Both the position numbers and the translations under genes were made by a program. Positions 1-64,000 of a stretch of DNA of 64,000 nucleotides are shown here, piece after piece. The notes under the pieces are model-generated. The model had not been told where the DNA came from. It did no database searches and worked only from the letters and a program-made list of their open reading frames with translations. The stretch covers positions 1 through 64,000 of the forward strand of contig CAMEKM010000002.1 of NCBI GenBank assembly GCA_945921355.1, read 5' to 3'. Source of the stretch: an uncultured Bacteroidales bacterium. Lineage in GTDB: Bacteria > Bacteroidota > Bacteroidia > Bacteroidales > Paludibacteraceae. The number at the start of each line of letters is the position of its first letter. Positions within the stretch are counted from its first letter, which is position 1.

Positions 1-130
1 GATCAGCGCCAAGTGTGGCGAAAATACGAGAGATATTAGCACTTTGAAGTGCATATGCAATTTGGACACCAAAGAATCCAAAACTGAGGTTAAAAAGCTG
101 TCCAAAAGACAAGTTGCGTTTTTCTGTCAT
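1..130 (-). CDS. MFS transporter, SLC45-like sugar transporter family (N-terminal fragment, runs off window)
   Basis: Reverse-strand reading from ATG at 130: MTEKRNLSFGQLFNLSFGFFGVQIAYALQSANISRIFATLGAD, matching the N-terminus typical of Bacteroidota SLC45-like MFS transporters. Confidence 0.7.
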   Translation of the reverse strand, partial: MTEKRNLSFGQLFNLSFGFFGVQIAYALQSANISRIFATLGAD

Positions 131-365
131 GACTGATATTTTCAAAATCGGCTGCAAAGTTACACATTATTTTTCACATACGCAAGAGCACAAAAGAAAA
201 AAAATCAAAATATCAGCGCAAACGTTTTCGAATAGCAACAATGAAGTGTGATAAAAGCAGAGAAAGCGACCCGATGGAGTGTCGGCAATCCTTCGGTGAA
301 GGTATTAGTGACAGTCGGTTGACCGTCGGCTCACCGTCGGGTGACTGTCGGTATTGACAGGCAAA

Positions 366-492
366 ACAATTGACAGTTAACAGTTGACAGGTGACAGTTG
401 AGAGTTAACAGTTGAGAGTTAACAGTTGGCAGTTGACAGGTGGCAGTTGACAGGTGGCAGTTGACAGTTGGCAGTTGACAGGTGACAGGTAA
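366..492. repeat. Tandem degenerate ~10-bp repeat (TTGACAGTTG/TTAACAGTTGAGAG family)
   Basis: Direct reading: acagttaacagttgacaggtgacagttgagagttaacag... repeated over ~125 bp; same family at 5651, 6966, 21582, 45162 and 59847. Confidence 0.9.
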
Positions 493-717
493 ATAGGGAA
501 TTATGATTATCAATAAGTTATGAAATATGTTTTAAAAAAAGTAGCTTTTTTTGTAAAAAGATTTGTATATATAAAATATTTGTTGTAATTTTGCAGTTGA
601 ATTGGGTACAAATCAAGCCTACCCATCCATAAGGGAATCATTTAGGTATAAAAGGGAATAGCCTTAATTGATTGAGCAGGAAAAAGTAATCATTATAAAT
701 ATACGACAATTCGTTCT

Positions 718-2901
718 ATGACACGACATGAACAACTGATTGAAGCATTACAACATCATTTCGGATTTGACTCGTTTAAAGGAAATCAAGAAGCCATCAT
801 TAACAACGTAATGGATGGTAAAGACACCTTTGTATTGATGCCTACAGGAGGCGGTAAGAGTCTTTGCTATCAATTGCCATCGCTATTGATGGACGGTGTA
901 GCCATCGTGATTTCTCCCCTCATCGCGCTGATGAAGAATCAAGTGGACGCCATGCGTAACTATTCGGAGGAGGACGGTGTGGCACATTTCCTGAACTCAT
1001 CGCTATCACGCCCTGAGATTCACGCGGTGAAGGCAGATGTGTTGAGCGGTAAAACAAAGTTGCTATATGTAGCCCCAGAATCGCTGAATAAAGATGAGAA
1101 TGTGGACTTTTTGAAAGATGTAAAAATCTCGTTCTATGCCGTGGATGAAGCACATTGTATATCAGAATGGGGACACGATTTCCGTCCAGAGTATCGCAGG
1201 ATTCATCCGATTGTGGAGCGCATAGGCAAGGCACCCATCATCGCCTTGACTGCAACAGCAACTCCGAAAGTGCAAAGCGACATTCAAAAAAACTTGGACA
1301 TGATGGATGCAACGGTGTTTAAATCATCGTTCAACCGCCCTAACCTATACTACGAAGTAAGGGAGAAGACAGATGATGTGGATAAGGATTTGGTACGTTA
1401 TATCCGCAGCATGAATGGGAAATCAGGTATCGTGTATTGTTTGAGCCGAAAGACCGTAGAAGAACTGGCTGAGACATTGCGCGTGAACAATATCCCTGCC
1501 TTAGCCTATCACGCGGGAATGGATGCAGCAACGCGAAGTGCCAATCAAGATGCATTCTTGATGGAGAAAGTGCAAGTGATTGTGGCTACGATCGCCTTTG
1601 GTATGGGTATTGATAAGCCAGACGTGCGTTTTGTGGTGCATTATGACATTCCAAAATCATTGGAAGGATATTATCAAGAGACTGGTCGTGCGGGTCGCGA
1701 TGGCGGTGAGGGTCAATGTATCTGCTTCTATTCTCCAAAAGATATTGAACGTTTGCGCAAGTTCCAACAAGGCAAGCCCGTGTCGGAGCAAGAGATTAGT
1801 AATCAGTTGCTGTTTGAGACTCAGTCGTATGCAGAGAGTTCGATTTGTCGCAGAAAATTGCTATTGCATTATTTTGGTGAGGAGTATAAAAATGACGACT
1901 GTGGCAGCTGCGATAACTGCCGTAAGACGTACAAGATGGTGGATGCGACGGAGTTGCTCGGTTTGATATTGGAGACTATTCACCAATTGAATGAGAAGTT
2001 CCGTGCGGAACATATTGTGGACATTATGCGCGGTAAAGAGTCGGCAGGTGTGTTGGCATACAAACATAATGAATTGGAGAATTTTGGCTGTGCAGAGGAC
2101 GAAAATGAAGCCAACTTGCATGCCATCATTCGCCAAGCGATGGTGAGTGGATATATCAAGAAAGATATCGAATCGTATGGCGATTTGAAATTGACTTCAG
2201 CAGGTAAAAAATTCATGAAACGCCCAACGATGTTTGAGGTGCCGATTGAGGTGAAAAACGATGAGGACGACGGCGATTTGTCAGCCAGCGTAGCTACGTG
2301 TGCAGCTGCCGATGATGTGCTATTCTCCATACTAAAAGACTTGCGCAAGAAGTTGAGCAAACGTATGAACGTACCTCCATTCGTGATATTCCAAGATGGT
2401 AGTTTGGAAGCGATGGCCACCACCTATCCGATTACTGTAGAAGAATTGCAGAATATTCCTGGTGTAGGCGTGGGCAAAGCAAAACGCTATGGTGATGAGT
2501 TTATTCGCGTGATAAAAGAGTATGTAGAGGAGAACGATGTGATTCGTCCAGAGGACTTGCGCGTGCGAACCGTAGCAAAGAACTCAGCAAGGAAAATTGC
2601 GATTATTCAAGCGATAGATCGCCGTGTAGCATTGGATGATTTGGCGGAGCGTTTGGGCATGTCCATGGAAGAGATGCTGGAAGAGATTGAAGCCATCGTT
2701 TATTCAGGTACCAAACTGAATATCAAGTACTTTATCGAAGAAGTGGTGGATCCGGATGAAGAGTTTGATATATATGACTATTTCCGCCACGCTGAAAATG
2801 ATAATATCCGTCAAGCCATGGAAACACTGGGCGAAGACGATTACGATGAAATCAATGTGCGACTGGTGAGAATCAAATTTCATAGCGAACTGGGGAATTA
2901 A
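718..2901 (+). CDS. recQ: ATP-dependent DNA helicase RecQ
   Basis: 727 aa; MPTGGGKSLCYQLP Walker A, DEAHCISEWGHDFRPEY, QETGRAGRDG, zinc-binding C-x-C cluster and HRDC-like C-terminus. Confidence 0.95.
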   Translation: MTRHEQLIEALQHHFGFDSFKGNQEAIINNVMDGKDTFVLMPTGGGKSLCYQLPSLLMDGVAIVISPLIALMKNQVDAMRNYSEEDGVAHFLNSSLSRPEIHAVKADVLSGKTKLLYVAPESLNKDENVDFLKDVKISFYAVDEAHCISEWGHDFRPEYRRIHPIVERIGKAPIIALTATATPKVQSDIQKNLDMMDATVFKSSFNRPNLYYEVREKTDDVDKDLVRYIRSMNGKSGIVYCLSRKTVEELAETLRVNNIPALAYHAGMDAATRSANQDAFLMEKVQVIVATIAFGMGIDKPDVRFVVHYDIPKSLEGYYQETGRAGRDGGEGQCICFYSPKDIERLRKFQQGKPVSEQEISNQLLFETQSYAESSICRRKLLLHYFGEEYKNDDCGSCDNCRKTYKMVDATELLGLILETIHQLNEKFRAEHIVDIMRGKESAGVLAYKHNELENFGCAEDENEANLHAIIRQAMVSGYIKKDIESYGDLKLTSAGKKFMKRPTMFEVPIEVKNDEDDGDLSASVATCAAADDVLFSILKDLRKKLSKRMNVPPFVIFQDGSLEAMATTYPITVEELQNIPGVGVGKAKRYGDEFIRVIKEYVEENDVIRPEDLRVRTVAKNSARKIAIIQAIDRRVALDDLAERLGMSMEEMLEEIEAIVYSGTKLNIKYFIEEVVDPDEEFDIYDYFRHAENDNIRQAMETLGEDDYDEINVRLVRIKFHSELGN

Positions 2902-2929
2902 TTTTGAATTAAGAATTTTGAATTAAGAG

Positions 2930-4381
2930 TTGCGAAAAGGAGAGATAGATATAATCACGTTGGGTTGTTCGAAGAATCTGGTGGATGCCGAACGATTGAT
3001 GCGCCAATTGGAATTGGCAGGGTATCGTTGTGTGCATGATTCGGCTGAGCCCAAAGGTGAGATAGCCATCATCAACACTTGCGGATTCATTGGCGATGCG
3101 AAAGAGGAAAGTATTGATATTATACTACAATTCGCAGAACGAAAAAACAAAGGTAAACTGCGTAAGTTATACGTGATGGGGTGTCTGTCACAACGTTACA
3201 GAGAAGAACTGCCCGCGGAGATTCCAGAAGTGGATAAGTGGTTTGGGAAGTTTGATTATATGGGGATTGTGGAGGAGTTGAAGCCTACCCCCAACCCCTC
3301 CCTAAAGGGAAGGGAGTTTGGCGAGGAGTTGAAGCCTACTCCCAACCCCTCCCTAAAGGGAAGGGAGTTTGGCAAGGATTATGAGCGGACGCTGACAACC
3401 CCAAAACATTATGCGTATTTGAAGATTGCAGAGGGATGTAATCGATATTGTTCTTATTGCGCAATACCGTTGATTACAGGGCGATTCACATCGCGAAAAA
3501 TGGAGGATATATTGGAGGAGGTGCGATGGTTGGTAGAGCAAGGTGTGAGAGAGTTCAATGTGATTGCGCAAGACTTATCCAGCTATGGGTTAGACCTTTA
3601 CGGCGAACATAGATTGGCACAGCTGGTGGATGAGATGGCACAAATAGAGGGCGTAGAGTGGATAAGACTACATTATACCTACCCCACTGATTTTCCATAC
3701 GATTTGCTGCCCGTGATGGCAAAACACAAGAACGTGTGCAAATATATGGATATTGCCTTGCAGCATTGTTCGGACAATATGCTCCAGAAAATGCATCGCC
3801 ATATCACTCGCGCGGAGCAAGATGCTGTCATTGCTCGTATTCGAAAAGAAGTGCCAGGGATATGTATTCGTACTACACTATTGGTAGGACATCCTGGCGA
3901 GACGGAGGAGGATTTCAAGGAACTATGCGAGTGGGTAAAAGAGATGAAGTTTGAACGCATGGGGGCATTTGCATACAGCGAAGAAGAAGGAACATATGCG
4001 GCTCAACATTATAAAGATGACATTCCGCAAGAAGAAAAAGAGCGTCGCGTGGAGACACTGATGGCTATACAACAGGAAATTTCCGCAGCATTGTTGAGCC
4101 AAATGGTGGGCACACAACAACGTGTGGTGATTGATAGAGAAGAAGAGGGATATTACGTAGGACGCACACAATACGATTCGCCAGAAGTGGATTGCGAGGT
4201 GCTGATAGAGAAGGAGAAGCCTACCCCCACCCCCTCCCTTAAAGCACCCCATGACGCAAGCGTCATCGGGGACCCCGCTAAGGGAAGGGAGGATACTGGA
4301 TACCCAACATTAAAAATGGGAGAATTTTATACTGTAACTATCATAAAATCAGAGGATTTTGACCTCTACGCAACATTATGA
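2930..4381 (+). CDS. rimO: 30S ribosomal protein S12 methylthiotransferase RimO (with in-frame repeat insertions)
   Basis: IDIITLGCSKNLVDAERLMRQLE, radical SAM motif CNRYCSYCAIP, TRAM-like C-terminus; TTG start; PTPNPSLKGREF repeats in frame. Confidence 0.93.
   Translation: MRKGEIDIITLGCSKNLVDAERLMRQLELAGYRCVHDSAEPKGEIAIINTCGFIGDAKEESIDIILQFAERKNKGKLRKLYVMGCLSQRYREELPAEIPEVDKWFGKFDYMGIVEELKPTPNPSLKGREFGEELKPTPNPSLKGREFGKDYERTLTTPKHYAYLKIAEGCNRYCSYCAIPLITGRFTSRKMEDILEEVRWLVEQGVREFNVIAQDLSSYGLDLYGEHRLAQLVDEMAQIEGVEWIRLHYTYPTDFPYDLLPVMAKHKNVCKYMDIALQHCSDNMLQKMHRHITRAEQDAVIARIRKEVPGICIRTTLLVGHPGETEEDFKELCEWVKEMKFERMGAFAYSEEEGTYAAQHYKDDIPQEEKERRVETLMAIQQEISAALLSQMVGTQQRVVIDREEEGYYVGRTQYDSPEVDCEVLIEKEKPTPTPSLKAPHDASVIGDPAKGREDTGYPTLKMGEFYTVTIIKSEDFDLYATL
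3272..3373 (+). repeat. 51-bp tandem duplication (2 copies) carrying a CCCTCCCTAAAGGGAAGGGAG hairpin, in frame in rimO
   Basis: gaggagttgaagcctacYcccaacccctccctaaagggaagggagtttggc twice; encodes EELKPTPNPSLKGREFG x2. Confidence 0.95.
4218..4292 (+). repeat. Nested palindromic repeat inserted in frame in the 3' part of rimO
   Basis: Outer CCCTCCCTTA/TAAGGGAAGGGAG and inner CACCCCATGACGC-AA-GCGTCATCGGGG. Confidence 0.85.
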
Positions 4382-4656
4382 AAACAAAAGACCTTATTCA
4401 ACACATTGCCACAGCCACCTCTATGACCAAGACACGTACAGAAGAGCTGTTGGATGCCACCGTGGCTGTGTTGCAAAAAGAATTACTTGCAGGAAAGAGT
4501 GTACAGTTGCACAATTTTGGTACATTAGAGATGCAACGCAAAGCTGCGCGTACTGTAGTACATCCCAAAACGAAGGAACGTACGACTGTACCAGAGAAGA
4601 TGCAATTGACATTCAAAGCAAGTAACACCATCAAAGAACAACTGAAAAACGCATAA
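4378..4656 (+). CDS. HU family DNA-binding protein
   Basis: 92 aa HU/IHF-like fold signature (LLDATVAVLQKELLAGKSVQLHNFGTLEMQRKAAR); ATGA overlap with rimO stop. Confidence 0.85.
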   Translation: MKTKDLIQHIATATSMTKTRTEELLDATVAVLQKELLAGKSVQLHNFGTLEMQRKAARTVVHPKTKERTTVPEKMQLTFKASNTIKEQLKNA

Positions 4657-4659
4657 GAT

Positions 4660-5667
4660 ATGGCAAACGAAAAACTCACATGGCTCGAACTGCGCAAGGC
4701 AGTGGCAGAATATGCCCATATTTCCGAACAAGAGGCAGGACTGTTTCTCAATGCCCTATTGGATGGTGTGATCGAGGGACTGAGAGTTGACAAACAAGTA
4801 AAAGTCAAAGGATTAGGCAGTTTCTCACTCAAAGCAGTTGCTCCACGTAAAAGTGTAAATATCGCCACTGGAGAAACGTTTACAATTGAAGGATATAATA
4901 AACTGACTTTCAGCGCAGAATCGCTGCTCAAAGAAAGCGTAGAAAAACGCCTTGAGCAACCACAAACGGGAGCAGTCCTATCGGAATTGAATAACGATCC
5001 ACTCAAGAAATTGGGTGAACAAGCCGATGAAATTGTAGATATATTGGCAGAATTGGGACAGGCAGTATCCAAACCATTAGATGAAGGTTTGGAAGTTCAA
5101 AAAGTGAAAGAAGTTTCAGAGGTTTCAAAGGATGAAGTGGAGGAAAGATCAGTAGAACCAGCACCAAAGGAACCCGTAAACAAATCTACTTGCAAATGCC
5201 ACAAATGGGTATGCTGGGCGATTGTTGCAGTAATATTATTGGGAATTATAGGAACAGGATTCTACTTCCGTGAGACGATCACGCAATGGTGGCAATGTGT
5301 ACAAGATTGCCAGCAAGTAATGGGAGTGGAGGACGTTCAGGAAGGTTCAGAAGTTCAGGAAGGTTCAGAAGTTCAGGAGGTTGCGTTGGCGGATCAGCCT
5401 CGCGAATATGTCAACTTTATTGGCATTGAGCGTGTGGGTCAAGATAGTCGTTTGGCATGGATTGCATACAAATACTATGCACAAAAAGATTTGTGGGTAT
5501 TTATCTACGAAGCAAATCGAGATTTGATTAAAGATCCTACGTATATACGTCCTGGACAATATATTCGTATTCCAGAATTAAGCGAAGAATATCGTAATTT
5601 GTACAATCCCGAATTAAGACAACTGGTGGATAGTTTGGCAACAAAATATTTGACAGTTGACAATTGA
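4660..5667 (+). CDS. HU-domain protein with transmembrane segment and C-terminal LysM-like domain
   Basis: N-terminal HU-like domain (VKVKGLGSFSLKAVAPRKSVNIATGE), TM segment WAIVAVILLGIIGTGFYF, C-terminal LysM-like region ending IRPGQYIRIPEL. Confidence 0.85.
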   Translation: MANEKLTWLELRKAVAEYAHISEQEAGLFLNALLDGVIEGLRVDKQVKVKGLGSFSLKAVAPRKSVNIATGETFTIEGYNKLTFSAESLLKESVEKRLEQPQTGAVLSELNNDPLKKLGEQADEIVDILAELGQAVSKPLDEGLEVQKVKEVSEVSKDEVEERSVEPAPKEPVNKSTCKCHKWVCWAIVAVILLGIIGTGFYFRETITQWWQCVQDCQQVMGVEDVQEGSEVQEGSEVQEVALADQPREYVNFIGIERVGQDSRLAWIAYKYYAQKDLWVFIYEANRDLIKDPTYIRPGQYIRIPELSEEYRNLYNPELRQLVDSLATKYLTVDN

Positions 5668-5709
5668 CAGTTGATAATTGACAATTGACAGTTAACAGTT
5701 GACAGTTGA
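5649..5709. repeat. TTGACAGTTGACAATTGACAGT repeat block spanning the HU-LysM stop and the uvrA start
   Basis: tatttgacagttgacaattgacagttgataattgacaattgacagttaacagttgacagttg. Confidence 0.9.
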
Positions 5710-8450
5710 ATGAAGATGTAATTCATATTCACGGGGCACGCACGCATAACCTGAAAAACATTACCGTAGATATCCCCCGCAACAAGTTGGTGGTAATCTC
5801 GGGAGTGAGCGGTAGCGGCAAGTCTTCTTTGGCCTTCGACACATTGTTTGCCGAAGGTCAAAGGCGTTATGTGGAAAGCCTGAGTTCGTATGCGCGCCAG
5901 TTTCTTGGGCGTATGCAAAAACCCGATGTAGATTTTATAGAAGGCATACCACCTGCAATAGCCATCGAGCAGAAAGTGACAAACCGCAATCCACGCAGTA
6001 CAGTAGGCACTATCACAGAGATTTATGAATATCTGAAGTCGCTATTCGCACGCGCAGGAAAGACAATCTCTCCGATAAGTGGTATGGAAGTAAAGCGCCA
6101 TAGCGTGCACGATGTGGTGGAGTGCTTGCGCCATCAAGCCATTGGAAGCAAAGTGCTATTACTCTCCCCTATCATAGCAGAGAACGTAGCGGAGCAACTG
6201 GATATATGGCAACAACAAGGTTTCTCGCGCCTATATCGCATTAACGAAGATGGCACAGGAGATATCGTGCGCATCAGCGCAAACAGTACCGTAGGAAAAA
6301 ATGGCGTTTTTCTGCTCGTTGATCGCATAGTAACCGATGATGAGCAATCCACGCTAAATCGTTTTGCAGACTCGGTACAGACGGCATTCTTTGAGGGTAA
6401 AGGCGAGTGCCAACTGATTATTACACCTCCTAATGCGACAGAAAATACCATCGCAGTATTCTCCCAACGATTTGAAGCAGATGGGATTACATTTATAGAG
6501 CCAACAGAGCATTTATTTGACTTTAACAACCCACTTGGCGCGTGTCCTACGTGTGGCGGATTTGGTAATGTCATAGGTATTGATCCCGACCTCGTGGTAC
6601 CAGATAAATCAAAGACCATTTATGAAGGTGCAATCGCTTGTTGGCGAGGCGAAAAGATGAGTCTGTGGAATGATGCGCTCGTATATGCAGCCGACAAGTT
6701 TGACTTCCCTATTCATACACCTTATTACGAACTCACGAATGAGCAGAAGCAACTGCTATGGACAGGTAACGAGTATTTTCATGGATTGAACGATTTCTTC
6801 CATGAATTAGAAAGCAAACAATATGCCAAGATTCAATACCGTGTGATGCTCAGCCGTTATCGCGGCAAAGCGATATGCCCAGACTGTCTTGGCAAACGTC
6901 TACGCAAAGAAGCAGAGTATGTGCTAATCAATGGCAAGTCCATCACACAACTTTGTCAAATACCGATTGACAGTTTACAGTTGATAGTTGACAGTTGGCA
7001 ACTTCCAGAGGCATTTAATCCTTTGGTTCTGGAGATTCGTTCGAGACTTCAGTTTATGCAAGATGTGGGCTTGGGATACCTGACACTCAGTCGAATGTCA
7101 AGCACATTATCGGGCGGTGAGGGACAGCGTATCAACTTGGCTAAATCATTGGGTAGCAGCCTTGTAGGATCGCTCTACGTATTGGACGAGCCCAGTATCG
7201 GTCTGCACCCGCGCGATACGCAGCGCCTGATTCATGTACTGAAACAATTGCGCGATTTGGGCAATACGATTGTGGTTGTGGAGCACGATGATGAGATACA
7301 AAAAGCAGCGGATTACACCATAGAGATTGGTCCAAAAGCAGGGCGTCATGGCGGTGAAGTGGTGTATGCAGGCGCACCCAAAATAGAGAAATTCACCTAC
7401 TCCATTCCGCCTTTCCGTCGAACTTGGAACAACTACATTGAGGTGATTGGGGCTACCGAAAACAACCTCAAGAATATCAATGTCCGTTTCCCGCTGAATG
7501 TAATGACAGTGGTCACGGGCGTTAGTGGTAGTGGTAAATCGTCGCTAATAAGCAAAGTGCTGTATCCTGCTCTCAAAAAGTACTACGGCGGTATCGCTGA
7601 GCGTACGGGAGATTTTGGTAGTCTGCGCGGAAGTATGCATTTGATTCAAAATGTGGAATTTGTGGATCAAAACCCATTGACCAAGTCTTCGCGTTCCAAT
7701 CCAGTGACCTATCTCAAAGCATATGACGAAATTCGCAAACTATATGCAGATCAACAGCTTAGTAAGCAAATGGGATTCACTCCTGCACACTTCTCATTCA
7801 ACACGCCAGGCGGACGCTGCGAAGCATGCCAAGGTGAAGGAAAAGTGACCATTGAAATGCAGTTTATGGCAGATATCACGTTGGAGTGCGAACACTGCCA
7901 TGGCAAGCGTTTCAAACAAGATATATTGGACGTCTTATACCGCGAAAAGAGCATTTATGATATTCTGGACATGACCGTCAATCAAGCCATTGAATTCTTC
8001 TCTGAAGATTCGGCTTGCAAGAAGATTGTCAATCGTTTACGTCCATTGCAAGACGTGGGTATCGGTTATGTAAAATTAGGTCAAGCAGGCAGTACGTTGT
8101 CAGGTGGTGAGAGTCAACGTGTGAAGTTGGCATCGTTCTTAGCACAAGAGAACGCCAGTCCTACGCTCTTTATCTTTGATGAGCCTACCACAGGTTTGCA
8201 CCACCATGATGTAACCACTCTATTGAAAGCACTTAATGCATTGATTAACAGAGGACATACAGTACTGATTATTGAGCACAATCCATCCGTTATTTTAGCA
8301 GCAGACCATATCATCGACCTCGGAAAAGAGGGCGGCGATTTAGGCGGATATATCGTAGCAGAAGGTACTCCAGAGGATATTATGCAATGCGCTGATAGCT
8401 ATACGGGCAAAGCATTGAACCAGCTAAAAGATAGTTTCATCACCAATTAA
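5706..8450 (+). CDS. uvrA: Excinuclease ABC subunit UvrA
   Basis: 914 aa; two ABC ATPase halves ([61 protein letters not shown]), zinc fingers; TTG start inside the repeat block. Confidence 0.96.
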
Positions 8451-8464
8451 ATACACACTTATCA

Positions 8465-9019
8465 ATGGCAAACATTATCATTCTTTGTGCGCCCAGCGGA
8501 TCGGGCAAATCCACAATGGTCAAACATTTGTTAGACACCTATCCTGGGCAATATGAATTATCCATCTCAGCTACCACACGCGCCCCACGCGGACAAGAAC
8601 AACATGGTAGAGAGTATTATTTTATTTCCAGAGAAGAATTTGAACAGCATATTAGCAATAACGATTTTGTTGAATATGAACAAGTGTATGAGGGATTGTA
8701 TTATGGCACATTGAAAACAGAAATCGAACGTATTCAATCAAAAGGACGTACCATTGTATTTGATATTGATGTAAAAGGTGGTATCAATTTGAAGCGCATT
8801 TTTGGTGATGACGCATTGGCTATTTTTATTGCTCCACCTTCGGTGGAAGAATTATCTCGTCGTTTGCATGGTCGTGGCGATACAAGTGAAGAAATGATAC
8901 AAAAACGCCTTGCTAAAGCCGAAATTGAGATGGCAGATGCACCACATTTTGATCACATCATTATCAACGATGATCTGGCAACAGCAAAAAAAGCACTTGA
9001 TGAGTTAATTAAGAAATAG
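8465..9019 (+). CDS. gmk: Guanylate kinase
   Basis: APSGSGKSTMVKHLL, ISATTRAPRGQEQHGREYYFISREEFE. Confidence 0.95.
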   Translation: MANIIILCAPSGSGKSTMVKHLLDTYPGQYELSISATTRAPRGQEQHGREYYFISREEFEQHISNNDFVEYEQVYEGLYYGTLKTEIERIQSKGRTIVFDIDVKGGINLKRIFGDDALAIFIAPPSVEELSRRLHGRGDTSEEMIQKRLAKAEIEMADAPHFDHIIINDDLATAKKALDELIKK

Positions 9020-9035
9020 AGTTTTAGTTTGTATT

Positions 9036-9572
9036 ATGCGAATTGGCATCTATGGAGGATCATTTAACCCGATACATTTTGGACATATCGGCTTGGTAAA
9101 ATGGGTGATTGAGCACACCGATTTGGATGAGGTGTGGATGATGGTTTCGCCTAACAACCCGTTGAAAAACAAGAACATATTAGCCGATGAGCAGGAACGA
9201 TTGAAAGAGGCGAAAGAGGCCATTAAGCGATTAGATAATCAGTCGATAGAACAAAGAATTGTGGTGTCGGATTTTGAGTTTCACTTACCCCGCCCTACCT
9301 ATACAGCCAACACATTGCGAGCATTACAAGCAGCATACCCTGAACACGAATTTACACTCATCATCGGGGAAGATAACCTGGATATCTTTGATAAATGGCG
9401 GGAATATCGCTATATTTTGGATAATTATCGTATCTTCGTTTATCCACGAAGAGGAACAAAGCTGAGGCAAGAGATAGCAAATATCAACCATCAGCATATA
9501 ATATTTATGGATAAAGCACCGTATTTTGATATTTCATCTACAGAATTGCGCGCACGGCAATCGATGGCATGA
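9036..9572 (+). CDS. nadD: Nicotinate-nucleotide adenylyltransferase
   Basis: MRIGIYGGSFNPIHFGHIGL, MMVSPNNPLK, ISSTELRAR. Confidence 0.93.
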   Translation: MRIGIYGGSFNPIHFGHIGLVKWVIEHTDLDEVWMMVSPNNPLKNKNILADEQERLKEAKEAIKRLDNQSIEQRIVVSDFEFHLPRPTYTANTLRALQAAYPEHEFTLIIGEDNLDIFDKWREYRYILDNYRIFVYPRRGTKLRQEIANINHQHIIFMDKAPYFDISSTELRARQSMA

Positions 9573-9626
9573 TTTTTGTAGTAAACAGGGTGATAACTAA
9601 ATACTAATAATTAAAACATAAAAACA

Positions 9627-9788
9627 ATGAAGAAGTATATTTGTGATGTATGCGGTTGGGAATACGACCCAGCTATCGGAGTAGAGGAAGCAGGAATCGC
9701 GCCAGGAACAGCATGGGAAGATGTACCTGCAGATTTTGTTTGCCCACTTTGTGGCGTAGGCAAAGATGAGTTCTCGGAGGGAGAATAA
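9627..9788 (+). CDS. Rubredoxin (53 aa, absent from the supplied ORF track)
   Basis: [53 protein letters not shown]; two CxxCG-type iron ligand motifs. Confidence 0.95.
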
Positions 9789-9826
9789 ATCACTTCTACC
9801 TCTGTGAATATGAGGTACAGTATGCA

Positions 9827-11104
9827 GTGAAGGTAAGATTTGTAACATTAGGATGTAAATTAAACTTTGCCGAGAGTAGCGCTCTCGGCAAAGAATTGTT
9901 GTTGCGAGGTCATGAGCGAGCTTCACAAAACGATGTTCCTGATATTTGTGTGGTCAATACGTGCTCTGTCACCGATGCGGCAGACCACAAAGATCGTCAA
10001 GCCATCAACCAATTGCATCGCAAATACCCAAATGCCATTATCGTTGTGACTGGCTGCTATGCGCAGTTGCAACCCCAGCAGATTGCAAGCATAGAAGGAG
10101 TGGATTATGTCTTAGGGCAAAACGAGAAATACGACATTCCACAACTCATCGAAGAGATAGAAAAACACGCCTGCCTAACTGCTCCTCAAGAAAGACATAC
10201 GAAGAACAAAATCCGCGTGGCAGCGATCCGCGAAGTAGATGATTTTCACGGAGTACATTCCGCAGACGACCGTACACGTTGCTTTATCAAAGTGCAAGAC
10301 GGATGCAATTATTTCTGCACCTATTGCACCATTCCCTATGCTCGTGGTAAATCACGTAACCCAAAGATTGAAGCCATACTGAAAGATGCACAAACAGCCA
10401 TTGAGCAAGGTGCTAAAGAGTTGATTTTGACTGGTGTAAACATTGGCGACTTCGGAAGAAGTACGGGTGAAACCTTCATTGATTTGCTCAAAGCCATTGA
10501 CACCTTATCTGGCAACTATCGAGTACGTATCTCATCGTGCGAGCCTAACCTGCTAACCGACGAGATTATTGACTTTGTAGCCAACTCCAAGCACTTTGCG
10601 CCGCATTTCCATATTCCGTTGCAATCTGGTAGCAACGAAGTGCTTCAAATCATGAAACGCCGATACACCCGCGAACTATTTACCGAGCGCGTACAGCATA
10701 TACGCAAGGTGATGCCCCATGCTTTTATTGGTGTCGATTGCATGGTCGGCGTGCGCGGCGAGACAGAGGCTTGTTGGGAAGATTATTTAGCATTTATCCG
10801 AGGATTAGATGTGAGTCAGTTACACGTATTCACCTACTCCGAACGTGCTAATACACGCATGTTAGAGATGGACCTCTATGTCGTGCCGAAAGCGGAACGC
10901 CAACGCAGAAGCAAGATATTACATACCGTATCAGAAGAAAAAACGGCCACATTCTATGCCAAGCATGCTGGCAAGAAAGCTGTCGTATTATGGGAATCGA
11001 AAAAAGAAGGCGACCAAATGTCGGGCTTTACCGACAATTATATCAAGGTCTATGGACCATACAAAAAAGAAAAAATCAACACTTTTGAAGAAATTGTGCT
11101 ATAA
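9827..11104 (+). CDS. mtaB: tRNA (t6A37) methylthiotransferase MtaB
   Basis: MKVRFVTLGCKLNFAESSAL, radical SAM CNYFCTYCTIPYARG; GTG start. Confidence 0.92.
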   Translation: MKVRFVTLGCKLNFAESSALGKELLLRGHERASQNDVPDICVVNTCSVTDAADHKDRQAINQLHRKYPNAIIVVTGCYAQLQPQQIASIEGVDYVLGQNEKYDIPQLIEEIEKHACLTAPQERHTKNKIRVAAIREVDDFHGVHSADDRTRCFIKVQDGCNYFCTYCTIPYARGKSRNPKIEAILKDAQTAIEQGAKELILTGVNIGDFGRSTGETFIDLLKAIDTLSGNYRVRISSCEPNLLTDEIIDFVANSKHFAPHFHIPLQSGSNEVLQIMKRRYTRELFTERVQHIRKVMPHAFIGVDCMVGVRGETEACWEDYLAFIRGLDVSQLHVFTYSERANTRMLEMDLYVVPKAERQRRSKILHTVSEEKTATFYAKHAGKKAVVLWESKKEGDQMSGFTDNYIKVYGPYKKEKINTFEEIVL

Positions 11105-11106
11105 AA

Positions 11107-11140
11107 GTTTGCACAATTCATTTATTTTCACTACCTTTGC
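11107..11140 (+). promoter_or_regulatory. Bacteroidota -33/-7 promoter upstream of rho
   Basis: TTTG ... TACCTTTG (aaagtttgcacaattcatttattttcactacctttgcacc). Confidence 0.6.
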
Positions 11141-11203
11141 ACCGTCTTTGTGGGATTAACAAAGATTTTCCCAAACTCAAGAAATTTTTATTACACATTT
11201 TTT

Positions 11204-13168
11204 ATGCAATACGATATGCAGAAACTCGGGCGTATGACGCTCGAACAGTTGACTGAAATTGCAGGAACTTTCGGCTTAAAAATACGCCGAGGTGCTTCGC
11301 TGCAATCAATTATTTATGACATTTTAGATGCTCAGGCGGATCAACGCGGGGCAGAAGTGCAAGCGCGTGAAGAAGCGAAACAAGCTAAGGTAGAAGAGAA
11401 GAAGCGCAACAAACGTGCTCGTATTCAAGCCACACCTACTAAGGTGAATACCGACAATCTCAAGAGCAATCGCGTATTAGCCACTGTAGGCAGCAAGGAA
11501 GAAACGCTCGGGCAAATCAAGGAAGAGCAAGCTAAGCAACCTGCTCCTAAACCAGCGATATCTGCTCAAACCACTATATTTGATACGCCTGCTGAACAAC
11601 CAATGCCCACCAAACCACAAGAGCCTGCTGTAGAACAAGAGGTTCCTACAAAGAAAAAAGGCAACAAGGCAGCGCCTATAGCAGAAGATAAAGACAATGC
11701 TACTGTACCAACTGCTGCTGAAGCACCAGCAGAAAAGCCCAAAAAGAAAAAAGGTCGCCCTAAGAAAAGTGAGCAAGCAGAGACTTCCGTTTCGGAACCA
11801 ACCGTTGTAGAAACGGCTCAAAATGCGGAAACTACCATTCCAGAAAAAGCGACCACCAACACCCCCAAACAAGAAACACCAGAGGAAAAAAAGGCACGCA
11901 TAAACGCTCGTATAGAACAGATTACCAAGCAAATCGCCAAACGTGAGGAGCAGATTGCTAATGGCGAAGACCTTACTCCTATTCAGCCTAACAATCAGGT
12001 TAAACCAGAAAATGACCTATTGGAAAAAGGTGTAGAAGCCTTTGGTAATACCATCGTTGCTACAGGTACGCTGGAATGTGCCCCCGACGGCTATGGATTC
12101 TTGCGCAGTGCTGACTACAATTATATATCTTCGCCAGACGATATCTATGTATCGCAACAACAAATACGACAATATAGTCTCAAGACAGGTGACACGGTAG
12201 AATGTACGATTCGTCCTCCAAAAGAAACAGACAAATATTTCCCTATGAAAGAGGTGCTTCGGGTGAATGGCATTTCTCCTGCTCAAGCCAAAGAGCGTAT
12301 TGCCTTTGAAAACCTCACTCCACTCTTTCCAGATGAGAAATTCAAACTCTGCAAAGGCAACAAGAGCGATGCGTTGTCGGTACGCATTATCGACCTTTTT
12401 GCTCCTATCGGCAAGGGACAACGTGGATTGATTGTAGCACAACCCAAAACAGGTAAGACCGTGCTGCTCAAGGAAATAGCCAATGCCATTGCTGCCAACC
12501 ATCCAGAGGTATATATGATCGTACTGCTCATTGATGAGCGCCCTGAAGAGGTGACCGATATGGCTCGTTCGGTCAAAGCCGAAGTGATTGCTTCTACCTT
12601 TGATGAACCGGCTGAGAACCATGTCAAAGTGGCTAATATCGTGCATGAGAAAGCCAAACGATTGGTGGAGTGCGGCCATGACGTAGTTATCTTATTAGAT
12701 AGTATCACGCGTCTCGCGCGCGCTTATAATACGGTCGCTCCTGCCAGCGGCAAGGTACTCTCTGGTGGTGTGGAGGCGCAAGCCCTGCACAAACCAAAAC
12801 GCTTCTTTGGTGCGGCACGCAATATCGAGAATGGCGGTAGTCTGACCATCATCGCTACGGCACTGACTGAAACTGGTAGCAAGATGGACGATGTCATCTT
12901 CGAGGAATTCAAAGGTACGGGTAACATGGAGCTTCAATTGGATCGCAAACTCAGCAACAAACGTATCTTCCCAGCGGTGGACATTCCTGCTTCTTCTACT
13001 CGTCGCGACGACTTGCTATTGCCAGCAGATGTGCTCAACCGTATGTGGGTCATTCGTAAGCAACTCACCGACATGAATAGCGTCGAAGCAATGGAGAAAC
13101 TCAAGACATACATGGAGCGCACCGAGGATAACGATGAATTCCTATTAGCTGTCAACAGCGCAAGATAA
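11204..13168 (+). CDS. rho: Transcription termination factor Rho with long low-complexity N-terminal insertion
   Basis: Rho core: [61 protein letters not shown]-rich region ~aa 60-260; first in-frame ATG 11204. Confidence 0.95.
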
Positions 13169-13181
13169 TCCATCTACTACT

Positions 13182-13625
13182 ATGCGTATCGTGATTATCA
13201 ATGGCCCTAACTTGAATCTGCTTGGCAGACGAGAAGTGAGCATCTATGGCACAAAATCCATGGAGCAGATAGTAGTTGATATCCAACGCGCATATCCAGA
13301 AGTGTACTTTGAATATCGCCAATCGAATCACGAAGGAGAATTGATTGATTGGATACAAGAGGTTGGGCTATTGAAATGGAATCAAGAAGCAGCTAAAGGA
13401 ATCATACTCAACGCTGGTGGCTATACCCACACGAGCGTGGCGCTACGCGATGCTATTGCATGTTCACAAGTGCCTATAGTGGAAGTGCATATCTCAGACA
13501 TCACCCAGCGCGAAGCATTCAGGCGCGTGAGCCTACTCACCGACGTATGTGCACACACCATCATCGGACACGGCACCTACGGATACCAAGAGGCTGTACA
13601 ATGGCTTATCAAACAACACAAATGA
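13182..13625 (+). CDS. aroQ: 3-dehydroquinate dehydratase, type II
   Basis: MRIVIINGPNLNLLGRREVSIYG, QSNHEGELIDWIQ, ILNAGGYTHTSVALRDAI. Confidence 0.95.
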   Translation: MRIVIINGPNLNLLGRREVSIYGTKSMEQIVVDIQRAYPEVYFEYRQSNHEGELIDWIQEVGLLKWNQEAAKGIILNAGGYTHTSVALRDAIACSQVPIVEVHISDITQREAFRRVSLLTDVCAHTIIGHGTYGYQEAVQWLIKQHK

Positions 13626-14377
13626 AACATCACTCACTGATATATTGCCTATTATCTATTATCCTAACATTAGGTAGCATCGCTACCAATGCTCAGAACA
13701 ACCCCTACGTGGACGACCGACTCCTCCACTTTGGTTTCTTCCTTGAGCTGGACGTGCTGTCCTATCTGGTAGAGGAGAACGATAGCTTGACGCAGTTGCA
13801 ACTGCCTGAGGCTAACGGCAACGTCTATCACCTGCGCTCTTCTGTCGTAGGAGCGGGTTTTGCTGCTGGATTCATCGCCGATTTACGTCTAAGCCGCCAT
13901 TTGAATCTGCGCTTTACTCCAGCACTCCATTTCGGCGAGCGCACACTGCAATACAAAAGTTATACCACCCCTGTTGCAGGTAGTACAGAGGCTTTGCGCG
14001 ACAAGATTGGTGTACTCACCATACCTATCTCCATTCCATTGTATCTAAAGTGGTCGGCAGAACGCGAAGCGAATTATCGTCCTTATGTCATTGTGGGTGG
14101 AGGCGTACAATTTGAGTGCTTCCGCAAGAAAGATGCCGTGATTCTTCACCAACCATTCGATGCCTTTGTCTCCGCTGGATTTGGTTGCGACTTCTATTTC
14201 CGCTGGTTCAAGTTCTGCCCTGAAATCAAGTACAAGATTGGTTTCATAGACGCGCATGTGCCTACATCCCGCACCGAGGCAGAAGGATGGCAACTCACGG
14301 CTCAAGATTATTTCTACACCAATGCCATCCGTCGCCTAACGCACCAAGAATTATCCATCGCCTTCAACTTCGAATAA
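13622..14377 (+). CDS. PorT-like outer-membrane beta-barrel protein (type IX secretion associated)
   Basis: Signal peptide then NNPYVDDRLLHFGFFLELDVLSY, barrel-like GFAAGFIADLRLSRHLNLRFTPALHFGERTL; ATGA overlap with aroQ. Confidence 0.7.
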   Translation: MKHHSLIYCLLSIILTLGSIATNAQNNPYVDDRLLHFGFFLELDVLSYLVEENDSLTQLQLPEANGNVYHLRSSVVGAGFAAGFIADLRLSRHLNLRFTPALHFGERTLQYKSYTTPVAGSTEALRDKIGVLTIPISIPLYLKWSAEREANYRPYVIVGGGVQFECFRKKDAVILHQPFDAFVSAGFGCDFYFRWFKFCPEIKYKIGFIDAHVPTSRTEAEGWQLTAQDYFYTNAIRRLTHQELSIAFNFE

Positions 14378-15825
14378 TGAAAAAGTGGTTTTCCATAGTA
14401 TTACTGCTTGTCGGATTGGTATCGTGTAAGCAAGATATCCTCTCGGACGACCCTACCATGCAATTGCGATTCTCGCACGACACCGTGCTTTTTGACACGG
14501 TCTTTACCACCATGGGGTCATCCACCAAACGAGTAATGGTTTACAACCCGAATGCCAACGCAATAAATATCGACCAAGTAGAGATGCAGAATGGTAAATT
14601 CTTCCATATCAATCTGGATGGTGAAAACAACTTAGCAGCATTACGCAACATCACGATACGCGGGGGAGATAGCCTATTTTTGTTTGTACGAGTATATATT
14701 GATCCGCTTGAAAAGAATAATCCTGTATTGGTGGAGGATAATATCGCTTTTCGCGTCAATGGTAACGTACAGTCTATCAACCTGCAAGCCTACGGACAAA
14801 ACGTCAAGAAGATACAGGGCGAAAACGGATTGAAGATCTACCAAAGCCTCTCGCTCAGCGACACCCTCCCTTACCTACTCTACGACACCATCGCTGTGGC
14901 GGGCAATCTCACGATCGCGGCTGGCACCACCATCTACATGCACGCGGGAGCGATGCTATATGTCTATGGCAGCCTCAATGCCAAGGGCACGGCCGACCGC
15001 CCCATCATTTTCCGTGGCGACCGCACCGACATGCTCTTCGACTCCGTACCCTATCGCATGGCGTCTGGGCAATGGAATGGTATCTACCTCATCCACACCA
15101 AAGGGCAACTGCCACCAACCCACAATCTCCATTATGTAGATATCCTCTCTGGCAGTATCGGGCTCTATGCCTATTCCGAAGCGACTGGCTTACTCCTGCC
15201 CAAACTCCATCTATATAATAGCCGCATACACAATCATAGCATTTACGGACTGGTCGTACAGAACATGGATGCCAAGGTCGTCAATTGCGAGATTAGCAAT
15301 TGCGCCTCCTATTGCGTTTATCTCGCAGGAGGTAAGCACGACTTTATCCATAATACCATCGCTGCCTACTATGGCTATCCTTACACCAATCTCAATATCC
15401 ACCAGAATATCCTCCCAGAGGACGTGGCTGCCGTCTATGTCAACAACTTGAGCAAGAACACCGCCAAGACCATCAGTTCCTTCACCAACTGCATCATCAC
15501 TGGCGGCAGAGCCAACAACCTGCTCATCGCCACGCCTTTGCCTGAATATTACCAAGGTACTATATCGCACAACTACCTCCGCGCGGATTCGCTCCACGAG
15601 GCATATGCCAACAACAATGTATATGCTTCAGATTCCGACTCGTGCGTCTTCCGCAACACCTATTACCTCTACAAGGAATACCACTACTACGATTTCCAAC
15701 TCGACACCCTCTCGCCTGCCCGCGGCATCGCGGATAGTATCGTGTCGCTCTCCTATCCTACCGACCGCCTCGGTATCCGCCGCAAATCCCATCCCGATGC
15801 AGGATGCTACGAGTTCGCAGAGTAA
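14377..15825 (+). CDS. Lipoprotein, right-handed beta-helix-like
   Basis: MKKWFSIVLLLVGLVSCKQ lipobox; repeating beta-helix-like pattern with polymorphic-membrane-style residues. Confidence 0.65.
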   Translation: MKKWFSIVLLLVGLVSCKQDILSDDPTMQLRFSHDTVLFDTVFTTMGSSTKRVMVYNPNANAINIDQVEMQNGKFFHINLDGENNLAALRNITIRGGDSLFLFVRVYIDPLEKNNPVLVEDNIAFRVNGNVQSINLQAYGQNVKKIQGENGLKIYQSLSLSDTLPYLLYDTIAVAGNLTIAAGTTIYMHAGAMLYVYGSLNAKGTADRPIIFRGDRTDMLFDSVPYRMASGQWNGIYLIHTKGQLPPTHNLHYVDILSGSIGLYAYSEATGLLLPKLHLYNSRIHNHSIYGLVVQNMDAKVVNCEISNCASYCVYLAGGKHDFIHNTIAAYYGYPYTNLNIHQNILPEDVAAVYVNNLSKNTAKTISSFTNCIITGGRANNLLIATPLPEYYQGTISHNYLRADSLHEAYANNNVYASDSDSCVFRNTYYLYKEYHYYDFQLDTLSPARGIADSIVSLSYPTDRLGIRRKSHPDAGCYEFAE

Positions 15826-15837
15826 CCCTGCTCCCTC

Positions 15838-16017
15838 CTACACTTCTATATCATACTTCTCACACAAATACTTCACCACTTTGGGTGGTAGTATCTTCGT
15901 TTTCGCGGTCACGTGATGGGCTCTCAGATAGGCTTCATCGCTTTTCAGCCATCGCCTAAAAGTCTCCCCGCTCACCCCTGCCGCCCGTGCCAGTTCTATT
16001 TTGCTATATGCTTTCAT
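15838..16017 (-). CDS. Small HTH-domain protein (59 aa, not in ORF track)
   Basis: MKAYSKIELARAAGVSGETFRRWLKSDEAYLRAHHVTAKTKILPPKVVKYLCEKYDIEV. Confidence 0.65.
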   Translation of the reverse strand: MKAYSKIELARAAGVSGETFRRWLKSDEAYLRAHHVTAKTKILPPKVVKYLCEKYDIEV

Positions 16018-16153
16018 CCTTGTGCTCTTCTATTATGATTTCCATTAGTAGTGGTTTACTTCGCTCCATTCTCCGTTACGCTTTTCTAACAGCGAAGCGG
16101 TCTTTTATCCCGCTTCCTTTCTCGTTACCACATCGATACCACTTCGTTACCAT

Positions 16154-16357
16154 TCAATGACTATCCAGTACTTTCCCTTTACCTTTCCCATATTTTTCTG
16201 CAAATCGTCTTCTTGCTTCCAGTTGTGCTGGTGTAGGAGGCTTATATCGTCTCGGGCAGCGTTGAATCACCTGTTTGCCGTACACTACGCGGGCATAATA
16301 GTCTTCACCTATTTTACCCTTTAACTGTTCAAATGGAACATACAATTTCGCTCTCAT
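16154..16357 (-). CDS. Small conserved protein, 'GK...G..Y...V..GK.V..R' type
   Basis: 67 aa; LKGKIGEDYYARVVYGKQVIQRCPRRYKPPTPAQLEARRRFAEKY, resembling proteins at 20539 and 21245. Confidence 0.55.
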   Translation of the reverse strand: MRAKLYVPFEQLKGKIGEDYYARVVYGKQVIQRCPRRYKPPTPAQLEARRRFAEKYGKGKGKVLDSH

Positions 16358-16439
16358 AATTCAAAATTCTTAATTCAAAATTCAAAATTCTTAATTCAAA
16401 ATTCAAAATTCTTAATTCATAATTCAAAATTCCTTTTCC

Positions 16440-16611
16440 TTTCACCCTTCACTTCCTCTCTCCTCCCCTTTCAGGGGGAGGTTGGGAGGGGGCTTTTTCA
16501 TTCGTTAATTCAAAATTCATAATTCATAATTCTTAATTCCTTTCACCCTTCACTTCCTCTCTCCTCCCCTTTCAGGGGGAGGTTGGGAGGGGGCTTTTTC
16601 ATTCGTTAATT
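16440..16611. repeat. Two copies of a ~70-bp repeat (TTTCACCCTTCACTTCCTCTCTCCTCCCCTTTCAGGGGGAGGTTGGGAGGGGGCTTTTTCATTCGTTAATTCA)
   Basis: Near-identical copies at 16440 and 16540 with AATTCAAAATTC filler; more copies at 17818, 23619, 23719. Confidence 0.95.
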
Positions 16612-16716
16612 CAAACTTCAAACTTCCCTTGAGCGGAGCCGTTTGACTACCCTCTTAGTATGTATACATTCCCCTGTATAGGGGGAATGATACTAAGGGG
16701 GACTCATGGCTCCTGC

Positions 16717-17769
16717 TCAAAACAGGCTCGGCATCTCCTCTCTTTGCCCCTTCTCGCTCGTGCTGCGCAGGTCGTAATATGTTTCATTGTCGTTGATCTT
16801 GCGTTTGTCTATCAGCTCCATCTGATAGGCTTGTCGCAGCAACTCCCTGTAGGCGGTCTCGCAATTCACTTCTGGAAAACAGCGCATGGCTTTATGCTTA
16901 AAATCGTATGCTCGCATGCTGGTCAAACTGCCAAATACCTTCGGTACAATAGTGGCAGCATGTATTTGTCGCGCATACTCATTCCCCACAGTTCTCTCCC
17001 CTTGAGGGGGAGTTAGAGGGGGCTTCTCTAAGATGGGCAAACCATCGGCATTCACCGTAAACTCCAACTTCGCACCAATATCATACTTCCGCGTAGCGGT
17101 CTGCTTCAGCGTGAACAACCGCGTATCCTGTTCTTTCTGACACTCGTAGGTCTCGTAGCTTTTGTTTTGCAACTCTGTGCCCAATGCGCCGCGCAACGTC
17201 TTGTCTTCCAACGCTTTGTTCTGGTGCAGCACGCACACGATGCATGCCCTTGACCACGAAGCCAGTGATAGCAACTTATCCAGCACCGTCTGGGCTTCGG
17301 TGTAGTTGTTGATATCGCCTACCACGTCGCGGATACCGTCAAAGATGACGAGGTCTGGCTTGTGTTGCACAATGCACATCTCCGCCCAATGGAGGCGGTC
17401 TTGCCAGTTGTCGCGACGCAGGTTATACACATAGTATTGCTCTTCGGGTATCGCCTGCCCAATCAGCGAACCGATGCGGTGGCACAGGATCTCGTGCGTG
17501 GAGTCTTCGCTCTGCTCGGTGTCGATCCATACCACACGCAGCATCTCATCGTGCAGGCGTGAGAGTCCCATGAGGGGCGAACGTACGCCAAGTGCCATCA
17601 GTATCGAGCAGACGAATGTCTTACCCGACTTGGCTTTACCTGTGACGGCTACGAGCTCGCCGCGGGCGAAGCACGGACGGTCGCCCCAACGGAAGAGAAA
17701 ATCGTGTTGAGGCACCGTCGTATCGGGAGTAATACGACGGGCTTGAATCTCTTCATATTCCGACTTCAT
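16717..17769 (-). CDS. AAA family ATPase (RepA/AAA_25, RecA-like)
   Basis: ARGELVAVTGKAKSGKTFVCSILMALG Walker A; LVIFDGIRDVVGDINN Walker B; 350 aa; contains in-frame repeat peptide EKPPLTPPQGER. Confidence 0.8.
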   Translation of the reverse strand: MKSEYEEIQARRITPDTTVPQHDFLFRWGDRPCFARGELVAVTGKAKSGKTFVCSILMALGVRSPLMGLSRLHDEMLRVVWIDTEQSEDSTHEILCHRIGSLIGQAIPEEQYYVYNLRRDNWQDRLHWAEMCIVQHKPDLVIFDGIRDVVGDINNYTEAQTVLDKLLSLASWSRACIVCVLHQNKALEDKTLRGALGTELQNKSYETYECQKEQDTRLFTLKQTATRKYDIGAKLEFTVNADGLPILEKPPLTPPQGERTVGNEYARQIHAATIVPKVFGSLTSMRAYDFKHKAMRCFPEVNCETAYRELLRQAYQMELIDKRKINDNETYYDLRSTSEKGQREEMPSLF

Positions 17770-17817
17770 AATTCAAAATTCATAATTCTTAATTCAAAAT
17801 TCTTAATTCTTAATTCC

Positions 17818-17888
17818 TTTCACCCTTCACTTCCTCTCTCCTCCCCTTTCAGGGGGAGGTTGGGAGGGGGCTTTTTCATTCGTTAATT
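17818..17888. repeat. Third copy of the ~70-bp repeat
   Basis: Same sequence as 16440 and 16540. Confidence 0.95.
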
Positions 17889-17907
17889 CATAATTCAAAA
17901 TTCAAAA

Positions 17908-18228
17908 TTAGCACACCTCTTGTATCATTCTTTTCAGCCGTATATACGCATCATAATGCGGCACATGCAGGTCAATGCGTATCACCATATCATTGCCACA
18001 TGTCACTTTCACATGTGGTTCACTCATCAGCTCTGCGGCTGAAATCTCAAAGTACGCTGCCCACTTCTCCACATGTTGCAGGGTGATACCTCTTTTCCCG
18101 CTAATCACGCGGCTCAGATGTCCTGGATCCATTCCCATTTCCAATGCCATTTGTTGTTTGTTGATGTCATGTTTGTTAATCAATTGCAGCACATTCTTGC
18201 GTACTACATTTTCCAAATTTTTCGTCAT
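17908..18228 (-). CDS. XRE-family helix-turn-helix transcriptional regulator
   Basis: INKQQMALEMGMDPGHLSRVISGKRGITLQHVEKWAAYFEISAAELM. Confidence 0.85.
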   Translation of the reverse strand: MTKNLENVVRKNVLQLINKHDINKQQMALEMGMDPGHLSRVISGKRGITLQHVEKWAAYFEISAAELMSEPHVKVTCGNDMVIRIDLHVPHYDAYIRLKRMIQEVC

Positions 18229-18732
18229 AAAGCGTTTATTTTTAAGTGTTTAATAATCAGCTTCGCACCAGCAGTTCAACCCTTTCAAACTCGCTTTGCG
18301 AATGCGCTGCAAAATTACCACTTTCTTTTTATTTGCTTCTTGCCTCATTGGCACATTATCCCCTCCCCCAGCCTATTTGGCAAAATCCCGCCCTCCTCTT
18401 AACCCCCTGCCCTTCCCCTCGCCTCTAACCTCTAACCTCTAAACTCTAAACTGTAGGCGCTCTGCGCCGTTCACTAAACACTAAACAGTAGCGCCTCCGC
18501 CGCGTCCTCTAAACAGAATGAGACAATGGTTCCACCTCTCAGCGTGCACGCTGAGTATCCATGTGCTGCTATTATCTGTCAAGTGCTCGGCGGTAGTTCG
18601 CCGAGTATTCTCCTGCCTATATCCTATAGCCGCTTGCGGCGTCCTATAGGCGAAGCCGTCCTCTCACCTCTCACATCTAAAACTCTAAACACTAAACACT
18701 AGCGGCTACAACGATGACGAGACACGTGATGG

Positions 18733-18831
18733 CTTTACTTGTGTTTTGAAACAGAAATCATCAAATTTTACTTGTGTTTTGAAACAAAAATAACATACTT
18801 TTACTTGTGTTTTGAAACAATTATTTAATAA
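18733..18831 (+). repeat. Three direct repeats at exact 33-bp period (TTTTACTTGTGTTTTGAAACA core)
   Basis: Cores start at 18733, 18766 and 18799; immediately upstream of a TTTG/TACCTTTG promoter. Confidence 0.95.
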
Positions 18832-18835
18832 AATA

Positions 18836-18868
18836 TTTGCGTAATTCAAAGATTTTTAGTACCTTTGC
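18836..18868 (+). promoter_or_regulatory. Promoter of the AAA/DUF4143 ATPase gene
   Basis: atatTTTGcgtaattcaaagatttttagTACCTTTGcagcg. Confidence 0.6.
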
Positions 18869-18890
18869 AGCGAAAATAACAAAACAACCT

Positions 18891-20231
18891 ATGTTCCAAC
18901 GAAAAATAATACAAGATTTGCATGCTTGGGCAGCTTCCGAGCATCGAAAACCATTGGTACTACGTGGCGCACGTCAAGTGGGAAAATCTACCCTCGTAAA
19001 GGAGTTTGGTAATGAGTATGATGTTTTTATCTCGCTCAATCTGGAGCGTCCTCAACATCATGCAATCTTTGAATCCAATAATATAGATAGTGTAATTAAA
19101 CTAATCTTTCTACAAGCCAAAAAGCCGATAGATACGCAGCGCAAAACGCTTCTATTTATAGACGAGATTCAGAACTCGCCCAAAGCAGTCGCATTGCTCC
19201 GTTATTTTTACGAAGATTATCCATGGCTTCATGTGATTGCTGCAGGTTCTTTGTTACTCACACTGCTCAATCAGCATATCTCGTTTCCTGTAGGGCGAGT
19301 GCAATATATGTACCTGCATCCGTGCTCCTTTAGCGATTTTTTAGAGGCAACGGGCAATCATCTTTTAGTAAAGGAACTGGAGAATAAAGCCGTAGATGCT
19401 GAGATGCATGATATGCTAATGTCATTATTTTCTGAGTTTGCCCTTGTAGGAGGTATGCCTGAAGCCATAGCCCGCTATGCAGAAAAGGCAGATATCGTGG
19501 GTATCAAGGATGTCTATTCTTCACTACTGCGCAGTTATAGTGAAGATGTAGAGAAATATGCAAAAAATGACACTATGAAAAATGTGATTCGTTTGTTGCT
19601 CAAGAAGGGATGGACATATTCCACAGAACAAATCACCTTGGGAAATTTCGCAGAGTCCAGTTATAAGGCTCGCGAGATGGGGGAAGCACTGCGAACGTTA
19701 GAACGCACCTATTTGTTAGAGTTGACCTATCCTATCACGACCTATCAGTTACCTATCATACAAGAGAATCGCCGCAAACCCAAACTCTTTTGGTTGGATA
19801 TGGGACTTATCAATTATGCAGCTAATATCCAGCAAGAGGTAATGTCTTCTACCAATATTATGGATACTTGGCGTGGAAAATTGGCAGAACAGATAGTAGC
19901 GCAGGAACTACTGTCCAACACAACTGACGCAGATGCACACCGTGATTTCTGGGTACGAAATAAAAGTAATGCAACTTCAGAGTTGGATTTTGTATATGTA
20001 TATCAAGGGCAAATTGTTCCAATCGAAGTGAAAGCAGGACATAATTCGCATCTCAAATCGCTGCAAATTTTTATGGATGAGGCATCTACCAATATTGCTG
20101 TTCGTGTGTGGAATCAACCTTTTCAAATCGATGAAGTTCAAACAGCACATGGTAAATCTTTCCGTCTGCTAAGCATACCATTTTATTATGTACATATGCT
20201 TAAGGATATACTAAAGTCTTTTGTGGTGTAA
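18891..20231 (+). CDS. ATP-binding protein, AAA_14/DUF4143 family
   Basis: MFQRKIIQDLHAWAASEHRKPLVLRGARQVGKSTLVKEFG; LLFIDEIQNSPKAVALLRYFYED; ELDFVYVYQGQIVPIEVKAG C-terminal nuclease-like fold. Confidence 0.9.
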   Translation: MFQRKIIQDLHAWAASEHRKPLVLRGARQVGKSTLVKEFGNEYDVFISLNLERPQHHAIFESNNIDSVIKLIFLQAKKPIDTQRKTLLFIDEIQNSPKAVALLRYFYEDYPWLHVIAAGSLLLTLLNQHISFPVGRVQYMYLHPCSFSDFLEATGNHLLVKELENKAVDAEMHDMLMSLFSEFALVGGMPEAIARYAEKADIVGIKDVYSSLLRSYSEDVEKYAKNDTMKNVIRLLLKKGWTYSTEQITLGNFAESSYKAREMGEALRTLERTYLLELTYPITTYQLPIIQENRRKPKLFWLDMGLINYAANIQQEVMSSTNIMDTWRGKLAEQIVAQELLSNTTDADAHRDFWVRNKSNATSELDFVYVYQGQIVPIEVKAGHNSHLKSLQIFMDEASTNIAVRVWNQPFQIDEVQTAHGKSFRLLSIPFYYVHMLKDILKSFVV

Positions 20232-20336
20232 AGCTACAACTAAATAAAAGCATAAACTTCAAATAGGATCCCCTCCCCCCCCCTTCTTCCTACTTTTTCC
20301 GATTTTGTCGGGCTTTTTCCCACAATGACCAACGTT

Positions 20337-20372
20337 AACCCACAGCACCCCTGTGGGTTTGTTGTATCTTTG
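20337..20372 (+). promoter_or_regulatory. 9-bp perfect inverted repeat adjoining a -7 TATCTTTG element
   Basis: AACCCACAG-caccc-CTGTGGGTT then tgttgTATCTTTG. Confidence 0.5.
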
Positions 20373-20538
20373 CACCCGATTTCGAAATTAGCGCGCATTT
20401 TGGAATCCACCTAACATTATTAACCTTTCACGCTACAACGCAACGCATCTAACGCCCAAAGGGCAAAGAACATAACAACGCGAAGCTAACAACGTCGCAA
20501 CGCGACATGTAACGTGAGTAAAACGAACACAAATAACT

Positions 20539-20880
20539 ATGGCAAAAATCCGTCCTATCGACACCGTCAAAACCATGAGTGGCAAAGTATGCGAACACTC
20601 CGACATGTACTTCCGTACCAACAAACAAACCCTCAAAACCGTCACTGGCAAACGCTGCAACCCTTCCGACGTGGAACCTACCGAGGCACAACTCAAAGTA
20701 CAATCACGCTTTGCTAAGATCACGCAGACTGCACGTACCATCATTGCTGACCCTGAGCAACGTGCCAAATACGAATCGGCTTACCTCAAGCAACACCGTA
20801 TCGGTTCGCTCTTGGGCTATGTAGTCAACAAGATCAAAAGCCAGTACGACGAGAACGGCGACCCTATCTCCAACTCCTAA
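20539..20880 (+). CDS. Conserved hypothetical protein, paralog of the 21245 ORF
   Basis: 113 aa MAKIRPIDTVKTMSGKVCEHSDMYFRTNKQTLKTVTGKRCNPSDVEPTEAQ...; promoter upstream. Confidence 0.65.
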   Translation: MAKIRPIDTVKTMSGKVCEHSDMYFRTNKQTLKTVTGKRCNPSDVEPTEAQLKVQSRFAKITQTARTIIADPEQRAKYESAYLKQHRIGSLLGYVVNKIKSQYDENGDPISNS

Positions 20881-21244
20881 CCCTAATTTCAGTTTAGAGA
20901 ACGGCGCTTTGCGCCTACTGAACGGCTTCGCCTACTGTTTAGAGGCTAATCACTAAACACTAAACAGTAGCCCGCAGGGCGTTCACTAAACACTAAACTC
21001 TAAACACTAAACATTTAACCCCCTCCCAGGAATGGAGGCCCTCCTCGCTCTAAATCCACGAAGTCCCCTGACAGGCGGGAAACCGTCCCACGGCGGCGCC
21101 AGCCGCTAACTAACGAGAGCCTCAAGCGGGGTCCCCGAAAAATCATTGATTTTTGGGGTGCTTTGTGGGCTCGAGTTAAGAGGAGGAATGGCGGTCGCCT
21201 TAAATCGCCAAGCGATTTCTTTGCGACAAGCCAATTCCGACGAA

Positions 21245-21580
21245 ATGGCACACGTAACCCTTGCAGCCCCTATCACGGGCTTGAGCGGAAAGCTCAGTAA
21301 ATCACACGCTTGCGTATTCAACATGCGACAAGCACCCACCAGCAACGACCGTATGATCGACATGCCTTGCTACACCAACTGGCGACCAAAAGGCCAGAAG
21401 CGCGACGCTACCGAATGGAATACCCAGTTTGCGCAAATCGCTGCTGCTACCCGCGAACGTTTGGCAGACCCTTCTTTCATGGCAAGCGACCAAGCGGCGT
21501 TCATCAAGCAGTCGAAGTTCAAAACCATCCATGCATTTGTCTTCAACATCTGCAAAGACGAAGTCTTGAACGGCAAGTAA
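21245..21580 (+). CDS. Conserved hypothetical protein, paralog of the 20539 ORF
   Basis: MAHVTLAAPITGLSGKLSKSHACVFNMRQ...FAQIAAATRERLADPSFMASDQAAFIKQSKFKTIHAFVFNICKDEVLNGK. Confidence 0.6.
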   Translation: MAHVTLAAPITGLSGKLSKSHACVFNMRQAPTSNDRMIDMPCYTNWRPKGQKRDATEWNTQFAQIAAATRERLADPSFMASDQAAFIKQSKFKTIHAFVFNICKDEVLNGK

Positions 21581-21581
21581 T

Positions 21582-21624
21582 TGTCAACTGTCAATTGTCA
21601 ACTGTCAACTGTCAACTGTCAACT
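21582..21624. repeat. CAACTGTCAACTGTCAATTGTCAACTGTC repeat block
   Basis: Same family as 366-492, opposite orientation. Confidence 0.9.
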
Positions 21625-21627
21625 ATT

Positions 21628-21813
21628 ATGAAGCGACTTCAGCTTGTTCTTGCTACTGCAATGTGCACCTTCGGGTGCGCATTGCTTGCATGCGGCTTCC
21701 TCTGTCCGCCTATGGGTGAGATTCACCATAGCGTCCTCATCGCCTTTGGTGAGATCCTCACGTTCACTGGCTCCCTCATCGGCATCGACTATAAATACCG
21801 ATATAAAGAATAA
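21628..21813 (+). CDS. Small two-TM holin-like membrane protein
   Basis: MKRLQLVLATAMCTFGCALLACGFLCPPMGEIHHSVLIAFGEILTFTGSLIGIDYKYRYKE (61 aa), upstream of a DUF5675-like gene. Confidence 0.55.
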   Translation: MKRLQLVLATAMCTFGCALLACGFLCPPMGEIHHSVLIAFGEILTFTGSLIGIDYKYRYKE

Positions 21814-21920
21814 TTTTGTTTGCTCTCCTAAATGCGGCGCAGCTGCATTTCATTAGAGCAAAACAAAATACTCTCCTTGAATTGACTATAATTGACAATT
21901 AAATTGACGATCATTGTCTT
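21814..21920 (+). repeat. Triplicated intergenic hairpin unit, copy 1
   Basis: TTTTGTTTGCTCTCCTAAATGC..GCATTTCATTAGAGCAAAACAAAA then AATTGAC repeats and gacgatcattgtctt. Confidence 0.85.
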
Positions 21921-21941
21921 AAAAATAAACCCAAGAAAATT

Positions 21942-22490
21942 ATGTATATACGATTGATTAGAAATAAGCCGCAAGGCAATGCCATCACTGGTCGCCTCGT
22001 CATCAATGGTCGTTGGTTCTGCAACACCCTTGAGCGTGTCGGCTACCAAATCCCCGCTCTCTGCTACCATGTAGCCGTCACCCAATCACCAAAATTCAAA
22101 CGACTACTACCACTTGTCTGCAATGTCCCAACCTCACCTAAATCCTCCCCTAAAGGGAAGGACTTTAATTCCGACGAAAAACTCCCTTCCCTTCAGGGAG
22201 GGGCTGGGGGTAGGCTAGGCATCCGCTTCCATCGCGGCTCTAAACCCGAACACTCCACTGGTTGTATTTTGGTTGTCGCTGACAACAATCCCATGCCTTT
22301 ACACGCTACACCTTACACGCTACACCCTCCACAAGGCAGAACTGCTGCCGACGTGGAGCAGGAACTGACCCGTTTAATCCTCAATACCCAAAACGCCCAT
22401 GAAGAAATCATCCTCGAAGTCACTGACTTTCGTCCTGGTACTGAGTACGGTTATAATACCCCTTGCCCTTCCGAGTTGCAAAAGCCTTGA
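21942..22490 (+). CDS. DUF5675 family protein (phage-associated), with in-frame repeat insertions
   Basis: MYIRLIRNKPQGNAITGRLVINGRWFCNTLERVGYQIPALCYHV; insertion PTSPKSSPKGKDFNSDEKLPSLQGGAGGRLG. Confidence 0.65.
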   Translation: MYIRLIRNKPQGNAITGRLVINGRWFCNTLERVGYQIPALCYHVAVTQSPKFKRLLPLVCNVPTSPKSSPKGKDFNSDEKLPSLQGGAGGRLGIRFHRGSKPEHSTGCILVVADNNPMPLHATPYTLHPPQGRTAADVEQELTRLILNTQNAHEEIILEVTDFRPGTEYGYNTPCPSELQKP

Positions 22491-22626
22491 CACCACCATT
22501 GCCACTAGTGCTACCAGTACGGCTAGTGCCACTACCCACTCCCACGACACCGTTATTCTCCGTGACACTTTCTATCGCCATTCTTCCTCTATCCTCGAAG
22601 CCACGAGCTTCTCGGAGGATTGCTAA
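22399..22626 (+). CDS. Spanin-like small lipoprotein, apparently truncated; starts inside the DUF5675 gene in another frame
   Basis: MKKSSSKSLTFVLVLSTVIIPLALPSCKSLDTTIATSATSTASATTHSHDTVILRDTFYRH; paralog of 23085. Confidence 0.5.
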   Translation: MKKSSSKSLTFVLVLSTVIIPLALPSCKSLDTTIATSATSTASATTHSHDTVILRDTFYRHSSSILEATSFSEDC

Positions 22627-22631
22627 GGATA

Positions 22632-22790
22632 ATATTTTTGTTCTGCCCACTAATGCAGTGTGCTGCATTCTTATGGGCAAAAACAAAAATGGGTTCTTCG
22701 ATTTATATATATTTTTATAGCTCGGCACGAGCGTATTTTTGTTAAAAAAAATTGACACTAATTGACATCTTAATTGACAATAATTGTCTT
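22632..22790 (+). repeat. Triplicated intergenic hairpin unit, copy 2
   Basis: ATTTTTGTTCTGCCCACTAATGCAG-TGTG-CTGCATTCTTATGGGCAAAAACAAAAAT ... gctcggcacgagc ... aattgacaataattgtctt. Confidence 0.85.
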
Positions 22791-22811
22791 TTTATAAAAT
22801 ACCGCTACAAA

Positions 22812-23068
22812 GAATAATTTTGTTTGCTCTCCTAAATGCGGCGCAGCTGCCTCAATGGGGCCCCCTCGAAGCTCGTGGCTTCGTGGGGAGAGCGGAGGAA
22901 GCTGTCGCCTAATATCGCGAGCGATAGTCTTTGCGACCTGCTTACCGAACGCGAGAGCAAAAACAAAATCTTCCCTCGATTTTTAATTATTTTTATAGCT
23001 CGGAACGAGCGTATTTTTGTTAAAAAAAATTGACACTAATTGACGTCAAAATTGACAATAATTGTCTT
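22812..23068 (+). repeat. Triplicated intergenic hairpin unit, copy 3, with ~110-nt apical insertion
   Basis: Preceded by holin 3' remnant aaataccgctacaaagaataa; TTTTGTTTGCTCTC...GAGAGCAAAAACAAAA; gctcggaacgagc; aattgacaataattgtctt. Confidence 0.85.
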
Positions 23069-23084
23069 AAATATTATCTCGTTT

Positions 23085-23474
23085 ATGCGTTATCTTTCAT
23101 CCCTTTTATTTTTCTTCCTTCTTATATCCTGCAAAAGCCTTGACCCCACCTCCGCCGCTAGTGCTACCAGTACGGCTAGTGCTACTACTCACTCCCACGA
23201 TACGCTCATTATCCATGATAGTATCTTCGTGCGTGAGTATGTAGCGGGAGATACCATCTTTCGTGACCGCATACAATACCGTGACCGATGGCGCACGCAA
23301 ATAATCCATGATACCATCATTCGCACCGATAGCATTACGCAAGTCATCGACCACCCACCTCGTAAATATATCCCATCGTTTCACAAGTGGAGTACCGCTG
23401 CTTTTTGGATACTCATTGCATTAAGCATCGTTTACCTCATACTTCGTACAAAAATCCACGCCTTTCACCTTTAA
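23085..23474 (+). CDS. Spanin-like lipoprotein with C-terminal TM segment
   Basis: MRYLSSLLFFFLLISCKSLDPTSAASATSTASATTHSHDTLIIHDS...WSTAAFWILIALSIVYLILRTKI. Confidence 0.55.
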   Translation: MRYLSSLLFFFLLISCKSLDPTSAASATSTASATTHSHDTLIIHDSIFVREYVAGDTIFRDRIQYRDRWRTQIIHDTIIRTDSITQVIDHPPRKYIPSFHKWSTAAFWILIALSIVYLILRTKIHAFHL

Positions 23475-23543
23475 TCTCTAACCTTTAACTTCTCACCTTT
23501 CACCTCTAACCTTTAACCTTTAACCTCTAACCTCTCACCTTCA

Positions 23544-23830
23544 ACTTTAATTCAAAATTCAAAATTCGCTAAACCTTAATTCTTAATTCAAAATTCATAA
23601 TTCTTAATTCAAAATTCGTTCACCCTTCACTTCCTCTCTCCTCCCCTTTCAGGGGGAGGTTGGGAGGGGGCTTTTTCATTCGTTAATTCATAATTCAAAA
23701 TTCTTAATTCTTAATTCCTTTCACCCTTCACTTCCTCTCTCCTCCCCTTTCAGGGGGAGGTTGGGAGGGGGCTTTTTCATTCGCTAATTCAAAATTCATA
23801 ATTCAAAATTACCTTAATTCATAATTCGTT
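23544..23830. repeat. AATTCAAAATTCTTAATTC filler plus copies 4 and 5 of the ~70-bp repeat
   Basis: Copies at ~23619-23688 and ~23719-23788. Confidence 0.95.
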
Positions 23831-23926
23831 CAATTTGCCGTTTAATCATGTTCATCGTTAATGTTCTTAATTTTTATAGGACACTAGTGATTTTTACCAT
23901 TTTTTACATGTGCAAAACTGCATTTT

Positions 23927-24002
23927 GAACGATTTTGTAGATTTTTTTTGTATTTTTGAATGAAAATGATGTTTCATGTATGAAAAAAATGTTGTACCTT
24001 TG
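23927..24002 (+). promoter_or_regulatory. Putative two-block operator plus promoter for the TPR-AraC regulator
   Basis: ACGATTTTGTAG-N19-ATGAAAATGATG-N23-TACCTTTG. Confidence 0.7.
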
Positions 24003-24047
24003 CAACCGAAAAAAATCGTGCCCTTGTGGCTAAGACATTGGAATTAC

Positions 24048-25217
24048 ATGAAACACCTCCTTACCATTATTGCAATTTGTTTGCTTTGCACGGTCGCGCA
24101 GGCGGCTGAGACTGAAGCCGCATTGGCTGCTTTTAACAGACAGGTCGACGCCTCCAACGCCGAGCGTTTCTTCTCCTGCTTGGAAGAAGAAGGTTTTTTG
24201 GACGAACCTGTCAGTTTCCGGAGAGAGACTTCCCATGACTCTCTCTCTGCCATGGTCTGGTATTGGGCGGCGGAATATTACTATGACGCCCAGGATTTCA
24301 TGCTCTCCGAGCATTACGGTCTGCGCGCACTGCCGCTCTGCAAGGCCATCGGCGACAAGACGATGGAGGCGGATTGCGCTTCCCTCCTCAGTATCGTCTA
24401 TGTGCGCCTCGGTGACTTCAACAACGCCGTCACATATGCCGAGTATTGCAACAAACTGGATGTCGAGAGCGGGGACCCCAATAAGATAGCTTCGTCCTAT
24501 AACACCCTCGCGGGTATCTATATGTCCATGAGGCAGCCGAACGAGGCGGAGAAATATATCCTGAGGGCTATTAATTATATCGAAGATACGGATAATATGC
24601 CCCGCAAAGCGGTCATCTACGGCATGGCGTCCGAGGTGTACCAGCATAAAGCGATGCCGGAACAGACGCTCAATTATGCTACGGAGGCGCTGAAAATCGA
24701 GCAGAAACTGGGCAGAATGGACAAAGCGGCTATCCGCCGGACGCAGCGCGCGGCTGCGCTCATCGTCCTCGAATGCTACGATGAAGCCGAGAAAGAGCTT
24801 ACCGAGGCTATTCCTGTTATCGAAGCGTCGGGCAATTACCACTCCCTCGCTATCGCCTATAACCATATGGGGGACCTCCTCTATGTCACCGGTCGCAACA
24901 CCGAGGGCGCGGAGTATTACAACAAAGCCCTGCCGATCTTCATGGCGCAGCATGATATATATAATGAAGCGCACACGCGCAAGGGCCTGCGCGAGACGCT
25001 CCGGGGGAGCGACCCAGAAGCGGCGCTCGAGCACGGCGACCGGTTCGAACATCTGCGTGACTCTATCTATGACCACGAGACCAATGCCAACTTGTCCCAG
25101 TTCGCTACGAAGATGGAGAATGACATCCTCCAGCAGATCAACCTGAAACAGCGCGTCCGGACTATTGTCAGCATCTCGGTCATCTGTACTTTCTTCGTTC
25201 TCATGGCGCTGATATAG
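24048..25217 (+). CDS. TPR-repeat sensor portion of a TPR-TM-AraC regulator (ends at in-frame TAG)
   Basis: Signal peptide MKHLLTIIAICLLCTVAQA; TPR-like repeats; TM TIVSISVICTFFVLMALI; stop TAG 25215-25217. Confidence 0.8.
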   Translation: MKHLLTIIAICLLCTVAQAAETEAALAAFNRQVDASNAERFFSCLEEEGFLDEPVSFRRETSHDSLSAMVWYWAAEYYYDAQDFMLSEHYGLRALPLCKAIGDKTMEADCASLLSIVYVRLGDFNNAVTYAEYCNKLDVESGDPNKIASSYNTLAGIYMSMRQPNEAEKYILRAINYIEDTDNMPRKAVIYGMASEVYQHKAMPEQTLNYATEALKIEQKLGRMDKAAIRRTQRAAALIVLECYDEAEKELTEAIPVIEASGNYHSLAIAYNHMGDLLYVTGRNTEGAEYYNKALPIFMAQHDIYNEAHTRKGLRETLRGSDPEAALEHGDRFEHLRDSIYDHETNANLSQFATKMENDILQQINLKQRVRTIVSISVICTFFVLMALI

Positions 25218-25673
25218 TATATCTTCTACCGGCGCAGACAGAAACTGCAGATCGAGCATTTCAACAACCTGCTCATAGAGGTAGAGAGGCTGCGCAGGCA
25301 GGAACAAGCGAAACAGGCTGTTGAGAAGGAATGCACGACGGAGTCAGATATCTTCCTGGTGCGAGTCGTGGAGTATATCAATAATAATCTCACTACCGAC
25401 AAACTCACGGTGGAAGATATGTCGAACGCCCTCTGTATGTCGGTTTCTACCTTCCGCAGACGCATGCTCACTATCACCAAGGGCTCGCCGAAGGCCTTTA
25501 TCAATACGATTCGTATCAACAAGGCGAAAGAGCTGCTATCTTCTTCCTCGTTGCCGGTCAACGAGATCGCTACCCGATGCGGTTACAAAGAGGCGAACTC
25601 CTTCATACGCGCCTTCCAGCGCGACACCGGCATCTCGCCTGCCAAATGGAGGGAGAAAAACAAACAGCAATAA
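25218..25673 (+). pseudogene. AraC-family HTH portion, same frame downstream of the TAG (separated C-terminal half)
   Basis: YIFYRRRQKLQIEHFNN...ESDIFLVRVVEYINNNLTTDKLTVEDMSNALCMSVSTFRRRMLTITKGSPKAFINTIRINKAKELLSSSSLPVNEIATRCGYKEANSFIRAFQRDTGISPAKWREKNKQQ; ORF track starts at 25359. Confidence 0.8.
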
Positions 25674-25688
25674 GCGGAATTTTACCAT

Positions 25689-25718
25689 TAAACGCGTCCT
25701 CGGGGCGCGTTTTTTTTG
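25689..25718 (+). terminator. Rho-independent terminator after the AraC segment
   Basis: AAACGCGtcctcggggCGCGTTTTTTTTG. Confidence 0.75.
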
Positions 25719-25735
25719 TTATATATTGCGTTTTT

Positions 25736-25801
25736 GCACGATTTTGTAGATTTTTTGGATGAAAATGATGAATGCTCTTTCGGGAAAAAGCAGTACTTTT
25801 G
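25736..25801 (+). promoter_or_regulatory. Second copy of the two-block operator plus promoter (first secreted protein)
   Basis: ACGATTTTGTAG-N9-ATGAAAATGATG-N23-TACTTTTG. Confidence 0.7.
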
Positions 25802-25842
25802 CACCGTATTAATAACTAACGACTCTTAAAACAACAACCATT

Positions 25843-28467
25843 ATGAGAAAATTTTTACTTTTATTCGTAGCTCTCTGTTGTGCAGGATTGGCAAATGCCA
25901 CAGAAGGTGCCCTGCACGGTGCGTTTACCATTAATAAATATGGTGACCAAGTTGTTTTTTCAAAAGGCAATTTGCAATTTAATGCTGCTAAAGGCACTCA
26001 TTCTTGTGTAGATGGAACTACAGCTAAAGGAACGTGGCGATTTGCTGAAAGACAATATGACTTTGTAGGAGACACTACCATCGGAAGTGTATATGAGGGT
26101 GGCAATAAATGCAACAATTTACTCGTTGATGAGAACTATAATGGTTGGATTGACAATTTTGGTTGGGGAACCAGTGGTTATGACAACACGGCCAATGACC
26201 CTCGTGCCATCCATTTCCAGCCATGGGACACCTCTTCTGACACCATCCATATCGGCGACCCGACAGAGACCGCCAAATACAATCCCTTTGGTTATGGTCC
26301 GTCGGCTTACATTATGAGATACTCATCTCTTATCCGGCAGAGCCGAAACTACGACTGGGGAGTGTATAATTCCATCGAAAACGGTGGTAATGCGCCCGAT
26401 TTGTGGCGTTCGCTATCAGGCCCGGAATGGGACTATATGATAAAAGAAAGGCCAAATGCAGATAAATTACGCAACCTGGCATACGTTTGTGGTGTAAACG
26501 GAGCATTATTATTCCCTGATAATTTCAAATTGCCTGACGGTCTTTCGTTTACGGAAGATAAAGCTCAATGGGCGAACAATGTATATGATGAAGTTGCATG
26601 GCAAAAATTAGAGGCCGCAGGTGCTGTCTTTTTACCTGCTGCAGGAACAGCATCTACAGGGTGCGACTATTGGACATCTGGCGATGAAGCCAATCATCGT
26701 GCCAATATGCTACATCTTGATGTAAAGAATAATTATTCTTCTGGCAGAGTATTGGTGCTGGAGACGAAAAACGAATCAAAACGCTTTTTTGTTCGCTTAG
26801 TGCAAGATATTCCGCACGAGAAACCATCTATTGCTTCGGAAAAGACTTTAACGGGTGTATTTTCTGTAAGTGCCGAAACAAAGGTTAATTTCTCACAAGG
26901 CAATTTACAATGCTACCCGACCACCAACCCTGCTGTCAACACATGGCAGTTTGCTGAGAACCAATTCGATTTTTTGGGTATGGAAAACGAGAATATCCGT
27001 GGCAGAATTCCCCTCAATACATGGATAGATCTTTTTACATGGGGTTCCGGAGATGACCCTGCTTATAGGAACGATCTATATGCACCTTTTACAGAATGGG
27101 GACTAAGCGGCATTGAGAACGGAGGTGGATACGAATGGCGAACCATGACGAAGGACGAATGGATATATTTGTTCCGTGGAAGAGAGAATGCAGAGAATCT
27201 GTTTGGACTGGGAAAAATAGGTACTGTAAGCGGGTTAATTTTGCTTCCTGACGAATGGATTTTGCCAAGCGGGGCAGTATTCTATCCTGCTACTTCTACA
27301 TCTTTCTATTGGGACGAGGAAAATCACCGGTACGGCAGTGATACCAAATCAGGTTTTAATGACAACTCCTATACGACCAACCAATGGCGGTTGATGGAAG
27401 CTGCGGGCGCAGTATTTTTGCCTGCTGCTTTATTCGGATTTTATGGAGCAGTACTGGATCAGAACATTGGAGGAGGCTATTGGGCCTCTGACGGCATAGA
27501 CGGATTGGGAGGTTTTCAGGTCAGGTTCTATGCAGACAAAATAAATCTGCCAAGCACATCGGTTTTGAGTTTTTGTTATGGAAGTGCCGTTCGTATGGTT
27601 AGGGAAGTACAAGTAGCGCCAAAGGCATTGACAGGTCGATTCTCTGTTGCCACTGATAAGCAAGTTATCTTCTCGCAAGGTAATCTGCAATACAAAGCCT
27701 CCTCTAACGAATGGTCATTCGCAAATAACCAATATAGTATGATAGGTTATCAGAATGAAAATATCGCTGCCAACTACTCCGGCTGGATCGACCTCTTCGG
27801 ATGGGGAACAGGTAACAATCCTGTAGAAACATCCAAAGAATCTGCGCCGTATGCTTCTTTCTCCGATTGGACGGCAAACCCCATCGTAAACGGGAATAAC
27901 GAGACATGGTACACACTCTCTGCCGAAGAATGGGATTATCTACTCAACAAACGTACCGATGCGGCTAACCTGAAAGGTCTGGCGGTGGTGAATGACATAA
28001 AGGGATATATACTACTTCCTGACAACTGGACTACCCCTTTGATTCTGACTTTCACCCCCACCCCGAACGACTACACCACGAATGTATATACGTTGGGAGA
28101 TTGGGAACTGATGGAGGCAGCTGGTGCTGTGTTCTTACCTGCAGCAGGAGACCGCCTCGGCACAGACATCAACTCCATCAAAGCCGGAAATGGCCATTAT
28201 TGGACATCTACTCCATCATCTGAGTATTCTAATATGGCGCAAGCGATGATGTTTACCTCCTATGCTCCTGCAAGAGTCAGTGATGCCATGGTTCAAATGG
28301 GCTGTGCTGTCCGACCGGCGCGTGAAGTCAAAGCTACTGAAGTGATTGAGCTATCTACCTCTGGCTCCTCCCTGAAGGGAAGAGCCAATAAACTCCTCCG
28401 CAACGGTCAGCTCCTCATCGAGCGTGATGGCAAGATCTATAACGCCCAAGGCGCGCAGGTGAGATAA
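25843..28467 (+). CDS. Secreted protein with three tandem ~270-aa repeats (FSQGNLQY...W.FA..Q...G...GAVFLPAAG type)
   Basis: Signal peptide MRKFLLLFVALCCAGLANA; three copies of V.FSKGNLQ...GWIDLFGWGTG...LEAAGAVFLPAAG; C-terminus LLRNGQLLIERDGKIYNAQGAQVR. Confidence 0.85.
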   Translation: MRKFLLLFVALCCAGLANATEGALHGAFTINKYGDQVVFSKGNLQFNAAKGTHSCVDGTTAKGTWRFAERQYDFVGDTTIGSVYEGGNKCNNLLVDENYNGWIDNFGWGTSGYDNTANDPRAIHFQPWDTSSDTIHIGDPTETAKYNPFGYGPSAYIMRYSSLIRQSRNYDWGVYNSIENGGNAPDLWRSLSGPEWDYMIKERPNADKLRNLAYVCGVNGALLFPDNFKLPDGLSFTEDKAQWANNVYDEVAWQKLEAAGAVFLPAAGTASTGCDYWTSGDEANHRANMLHLDVKNNYSSGRVLVLETKNESKRFFVRLVQDIPHEKPSIASEKTLTGVFSVSAETKVNFSQGNLQCYPTTNPAVNTWQFAENQFDFLGMENENIRGRIPLNTWIDLFTWGSGDDPAYRNDLYAPFTEWGLSGIENGGGYEWRTMTKDEWIYLFRGRENAENLFGLGKIGTVSGLILLPDEWILPSGAVFYPATSTSFYWDEENHRYGSDTKSGFNDNSYTTNQWRLMEAAGAVFLPAALFGFYGAVLDQNIGGGYWASDGIDGLGGFQVRFYADKINLPSTSVLSFCYGSAVRMVREVQVAPKALTGRFSVATDKQVIFSQGNLQYKASSNEWSFANNQYSMIGYQNENIAANYSGWIDLFGWGTGNNPVETSKESAPYASFSDWTANPIVNGNNETWYTLSAEEWDYLLNKRTDAANLKGLAVVNDIKGYILLPDNWTTPLILTFTPTPNDYTTNVYTLGDWELMEAAGAVFLPAAGDRLGTDINSIKAGNGHYWTSTPSSEYSNMAQAMMFTSYAPARVSDAMVQMGCAVRPAREVKATEVIELSTSGSSLKGRANKLLRNGQLLIERDGKIYNAQGAQVR

Positions 28468-28510
28468 GCTTCTCAGCCATGCAGGGCTGATTACCCTGCA
28501 TGGTTACTAA
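28463..28510 (+). repeat. ~48-bp trailer repeat with 10-bp perfect hairpin, copy 1
   Basis: gataagcttctcagCCATGCAGGGctgattaCCCTGCATGGttactaaa. Confidence 0.95.
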
Positions 28511-28540
28511 AGAGATCTTTGACATAATGGATTACCGAAC

Positions 28541-29725
28541 TCAGTAGTTTAGACCGAACGCCCAAAGAGGCACCACATTGAGAAAACCGTATTCGATGTC
28601 ATCCTTTACGACAATGCCGTTGGGGACATCTTCTATCTGTTTGTTGCCTTTCTTTCTTCCGCCGATCTCAAAGGTGTACTCACCAACTGTGAAATCCGAG
28701 ACACGAGAAGAAAGCACGTCATTGTTGACACGCATCTGGTTGTAAAAGAAAGTCTCACGCAGGTTGCCGGTGTCCGGCTTGCCATATGCGAGAACGGTCA
28801 TTAGACTGGGGTTGTCAATATAAACTTTCTCCACTTTGCCGAGACCACGCAAACCACCCGTGTTGTCCCTTAGCTGACCAATCATGCCGGCTTTCTCCAG
28901 ATAGACGAGGTAGTCGGATATGTTGTTCTTACTGACTCCTACTTCCTGAGACAAACTTTCTGCGTTGGGTTTCATCGGGGCAATACCCGAGATGACACCT
29001 AACAGTTGTATCAGTTTGCGTGCAGTAGATGCTTTTAAATCCGCGTATTGAGCAATATCTGATTCGATGGTCTGGCGCACAATCTGCTCGATAAGAAGTG
29101 CAAAATCCGGCTCGTTACCAAAAGGGTAATAGCCGTTTTGCAGGTACTGTTTGAAGTACATTAACGGATGTTCCATTTGATTATAGACTTTCGTTTCGTG
29201 CGCCAATATCTGCTCCAATGAATAAGCAGGCAAATTTATGTGGTGAAACAATGCCAGATATTCACGAAAACTTAACCCCTGCATGTGGTATATCGGTGCT
29301 CGGCGGCTCAAGTCTGCCTCACCGTCTATGATGTCCAGTATGGAGGATCCGGTGAAAACCACCTTGAGCGTCTCGTGAGTGTCGTAGATTTGTTTTAACT
29401 CGCGCGACCAGTTCTTGTACTTGTGCACCTCGTCGATATACAAACGGACACCGCCGTATTTAACAAAGGTATCTGCCAACTCTACAAGCGTGTGCGTTGC
29501 GAGATACATGGAGTCGGCAGAGACATACAGACTCCGCTCGCGGTCGGGACTTTGCGCCAGATGTTGCAAAAGAATGGTCGATTTGCCTACTCCGCGCGGA
29601 CCCACAAGCCCGAACATACGCCCGTTCCATTTGATGCGGTCGTACATATAACGGCGAAAAGAAGTCGGCGTCTTACGCAGTTGCTCGTTTTGATACGCAA
29701 TCAGTGAATTGTCTATCATACACAA
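28541..29725 (-). CDS. ATP-binding protein, AAA_14/DUF4143-like
   Basis: NGRMFGLVGPRGVGKSTILLQHLAQS; VRLYIDEVHKYKNWSRELKQIYD; VVFTGSSILDI. Confidence 0.88.
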   Translation of the reverse strand: MCMIDNSLIAYQNEQLRKTPTSFRRYMYDRIKWNGRMFGLVGPRGVGKSTILLQHLAQSPDRERSLYVSADSMYLATHTLVELADTFVKYGGVRLYIDEVHKYKNWSRELKQIYDTHETLKVVFTGSSILDIIDGEADLSRRAPIYHMQGLSFREYLALFHHINLPAYSLEQILAHETKVYNQMEHPLMYFKQYLQNGYYPFGNEPDFALLIEQIVRQTIESDIAQYADLKASTARKLIQLLGVISGIAPMKPNAESLSQEVGVSKNNISDYLVYLEKAGMIGQLRDNTGGLRGLGKVEKVYIDNPSLMTVLAYGKPDTGNLRETFFYNQMRVNNDVLSSRVSDFTVGEYTFEIGGRKKGNKQIEDVPNGIVVKDDIEYGFLNVVPLWAFGLNY

Positions 29726-29746
29726 AGAGATTTAACGTTTCTGGCT

Positions 29747-29780
29747 GCAAAGGTACTGCATTTTTATGATATATGCAAAT
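29747..29780 (-). promoter_or_regulatory. Promoter of the minus-strand AAA ATPase gene
   Basis: Minus strand TTTG (29780-29777) and TACCTTTG (29754-29747); overlaps the 14-bp palindrome GCAAATATATTTGC (29775-29788). Confidence 0.6.
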
Positions 29781-29797
29781 ATATTTGCTAAAAAAAT

Positions 29798-29843
29798 CAC
29801 TCATTGAGGGAGATTTTAATACAAATAAGCACTTATTGAGGGA
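29798..29843 (-). repeat. Two direct repeats at 32-bp period upstream of the AAA ATPase promoter
   Basis: cactcattgaggga at 29798 and cacttattgaggga at 29830 (minus sense TCCCTCAATAAGTG / TCCCTCAATGAGTG). Confidence 0.85.
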
Positions 29844-29993
29844 TAAATAGGAGCAGACTTGCACTTTCTAAGGTGCAATATGCCTTAACGGTAATCCAAT
29901 AAATGTTTTTTGAAACAACAAAATCAAAACAAACTAACATAACAAACGACTTTCAAACTGACGAGGCAACAGGATAAACAGCCAACAAATTTT

Positions 29994-32258
29994 ATGAGAA
30001 AAATTTTACTTTCTATCGTCGCTGCCATCATGGCTATCACCTCCGTTCAGGCGGAACGAATTGATTATCCTGGTCCAACCGATGAGGGGCGTTTATCAAC
30101 AGCTATTTACATTTACGATGATGGGTTTAATGCTATCTGTTGGTGTTACAATGACGACATGACGGCAGAATACCAAGTAATTAGTTATACGTTAGGCAAA
30201 GATTTAAACATTGTTATTCCGAACACAGTCAGTAAAAATGGAAAGACCTATACAGTAACGGATTTATTGGGTGTGATGAGTAATCAAGTGGTATCTATTA
30301 CATTGCCTGCCGGTTTGAAGAAGTTGCGTGCGCATATCTTGGAAAATGAACCGATAACTTTGATCGACATTCCTGCGTCGGTGGACTCTATTGGCAATTA
30401 TGCTTTTAACAACTGTCAACTAAATTCTCTTATTATGCTTAACAGTAGTTTGAAAGCTATCGGAGATTTCAGTTTCCACAGCAATCAACTCGCGATAGTT
30501 AATATTCCTGCTTCGGTCGAGCACATAGGAGTTAGTGCATTTCAGGCAAATAACATGACCTCGCTTACGCTTAATGAAGGTTTGACCGAAATCGGAGGTG
30601 CTGCATTTGCTGATAACAATATTGCAGATGTTTTATTGCCTTCAACGCTTAATTCCATCGGAGTAGGTGCTTTTGCGTCAAATAAAATGAACGAGATTGT
30701 TATCCCGGATGCCGTCACTTCGCTTGGAGAACGGGCTTTTGCATATTGTCCGCTGACAAACATTACCTTTGGTGGCGGAGTCAAAGTGCTCGAACCGGAA
30801 GTGTTCTTGGGTGCACTTGATAACTTACAGACGCTGACAGTACACGACGGCGTGGAAGAAATAAGTGATGAGACTTTTAAGGGTTGTTATAAATTAGCCC
30901 AAGTAGAACTTCCTTCTTCACTCAAACGAATTGGAAACAACGCATTTTATGCTACCGCCATCGCTTCTTTGACAACCCCTGCTTCTATTGGAGAGAGTGC
31001 GTTTGAGAATTGTCACAATCTGACATCCGTTACCCTTTTGGATGGAGCGGAGTATGTCGGTCCGAGGGCGTTTAGATATGATGCGGCATTGACAGAGTTT
31101 ACCGCCGGTCGTTCGCTCAAGTCAATCGGAGAATCAGCTTTTTATGGCTGCGAGCAAATGGGAAAGGCCTATCTCGGAGAACAGTTACAAACCATCGGGG
31201 ACAATGCTTTTGATGAATGTAAATCCCTTGCTGACGTTACTATGCCGCAAACTGTCGAGCAAATCGGGGACTATGCTTTCTTTAGCGCGCCTGTTCGTGA
31301 ACTGACTACTGCTGCCAATATAGGAACCGCAGCATTCCAGAATTGTGACAGCCTGCGCTCGGTTATTTTCTTGGACGGCGTTGAAACAATCGGAGACGCG
31401 GCTTTCTCTCATGCCGATTCTTTGGAAACGGTTGTATTTCCCAATACGTTGGTCTCTATAGGCGATGAAGCATTCCAACAAAATGTGAATCTGCGGGTTA
31501 TCAATCTACCCAAGGGTGTGAAGAAAATAGGTAAAGACGCTTTCTATTGGTGTGTACAAGCAGAACGAATCATATTGAGCGATTTAGATACAATCCCAGA
31601 CGGAGCATTTGCGTATTGCGGTTCGTACACAAAAAAAATAGGGGAACTGCAAATCCCTAATTCTGTTAAATGCATAGGTAGACAAACTTTTATTGGACTC
31701 CCTATCAGCAAACTTTCTATTGGTGAAGCAGTTGACTCTATAGGGCAAGAAGCTTTTGCTAATAATGACAAAATATCTTCTATTATTGCTTATCCTACCA
31801 CCGCGCCCCGTAGCGCCAAGGATGCGTTTGATTATGTTCCGACAACAGCGGTAGTAACTGTTCCTTGCTCCGCATTGGAATCCTATCGCACAGAGTGGGA
31901 CCATTTCACTAATTTTACCGGAGTTGTGGCTATCCAAGGTATAAGCGAAGATGAAATGAAAGGAAAAGTAACGGTTACTTTCTCCGGCGATTGCGCAAGT
32001 TCTGTGGCGGTACTTTATGCCGAAGCGAATGACGGATTTGCTTTTGACCATTGGTCTGACGGTAACACCGACAACCCGAGGGTTATTACTTCTACAGAGC
32101 CACAAACGTTCATCGCATATTTTAAAGAAATAACGCAAGGGATTGAGCAGATTCTTGTGCCGCAGGATAATGCCCGCAAATATATGATCAACGGTCAGAT
32201 CTACATCGCCCTACCCGACGGCAAGACCTATAACGCCCAAGGCGCACAGGTAAGATAA
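29994..32258 (+). CDS. BspA-like leucine-rich repeat (LRR_5) secreted protein
   Basis: Repeated I.A..FA.N....V.LP.SL..IG..AF motifs; signal peptide; C-terminus INGQIYIALPDGKTYNAQGAQVR. Confidence 0.9.
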   Translation: MRKILLSIVAAIMAITSVQAERIDYPGPTDEGRLSTAIYIYDDGFNAICWCYNDDMTAEYQVISYTLGKDLNIVIPNTVSKNGKTYTVTDLLGVMSNQVVSITLPAGLKKLRAHILENEPITLIDIPASVDSIGNYAFNNCQLNSLIMLNSSLKAIGDFSFHSNQLAIVNIPASVEHIGVSAFQANNMTSLTLNEGLTEIGGAAFADNNIADVLLPSTLNSIGVGAFASNKMNEIVIPDAVTSLGERAFAYCPLTNITFGGGVKVLEPEVFLGALDNLQTLTVHDGVEEISDETFKGCYKLAQVELPSSLKRIGNNAFYATAIASLTTPASIGESAFENCHNLTSVTLLDGAEYVGPRAFRYDAALTEFTAGRSLKSIGESAFYGCEQMGKAYLGEQLQTIGDNAFDECKSLADVTMPQTVEQIGDYAFFSAPVRELTTAANIGTAAFQNCDSLRSVIFLDGVETIGDAAFSHADSLETVVFPNTLVSIGDEAFQQNVNLRVINLPKGVKKIGKDAFYWCVQAERIILSDLDTIPDGAFAYCGSYTKKIGELQIPNSVKCIGRQTFIGLPISKLSIGEAVDSIGQEAFANNDKISSIIAYPTTAPRSAKDAFDYVPTTAVVTVPCSALESYRTEWDHFTNFTGVVAIQGISEDEMKGKVTVTFSGDCASSVAVLYAEANDGFAFDHWSDGNTDNPRVITSTEPQTFIAYFKEITQGIEQILVPQDNARKYMINGQIYIALPDGKTYNAQGAQVR

Positions 32259-32301
32259 GCTTCTCAGCCATGCAGGGCTGATTACCCTGCATGGTTACTA
32301 A
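32254..32301 (+). repeat. ~48-bp trailer repeat, copy 2
   Basis: gataagcttctcagCCATGCAGGGctgattaCCCTGCATGGttactaaa. Confidence 0.95.
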
Positions 32302-32342
32302 ACAAACTAACATAACTAACCACTCTTAAACAACTAAAAATT

Positions 32343-33896
32343 ATGCGTAAACTTTTACTTTCTCTGGCTGCGATTGTCAGCTACGCAACAGCCATTTGGG
32401 CTGTGCCTGCACCTATTAATGTCCATTGGGACAATGGCACCCTGAAATGGGAACTGCCCGCACTCACGAATGACAGTGTGTACGAGGGCATTTTCTTGAC
32501 ATTGTTCACCCAATCCGGTGATGAAATCTCTACGCTCGGCACAGGTGTCCGGACAAGCTACGATTTCTCGTCTGATTTATACAAAGGCAGAACCTATTTT
32601 GCCAAAGTCTCTTCTTATGCTAACCCCGGTGATATATATAGCGCCGAGGTCGTCAGCCCGGAATATACCGTTCCCGGTGTCAAAGACACCCTGGTCGTGC
32701 CGAATGTCACGCTCGACAACAACGGTACTGTTCAGTGGGGGTATATCGGTTATCTCTTCGTCCGCGCTACGCTTCAGAAAAAAAACGGGGAAGAATGGAC
32801 CGACCTCGCTACGCGCACCACTACCAACGGTTGGAACCGAAGTATCTCTTTCGACGCAATCACCACGCCGGGAACCTACCGCGCGGTAGCCGACGCCTTG
32901 CAGGGTACGGATGTCGTCATGCAGGGTATATCGGACGAACTGCTCATCGAGGAGATGTTCACGGTCACCTTCAATGCCCAAACCCTCTTTGCGAACCCTG
33001 AGGCTACGGTGGCTCCCAAGAAATCCAAAATAACCCTGCCTGCTGTCCCAGACGAGTATAAGTACCAAAGTAGCGGTAATACCCATATCTTCTATTGGTC
33101 CACCGATGCGGAGGGTAATACTCCTTGGAGATTTGATGAAGACTCGCTCATGCAGGACATCACCCTCTATGCACAATGGATCGAATGTCCCGCGCTCAAC
33201 CCTGTATGGGACGGCAAAATATGCCGGTGGACCATGACTGAAACACTGTTGGCGGCTTCAAAGGATCGCCAGGTCGCTGTCTATACCGAGAATGACAACT
33301 ACATCTTTGGATCAGGAGGAGATGCTATCGAAGACCACATTGACTTTGACTCCTCGAACTCGCTCTTTTTCCCTGGACGCAAGTATTCTTTTTCGGCCGG
33401 TGTAAGGGATTACTATTACAACGAGGTGGCGTTCAAGAGCGAACTGATGACGGTCGAAGGCGAGGCAGCTGTCCTGCCGCTGCAGAATATGCAGGTTGGA
33501 AAAGCCTCATCCGCCAAAGTGATTTGGGATAAACCGATAGACCTGCTCTACAAACGGCTTTGCAACCTCTACCAACGAAACAAATCAACGCTGGAATGGG
33601 ACAAGATTGCTACGATTGAAGACCCGTCTTCCACTTGGGCTAACAACTATGTGGAATTCAACCAGTCTCTTGACGACCAAGAGTATTACCGTATTGTTTG
33701 TCAGTTGTACCAGGGCGAATATCTGATTTACGAAGGCGAACTGTTCTACGGCACCAACCCTGCTACATCCATCGAAAACATGGATTCCGCAGCCGGTAAC
33801 CTGTCACCCGTCACCCATAAAGTCCTCCGCAACGGTCAGCTCCTCATCGAGCGTGACGGCAAGATCTTCAACGCCCAAGGCGCACAAGTAAAATAA
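32343..33896 (+). CDS. Secreted protein, unknown function, Ig/InlB-like segments
   Basis: Signal peptide MRKLLLSLAAIVSYATAIWA; FDEDSLMQDITLYAQW; C-terminus KVLRNGQLLIERDGKIFNAQGAQVK. Confidence 0.75.
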   Translation: MRKLLLSLAAIVSYATAIWAVPAPINVHWDNGTLKWELPALTNDSVYEGIFLTLFTQSGDEISTLGTGVRTSYDFSSDLYKGRTYFAKVSSYANPGDIYSAEVVSPEYTVPGVKDTLVVPNVTLDNNGTVQWGYIGYLFVRATLQKKNGEEWTDLATRTTTNGWNRSISFDAITTPGTYRAVADALQGTDVVMQGISDELLIEEMFTVTFNAQTLFANPEATVAPKKSKITLPAVPDEYKYQSSGNTHIFYWSTDAEGNTPWRFDEDSLMQDITLYAQWIECPALNPVWDGKICRWTMTETLLAASKDRQVAVYTENDNYIFGSGGDAIEDHIDFDSSNSLFFPGRKYSFSAGVRDYYYNEVAFKSELMTVEGEAAVLPLQNMQVGKASSAKVIWDKPIDLLYKRLCNLYQRNKSTLEWDKIATIEDPSSTWANNYVEFNQSLDDQEYYRIVCQLYQGEYLIYEGELFYGTNPATSIENMDSAAGNLSPVTHKVLRNGQLLIERDGKIFNAQGAQVK

Positions 33897-33933
33897 AATA
33901 TATGACTATAGAAATATTTATTTAGGTTTATTG

Positions 33934-34054
33934 CTTTTGAATGCTTTGGCTCGTAAGAGTTCGGGATTTAGTGTTAAAAACTATCCGGGTGCTTGCACAC
34001 GAGGAGTTTTTAGCAATAAATATCGAAGGAGCGCAGCTCAAAAGCATTCAAAAG
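33934..34054. repeat. ~120-bp nested inverted-repeat element
   Basis: Outer arms CTTTTGAATGCTTT / AAAGCATTCAAAAG (14 bp); inner arms TAAAAACT / AGTTTTTA. Confidence 0.8.
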
Positions 34055-34138
34055 GGTTTATCTTGGTTTATTTTCTATAAAACAAACATATTAACCCGCC
34101 ATTCTCGCCTCTCCCCCTTCAGGGGGCCGGGGGGCTGG

Positions 34139-34186
34139 GATAAGCTTCTCAGCCATGCAGGGCTGATTACCCTGCATGGTTACTAA
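34139..34186 (+). repeat. ~48-bp trailer repeat, copy 3
   Basis: gataagcttctcagCCATGCAGGGctgattaCCCTGCATGGttactaaa. Confidence 0.95.
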
Positions 34187-34252
34187 ACAAACGAACATAA
34201 CAAACAACTTTCAAACTGACGAGGCAACAGGATAAAACAGCCAACAAAGTTT

Positions 34253-37200
34253 ATGAGAAAAAAATTCTTCTTATTCATTATTGCAGCCTTTATGGCTACA
34301 AGTTCAGCATGGGCGGGACCTTATGACCCTGTTGATAAAATACCCGGCACTGTATATATGCAAAACATTGTATTTAACGGTGGTAGTATTACTTTTGACG
34401 ATACATTCCACCCAGAGAAAACTCTTAACCGGCATTACAATGTGTATGCGTATGCCAAAACTCCGGAAACAGCAATTTATGATGTAACTGGTGGTTATGA
34501 CTATGGTTATATTTATAATTCGAACAATAATGGATTAATAAATTTCCACTCAACAGCTCTTTCGCATGGGAATTGTTCTCGCGATTATTTTAACTCTAAT
34601 GGAGGACAAGTTACAATAAATGTAACAGCATTGATGGATGCTGCTCGTGAGCAGGAGGTGGAACAAGTACACTTCGTAATAGCAGGAAGGTATCAAGATA
34701 ATTTAGGAAATTGGAGTTCGTATGAGGACTCTTATGCATTTGGAGCATATTTGAAGAATTATGTAGATGTTACACTTGCATCTGTTACTTGCTCTTTTGG
34801 AACTAATTCTTATGGCGTAGAAGAAGATGATACTCAATTGTCTATTAAAGTGAAAGTACATGCGTATGGTAGCACCAACTATTCCATTCAGCGAAATAGC
34901 AAACAAGGTGCCGATGATTGGGCAACCCTCAAAACCGGTAATATCTCTACTATAGATGCTAAAGCAGGTACCGTACAGAATGTTTCCATTTCTCTCAATG
35001 AGAACATGTCTAAAAATTTCGATTTGCGCTTGATTGCTAAAACCGTGAAGACTGGAATATCTGACACCGCTTACTCGGAGGTAGGGTGCAAATACAAATA
35101 TACCGGTCCAAACGGAACTACAGAATATCTTTATCCGGGAACAAAGCGTTTTGTCAATATGCCCGCTGATTGCCGTGCATACAACTATATTTGCTCAAAA
35201 CCGGTACAAGTCACAAAACACTCAGGTGGAGAAGCTTATGTGATTGTTATGCCGGAAGCTAATTTGACGGTTGAGGAAATTACTCCTACCTACACCGTCA
35301 AGTTCCTCAATGCAGACTACACGCTGCTTAAGACCGTTGAGGTAGAGTGCGGCGCAGATGCTACTTCCGAGGCTCCGGCTAACCCGACATACAGCACCTA
35401 CACCTTCATCGGTTGGAGTCAAGACCTGACGAACGTACACAAGAACATGTCCGTGCTCGCTAAATACGACATCGGTAACACCTATTGGTTTGATGCTTAT
35501 ATGTCGAATCACGATAATGTAGTCTATCCTGCAGAAGGTTTCACACAAAATTTAACCCGCGCAATGGTGGGCGACAAGTTGACCTTCACCGCCGATGTTT
35601 TTGCTGCTACCAACGCAACAATCGCTTACGAGACCGCTTTCTGGAGCAATAACGAACAAGACTATCTATGGCAGAAAAACGGTCATATCAAGGTAGCGGA
35701 TTACACCACACCTAATAAAGAGTGGTTCTTCGACCAGACTATCAACGTATGTTACACTCCGAACAACTCGTATATCAACCCCTTCCAGCGTAAGATGGCG
35801 GTTCGTTTCATCATGTTTATTGCAGGTCAGACGATTTATAGCGAGCCTTGGGAGATTGATATCTACTATCCGCTGTTCATCAATGCACCCGAGATGGATG
35901 CGCTGTTTGTGGAGAACACCGCAGGTGATTTCAACATGGGCGAGCAGAACATCTTCATCCCTGCAGGCTATAACGACACCGTGCGTCTATATAGTTTCAA
36001 CAACGCAGACGGCGGTTGTCTCTCCTTCGGTCGTGTACTCTATCCTAATCGCCGTCTGGAAAGCGGCATTGACGAGGAAGGCAATGCGTTCATCATCGGT
36101 CCGGGCGAGTTGGAGACGGTTAACACGAACGTATCAGAGAAATTGGTTGTCTTCGATGGCGTCTATGGCAATGGCTATCCGAAGCAGTTGGATTTCACGG
36201 CAGAAGGTTTCATTAAGGTGAACGGTTATTACGGCGAGGTAGTGCCTTGCGGTGGTTCGGTTACGATGCCGGAAGACCCGACACAGGAGAACGCTATCTT
36301 CCTCGGCTGGCAGGCTTGGAACACCGATTACGCAGACGATGCGTACCTGCATGTACCGGCTGTAGATGACAACATCATCGGTTTCACCGCGCAATTCGAG
36401 TACCTGCCTGAGGTTCCGCAATACAAAGTTCGTTTCTATGGCAAGGACGGCTCGCCGCTACTATTAGAAACGCTCATCAACGAGGGCGAAAATGCCGTGC
36501 CTCCTGTTGCTCCCGAGGTAAGTGGTTTCCATTTCGTAGGTTGGGACAAACCCTACACCACTATCACCGCCGACGTGGACATCACCGCCCTCTATGGCGA
36601 GGACGCCAAAGTATGGACGGTAACCTATAAGAACTGGGATGGCAGCGATCTTGGTTCTGAGCAAGTAAATGATGGTGAAGCGGCGCAAGGTGTGAACGCC
36701 ACACGCGAGGGTTACACCTTCGTTAAATGGATAGACTACACCACTGGTGATGATGTGGACATGGATCATATCACAGCAGACATCACTGTGCAGGCGGTTT
36801 TCACCGAGACACTTTATACCGTTTCATACCGTGTGGAGGGCGAGGTTACTTATACCATCCAAGTTGCTCATGGTTTTGCGGCAAGTAGCATTTATTACCC
36901 GCACGGTACACCGACCAAAGCTTCCACCGAAGCAAAAGTCTATACCTTTACCGGCTGGACACCCGAGGTGGCTACCATCACCGAGGATGTGACTTTCGAT
37001 GCTGTCTTTGAGGAGTCTGCCCGCACCTATACTGTAGTCTTCCAGAACTGGGACCACACGCTCCTCTCCGAGCAACAGGTAGAGTACGGCAAATCGGCTG
37101 TCGCTCCCGAAGACCCGACACGAGAGGGCTACACCTTCAAAGGTTGGGATCGCGAGTTCGACAATATCCTCGCTGACATGACCGTTACGGCTTTGTTTGA

Positions 37201-37354
37201 TAAGACCGTGAATCCAGGCGGCGCGACCGGCATCGAGGATATAGACGCCTCCACCACGTTTAGCGGCGCGCAAAAGATCCTCCATGAGGGTATGCTCTAT
37301 ATCATCCGACCAGATGGCCAAATAATCAATGCTCTCGGCGTGAGAGTGAAGTAG
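34253..37354 (+). CDS. Secreted protein with multiple InlB B-repeat (List_Bact_rpt) domains
   Basis: Repeats of YTVVFQNWDHTLLSEQQVEYGKSAVAPEDPTREGYTFKGWDREF type; C-terminus KILHEGMLYIIRPDGQIINALGVRVK. Confidence 0.88.
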   Translation: MRKKFFLFIIAAFMATSSAWAGPYDPVDKIPGTVYMQNIVFNGGSITFDDTFHPEKTLNRHYNVYAYAKTPETAIYDVTGGYDYGYIYNSNNNGLINFHSTALSHGNCSRDYFNSNGGQVTINVTALMDAAREQEVEQVHFVIAGRYQDNLGNWSSYEDSYAFGAYLKNYVDVTLASVTCSFGTNSYGVEEDDTQLSIKVKVHAYGSTNYSIQRNSKQGADDWATLKTGNISTIDAKAGTVQNVSISLNENMSKNFDLRLIAKTVKTGISDTAYSEVGCKYKYTGPNGTTEYLYPGTKRFVNMPADCRAYNYICSKPVQVTKHSGGEAYVIVMPEANLTVEEITPTYTVKFLNADYTLLKTVEVECGADATSEAPANPTYSTYTFIGWSQDLTNVHKNMSVLAKYDIGNTYWFDAYMSNHDNVVYPAEGFTQNLTRAMVGDKLTFTADVFAATNATIAYETAFWSNNEQDYLWQKNGHIKVADYTTPNKEWFFDQTINVCYTPNNSYINPFQRKMAVRFIMFIAGQTIYSEPWEIDIYYPLFINAPEMDALFVENTAGDFNMGEQNIFIPAGYNDTVRLYSFNNADGGCLSFGRVLYPNRRLESGIDEEGNAFIIGPGELETVNTNVSEKLVVFDGVYGNGYPKQLDFTAEGFIKVNGYYGEVVPCGGSVTMPEDPTQENAIFLGWQAWNTDYADDAYLHVPAVDDNIIGFTAQFEYLPEVPQYKVRFYGKDGSPLLLETLINEGENAVPPVAPEVSGFHFVGWDKPYTTITADVDITALYGEDAKVWTVTYKNWDGSDLGSEQVNDGEAAQGVNATREGYTFVKWIDYTTGDDVDMDHITADITVQAVFTETLYTVSYRVEGEVTYTIQVAHGFAASSIYYPHGTPTKASTEAKVYTFTGWTPEVATITEDVTFDAVFEESARTYTVVFQNWDHTLLSEQQVEYGKSAVAPEDPTREGYTFKGWDREFDNILADMTVTALFDKTVNPGGATGIEDIDASTTFSGAQKILHEGMLYIIRPDGQIINALGVRVK

Positions 37355-37403
37355 AACGATATCTGCTCAATGGGCTATCCCAAAGAGCAACGTAACAACA
37401 AGT

Positions 37404-37440
37404 AAACAGACACCACCACAATGGCTGGTGTCTGTTTCTT
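37404..37440 (+). terminator. Rho-independent terminator
   Basis: AAACAGACACCA-ccacaatggc-TGGTGTCTGTTTctt (12-bp stem). Confidence 0.85.
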
Positions 37441-37691
37441 TAAGTCCGTTTTCACCTTTCAGTTTTCCCCTTTCACCTATAGCGGCTATGCCGCGTCCGA
37501 TAGCCCTTTAGGGCGTCCGATAACCGATAGCCCTTTAGGGCGTCCAATAACCTTTCCCCTTTCACTTTTCACCTCTCACCTCTAACCTTTAACCTCTAAC
37601 CTTTAACCTTTCACCTAAAAAAAAATAAGCTCATCACTTGCGTATATGCAAATTTTTCCGTACCTTTGCGCGTTTAATTGGGATATTGTGC

Positions 37692-40181
37692 ATGTATCTA
37701 TCAAACCACATAGCAAGAACCATAGGCATAATCCTTTGCCTGCTGTTTTTTTCGTTGGTCACTTGGGCAAAAGCTCCCGAAGTGCGCGTGTTTGGTTATG
37801 TTCTCGATTCGGATAACCGCGGCATTGAATTGGCAAACGTTTATGTAGAAGGCACTACCAATGGTACAACCACCAATCAAAACGGCTATTACGACCTTAC
37901 CGTGGAGATGGGTGATACCATCATTATGGTGTATTCCATGATTGGATATGAGAGTATTCGACAACAACTATATACAACAAACAAAGTATTAGGTGTGAAT
38001 GTAGTACTCCCTACCAATGAGGAGATGCTCAGCGAAATTACCGTGCGTGGTATCCAACGTCAGACGGGTACAATGGAGCGCACAGACGTAGGCGTGGCGC
38101 GCCTGATGCCCGATGCTACAGGTGGTGGCATTGAGAGCCTATTGATCACCTTTGCAGGTGTGCGCCAAAACAACGAGATGAGTAGTCAGTACAATGTGCG
38201 TGGTGGCAGCTACGATGAGAACTCAGTATATGTCAACGGATTAGAGGTGCACCGCCCACTGCTCATCCGCAGCGGACAACAAGAGGGTCTGAGCTTCGTG
38301 AATGCCGACATGGTGGAAAGCGTGGACTTCTCCGCAGGTGGCTTTGATGCCATGTATGGCGATAAGATGTCGTCGGTATTAGACATCCGCTACAAGCGTC
38401 CTACCCAATTAGAGTCGCACCTAAATATCAGCATCTTAGGTGCAAGCGCCTACTTGGGTTGGGGAGATAGTTTACAAAGTCAGATGCATGGTATTCGCTA
38501 TAAGACATCCAAATACATGCTCGGTGCATTGGACACCAAAGGCAACTACAAACCCAACTTCGTGGACTATCAGACACAGATGACATGGAAGGTAGGCGAG
38601 CAACGCGATTGGGACATTACCCTCTTAGGCAACTTCTCGCAAAATAGTTATGCATTTATCCCTGACTCATCAGTCACCAGTTTTGGTGGTATGCAAAACG
38701 CAGTAGTGAACACCATTTATTACGAAGGGCAAGAAAAAGATATTTTCCGTACCGCTTTCGCCGCATTAAGCGCACACGGCAAAGTACACCCAGAGGTGAA
38801 AATAGGTGTGGATGTAAGTGGTTTCTACACCCACGAACAAGAGACATATGACATTCGCAGTGAATATATGCTTCGCCAACAAGACATGAGCGGCGCTGAC
38901 AACAACAATAGCGGCAATATAAACAACGAAATCACCACCCCAGAAAGTAATCAAAACCTATTGGGTAAAGGTGAGTTCCACGAGCACGCACGCAACACCT
39001 TGCAAGCCAGCATGATAACCCTTGCACACACGGGCGAGTGGAAACACGAACAGAATAGTTTGACTTGGGGTGTTAGTGGACAAGTAGAAATGATAAATGA
39101 CCAAATTAGTGAATGGGAATGGCGCGATTCGTTAGGGTATAGTTTACCGAATGGAGACAAGGAGATGGAATTATATTATGCCATGAAAGGTACCACGAGC
39201 ATGCTGAACGGTCGCCTGCAAGCCTATGCGCAAAACACCTATCGCTGGAGTACGGAGCAAGGCAAAGTGTTCTTAACCGCAGGTATGCGTTTGAACTGGT
39301 GGAGTTTTACCAATGAGATTCTTCCTTCCCCTCGTGTGAGCGTGGTATGGATGCCAGGGTGGAAACGCGATTTCACATTCCGCGTGGCAACGGGTATATA
39401 TTACCAAGCACCATTCTACAAGGAGTTACGCCAAACCATCCAAGATGATAATGGCATTTATCGCATTCACCTGAACGACCAACTCAAAGCGCAACGCTCC
39501 TATCAATTGGTACTGGGTACTGACTATTACTTCCGCGCATGGGGGCGTCCGTTTAAGTTCACCGCCGAGGCATATGGCAAATATATGGACCGCATGGAGA
39601 GCTACACCGTGGACAACGTGCGCGTGCGCTATTCGGGTAAAAACGATAGCGAGGGCTATACCATGGGCTTAGACTTGAAGCTCTTTGGCGAATTGGCACC
39701 AGGTGCCGATTCTTGGATTAGTTTCTCCACCATGCGCAGCCGTATGCGATTCATCAACGATAAGCATAATCTTGGTTGGATTCCTACCCCACAGGAGCAA
39801 CGCTATAACCTCACGGTCTATTTCCAAGATTACCTGCCCCAGTTGCCCCAATACAAACTGCACCTTAAGTTCATCTGGAGCGAAGGTTTGCCTTTTGGCT
39901 ATCCACGTAACGAGCAAATGCGCTATTTGGGGCATATGAGCGATTATAAACGTATCGACATCGGTGCCAGTCGCACGTTCGCTGCAAGTCACGATAAGTG
40001 GATGAAGCAGTCGAAGCATGTGGATAGTTGGACGGTGCAGTTTGATGTATTCAACCTCATTGGTTGGAAGAACGTAAATAGCTACTACTGGGTCACCGCC
40101 GCCGACGGCATGCAATGGGCAAGTCCCAACTACCTGACAGGACGCATGTTCAACTTGAAGATTGATGTGAAAATAAAGTAA
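37692..40181 (+). CDS. TonB-dependent receptor with carboxypeptidase-like regulatory domain
   Basis: [38 protein letters not shown]; plug region [23 protein letters not shown]; upstream TACCTTTG. Confidence 0.88.
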
Positions 40182-40198
40182 TTCTGTATTTAGTGAAT

Positions 40199-42844
40199 AT
40201 GGCAAAGATAGATACAACAGAAACACCTATGATGCGACAGTTTCGCGAGATAAAGAACCAATACCCTGATGCGGTATTGCTATTTCGCTGTGGCGACTTC
40301 TACGAGACCTATGCTGAAGATGCTGTGCGCGCGAGCAAGATACTCAATATCACGCTCACCCATCGCAGCAACGGTGCAAGCAAAGAAGTCAAAGCATTGG
40401 AGATGGCTGGCTTCCCGTTCCATGCGCTCGACACCTATCTGCCTAAACTCGTTCGCGCAGGCTTACGCGTGGCTATTTGTGACCAATTAGAAGACCCTAA
40501 ACTGACTAAGAAGCTCGTGAAACGCGGTGTAACTGAATTGGTTACGCCCGGTGTGAGTTATTCGGATACTACCCTACAACAAAAAGAGAATACATGGCTC
40601 GCTTGCGTGAATTTCGGGAAACGAGAAGTAGGTGTTTCGTTCTTGGACATCTCTACGGGCGAGTTCCTCGTTGCACAAGGCACAAGCGATTATATCGACA
40701 AACTGTTGGTGAACTTTGCGCCTAAGGAGGTATTGTATTTGCGTGGAAAGAAGCAAGTGTTTGAAGCGGCTTTTGGTAGCAAATACTTCACTTTTGAGTT
40801 GGACGACTGGATGATGACCCACGATGCGGCAATGGATAGACTGACCAAACAGTTTCAGGTGCAAAACTTGAAGGGCTTTGGCGTGGAGCAATTGCCCGAA
40901 GGCGTGATAGCAGCAGGTGCAATTTTGCACTATCTCGATGCTACTCAACACTTACAGAATGGTCATATTCAGCATCTTAGCCGTATAGAAGAAGATAAGT
41001 TTGTATGGATGGATCGCTTTACCATTCGCAACCTGGAGCTACTAAGCGGACAGCGTGAGAACAGCACTACGCTCTACGATATTATTGACCGCACCACCAC
41101 ACCTATGGGTGGACGACTATTGCACCGCTGGTTGGCATTCCCGCTGAAGGATGTGCGTGCGATTCGCAACCGTCAGACAGTAGTAGAGTACTTATTCCGT
41201 CATCCTGAGGAGCGCGAGATTATTCGTGAGAACTTAGAGCGTATTATGGATATGGAGCGTATCGTAGGTAAAATATCCACGGGCAGAATTTCTCCTCGCG
41301 AAATGGTGCAACTGAGTGTGGCACTACAGTGCATTGCGCCTATCAAGCAAATTTGTGAGAATGCGACTGATAATTCGTACTTGCACTTGCTCGGCGAACA
41401 ACTCAGTCTATGCAGCGAGATGTGCGAGAGAATCCAACGCGAGATTACTCCTGATCCGCCTGCCGTACAAGGTCGTCCTAACACCATCGCACGTGGCGTA
41501 AACACCGAGTTGGACGAACTGCGCGACATACAAGCGCACGGTAAAGAGCGACTTTTGCAAATCCAACAACAAGAGATAGAGGCTACGGGTATTCAGTCGC
41601 TAAAGATAGGATACAACAATGTGTTTGGCTATTATTTGGAGGTGCGCAACACCTACAAAGAGCAAGTGCCAGAAACATGGATTCGCAAGCAGACACTTGT
41701 CAATGCCGAGCGCTATATCACACAAGAACTCAAAGAATATGAGGACAAAATCCTCAATGCCGAAGGACAAGTTCAAATTATAGAGACACGCCTTTATACC
41801 GAACTGATGTTGGCATTGACCGAGTACGTACCACAAATGCAGATGGATGCCAATGTGGTAGCACAATTGGATTGCCTAATGGGTTTTGCGCGTGTGGCGG
41901 TGGAGAATAAGTATGTGTGTCCTGCTATCAATGATAGTCTGGTGATTGATATCCATCAAGGTCGCCATCCCGTAATCGAAAAGCAATTGCCGCTAGACGA
42001 AGAGTATGTGCCAAACGATGTGCTACTCGACAACAATGGGCAACAGATCATCATCATCACTGGTCCGAATATGGCGGGTAAGTCTGCCCTACTCCGTCAG
42101 ACGGCACTCATTGTGCTGATGGCACAGATGGGTAGTTTCGTGCCTGCGGAAAGTGCGAGCATTGGTGTAGTGGACAAGATCTTCACGCGCGTAGGCGCAA
42201 GCGATAATATCTCATTAGGTGAGAGTACTTTTATGGTAGAGATGAACGAGGCAGCCAGTATCTTGAACAACCTCAGCGAGCGCAGTCTGGTGCTCTTCGA
42301 CGAGTTGGGTCGTGGAACGAGTACCTACGATGGTATCTCTATAGCATGGGCAATTGTGGAGTATATCCACGAGCAAAAGGGGCATGCTAAAACTCTCTTT
42401 GCTACCCACTACCACGAGCTCAACGAGATGGAGGAGAGTTTCCAGCGCATACGCAACTACAATGTGTCGGTGCGTGAAGCGAATGGTAAAGTAATCTTCA
42501 TGCGTAAATTGGTGCGTGGAGGCTCGGAGCACAGTTTTGGTATTCATGTGGCGAAATTAGCAGGTATGCCATCTTCGATTATCCAACGAGCGAATCAAAT
42601 ACTCTCTGACTTAGAGCAAGGAGCAAGGAACCAAGAAGCAGGATGCAATAGCCAAGAGAAGATTGGTGGTGGTAAAGCGCAAGTGAGTGCGCCCAGTGGC
42701 ATGCAGCTGAGCTTCTTCCAATTGGATGACCCTGTATTGGAACAAATACGCGATGAAGTCAAAACGTTAGATATAAACAACCTTACTCCACTTGAGGCAT
42801 TGAACAAACTTAGTGAAATAAAGAAGTTAGTAGGCGGAAAATAA
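40199..42844 (+). CDS. mutS: DNA mismatch repair protein MutS
   Basis: [62 protein letters not shown]. Confidence 0.97.
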
Positions 42845-42953
42845 CGGTTTATTAAGAAAATATATTCTTTTTTTAAGAATTTTTTGGTCGGTTCGAAAAA
42901 AAAGTATAACTTTGCATTGTAAATAATTTATTAATCACTAACATATCAAAACA

Positions 42954-43259
42954 ATGAAAAAAATCGTTATTGCACTTGCGTGCGTATTTGCGCTTGGGTT
43001 GACAAGTTGCCAAAAAAATGTGATGGATGTAGATCCAAGTAAATTGGATGACACTACAATGGCTTGTTGGATGTATACTCTTTCAAGTACAAAGGGTGAA
43101 AACACAGTCTATGTATGGGGTACAGAAAAGCATTTAGTAGAGATTGTACAAGCAGAAGTAAAAATTGCACAATTAGTTGACAACAATGCTAGTGCCACCT
43201 ACAAAAAGACATCACATTCTACAGCAGATACATGCTTGGATATGAACACAGAGAAATAA
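42954..43259 (+). CDS. Small lipoprotein, unknown function
   Basis: MKKIVIALACVFALGLTSCQKN lipobox; upstream TAACTTTG. Confidence 0.75.
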   Translation: MKKIVIALACVFALGLTSCQKNVMDVDPSKLDDTTMACWMYTLSSTKGENTVYVWGTEKHLVEIVQAEVKIAQLVDNNASATYKKTSHSTADTCLDMNTEK

Positions 43260-43274
43260 TAAACAATTAGAACT

Positions 43275-43314
43275 AAGAGAGAGAGAGAAGGCGCTGCCTT
43301 CTCTCTCTCTTTTA
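43275..43314. terminator. Bidirectional hairpin terminator between convergent genes
   Basis: aagagagagagagaaggc-gct-gccttctctctctctttta. Confidence 0.9.
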
Positions 43315-43315
43315 G

Positions 43316-45157
43316 TTAATTAGCTTGCTGCATATCAATGAGTTTACGGTAGTAACCGTCAATTGCATACAGTTCATCATGCGTGCCTCGCTCCACGATT
43401 TGTCCCTCATGCAGCACACAAATCAAGTCGGCATTGCGGATTGTACTCAAGCGGTGAGCCACTACTAAGGTAGTACGGTCTTTCATCAGGTTTTCCAATG
43501 CCTCTTGTACGAGTTTCTCGGATTCGGTATCCAAAGCTGAGGTAGCTTCATCCAAGATGAGGATAGGTGGATTTTTGAGAATAGCTCTGGCAATCGAAAT
43601 GCGCTGGCGTTGTCCTCCACTGAGGCGCGAACCACGATCGCCAATAGTGGTTTGATATTGGTCAGGCGTAGCCATGATAAAGTCATCTGCATTGGCAATA
43701 CGCGCCGCCTGCCGCACCTCCTCCATAGTGGCCGATTCTACACCGAAAGTGATATTATTATAAAAGGTGTCATTGAAAAGAATGGCCTCTTGATTTACAT
43801 TACCCATAAGCGCACGGAGGTCATATGTTTTCACATCTCGGATGTCCACTCCATCAATGGTAATACGTCCTGCAGTGGTATCATAGAAACGAGGTAGCAG
43901 GTCCGCCATCGTAGTCTTACCACTACCCGACTGACCCACCAAAGCTATTGTTTGCCCCTTGCGGATATCCAAATTTATATGCTGAAGTACGGGGCGATCA
44001 GCTTGATAGGAGAAGCAGACATCCTCATAGCGAATAACCGACTGAAAATCTGATATTTGCTTTGGATTTTCCGCAATGCGGATATTACTCTCAGTATTCA
44101 GTATCTTATCTATTCGCTCCAGCGACGCCATACCACGGCGGATGCCATAAGTGGCTTTACTGAGGTCCTTGGCAGGATTGATGATCGAATAGAAAATAAC
44201 CAGATAGTAAATGAATGTGGCCGCATCTATAGACGAATGGTCACCCAATATGAGTGTACCACCAAACCATAACAGTATGGCAATGAGTGCCGTACCAAAG
44301 AACTCCGATACGGGGTGTGCCAGATAGTAGCGACGATTGATTCGGTTGAACGTAGCGCGAGTGGCATTGATGAGCTGCAAGAAACGCACCGTCAGTTTGC
44401 TCTCTGCATTGAATGCTTTTACCACACGCAATCCACCTAAGGTCTCATCTATCTGGGTCAGAATCTCTGCATTCTGCTCTTGTCCTTTGGTAGAAGCTCG
44501 TTTGAGTGAACGACCAATACGACCAATCAATAATCCTGCAATAGGCAACAGTACTAATACAAACAGTGTAAGTTGCCACGAGATAGTAAATAGCGTGATG
44601 AGATAGACTATAATCATGATTGGATCTTTGAATAGCATGTCCAGCGTGGACATGATACTCGCCTCTACCTCATTGACATCGTTGGTCATACGCGACATGA
44701 CATCGCCCTTGCGCTCTTCAGTGAAGAAACCGATTGGCAGACTAACCACTTTCTTGTAGAGTTGTGCACGCAAGTCGCGCAACACGCCTGTACGTATGGG
44801 TACCATGAAATAATTGGCAAGCCAAGCCGTGAGGCACTTAAATCCAGTAAGAAGCACTAAACAACCACCCAAAAGCAACAATACGGTTTGTGCTCCCTGG
44901 GTATCAATCAAGGTTTGAAGATAGTAGTATAGGTTGTCCTTCAAGATGTTAAGTATCTCCTTTAGATTAGCGGCTTCCGCCAAAGGGGTGTAAGTGATAG
45001 TACTCTCAGACAAACCGAATAAGATCTGCAAAACAGGAATGATAGTGGCAAACGAGAAAAGCGACAATATCGTGGATAGGATATTGAAGAATAAGTTTGC
45101 AACAACCTGCCAACGATATGGCGGAACAAAACGCCTTAAGAGAGAGAGAATATGCAT
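43316..45157 (-). CDS. ABC transporter, fused permease/ATP-binding (MsbA-like)
   Basis: IALVGQSGSGKTTMADLLPRFYD; LSGGQRQRISIARAILKNPPILILDEATSALD. Confidence 0.93.
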   Translation of the reverse strand: MHILSLLRRFVPPYRWQVVANLFFNILSTILSLFSFATIIPVLQILFGLSESTITYTPLAEAANLKEILNILKDNLYYYLQTLIDTQGAQTVLLLLGGCLVLLTGFKCLTAWLANYFMVPIRTGVLRDLRAQLYKKVVSLPIGFFTEERKGDVMSRMTNDVNEVEASIMSTLDMLFKDPIMIIVYLITLFTISWQLTLFVLVLLPIAGLLIGRIGRSLKRASTKGQEQNAEILTQIDETLGGLRVVKAFNAESKLTVRFLQLINATRATFNRINRRYYLAHPVSEFFGTALIAILLWFGGTLILGDHSSIDAATFIYYLVIFYSIINPAKDLSKATYGIRRGMASLERIDKILNTESNIRIAENPKQISDFQSVIRYEDVCFSYQADRPVLQHINLDIRKGQTIALVGQSGSGKTTMADLLPRFYDTTAGRITIDGVDIRDVKTYDLRALMGNVNQEAILFNDTFYNNITFGVESATMEEVRQAARIANADDFIMATPDQYQTTIGDRGSRLSGGQRQRISIARAILKNPPILILDEATSALDTESEKLVQEALENLMKDRTTLVVAHRLSTIRNADLICVLHEGQIVERGTHDELYAIDGYYRKLIDMQQAN

Positions 45158-45188
45158 GATTAGTTGACAATTGACATTTTACAGTTGA

Positions 45189-46205
45189 CTATTTGCGGTT
45201 ATTTTCACTGACATAGAGCAGGATTTGGCGATTAAATGCTTCTTGGTCATTGCCTAAATCCGTTTGAATAGCGATGACCTGCAACTTCTCACCCAACACC
45301 TCTACCAAAGGTGTTTGCAGCATACGCATATAATCTTTTTCGGTGGTTACCACACATTCATATTGATTCGCACGTTGTATGATTTGTGCAATATCTTGCT
45401 TGTTAAACGCGTGGTGATCAGGGAATGCGAGCAATTGCGTACATGGATATTGCTGTTGCATATATTCCAGTAGCGGAGCGGGATTAGCAATACCAGTCAC
45501 CAACAACGGTGTAGCTGATAATTGCAACGGAACATATTTAATGGACGAATAATACAGCTGTTGATACGACGCCAATTGCAAACTATTACTCACAATACGC
45601 CTTTCAATGGCTTGCATCTTAGATGGACATTTGGTAACTACCACCGCATTAGCACGCACACTCTCAGCAGGCAAATCACGCAAAGTCCCCCATGGTAGCA
45701 TATGGTCATGCACATAGAGTTTATTGTATGATGTGAGCAAGATATAGAATCCCGCTTTCAATCTACGGTGTTGATAAGCATCATCCAATATGACACACTG
45801 CAAGTCTGGAATAATCTGTTGCAAATGCTTGATACCCAACACTCTGTCGGCACATACTGCCACTGGAACATCGGGGAAATGCATATGAATCAGCATTGGT
45901 TCATCGCCAATGGTTTGTGCCGTATCTTCTGCGTTAGCCAGACGAAAGCCATGCGTTTTTCTTCCGTAGCCACGCGACAGTACAGCCACCTTATATTTAG
46001 GAGCCAATAGCCGAATGAGGTATTCCGTCATTGGCGTTTTTCCTGTACCGCCAACTGCCAAGTTACCAATCGAAATCGTTGGTACACTGACGGTATATGA
46101 CGGTAGCACATGATCATCGTACAACACATTGCGCACCCACACTCCCAGCGCATAAAGCCAGGAGATGGGTATTGCACAATATTTCAAGAATTGAAGTGTG
46201 GTCAA
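45189..46205 (-). CDS. lpxK: Tetraacyldisaccharide 4'-kinase
   Basis: TISIGNLAVGGTGKTPMTEYLI; VAVLSRGYGRKTHGF; CVILDDAYQHRRL. Confidence 0.93.
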   Translation of the reverse strand: MTTLQFLKYCAIPISWLYALGVWVRNVLYDDHVLPSYTVSVPTISIGNLAVGGTGKTPMTEYLIRLLAPKYKVAVLSRGYGRKTHGFRLANAEDTAQTIGDEPMLIHMHFPDVPVAVCADRVLGIKHLQQIIPDLQCVILDDAYQHRRLKAGFYILLTSYNKLYVHDHMLPWGTLRDLPAESVRANAVVVTKCPSKMQAIERRIVSNSLQLASYQQLYYSSIKYVPLQLSATPLLVTGIANPAPLLEYMQQQYPCTQLLAFPDHHAFNKQDIAQIIQRANQYECVVTTEKDYMRMLQTPLVEVLGEKLQVIAIQTDLGNDQEAFNRQILLYVSENNRK

Positions 46206-46222
46206 TGTCTGAGCAATTCGTA

Positions 46223-47971
46223 TTATTGTATTGTCACTTCAGGCATCAATGCCATAATACGTGGTTTGGCTGCAAACTCACGTACCTTGATCACGAGGCG
46301 TTCCTCTGGTGTAGTGGGGTCAAACATTTTGATAAGTTCCTCAAATGGGTCGGTCTTCTCTGGATAGGTAGCCAATTGATACTCACCCAATTCTGCCAAT
46401 TCCACTGCTTTTGCAATAGCATCATTGATATTACCCAGACTATCCACTAAACCAATCTCCAGTGCATCTTTGCCAAGCCATACTCTACCCTCGCCAATCT
46501 GCTTAATCTCATCTTGCGCCATTCCGCGACCATCAGCACAACGACGAGTAAAGAGGTCATAACCACGCTCTACCATGTTTTGCATAAGAGCAGTCTCTTG
46601 AGGATTCATGCCTCTATAGATAGCATTGACGTTCAAGGCGGAATGTTTGTTGGTGGATACACCATCAATATCCAGACCTATTTTCTCACGGAGTTTGCTG
46701 ATATTAGGTACTGTACCGAAGATACCTATTGAACCAGTCAATGTAGTTGGCTCGGCATAGATATAATCGGCGTTGCAAGAGATATAATAGCCACCCGATG
46801 CAGCATAATCGCCCATAGAAACGACAACAGGAACACCCTTGTCTTGCAACATCTTCATCGCATGCCAAATCTGCTCACTCGCATCTGCACTACCACCAGG
46901 ACTATTGACACGGAAAACTACTGCTTTTACATCGTCGTCCTTATAAATCTTCTTGATGGTTTTCAATATCTTACCTTCCACAATACCATCTGTACCTTCA
47001 TCCGAAATCGCACCTTCTGCATAGAGTACTGCCACTTTGTCCTTCGCCTTATTCTCACTACGCTCTACATTGGTCATCTGGCTGTTAGAGAGTTGCTTAT
47101 AGTCTTTGGTACCTGCATAGGTGCGCAAGATAGAATCCATCTCTTGGATATACACTAATGAGTCCACAAAGTTATAGGTGAGGTATTTCTCTTGTGGTTG
47201 CAGAGACATGCACTCATCGGCATATGCGTGCAATTGCTCCGTAGCGATTTGGCGACTTTGTCCGACTGCCATTTTCATCTCACTCCAGATACCACCCAGA
47301 TATTGCTCGGTTTGTTTGCGGTCAGCCTCTGACATGGAGGTGCGGAAGTATGGCTCAACAGCTGACTTGAATGTGCCGACCTTCAGTATCTGCATCTCAA
47401 TACCGATCTTCTCAAACAAACGAGTATAATACTCTTTTTGTGCGCTCAAGCCGTCCCATGCCAACGAACCCACTGGATTGAAGAACATCTTATCTGCCAC
47501 CGAAGCAATATAGTAGTTGGTCTGCGTGTATGAATCGGAATACGCAATCACAAACTTACCCGACTGCTTGAAATCAAGGAGTGCATCACGAAGTGCCTTA
47601 GCCGAAGCAGGACCGGCAGAAAGCATACCACCTTTTAGATAAATACCCAAAACTTTGTCGTTGTCTTTCGCCAGAGCGATATTGCTCAGCAAGTCATTTA
47701 GTCCTACTGTTGTCATTGATTGACCATACATCTCTGCGAAGAGCGCATCAAAAGGATTCTCTTCTGCCACTTGTTCCACCAACGTTCCGTTCAAGTCAAT
47801 GCGGTAAATGGTGTTTTCCTCCAATACGGTTTTTGGCGTGGACATCATATCGCCCATCATCCAACCTAATAGGAAGCATATTCCAAAATAAACTGCGATA
47901 CCAATAAGGGTCTTGCCTAAGCAACCCATTTTCTTACGAGGTTCTCCCTCTTTTTTTACAAAAATTGCCAT
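46223..47971 (-). CDS. sppA: Signal peptide peptidase SppA, 67K type
   Basis: VVFRVNSPGGSADASEQIWHAM; VVVSMGDYAASGGYYISC. Confidence 0.94.
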   Translation of the reverse strand: MAIFVKKEGEPRKKMGCLGKTLIGIAVYFGICFLLGWMMGDMMSTPKTVLEENTIYRIDLNGTLVEQVAEENPFDALFAEMYGQSMTTVGLNDLLSNIALAKDNDKVLGIYLKGGMLSAGPASAKALRDALLDFKQSGKFVIAYSDSYTQTNYYIASVADKMFFNPVGSLAWDGLSAQKEYYTRLFEKIGIEMQILKVGTFKSAVEPYFRTSMSEADRKQTEQYLGGIWSEMKMAVGQSRQIATEQLHAYADECMSLQPQEKYLTYNFVDSLVYIQEMDSILRTYAGTKDYKQLSNSQMTNVERSENKAKDKVAVLYAEGAISDEGTDGIVEGKILKTIKKIYKDDDVKAVVFRVNSPGGSADASEQIWHAMKMLQDKGVPVVVSMGDYAASGGYYISCNADYIYAEPTTLTGSIGIFGTVPNISKLREKIGLDIDGVSTNKHSALNVNAIYRGMNPQETALMQNMVERGYDLFTRRCADGRGMAQDEIKQIGEGRVWLGKDALEIGLVDSLGNINDAIAKAVELAELGEYQLATYPEKTDPFEELIKMFDPTTPEERLVIKVREFAAKPRIMALMPEVTIQ

Positions 47972-48019
47972 TGTTTTATTATATTTAAAAGTTGATAATC
48001 TCTTAGTATAGCCTTCTCT

Positions 48020-48052
48020 CGTTGCCGTGTCGTTGCCGTGTCGTTGCCGTGT
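48020..48052. repeat. 11-bp x3 perfect tandem repeat (CGTTGCCGTGT)
   Basis: cgttgccgtgt cgttgccgtgt cgttgccgtgt upstream of sppA. Confidence 0.95.
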
Positions 48053-48089
48053 TTATATCGTAATTGACAAGTAACAAACAAGAGATATC

Positions 48090-48710
48090 TTACTTATACA
48101 ACTTAAACGTCTTGCGATGATAGGGCGTAATACCATACTTCCGAATAGCCTCGTAGTGCGCTTTGGTGGGATAGCCCATGTTGGTATCCCAATGATACTG
48201 AGGATATTGCTCATGCAAACGAAGCATATATTCATCACGATAAGTCTTGGCGAGTACGCTTGCTGCCGCTATTGACAAGTACTTTCCATCTCCTTTTACC
48301 ACCGTACGTGCGGGTATCTCCATCACTTCTCCTTCAGGAATATATGGTTTCCACTTATTGCCATCCACGATGATATGCTGAGGTCTAATTGTCAGGCGGT
48401 CTAATGCTCGTTGCATGCCCAATATCGATGCTTTGAGTATGTTAATTTGGTCGATTTCTTCTGCTGTCACTTCCACCACTGCCCACGCCATGGCATATTG
48501 TTCTATCAATGGTCGCAACGTCAATCGCTCTTTCTCAGTCAGTTGCTTGCTATCATTCAGCATCTCCAGCCATTGGCGATGTTCTTCTTTCCCCAACAGT
48601 TGAGGGTCAAATATCACCGCTGCTGCGAACACACTTCCAGCCAATGGTCCTCGCCCAGCTTCATCGCAGCCTGCTTCTATGACATCCTCTATGCAAAATG
48701 CTTTCAACAT
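48090..48710 (-). CDS. rnhB: Ribonuclease HII
   Basis: IEAGCDEAGRGPLAGSVFAAAVIF; ILGMQRAL. Confidence 0.94.
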   Translation of the reverse strand: MLKAFCIEDVIEAGCDEAGRGPLAGSVFAAAVIFDPQLLGKEEHRQWLEMLNDSKQLTEKERLTLRPLIEQYAMAWAVVEVTAEEIDQINILKASILGMQRALDRLTIRPQHIIVDGNKWKPYIPEGEVMEIPARTVVKGDGKYLSIAAASVLAKTYRDEYMLRLHEQYPQYHWDTNMGYPTKAHYEAIRKYGITPYHRKTFKLYK

Positions 48711-48719
48711 TTTCTTCTA

Positions 48720-50954
48720 TTAGAATGGATAACCGATAGCAAAATGGAATGCCATATCATCCGCCCAATTCAGTCCGTTTGGTACAGTACGCCACTGTTT
48801 GCCTGAGCCATCGTAGCGCAAAGCGGGGTCATATAGCTTCACACCAAAGTCCACTCGGAAGATAAAGAAGGAGAAGTCTAATCTTAGTCCCACGCCATAT
48901 GCCAAGGCGATCTGCTTATAGAACTCACTGAAGCGGAAAACGCCATTAGGCTGTGCTTCGTAGTCAAAAATTGTCCATATATTTCCCGCATCAAAGAACG
49001 CAGCCAATTCAATGAACGACCATACTTTTGCGCGATACTCCATATTCAAATTCAAGCGTACATCCCCAGCTTGGTTGTTGAAGTCAATCAACTTGCCATT
49101 ACCCTTATATCCTCCAGGTCCCAATGTACGAGCAGACCAACCACGCACGCTATTGGCGCCCCCTGCAAAATAGCGTTTCTCAAATGGTATCGTCTGCGAA
49201 TTGCCATAAGGCACCGCCACTCCCACATCGGCATGAAAGACTAAGCGCTGCCCTGGGTATAGCAATTGATTGTATGTCACCGCCAAATCGGCTTTCGCAA
49301 ATTGCGAAAACTGCGTATTGAACAGCATATAGTTTCCCGATACCGAATCAATCGCAAACTTACAAGGTTTAGCCAGTCCACGAAGCAGGTTGCCCGCCGT
49401 TTCGATATTGTAATAGATATTCCAATAGGAGCGATGTGGGTTTCGTGCTTGATAGTTCGTATAGTTACCAGAATACCCAATTCCTACGATAAAGTGGTTT
49501 TCATAGGAGTATTTCAATATATTGGTCGATTGCAAGAACTGTTCGCGGAACGCATCGCTTATCCAAGGCAGATAGACATAACTGATATCCACAAATCGGA
49601 ATTGATGATTCAGTCCTATACGTGGTTGTTTGATTTGATATTGTAGCCCTGCTCCAAAGATGCTACGTGTATATTCATCGGGGCGATTTTGGAAGTTATA
49701 GTTCAGATTGACCGCCACGGATGATGGCCATTTCAGTTCGGCAGCTGCTTTGGCTTCTATGGCTCGTCCTCCGTTTTGTCGCCATTCATAGCTCGCTCGT
49801 CCATCCACCGAAAACTCTTCTGCTCCATGAGCCAAGTTGCGACTCACGTACCCCACTCCTGCTGCAATTCCCCAATCTCCTGCCGAATATGTCCCCTCTA
49901 TCTCAGCCGATACAGAATTCAGTTTTCCTCGCGATAATACGATATGGCAATCCAACTCATTGGCAGAAATCTGTTCAAAACTGATATCCACGTATTTGAT
50001 AGGTGCCAATTGATTAAATCGAGTATAAGCCCGCTCCACAGCCCGTTCATTGTACATCGCCCCTGGTTCAATGGGGCAATGTCTCACTAACACTTTATCC
50101 CGAAGCAATTTCTTTCCTACCCATGTGAACACATAGCCATCTGCTGAAGATGTAAACATCTTTTCATTCTCGGGCACTCTGGCAGGGTCGTAGTCTAAAT
50201 GAAAGTGCACATGCGCAATATGGTATTTACGGAATACCTTCTCTTTATATTCCTCACTCTGATGCTGCAAATAGTCTTGTAGTCTCATGGTGACGTCTAT
50301 TTGCTTACGTCCCCTCGTACTATCCGCATCATAGCACAATAGTTCTTGATCAAAATAGAAATACCCTCTTCGGCGCATGGCACTCGCCACTCGCTGTCGT
50401 TCCTGATTCAGCACTTCGGCATCAAACTGGCTGCCGCCTGTTATCAATCGGCGTTGGTTATTGGCAATAGCTGCCAATTCGTTGTGTTCCAACTTCACAT
50501 TGTATTGCCCTATCATATAGGGTTCATTGGCTGTCACGTGGTACACCAAATTGATTTTGCGTTGTTTCACCGTCATGGTGGTATCAATCTCCGCGTTGAA
50601 GTAGCCTTTGTTTTGCATTGCCCGTTGCAATTGTGCCTGACTGGCATCGGTCAGTTCGGAGGAAAAAATCACGGGTGGTTCCCCTATCTTGCGTGCATTT
50701 TTGCTTGTCCATTTGGTGGTATCTTCCGAGGCGGTGTTGTAGATATCCAGTTGTAATTTCCAAAATCCCAGAATCTCCGTATTTTGTTTCTGTTGCACGT
50801 ATTTCATGAGGTCGGAAGGTGGTATATTTTTGTTGTCTTCCACTTTGACTTTGACGTCATTAAGCAGCAGTTGCCCTTGTGGCACAAACTTAGTTGTATT
50901 GCATGATAGCATGCAACACGCATACAATAGCACTACCCATGTTTTCGATGTCAT
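48720..50954 (-). CDS. BamA/TamA-family outer membrane lipoprotein (TamL-like)
   Basis: Lipobox LSCNTTKFVPQGQLLLNDVKV; POTRA-like region; barrel with FFAGGANSVRGW-like motif (YFAGGANSVRGWSARTLGPGGY). Confidence 0.88.
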   Translation of the reverse strand: MTSKTWVVLLYACCMLSCNTTKFVPQGQLLLNDVKVKVEDNKNIPPSDLMKYVQQKQNTEILGFWKLQLDIYNTASEDTTKWTSKNARKIGEPPVIFSSELTDASQAQLQRAMQNKGYFNAEIDTTMTVKQRKINLVYHVTANEPYMIGQYNVKLEHNELAAIANNQRRLITGGSQFDAEVLNQERQRVASAMRRRGYFYFDQELLCYDADSTRGRKQIDVTMRLQDYLQHQSEEYKEKVFRKYHIAHVHFHLDYDPARVPENEKMFTSSADGYVFTWVGKKLLRDKVLVRHCPIEPGAMYNERAVERAYTRFNQLAPIKYVDISFEQISANELDCHIVLSRGKLNSVSAEIEGTYSAGDWGIAAGVGYVSRNLAHGAEEFSVDGRASYEWRQNGGRAIEAKAAAELKWPSSVAVNLNYNFQNRPDEYTRSIFGAGLQYQIKQPRIGLNHQFRFVDISYVYLPWISDAFREQFLQSTNILKYSYENHFIVGIGYSGNYTNYQARNPHRSYWNIYYNIETAGNLLRGLAKPCKFAIDSVSGNYMLFNTQFSQFAKADLAVTYNQLLYPGQRLVFHADVGVAVPYGNSQTIPFEKRYFAGGANSVRGWSARTLGPGGYKGNGKLIDFNNQAGDVRLNLNMEYRAKVWSFIELAAFFDAGNIWTIFDYEAQPNGVFRFSEFYKQIALAYGVGLRLDFSFFIFRVDFGVKLYDPALRYDGSGKQWRTVPNGLNWADDMAFHFAIGYPF

Positions 50955-50998
50955 ATGTCCTTTCCAGATGCTCATAATAAATCCATCTATAAGAAACG

Positions 50999-52036
50999 CT
51001 ACTTTTTCTTCCTTCTCACATAAAAATCCCACACGATACTTCGTTGGGCAATGCCATTATTGTTCATTCTCTCGCTGGTGCGCAATACCGCATATTGCTT
51101 CTTCATCTGATGATACGCCCAACGCGCTTGAAAAACCGCTTTGGCATTCTGTGGTTGTCTCGTCGCCAACATCTGTAATGCCGCCAAATAATCCATAAAG
51201 AAACGCACTATCATCACCCACCATAGACGCGACATTGGTAAATTCTTACGGAGCATCAGCAAGTTGTTTCGGAAATTCAGAAACGTCTTGCGTGGGTTCT
51301 CATACCCCAACGTGCCACCACCAACGTGATAAACGACTGACTGTGGAAGACTAACTATCAACCGTTCAGTATCAACTGCACACTGCCTATGTATCCGCCA
51401 ACAGAGGTCAATCTCCTCTTGGTGTGCAAAGAAATTAGCATCCAATCCGCCCAATTCTTTATATACTCGCGCACGCACGAGCAGGCACGCGCCCGTAGCC
51501 CAAAAAATAGGTGCCACCTCATCGTATTGCCCATGGTCTTCTTCCACGTATGACATCATTCGCCCTCTGCAATACGGATAACCCAACATATCCATCATAC
51601 CGCCTGCTGCGCCTGCATGTTCGAAACGAATAGCCGCCACCTCGCCTTGGTCAAATTGCTGCTTGGAGTGCCACGACAGCACTTTCGGCTGAGCAGCAGC
51701 CACCTCAGCATGCGCATCCATATACTCCAACATACGTTCCAACCAATGAGGCGTCACCTCCACATCCGAATTGAGCAACACCACATACTCGGCATCCACC
51801 TGCTCTATCGCACGATTATACCCTTCGGCAAAACCATAGTTCTCAGCCAACGTTATCAGCCGTACTGGTTGCTCACGCAAATACTTCAGCGAATCGTCTG
51901 TCGAACCATTATCCGCTACCACAATCTCCACATCGGGCAACTGAGTATGCTCCAACACCAATGGCAGAAACCGACGAAGCATAGCTTCACCATTCCAATT
52001 TAATATGACAACAGCGCATCTCAACTTTTGAATCAT
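50999..52036 (-). CDS. Glycosyltransferase family 2
   Basis: VVILNWNGEAMLRRFLP; VEIVVADNGSTDDSLKYL; YVVLLNSDVEVTPHWLE. Confidence 0.93.
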   Translation of the reverse strand: MIQKLRCAVVILNWNGEAMLRRFLPLVLEHTQLPDVEIVVADNGSTDDSLKYLREQPVRLITLAENYGFAEGYNRAIEQVDAEYVVLLNSDVEVTPHWLERMLEYMDAHAEVAAAQPKVLSWHSKQQFDQGEVAAIRFEHAGAAGGMMDMLGYPYCRGRMMSYVEEDHGQYDEVAPIFWATGACLLVRARVYKELGGLDANFFAHQEEIDLCWRIHRQCAVDTERLIVSLPQSVVYHVGGGTLGYENPRKTFLNFRNNLLMLRKNLPMSRLWWVMIVRFFMDYLAALQMLATRQPQNAKAVFQARWAYHQMKKQYAVLRTSERMNNNGIAQRSIVWDFYVRRKKK

Positions 52037-52039
52037 GCA

Positions 52040-53821
52040 TTAAAATCCAAAACTGAAGGCAGCAGAAAAGGTGAAATTCTTGCCTTGATAGTATAGTGGC
52101 ATGTATTTATCCAGATAATGCTGCGCATCGCCTATATCTTCGCTGGGCAGAGCATCTGTCTTTTGATTGTCAAATGCTCGCGCATTGTTGTACTCCAGAG
52201 CCAATGTCAAATACATATTCGGATGCACTTCATAGATGCCATCCAAACGCAGTACATCATTGCGGAAGACGGCGTGGTCGAATGGCTTTTGTGCGATGGT
52301 TTCTGAGATATTATCGCGCAAATAGGCATAGGAATTATACTTCGTATCATTGGTGTAACTCAGCTTCAATAGCATGCCTCTGATTGGTCGGTATGCCAAC
52401 TCTGCATAAATCGACTGCGCATTATCACCCATATAATGACCCATATTATAGGAGTTTGACGTCCATGCCAACGCTTCGATTGAATGGGTATAACATGCTA
52501 TATATGAGCGCATAAACTCACCTTTCAAACTCAACCCACGAATAGGCCAACCCGACCAATTAAAGCCCACCAAATAGGATATCGGATTATTCTCTGGATT
52601 AGATGGTTTGAAACGAGAAAATTTCACCTCATCCAAGAAGAAAGAACCATACAAATGCAAATGCTCCACAGGGCGTACCGACAGCGAAGCAAAAGCTTGT
52701 GAGTTTTGATTTTGAGTACGTATTCCCTTGGTCAGCAAGTGATCAAGCGACTTGTAAAACGCAATCGGTATCAGATATGCTGCCTGTATCGTGCGCTCTG
52801 CGTACACCACCGAATTACCAAACGACAACGACACATACTTCACAGGCGTAAAAGTAAACATATTCGCCGCCATAAACTTATTCATCGGACGATAGTTTCG
52901 CAGTATGCCGTTTTCCGTTTGTTCCTCGTAGTAGTAGGTAGAATCCAACACATTCGACACCAGCCATGCATGGAAATAGTCAAATTGGAACCACTTGCAT
53001 GGTGTCAGTTGCAGCATAATCATCGGCGCGGCAGGGGTACGTTGCGATAGGATATTAGACGCATGATAAGCATCACCCCATTGGATATTCTCCCGCTGAA
53101 TACCGATGCTTCCCCACCACGTATATAAGTTGATTCCGCCCTTCGAATCCGAGAAGTCGCCGCCGTATGTTGCCTCTTTGTATTGCACACCTGCCATTGG
53201 CAACAATGCGGGCTGCTGTCGAGAAGCACCATAATGGATTTGCGCACCGTACATCTTATCGTATTTGCCAGGGTAATCTGCCGTCTTCAGCCAATTGCCA
53301 TTCCACGAATTATCGCGCAAACTACCCCATATACTCAAGTGCTTAGCGATGTCCATTTGCAATTCTGCGCCCCACCAACGTTGCAACAATCCGCCATGGC
53401 GATTCACCGTGATATTCGCACCCAAGATAGGACGCAAACGCATCTTAAACATCGAATTCTTGCTGCGATAACTGAACTGCGGATCTGCCAACGAGAGGTT
53501 GAACGTGCTATGGTCGGTATATTGCACATAGTTGCTCACCATCGTATCGCGTTCCAAAGCAAACTCATTGAGATAGAATGCCAAATCTTTTTGCTGCCGA
53601 CTATTGAGCAGCGAGTCGGCTGCCGCTGCTTCCACCAGCATTGCTGCCACCTGAGCGCGGGTGTACGGACGCACTGCCGTTTGACGCACTACCACACCAT
53701 CGGTCAGCAGTTCGTCCAAAAAATCATACAGTTTTGTCTGCGTAAAAGGGACAGGAATATTCTGCGCCATCATCAACAGCCCACATCCCACCGCAAATAA
53801 TATCGTCACTATCCGCTTCAT
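52040..53821 (-). CDS. Capsule assembly Wzi-like outer membrane protein
   Basis: Signal peptide; LYDFLDELLTDGVVVRQTAVRPYTRAQVAAML; barrel region; adjacent to polysaccharide genes. Confidence 0.7.
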   Translation of the reverse strand: MKRIVTILFAVGCGLLMMAQNIPVPFTQTKLYDFLDELLTDGVVVRQTAVRPYTRAQVAAMLVEAAAADSLLNSRQQKDLAFYLNEFALERDTMVSNYVQYTDHSTFNLSLADPQFSYRSKNSMFKMRLRPILGANITVNRHGGLLQRWWGAELQMDIAKHLSIWGSLRDNSWNGNWLKTADYPGKYDKMYGAQIHYGASRQQPALLPMAGVQYKEATYGGDFSDSKGGINLYTWWGSIGIQRENIQWGDAYHASNILSQRTPAAPMIMLQLTPCKWFQFDYFHAWLVSNVLDSTYYYEEQTENGILRNYRPMNKFMAANMFTFTPVKYVSLSFGNSVVYAERTIQAAYLIPIAFYKSLDHLLTKGIRTQNQNSQAFASLSVRPVEHLHLYGSFFLDEVKFSRFKPSNPENNPISYLVGFNWSGWPIRGLSLKGEFMRSYIACYTHSIEALAWTSNSYNMGHYMGDNAQSIYAELAYRPIRGMLLKLSYTNDTKYNSYAYLRDNISETIAQKPFDHAVFRNDVLRLDGIYEVHPNMYLTLALEYNNARAFDNQKTDALPSEDIGDAQHYLDKYMPLYYQGKNFTFSAAFSFGF

Positions 53822-53830
53822 CTCTTAAGG

Positions 53831-55357
53831 CTAATGGCTTCTCGCCCGTTTAAACACTATCGTATAGAATATTCGCCAAAAATAAATCACATCCGTCACG
53901 AATGTACCCCGCTCTTCACACATCGTCAGGTAACGCATCTCAGATGCCTCTATCTCGTCGAGTGTCTTCGGCATATCCGCATAAAATGGAGGCAACAGTC
54001 CAGGCATATGTTTCACGCGTTTCTCTTGCAACTCATTGCTGTACAACGAGAAATACTGTTTCGATATTGGACGCACGCCCACCAGTTTCATGTCTCCTTT
54101 TATCAAATTGAGCAACATCGGCAACTCGTCCACCCAACACTTGCGCATCCATCTGCCGAGCGTAGTCACACGGATATCGTGGTTGAATTTGCCGCCCTCT
54201 TGCAGCGAATAGCGGTCATAGATATAAGCCTGCAAAAACTCGCTGTAGGGGTGCATCGTGCGGAACTTATACACTTCGAAAACCCTTCCATCCTTACCTA
54301 CTCGTTTCAATTTCACAAAGATACCATACAAACGACGTTCCACTATCTGCGGACGGAACTTACGGCGAGCCACCACATAGTTTAAATCACCCTTCTTGCG
54401 TTCATCGATAATCTCAAAACCACAATAGCACAACCTGCCCAACACTTCTGCCTTACTGAGTACACGGTCCTTGCCCTCGGTAATATCAAAATACAAACGC
54501 GAAGTCATAAACAGTTTCGGCAGCACGCGCTTGTAGCAGAAAAACAACACGTAGTATATCCAGTTAATCACTGGAGGATAACGCTTCAGGATATTGCGTT
54601 TGGTCACCGACTGAGGTTCATAACAGCATATCCAAATACCATTGTCAGGCAACTTATCATTCACCGTGGTAAACAGTTTGTTCACACCACGAATCTGATT
54701 CAGCGGCATGAAGTTCACTATCGCATCAAAGCGATAATTAGGCAATTTCTTGATGTTGTACAAGTCGGCCGAACGCAATGTGAACGTATTGGTGCTGTAG
54801 AGGTCCACATTTTTCTCCACATAGCGCAATACTTTCTCCTCAGCAAACTCCATGATACTCTCTTGCAAGGCTTTCTTATCGCTCTCTGCCAACTGTTCGG
54901 CTGCCCGCAATACTGTCTGTGGAGCGCGCTTGGGTGCTTCCATCGGTGCCTCATCCGCATCCAACGCATAGCGGTACGCGTGCTTCAATATCAAGAACAC
55001 CACCGAGACGCCCAACATCGCCAACCATATCGTCAGCAACACCCATATCGAGAAATTGTCGCCCGCACGCCACCACGAATAGCCGTACATGCAGCCGAAA
55101 GTGAATATCGCTGCCACTAACAATCGGAAGATATCCGTCCCCATCTTCATATACTTAACGGGGATATAGCGATGACAACCATAGCTTGCCACAAGCCATA
55201 TGGCAGAGAAAATCAAGGTATAGACGCTATATTTCTGAAAAGGCACGGTAGTATTGAGCGGAAACCACGCCAATACCACCAACACACTCACCAACAATGC
55301 CACTACATCAGCTACGATATAGCGCACATATGGACGATATATCAATCTCCTTTTCAC
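53831..55357 (-). CDS. Bacterial sugar transferase (polyprenyl glycosylphosphotransferase-like)
   Basis: VYKFRTMHPYSEFLQ; RWMRKCWVDELPMLLNLIKGDMKLVGVRPI. Confidence 0.88.
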   Translation of the reverse strand: MKRRLIYRPYVRYIVADVVALLVSVLVVLAWFPLNTTVPFQKYSVYTLIFSAIWLVASYGCHRYIPVKYMKMGTDIFRLLVAAIFTFGCMYGYSWWRAGDNFSIWVLLTIWLAMLGVSVVFLILKHAYRYALDADEAPMEAPKRAPQTVLRAAEQLAESDKKALQESIMEFAEEKVLRYVEKNVDLYSTNTFTLRSADLYNIKKLPNYRFDAIVNFMPLNQIRGVNKLFTTVNDKLPDNGIWICCYEPQSVTKRNILKRYPPVINWIYYVLFFCYKRVLPKLFMTSRLYFDITEGKDRVLSKAEVLGRLCYCGFEIIDERKKGDLNYVVARRKFRPQIVERRLYGIFVKLKRVGKDGRVFEVYKFRTMHPYSEFLQAYIYDRYSLQEGGKFNHDIRVTTLGRWMRKCWVDELPMLLNLIKGDMKLVGVRPISKQYFSLYSNELQEKRVKHMPGLLPPFYADMPKTLDEIEASEMRYLTMCEERGTFVTDVIYFWRIFYTIVFKRARSH

Positions 55358-55945
55358 CTACTTCTTGCATCGCGCATTCAGCGCATCAATCACTTCGTCA
55401 GTGATATCATATTGCTCGGCTGCCATCAACACGTTATCTTTCGCATTGTTGCTCAGTATCACATGATAGCGACCATCCGCATTATACGCTTCCAAGAAAT
55501 TGGTCAAGGTATCTGCCAACTGCATATTCAGCTTCTGATTCTCCAGCATGATATCTTCAGTCAGTTGGGCTTCCAGCTCTTGCAATTCTTGTTGTTTCTT
55601 CAGCAGACGTTGTTGCTCCTTCTCTGCACGTTCACGGCTCAAAAACGCATTATTCTCCAGTTTACGTTGAAAATCAGCCATCTCGTTTTGCAAGGTACGT
55701 GCTTTCGTATTCAATTTCAAACGGGCATCCTCTTGCTTTTTCATCAAGCGTTCGCTTGCTTCCTGAGCAAACGTATAATTCACCAACAAACTATCCACAT
55801 TCAGATAGGCGATTGGCATCACTTCTGCACTACCCTCAACTACAACTGCTGGAGCCTCAGCTTTCTTAGCAGTAAAACAGATTACAAACAATGCAGCCAC
55901 TGCGGCCACCAGAATTACATTGATTACAATTTGAATTTTATTCAT
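55358..55945 (-). CDS. OmpH/Skp family outer membrane protein
   Basis: IAYLNVDSLLVNYTFAQEASERLMKKQEDARLKLNTKARTLQNE coiled coil. Confidence 0.85.
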   Translation of the reverse strand: MNKIQIVINVILVAAVAALFVICFTAKKAEAPAVVVEGSAEVMPIAYLNVDSLLVNYTFAQEASERLMKKQEDARLKLNTKARTLQNEMADFQRKLENNAFLSRERAEKEQQRLLKKQQELQELEAQLTEDIMLENQKLNMQLADTLTNFLEAYNADGRYHVILSNNAKDNVLMAAEQYDITDEVIDALNARCKK

Positions 55946-55972
55946 ATCTTTTTTGTTTTAATTATTTACCCA

Positions 55973-57217
55973 TTACACCAACTCATGCACCACCAATCCG
56001 CTGCGCAACTTTGGCTCAAACCATGTGGTCTTCGGAGGCATGATATTACCCGTATCAGCTATATCTATCAACTGCTGCATCGTCACAGGATACAATGCCA
56101 ATGCCATCTTCATCTCGCCACTATCCACACGACGGCTCAGCTCTTCCAAACCACGAATACCGCCCACAAAATCAATGCGCTTGTCCGAACGCAAATCCTT
56201 AATGCCAAGCAGTTTATCCAATATCAAGTTCGACGAGATAGTCACATCCAACACGCCTATCGGGTCGTTGTCATCGGCACGACCTGGCTTAGCGGTCAGC
56301 TTATACCAATGACCACCCAAGTAGAGCGCAAACACGTGCAAACCCTCTGGACGATAGACCGAACTACCCTTGTCTTCTACTTCAAAATCGGCTTGCAATG
56401 CCTCCAAGAATTGCTCCTCCGTCATACCATTCAAGTCCTTCACCACACGGTTGTAGTCCATGATATGCAACTGATCATCGGGGAAGCATACTGCCAAAAA
56501 GTAGTTATACTCCTCATCACCACGGTGATTTGGATTTTGCAACTTCTTCTCATGTCCCACCAATGCAGCGGCTGCACTACGATGATGACCATCTGCTATA
56601 TACATCGCTGGCATCGCCGACACAATCTCCGTGATACGAGCGATATCTTGCTCATCACGAATCACCCAAAATGTATGACCAAAACCATCCAAATCCGACA
56701 CAAAGTCATACTCTGGCTCACCCGATGCCACACGTGCTACTATGCCATCCAACTCCGCATGATGAGGGTATGCAAAGAACACGGGCTCCACGTTCGCATT
56801 GTTCACACGCACATGCTTCATACGGTCTTCTTCCTTGTCACGACGAGTGAGCTCATGCTTCTTGATGCGACCCTCCATATAGTCTTCCACCCATGCTGCC
56901 ACCACCAAACCATACTGCGTGCGACCGTCCATCGTCTGCGCATACACGTAGTAGTGCGCTTGCTCGTCTTGCACCAACCAACCTTTCTCACGAAACTTAT
57001 CAAACTGCTCGCGAGCCGCTTGATATACACGCTCATCATGTTCATCGGTACCCTCTGGAAAATTAATCTCTGGCTTGATGATATGATATAGCGACATCTC
57101 ATTACCTGCCGCTTCTGCACGTGCCTCTTCCGAGTTCAGCACATCATACGGACGACTACTCACTTGTTTCGCCAACGCCCTCGGCGGACGAATACCACGA
57201 AATGGTTTTATCTTCAT
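55973..57217 (-). CDS. DUF1015 domain-containing protein
   Basis: IKPFRGIRPPRALAKQVSSRPYDVLNSEEARAEA; MYIADGHHRSAAA. Confidence 0.92.
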   Translation of the reverse strand: MKIKPFRGIRPPRALAKQVSSRPYDVLNSEEARAEAAGNEMSLYHIIKPEINFPEGTDEHDERVYQAAREQFDKFREKGWLVQDEQAHYYVYAQTMDGRTQYGLVVAAWVEDYMEGRIKKHELTRRDKEEDRMKHVRVNNANVEPVFFAYPHHAELDGIVARVASGEPEYDFVSDLDGFGHTFWVIRDEQDIARITEIVSAMPAMYIADGHHRSAAAALVGHEKKLQNPNHRGDEEYNYFLAVCFPDDQLHIMDYNRVVKDLNGMTEEQFLEALQADFEVEDKGSSVYRPEGLHVFALYLGGHWYKLTAKPGRADDNDPIGVLDVTISSNLILDKLLGIKDLRSDKRIDFVGGIRGLEELSRRVDSGEMKMALALYPVTMQQLIDIADTGNIMPPKTTWFEPKLRSGLVVHELV

Positions 57218-57253
57218 AATTCTCTAAACACTAAACACTAGACACTAAACACA

Positions 57254-57601
57254 CTACTCCTCTCCTCCCATCGTACACGAACCATTGAAGATAGCATTGG
57301 GCTCTACCATCAATGTCTGGGTAGTGATCTCGCCTTTCAGACGACTGGTAGCACGCAGTGCCAACGTATATTTCACGTCTATCTTACCATCCAATGTCCC
57401 CATGATCTCGGCGCTCTGACATTCCACGGTACCTTTCACCATACCCTGCTCACCGATTACCATTTTGCCTGAGCATTTCACATCTCCCTCTATCGTACCA
57501 TCGATACGAATATCACTATCCGTTATCACGGTTCCTATGATCTTACTTCCTGATGTCAATGCATTGTATAATGCACCTGTGTTTTGTTGATTTGTTGCCA
57601 T
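57254..57601 (-). CDS. Polymer-forming cytoskeletal protein (bactofilin)
   Basis: SGSKIIGTVITDSDIRIDGTIEGDVKCSGKMVIGEQGMVKGTVECQSAEIMGTLDGKI. Confidence 0.92.
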   Translation of the reverse strand: MATNQQNTGALYNALTSGSKIIGTVITDSDIRIDGTIEGDVKCSGKMVIGEQGMVKGTVECQSAEIMGTLDGKIDVKYTLALRATSRLKGEITTQTLMVEPNAIFNGSCTMGGEE

Positions 57602-57675
57602 ATATTTATTCTTTCAAAATTATTTTCTTTTCTTTCCGCCCGCAAAGGTACAAAAAAAATCACAATTGACCAAAT

Positions 57676-58551
57676 TTACATACCACTATTTGCATCTTTA
57701 CCCCATTTCCAGCGATTATGTGACCATAGCCAACGAGCTGGCTGCTCACGGATATTGGCTTCTAACAAGCGCGCATAAGCCAACGTAATCTCACCATCAC
57801 CCATCTGCTGTGGACTATCAGTAATCACCTCGAAATAGATACGATAATGACCGCGCTCAGGACACCTGATATGCGCATACACCACGCCCAAATCAAACTT
57901 ACGAGATAGCACCTCACCACCATCCAAAAAAGCCGTATCCTGATGCAAGAAACTTGTCCATATATGCGCATTACGGGGTGATGGCTTCTGGTCGGCTATC
58001 AAACCTATCACATACGGATGATCCGCATGGCGCAACTGCACCAACCTGCGCAATAGCACATGCTTCTCCACGCACTCGCCACCACGTTTGCTGCGCAACA
58101 CCAACATCGCATGATCCGCATGGCTGTTCTTCTGCCTGCGATAGACATTATACTCCACGATCGACTTATCAGCTAACTGCTTACTCAAATCTGCCAACCA
58201 CTCCCAGTTGCACATATGTCCCAAATAAACCATCACACCATGTTTCTGGCGCGCTAAATCCTCAAGCAACTCCGTGTTCTCAAATACCACCCGCTCGCGC
58301 ATCTCCGCATCACTCGCACGATAACCATAGATCATCTCCACCAATATATCGGCAAAATGATGATAAAAAGCAGCCACTATCGCCTCACGCTCAGCATCCG
58401 ACTTATCAGGAAAAGACAATCGGATATTCTTCCACACCAACTTCAGTCGATAGCGCACCACATAACGCACCATAGGATAAATCACGTAGTCAGCCATCCT
58501 ATACAACAACGACAATGGCAAAAGACTAAATATACGAATCAAAAAGAGCAT
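57676..58551 (-). CDS. Lysophospholipid/lipid A acyltransferase (LpxL/HtrB family)
   Basis: LLYRMADYVIYPMVRYVVRYRLKLVWKNIRLSFPDKSDAERE; VYLGHMCNWEW. Confidence 0.9.
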   Translation of the reverse strand: MLFLIRIFSLLPLSLLYRMADYVIYPMVRYVVRYRLKLVWKNIRLSFPDKSDAEREAIVAAFYHHFADILVEMIYGYRASDAEMRERVVFENTELLEDLARQKHGVMVYLGHMCNWEWLADLSKQLADKSIVEYNVYRRQKNSHADHAMLVLRSKRGGECVEKHVLLRRLVQLRHADHPYVIGLIADQKPSPRNAHIWTSFLHQDTAFLDGGEVLSRKFDLGVVYAHIRCPERGHYRIYFEVITDSPQQMGDGEITLAYARLLEANIREQPARWLWSHNRWKWGKDANSGM

Positions 58552-58557
58552 TTTTGT

Positions 58558-59403
58558 TTAGACAATCGTTGGCAAATAAACAAATAAGAAATACACCACA
58601 GGCACTGCCAACAGCAAGCTATCAAATCGATCCAACACACCACCATGACCAGGCATGAACTTGCCCGAATCTTTGACGCCCAAAGTGCGCTTGAATAGGC
58701 TCTCCATCAAATCACCCAATGTACCAAAAGCACCTGCGAACAAAGCAAAGAACAAACTATTACTCAAGGTCATATCACCCATCCATCCCACACGGAAGAA
58801 CACATATCCTGCTATCAAGTCGAACACGAAGCCACCTATCAATCCTTCCCACGACTTGGCAGGGCTCACACGCGGAAACATCTTGTGATTACCTCCTTTG
58901 CGTTTGCTCATCAAACTGCCTACAATGTACGCACCGCTATCGTTTACCCATATCACAATAAACAGGGCCAGCATCAGCCATTTGCTGTACATCAACACAC
59001 CATTCATCAAGGCAAAAGGCAAAGCAATCATCAGCTGTCCTGCACATAGATTGCCCCACGAATGAATGGGCTGTACTTGCGGACGAAACAGATGGGAAAT
59101 GAGGGCAAGCAACATGATGGCGATATATGCCACCAGCAAACCACGCCAAATCAAATCGCCAAAGAAGAGAAAATACAACGTACTATACAATAGTGCATTC
59201 GATATCATGGCATAGGTCATTGTCTTGATATCAGAACCCACCAATGCATGAAACTCTCTCACTGCCAACGTACTGACAAGCATAAACACCATACCAAACA
59301 GCAAAGGATGACCGCCAAAACATGCTGGCTGAACCAATATGGCACCTACTACCACTCCTGCATAGACGATTGCAGACAGGGTGCGAGTAATAAAATTGTT
59401 CAT
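58558..59403 (-). CDS. cdsA: Phosphatidate cytidylyltransferase
   Basis: NDSGAYIVGSLMSKRKG; PRVSPAKSWEGLIGG; KDSGKFMPGHGGVLDRFDSLL. Confidence 0.93.
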   Translation of the reverse strand: MNNFITRTLSAIVYAGVVVGAILVQPACFGGHPLLFGMVFMLVSTLAVREFHALVGSDIKTMTYAMISNALLYSTLYFLFFGDLIWRGLLVAYIAIMLLALISHLFRPQVQPIHSWGNLCAGQLMIALPFALMNGVLMYSKWLMLALFIVIWVNDSGAYIVGSLMSKRKGGNHKMFPRVSPAKSWEGLIGGFVFDLIAGYVFFRVGWMGDMTLSNSLFFALFAGAFGTLGDLMESLFKRTLGVKDSGKFMPGHGGVLDRFDSLLLAVPVVYFLFVYLPTIV

Positions 59404-59429
59404 ATCTTTTTCTATTTTTTTGTCAAATA

Positions 59430-59470
59430 ATTTGCAAAGGTAGCAAAAAAATTGTAACTTTGCAAACAAT
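59430..59470. promoter_or_regulatory. Divergent promoters between cdsA and the 59493 gene
   Basis: tttgcaaaggtagcaaaaaaattgtaactttgcaaac: TACCTTTG on minus, TAACTTTG on plus. Confidence 0.6.
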
Positions 59471-59492
59471 TTCACAAAAAACAATCATTATT

Positions 59493-59846
59493 ATGGCAAA
59501 TGCTAACATCGAACTCAGTCTTATGGACGCTGAGGAAAAGCAACAATTGGAGTATATCTGGAATCTGATTCCTGCCGCTGACCGCGAGGGTCTAACCCAA
59601 GCAGATGTGCTGATGGTATTGGACTTGATGGACGATTACCTCGTATCACAAGGGCTACTCCAAGAGGAGGATAACACCGATGAAGTGACCTACCTCGAAG
59701 GAGAGATTGACGAGACCGAACAACTCCATTACCTCATCGAGCAAACCAAAGCACTCGGTCGTCCACTCACCAGCGAACAATTGCAACTCATCATGGATGG
59801 CGAATTGCAATACGGCATTGAGCAAGGATACTACGAAGAAGAATAA
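59493..59846 (+). CDS. Conserved hypothetical acidic protein
   Basis: MANANIELSLMDAEEKQQLEYIWNLIPAADREGLTQADVLMVLDLMDDYL. Confidence 0.7.
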   Translation: MANANIELSLMDAEEKQQLEYIWNLIPAADREGLTQADVLMVLDLMDDYLVSQGLLQEEDNTDEVTYLEGEIDETEQLHYLIEQTKALGRPLTSEQLQLIMDGELQYGIEQGYYEEE

Positions 59847-59898
59847 CTGTCAACTGTCAACTGTCAACTGCCAACTGTCAACTGTCAACTGTCAACTG
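59847..59898. repeat. CTGTCAACTGTCAACTGCCAACTGTCAACTGTC repeat block
   Basis: Same family as 366-492 and 21582-21624. Confidence 0.92.
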
Positions 59899-60459
59899 TG
59901 CGATGGTCAGCACATAATGACGATTGGCATTGTCCAAGGATGTGAATCGGGTGTCTGGTGCCGCACTGAGCACTTCATGCAAGTCAGAGATGATACCTGT
60001 GGCTTGCATTTTTACTACCGCCTCTTTCTTGGTCCACAAGCGGGTGAATGCCCAATCTGGTGCATCGGACGATAGGATAGATGCTTGCTCCGAAGCATTC
60101 ATCGTCTTGTGCATCAAACCCTCCTTCAATGGGCGCACAGCCTCTATATCAATGCCTATTGGTTGACTATCAACAGCCACTGCTATCCCCGCTTTGCAAT
60201 GGGAAATCGAGAAATACGGTCCTCCATCTATCGCAGGCGCACCATATGCATTGTATGTGAATATCGGACACCTATCTTCCCCACCCCACTCACGCAGCAA
60301 TTCACATAGCATCTCATACGACTTCAAGCAACAATACTGCCCAAACACATGCTGATAGCGCAACGCCTGTGCTCGACGTTGGTCGGACACCAATGGCAGC
60401 AGACGAGCCACCTCCGCCGCCGTACACTGCTCCATATCATCGAAGATGCGATAAATCAT
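59878..60459 (-). CDS. 4'-phosphopantetheinyl transferase superfamily protein (C-terminus read from repeat)
   Basis: YFSISHCKAGIAVAVDSQPIGIDIEAVRPLKE; FTRLWTKKEAVVKMQATGI. Confidence 0.87.
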   Translation of the reverse strand: MIYRIFDDMEQCTAAEVARLLPLVSDQRRAQALRYQHVFGQYCCLKSYEMLCELLREWGGEDRCPIFTYNAYGAPAIDGGPYFSISHCKAGIAVAVDSQPIGIDIEAVRPLKEGLMHKTMNASEQASILSSDAPDWAFTRLWTKKEAVVKMQATGIISDLHEVLSAAPDTRFTSLDNANRHYVLTIAQLTVDS

Positions 60460-60483
60460 TTGACTGCTTACCTGTTTACGATT

Positions 60484-61251
60484 TTAGAAGATTCTTAACT
60501 TACGAATCAGGCGCAGCATACAGGTAGGTATCAGTGCCACCAATAAGAGCAAGAGATGATTCCACAACGCAGGTACCGTCACCTTAGCACGCCCACGGAA
60601 CATGGCATTCACTCCACGACGAGCCAAGTAGTCTGGTTCTACGATATACCCCAATACCAATCCCATCTTGGTCAGCCACGGACGAATATGATATAATCCC
60701 GTGTTGATAGCTCCTGGGCTGACGTTAGTCACATACACTCCCTTCTCCTTCAATTCGATATGCACCGAACGGGTGAAGTTGCTCAAGAAGGCTTTGGTCG
60801 CCCCATAGGTGCTCAAACGTTGTACGGCAATATCCGCAGTGATGGAACACATATTGAGGATATATCCTTTGCCACGTTGGACCATGTCTTGAGCGAAATA
60901 GTACATCAGCATAGCGGGCGTATGCATGTGTAGATTAAAGATGAGTTGGTTAAAAGCCTCTGAGTCATCCAAGAAGTCACGGTCGTGATATACCCCAGCG
61001 TTGTTGATGAGCACTTCTACTGGTATGTTTGCTGCCTTGCAATAGTCATACAATTCTTTGGCAGCATCTTGTACTCCCAAATTGCGAACCAACGAAACCA
61101 CCTCCACCCCAAACTCTTGGCGAAGCAGCAGTGCTTTGTCGTGTATGGCTTCTTCATTGCTGACGATGAGAAGGTCATATCCTTTCTGTGCCATTATTCG
61201 GGCGTACTCAAATCCACACCCCGAACTGGCTCCTGTGATTAGTGCGTACAT
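60484..61251 (-). CDS. SDR family NAD(P)-dependent oxidoreductase
   Basis: YALITGASSGCGFEYARIMAQKGYDLLIVS; VLINNAGVYHDRDF; YGATKAFLSNFTRSVHIEL. Confidence 0.9.
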   Translation of the reverse strand: MYALITGASSGCGFEYARIMAQKGYDLLIVSNEEAIHDKALLLRQEFGVEVVSLVRNLGVQDAAKELYDYCKAANIPVEVLINNAGVYHDRDFLDDSEAFNQLIFNLHMHTPAMLMYYFAQDMVQRGKGYILNMCSITADIAVQRLSTYGATKAFLSNFTRSVHIELKEKGVYVTNVSPGAINTGLYHIRPWLTKMGLVLGYIVEPDYLARRGVNAMFRGRAKVTVPALWNHLLLLLVALIPTCMLRLIRKLRIF

Positions 61252-61494
61252 ATATTTTCTTTGACTTTAGACTGTGAACATTCGAGCATTAACTCGTACT
61301 TTTTCGCTGCAAAGGTACAATAATTTTGTGATACCTACAAGAGATAAATGGCGAAAATCATATTTTTATCCCATTTCGCGAATAAACCGAATACACGTTT
61401 CCTGCAAGTTTCGCGACCACCATAGGAGATCTGTGGGACTTCTATGGGCTTTCGGTGGCTTTCTGTATAACGCGCGTCTATAATAATGCTGCAA

Positions 61495-61532
61495 AAATCT
61501 TCGGCACAGAAGGGGTTTTGTGCCGAAGATTT
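61495..61532. repeat. 14-bp perfect inverted repeat
   Basis: AAATCTTCGGCACA-gaaggggttt-TGTGCCGAAGATTT; more TGTGCCGAAG copies at ~61626 and ~61638. Confidence 0.9.
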
Positions 61533-61564
61533 GTAACTTTTGCTATAAAAATACGCTTAAAGCA

Positions 61565-61612
61565 AGCGGAAGGTGTTGATTACCAACGCCTACCGCTGGG
61601 GTGATTTTTTTG
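61565..61612 (+). terminator. Hairpin plus T-tract, terminator-like
   Basis: AGCGGaAGGTGTTGattaCCAACGCCTaCCGCTggggtgaTTTTTTTG. Confidence 0.55.
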
Positions 61613-61658
61613 TTATTTTTTTCTTTGTGCCGAAGATTGTGCCGAAGGTAGGCAAAGA

Positions 61659-62177
61659 TTATTTATTTCCTTTGGCGCGGTTGTGGGTTTGGCAGAGCAT
61701 TTGGCAGTTGCTCACATCGGTTGCGCCGCTTTTGCTCCATGCAGTTACATGGTCGGCATCCATTTCAGAGAGTTTGTAAATTCTCGTTCGATTATTGTCT
61801 TTTCCGATAGCACAGAGAGGGCAATTACTTACACTATTAGTTCGAGCCTCTTCTGTTTGGCGAGCATAGACACTCTTCTTTGTGGCATCATCAAAGCAAC
61901 GAACTTCTAATAGTCGAGGTAATTGACAACCTCCTAAAATATACTCAAATATTCCCTTACGTGATTTAACATAAGGATCTGCATATAACTCCTGCTGTTT
62001 TTGTGCGACCTCCTCACGATTGTACGGGATGTTATGATATAATTCGTAATATTCTCCCCAAGGCAATCCCTGCATTTCGCTCTCAATATGAATAAACACG
62101 GAATCAATCCAATCAATTACACTTGTGAAATAATTGCGTAATTCATTGATATTTGTGTCGTTTCGATGCAATGACAT
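61659..62177 (-). CDS. HNH endonuclease domain (C-terminal half of split DUF262-HNH protein)
   Basis: NCPLCAIGKDNNRTRIYKLSEMDADHVTAWSKSGATDVSNCQMLCQTHNRAKGNK. Confidence 0.85.
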   Translation of the reverse strand: MSLHRNDTNINELRNYFTSVIDWIDSVFIHIESEMQGLPWGEYYELYHNIPYNREEVAQKQQELYADPYVKSRKGIFEYILGGCQLPRLLEVRCFDDATKKSVYARQTEEARTNSVSNCPLCAIGKDNNRTRIYKLSEMDADHVTAWSKSGATDVSNCQMLCQTHNRAKGNK

Positions 62178-62216
62178 ATACTCTTTAATATTCTTTTCTC
62201 CGCGTGCGACCCATGA

Positions 62217-62825
62217 TTATGCAGTGTGTAAATAATCTTGGCGATTTACTTTGCCTCGAATAAATGATGACCACTTTTGCATGTTGGCATTTTGCGAATT
62301 GGAAAATTCTCGCTTGGCTTCGGAAACAAAAGGTCCGCTAAAGACTGCATTCCAAATCTCTTGGTCATTCAATGGAACACCTGCAATATTGATTGTTTCA
62401 AACCATTCACGTATCTCACTTTCTTTTCCTTCACAAATATAAATCAATAGAGGGGTATTTAATATTTTCTCGCGCAGATCTTCTGCTAATCCATCGAAGT
62501 TACGAGGCAAGCCATTGACTGGCACAGCAAACTTGTTAGTCACATATCTACCGAAACTAGTAATGCGTTGCTGTCCATCTAATACCTCGTATCGATCTTC
62601 TCCTACTTTGTTAAAATATAGAACACCTATAGGATATCCTTTAAGTAATGAATCTATTACTGCAACATCTTTCTTTCCATCAGCATAGATATAATTGCGT
62701 TGATATTCTGGTTGAATAGTCAGTTTGCCATTCAATCCGAACAATCCTTTGCCTTCTAACTCGTTGTACGTAAAGCCAACACAAATGTCACGTACAGTTA
62801 AATCAGTTCGTAATGAAGTGTCCAT
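62217..62825 (-). CDS. DUF262 domain protein (N-terminal half of split DUF262-HNH protein)
   Basis: [60 protein letters not shown]. Confidence 0.88.
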
Positions 62826-62836
62826 AGTACATAATT

Positions 62837-63940
62837 TTATGATTTTTTACGAATAACTATTCTTGGGTATAATCTTTGATACCCATCTTCTTTTTGAAGA
62901 TAAAATGCAGGTCCTCCTTGTTGTGATTTGGGAAGATTTGCAGGTTTAGTAGTTGCCAAAGTCAAACTGATTCCTATTATTTCATATTGTTCTGGACAAT
63001 ATTTATCCATAAATGTAACAGGTACGCCCATCAAACCATTGTAATCAGAAGGTATAGCATCTGAAAATGGAATTTCTAAAGCATCATAGTTAACATATTT
63101 CACATATTCTTTTCCTTTGATTTCTTGATGTTTGCTATACTTTATGTTATCTGCCATTGTCATGGATTTATAAGGTAAGTGTCTTCTTCCATGTTCTAAA
63201 TTTGTATACCAACGAACACCTTTGACCTTGATATAATGAGTACCTTCTTCATCGATACGCCAACCAGCTGCCTCCAATGGATATTCATTAGGAACTCGAA
63301 ATTCTCTATCACCACTATAGATTGAAGGTCCTAACCACATCTTGTCCTCTTTAATTAAAGGGAATATTTCTTTATAGCAAATATTATTAATATTACCTAA
63401 AATTAGAAATTGTTTATTTGCTTCCATAATCCAAGCGACAAACTCTCTAAATAAAGAAAATGGAGGGTTTGTAATAATAATGTCTGCTTCATCTCGTAAT
63501 GCTTTTACTTCTTTGCTTCGAAAATCACCATCTCCTTCGAGATATTCCCATTGCAAATCATCCAAATCTATACGTCCACTATGATTGACATCGCGTTCTA
63601 ATACAAATATTTTTCCATGTGTTCGGGTTTTCTTTTTATCAAATTTTGGTGTTTCTGTTTCAAATAAAGTAGGTTCATACCACTTGGTATTTTTACTCTC
63701 CACTGCAAAAGAAGTGCTGATTAGTTTTTTCAAACCAAATAACTCGAAGTTTTCCGCAAAGAAGCGTGTAAAGTTGCTCCATTCAGGATCATCGCATGGC
63801 AAAAGAATCGTTTTCCCTCGAAAGACATCAGGGTTATATTCTAAATATGCATTCACTTCCATTTGAATGTCTGCATATTGTGTGTAAAATTCATCTTTTT
63901 TGGCAGCCTTAGCTTGGCGCAAATTATCATTTTTTGCCAT
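62837..63940 (-). CDS. Adenine-specific DNA methyltransferase, EcoRI family
   Basis: [84 protein letters not shown]. Confidence 0.9.
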
Positions 63941-64000
63941 GATTGATAGTTTGTGTTTATGCATACTATCAATTCGCTAACGACAAGAAAAGTGAGTTCC

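Follow-up and report, generated by a model that had tools for sequence, protein, structure and literature searches.

A probable BIME/BOX-like mosaic of non-autonomous intergenic hairpin repeats in one Paludibacteraceae lineage

GTAG REPs and BIMEs are short intergenic hairpins with a 5' GTAG foot that often stand in inverted pairs or clusters and show paired stem changes among copies (PMC3733652). In the survey that described them, GTAG repeats were found in Proteobacteria, Cyanobacteria, Chloroflexi and the PVC group, whereas Bacteroidetes had only CGTC repeats (PMC3733652). The BOX elements of Streptococcus are composite intergenic repeats built from separable modules (boxA, boxB and boxC), predicted to fold and nested with other repeats (PMC3049150). 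IS200/IS605 ends and the substrates of RAYT (TnpA-REP) carry subterminal hairpins that HUH enzymes recognise in single-stranded DNA; in Bacteroidetes, subclasses 2.4 and 2.6 are described with REPs or with atypical structures (PMC6006769). MITEs such as RUP, Correia/NEMIS and ERIC are short, AT-rich, non-coding, dispersed and highly base-paired.

We analysed a 64,000-nt stretch of DNA (the window) from an uncultured Paludibacteraceae bacterium, in which three intergenic units are assembled from a long hairpin (module A), a mini-hairpin (module B) and a heptamer array (module T). Module B, with its 5' GTAG or ATAG foot, shares the traits given above for GTAG REPs and BIMEs. Unlike them, it is set in AT-rich fixed arms and joined with the 55-nt hairpin A and the array T, and no RAYT gene was found flanked by it. 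The likeness to BOX is one of modular organisation, intergenic position, predicted folding and nesting with other repeats, and implies no claim of descent. The A/B/T family belongs to another lineage, its modules are found alone or in inverted arrays as well, and its long hairpin covaries strongly and has an asymmetric loop. While the A and B hairpins recall those at IS200/IS605 ends, no transposase adjoins the units, and a separate hairpin family accompanies the RAYT-like genes in two carriers. The general MITE traits apply as well, but we saw neither terminal inverted repeats spanning a unit nor target-site duplications. We give a probability of roughly 60% to the reading that these units are a lineage-specific, non-coding, BIME/BOX-like mosaic of non-autonomous repeats, a new family that probably spread as single-stranded DNA hairpins.

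Every piece of the three hairpin and tail units reported in the preliminary description lies where that description placed it, and all are on the forward strand. In copy 1, module A (21812..21870; covariance model R1, 53.1 bits, E 1.6e-10) is a long hairpin with an asymmetric internal loop, an outer stem TTTTGTTTGCTCT/AGAGCAAAACAAAA and an inner stem AAATGCGGC/GCTGCATTT. Module T follows at 21880..21920 (three AATTGAC heptamers and CATTGTCTT), and the start codon of a DUF5675 protein gene lies 22 nt beyond its end. In copy 2, module A (22634..22690; R1 75.1 bits, E 3.5e-16) has the outer stem ATTTTTGTT-TGCCCA/TGGGCA-AACAAAAAT and the inner stem AATGCAG/CTGCATT. It is followed by module B (22710..22743), an exact pattern match in which TATTTTTATAG and CGTATTTTTGTT enclose the REP-like mini-hairpin CTCGGCACGAG, and by module T with four phased AATTG(A/T)C heptamers (22750..22791). 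When folded as plus-strand RNA, the A hairpins of copies 1 and 2 gave z = -6.25 and z = -4.66, and none of 200 dinucleotide shuffles was as good. The AATTGAC-rich tail is present in all three copies, and its pattern AATTGWCNNNAATTGWC matches 6 times in the 64-kb window, where chance would give 0.16. The GCTCG-type mini-hairpins GCTCGGCACGAGC and GCTCGGAACGAGC are confined to copies 2 and 3, as first described.

The third copy is of another kind. Its left part (22797..22850) duplicates 21793-21846, that is, the end of the upstream gene plus, from module A of copy 1, the left arm and inner hairpin (96% over 54 nt), the A left arm itself spanning 22818-22850. In place of the 3' side of the inner stem stands about 100 nt of another repeat (22851..22952), part of which is also present in inverted orientation at 22587-22618. 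The right arm of A, GAGAGCAAAAACAAAA, follows at 22953..22968. Module B (22988..23021), again an exact match, consists of TATTTTTATAG, the hairpin CTCGGAACGAG and CGTATTTTTGTT, and module T (23028..23068) ends 17 nt before the ATG at 23085. The right 110 nt of this copy (22959-23068) are 86% identical to 22681-22790 of copy 2. Judged by these alignments, copy 3 is a rearranged chimera, duplicated from copies 1 and 2. Thus three units do exist, but they are not an independent triplication, and while both outer arms of the third hairpin are present, its inner stem is broken by the unrelated insert. Consistent with this, R1 detects an intact module A in copies 1 and 2 and nowhere else in the window.

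Across its copies, module B has the form (CCTTGA)TTTTTAATTATTTTTRTAG-hairpin-CGTATTTTTGTT, i.e. TATTTTTRTAG, a mini-hairpin and CGTATTTTTGTT, and is flanked on both sides by TATTTTTG. The foot directly before the hairpin is GTAG in 10 and ATAG in 11 of the 21 copies in the window's own genome, although RTAG is built into the search pattern. About half of the distinct B hairpins have perfect stems of 5-7 bp, the remainder being imperfect, and the arm-to-arm length varies. Module T consists of four AATTG(A/T)C heptamers spaced by 10, 12 and 10 nt, with GTCTT at the end. The modules are combined as ABT, AT, AB, BT, ATBT and inverted AB arrays, and AB units end in TTTTGTT...TTTTTGTT, which are direct and not inverted repeats. 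A recurrent leader hairpin, TATACTCGGTGTTCGATTGCCGAACAC, was observed directly after T and upstream of start codons at four loci (L092, L096, L106 and L175).

Module A has the consensus TTTTGTTTTGCTC-YY-AATGCAG...CTGCATT-CNTN-GAGCAAAAACAAAA, and the asymmetric internal loop, YY opposite CNTN, is kept in nearly all of 47 dereplicated copies. Among 73 distinct copies, the outer stem takes the forms GCTCT/AGAGC, GCCCA/TGGGC, GTCCA/TGGAC, GGGTTG/CAACCC, AGTCA/TGACT, GCATA/TATGC, CAACTCA/TGAGTTG and others. In the 47-copy alignment (covariation was also computed on a 30-sequence version), 17 of 22 pairs have changed on both sides. Since the copies are related and hence not independent, the shuffle, slide and arm-swap controls are not readable as probabilities: two-sided cells number 119, compared with 34.2 +/- 4.6 after shuffling and no more than 39 when the structure is slid, and the pairing score, 1950 for the real copies, falls to 1413 +/- 27 once arms are swapped between copies (z about 20). 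The structure of the A hairpin, and not its sequence alone, is conserved. Taken by themselves, the stem changes among the three local copies would say little for the paired covariation noted earlier; what makes it strong is that 47-73 copies, drawn from further loci and species, show it, far above the shuffled and slid controls. The same family-wide covariation rules out plain random duplication, even though copy 3 is itself a duplication chimera.

The repeats are dispersed. The window's own genome is a 1.8-Mb MAG in 90 contigs, 82% complete, and a BLAST search of it with copies 1 and 2 returned many more copies on other contigs. The B pattern ATTTTTRTAG-N6-20-CGTATTTWTGTT has 21 exact matches there compared to 0 for a reversed control pattern, and the covariance model finds at least 22 distinct A loci. 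A stricter B pattern matched 53 loci in GTDB, 49 of them in MAGs labelled Paludibacteraceae or Bacteroidales, and the MAGs with B come mostly from ruminant gut. Candidate copies labelled Bacilli/Tenericutes (L077, L102, L103 and L120) were rejected as chance matches in or beside one shared gene. Within the genus, B occurs in 11 of 151 genomes; A occurs in several copies in 12 genomes, with a single weak match in one more. Carriers are the genomes whose purE is closest to that of the query (94-100%), and the repeat family therefore marks one Paludibacteraceae clade.

The preliminary description had looked to a covariance-model search for wider homologs. When R1 was run against 393 genomes sampled from the order (E <= 1e-5, 13 candidates scored per genome), the own genome gave the one match and the 392 others gave none, so this search revealed nothing beyond the lineage. 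Neither IMG/VR nor the phage and plasmid collections held a match to the family, and a phage or plasmid origin was rejected. Rfam likewise had 0 matches in the window, so no known RNA family was recognised there, and no tRNA or tmRNA was found.

Nearly all true copies are intergenic, in both orientations and in inverted pairs, even inside single operons. For 86 classified B copies, both neighbours lie on the unit's strand in 36 cases and both on the opposite strand in 19; a crude caller put 5 of the 86 within ORFs, of which three were the chance Bacilli/Tenericutes matches and two were true. Module T lies upstream of same-strand genes far more often than not (41 vs 10), often 9-35 nt ahead of the ATG, and this bias suggests some regulatory role. 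Unit sites include a polysaccharide cluster with GxxExxY nuclease-like and HipBA genes on contig C4, and positions upstream of EPSP synthase, GH30, transglycosylase, radical-SAM and purE genes. With units in so many unrelated intergenic sites, they are not specific to the putatively lysis-like island of the window, and the proposed link to it is not supported.

Repeat units are gained and lost between species. At the GxxExxY locus, three species have in common an inverted AB array that differs by whole AB units. In the guaA-purE spacer, B is present in the sequences of four species, one with an extra A and another with an extra AT; outgroups lack it, as does a fifth carrier, where T-like remnants persist. 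Cross-locus comparison, the guaA-purE spacer and the GxxExxY array yielded no clean empty site or target site that would define the ends, the candidate "empty" sites holding remnants or having diverged.

The genes around the units in the window encode the DUF5675 protein and small lipoprotein-like proteins. The DUF5675 gene (21942..22490, + strand, 182 aa; PF18925, E 3.2e-12) has an in-frame repeat insertion, apparent by comparison with L082. This palindrome-rich repeat, CTAAATCCTCCCCTAAAGGGAAGGACTT...CTTCCCTTCAGGGAGGGGCTGGGGG (SPKSSPKGKDF..., 22110-22212), resembles the in-frame palindromic elements of Rickettsia; it is also found, in frame, in a FemAB-like protein and at other places in the genome, the recorded sites being L171:19740-19767 (-) and L183:14676-14703 (-). 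The lipoprotein-like gene at 23085..23474 (+ strand) has a weak DUF6549 match (PF20186, E 0.0024, below cut-off). A partial copy of its 5' region stands at 22477-22573 (84% over 97 nt), within a short ORF (22399-22626) that overlaps the end of the DUF5675 gene; this partial duplicate is a sign of repeated local rearrangement. Proteins of about 100 aa with near-identical C-termini (AATRERL.DPSFMAS...KSKFKTIHAFVFNICKDEVLNGK) are encoded at 21146-21580 in the window and at L175:8736-9056. They have no convincing match in Pfam or NCBIfam, and both islands that encode them (C2 and C1) carry A/B/T units. The intergenic region 23461-23840 is dense in simple repeats, with runs of CCTTTCACCTTTAACCTCTAA and AATTCAAAATTCATAATTC and two copies, 92% identical, of a 98-nt repeat with a GC-rich hairpin.

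We also considered a linked Y1 transposase. Pfam Y1_Tnp had no match in the own genome or in most carriers. The own genome does encode a divergent RAYT-like protein (C21:20537-21364; NF047646, E 2.8e-5, below cut-off), but A and B are absent from the flanks of this gene and of every other RAYT gene inspected, and a linked Y1 transposase was rejected. In two carriers the RAYT-like genes adjoin a different hairpin, CCCGACTTNTAGTCGGG, and copy-rich carriers including G159 and G163 gave no RAYT-like match. At L164 and L169 (G166/G022 C14 and G169 C57), RAYT-like genes have a long C-terminal extension and short hairpin repeats, TTCCATTGYCCCGACTTNTAGTCGGG, downstream.

Covariation of this kind could also arise without selection, if template switching or hairpin repair copied one arm onto the other while ordinary duplication and recombination spread the units. 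Changes in A are mostly two-sided (the 119 cells above), C-G to G-C flips included, and one-sided G-U intermediates are comparatively few, all of which fits such palindrome self-correction, as do the tandem and chimeric local duplications in the window. However, arm-copying should erase an asymmetric loop, yet YY/CNTN persists in nearly all 47 copies, and the motifs flanking B are fixed across many species. We regard this explanation as unlikely overall, but the predominance of two-sided changes keeps it a serious rival. A conserved cis-acting RNA, in which the A hairpin, once transcribed, would act together with B and T to control the island genes, draws on the same covariation, on the units that lie between same-strand genes in the window and at many loci, and on the position of T next to start codons. 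Mismatches in A also favour G-U over A-C in the whole dataset (35:17, p 0.018), but in the stem core alone the ratio is 17:11 (p 0.34). This lack of a clear strand preference in the stem core and the mixed orientations, with inverted pairs inside single operons, speak against a strand-specific RNA. The downstream genes are unrelated in function, the family is restricted to one lineage and Rfam does not contain it, making a cis-acting RNA improbable. Where the preliminary description had proposed a conserved RNA or single-stranded DNA structure, the conserved structure holds and the DNA alternative fits better, while an RNA tied to the island is not supported.

Two further explanations start from single features of the units. 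Bacteroidota promoters have the -7 consensus TAnnTTTG, and TATTTTTG, which fits it on both sides of B, could serve as the -7 element of a portable promoter or operator in which T would be a helically phased array of regulator sites. The 10/12/10-nt spacing of T and its place shortly upstream of same-strand genes agree with this. Since the B hairpin varies in length, the -33/-7 spacing is not kept, and many copies have no T or lie downstream of genes, so we think such a promoter quite improbable. Integron-like attC sites are likewise intergenic hairpins with an asymmetric loop, recognised as single-stranded DNA by a structure that is conserved while sequence varies. But the polarity of the ends is reversed (GTT on the 5' arm and AAC on the 3' arm, compared to RYYYAAC ... 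GTTRRRY), and the units are dispersed in both orientations with no cassette array, leaving this identity barely credible. Intrinsic terminators were rejected by inspection: on both strands, T-runs precede the stem and A-runs follow it.

Under the favoured reading, a mosaic of non-autonomous repeats, modules A, B and T would be dispersed and reshuffled in intergenic DNA as interchangeable pieces, and the units would spread in trans. A and B probably act as single-stranded DNA hairpins that are read by shape. We propose that they are REP-like substrates of an HUH/Y1 enzyme because pairing is kept despite sequence change and because the units face either way and also form inverted pairs. As no transposase flanked by A or B was found and the RAYT-like genes of two carriers have a hairpin of their own, we can only infer the enzyme, the most plausible being of the IS200/RAYT type. 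Inserted units would be tolerated between genes; within operons they would be co-transcribed and may tune nearby expression, and T may also serve as an operator or leader. In a stronger and rather improbable version, A would be a recombination or transposition site read purely by shape (a free stem and the YY/CNTN loop), with a putative enzyme shuffling A, B and T as a combinatorial intergenic kit.

With this finding, Bacteroidota gain a modular, structure-conserved repeat family whose GTAG-like tagged hairpins have no counterpart among those that the survey reported from the phylum (PMC3733652). Covariance-based RNA discovery in Bacteroidota should expect such repeats as false positives. With dozens of hairpin copies whose stems are swapped and whose pairing is kept, the family is a clean case on which an old question can be tested: whether such covariation in DNA repeats comes from selection by an enzyme that reads structure, from a function as RNA or from palindromes correcting themselves.
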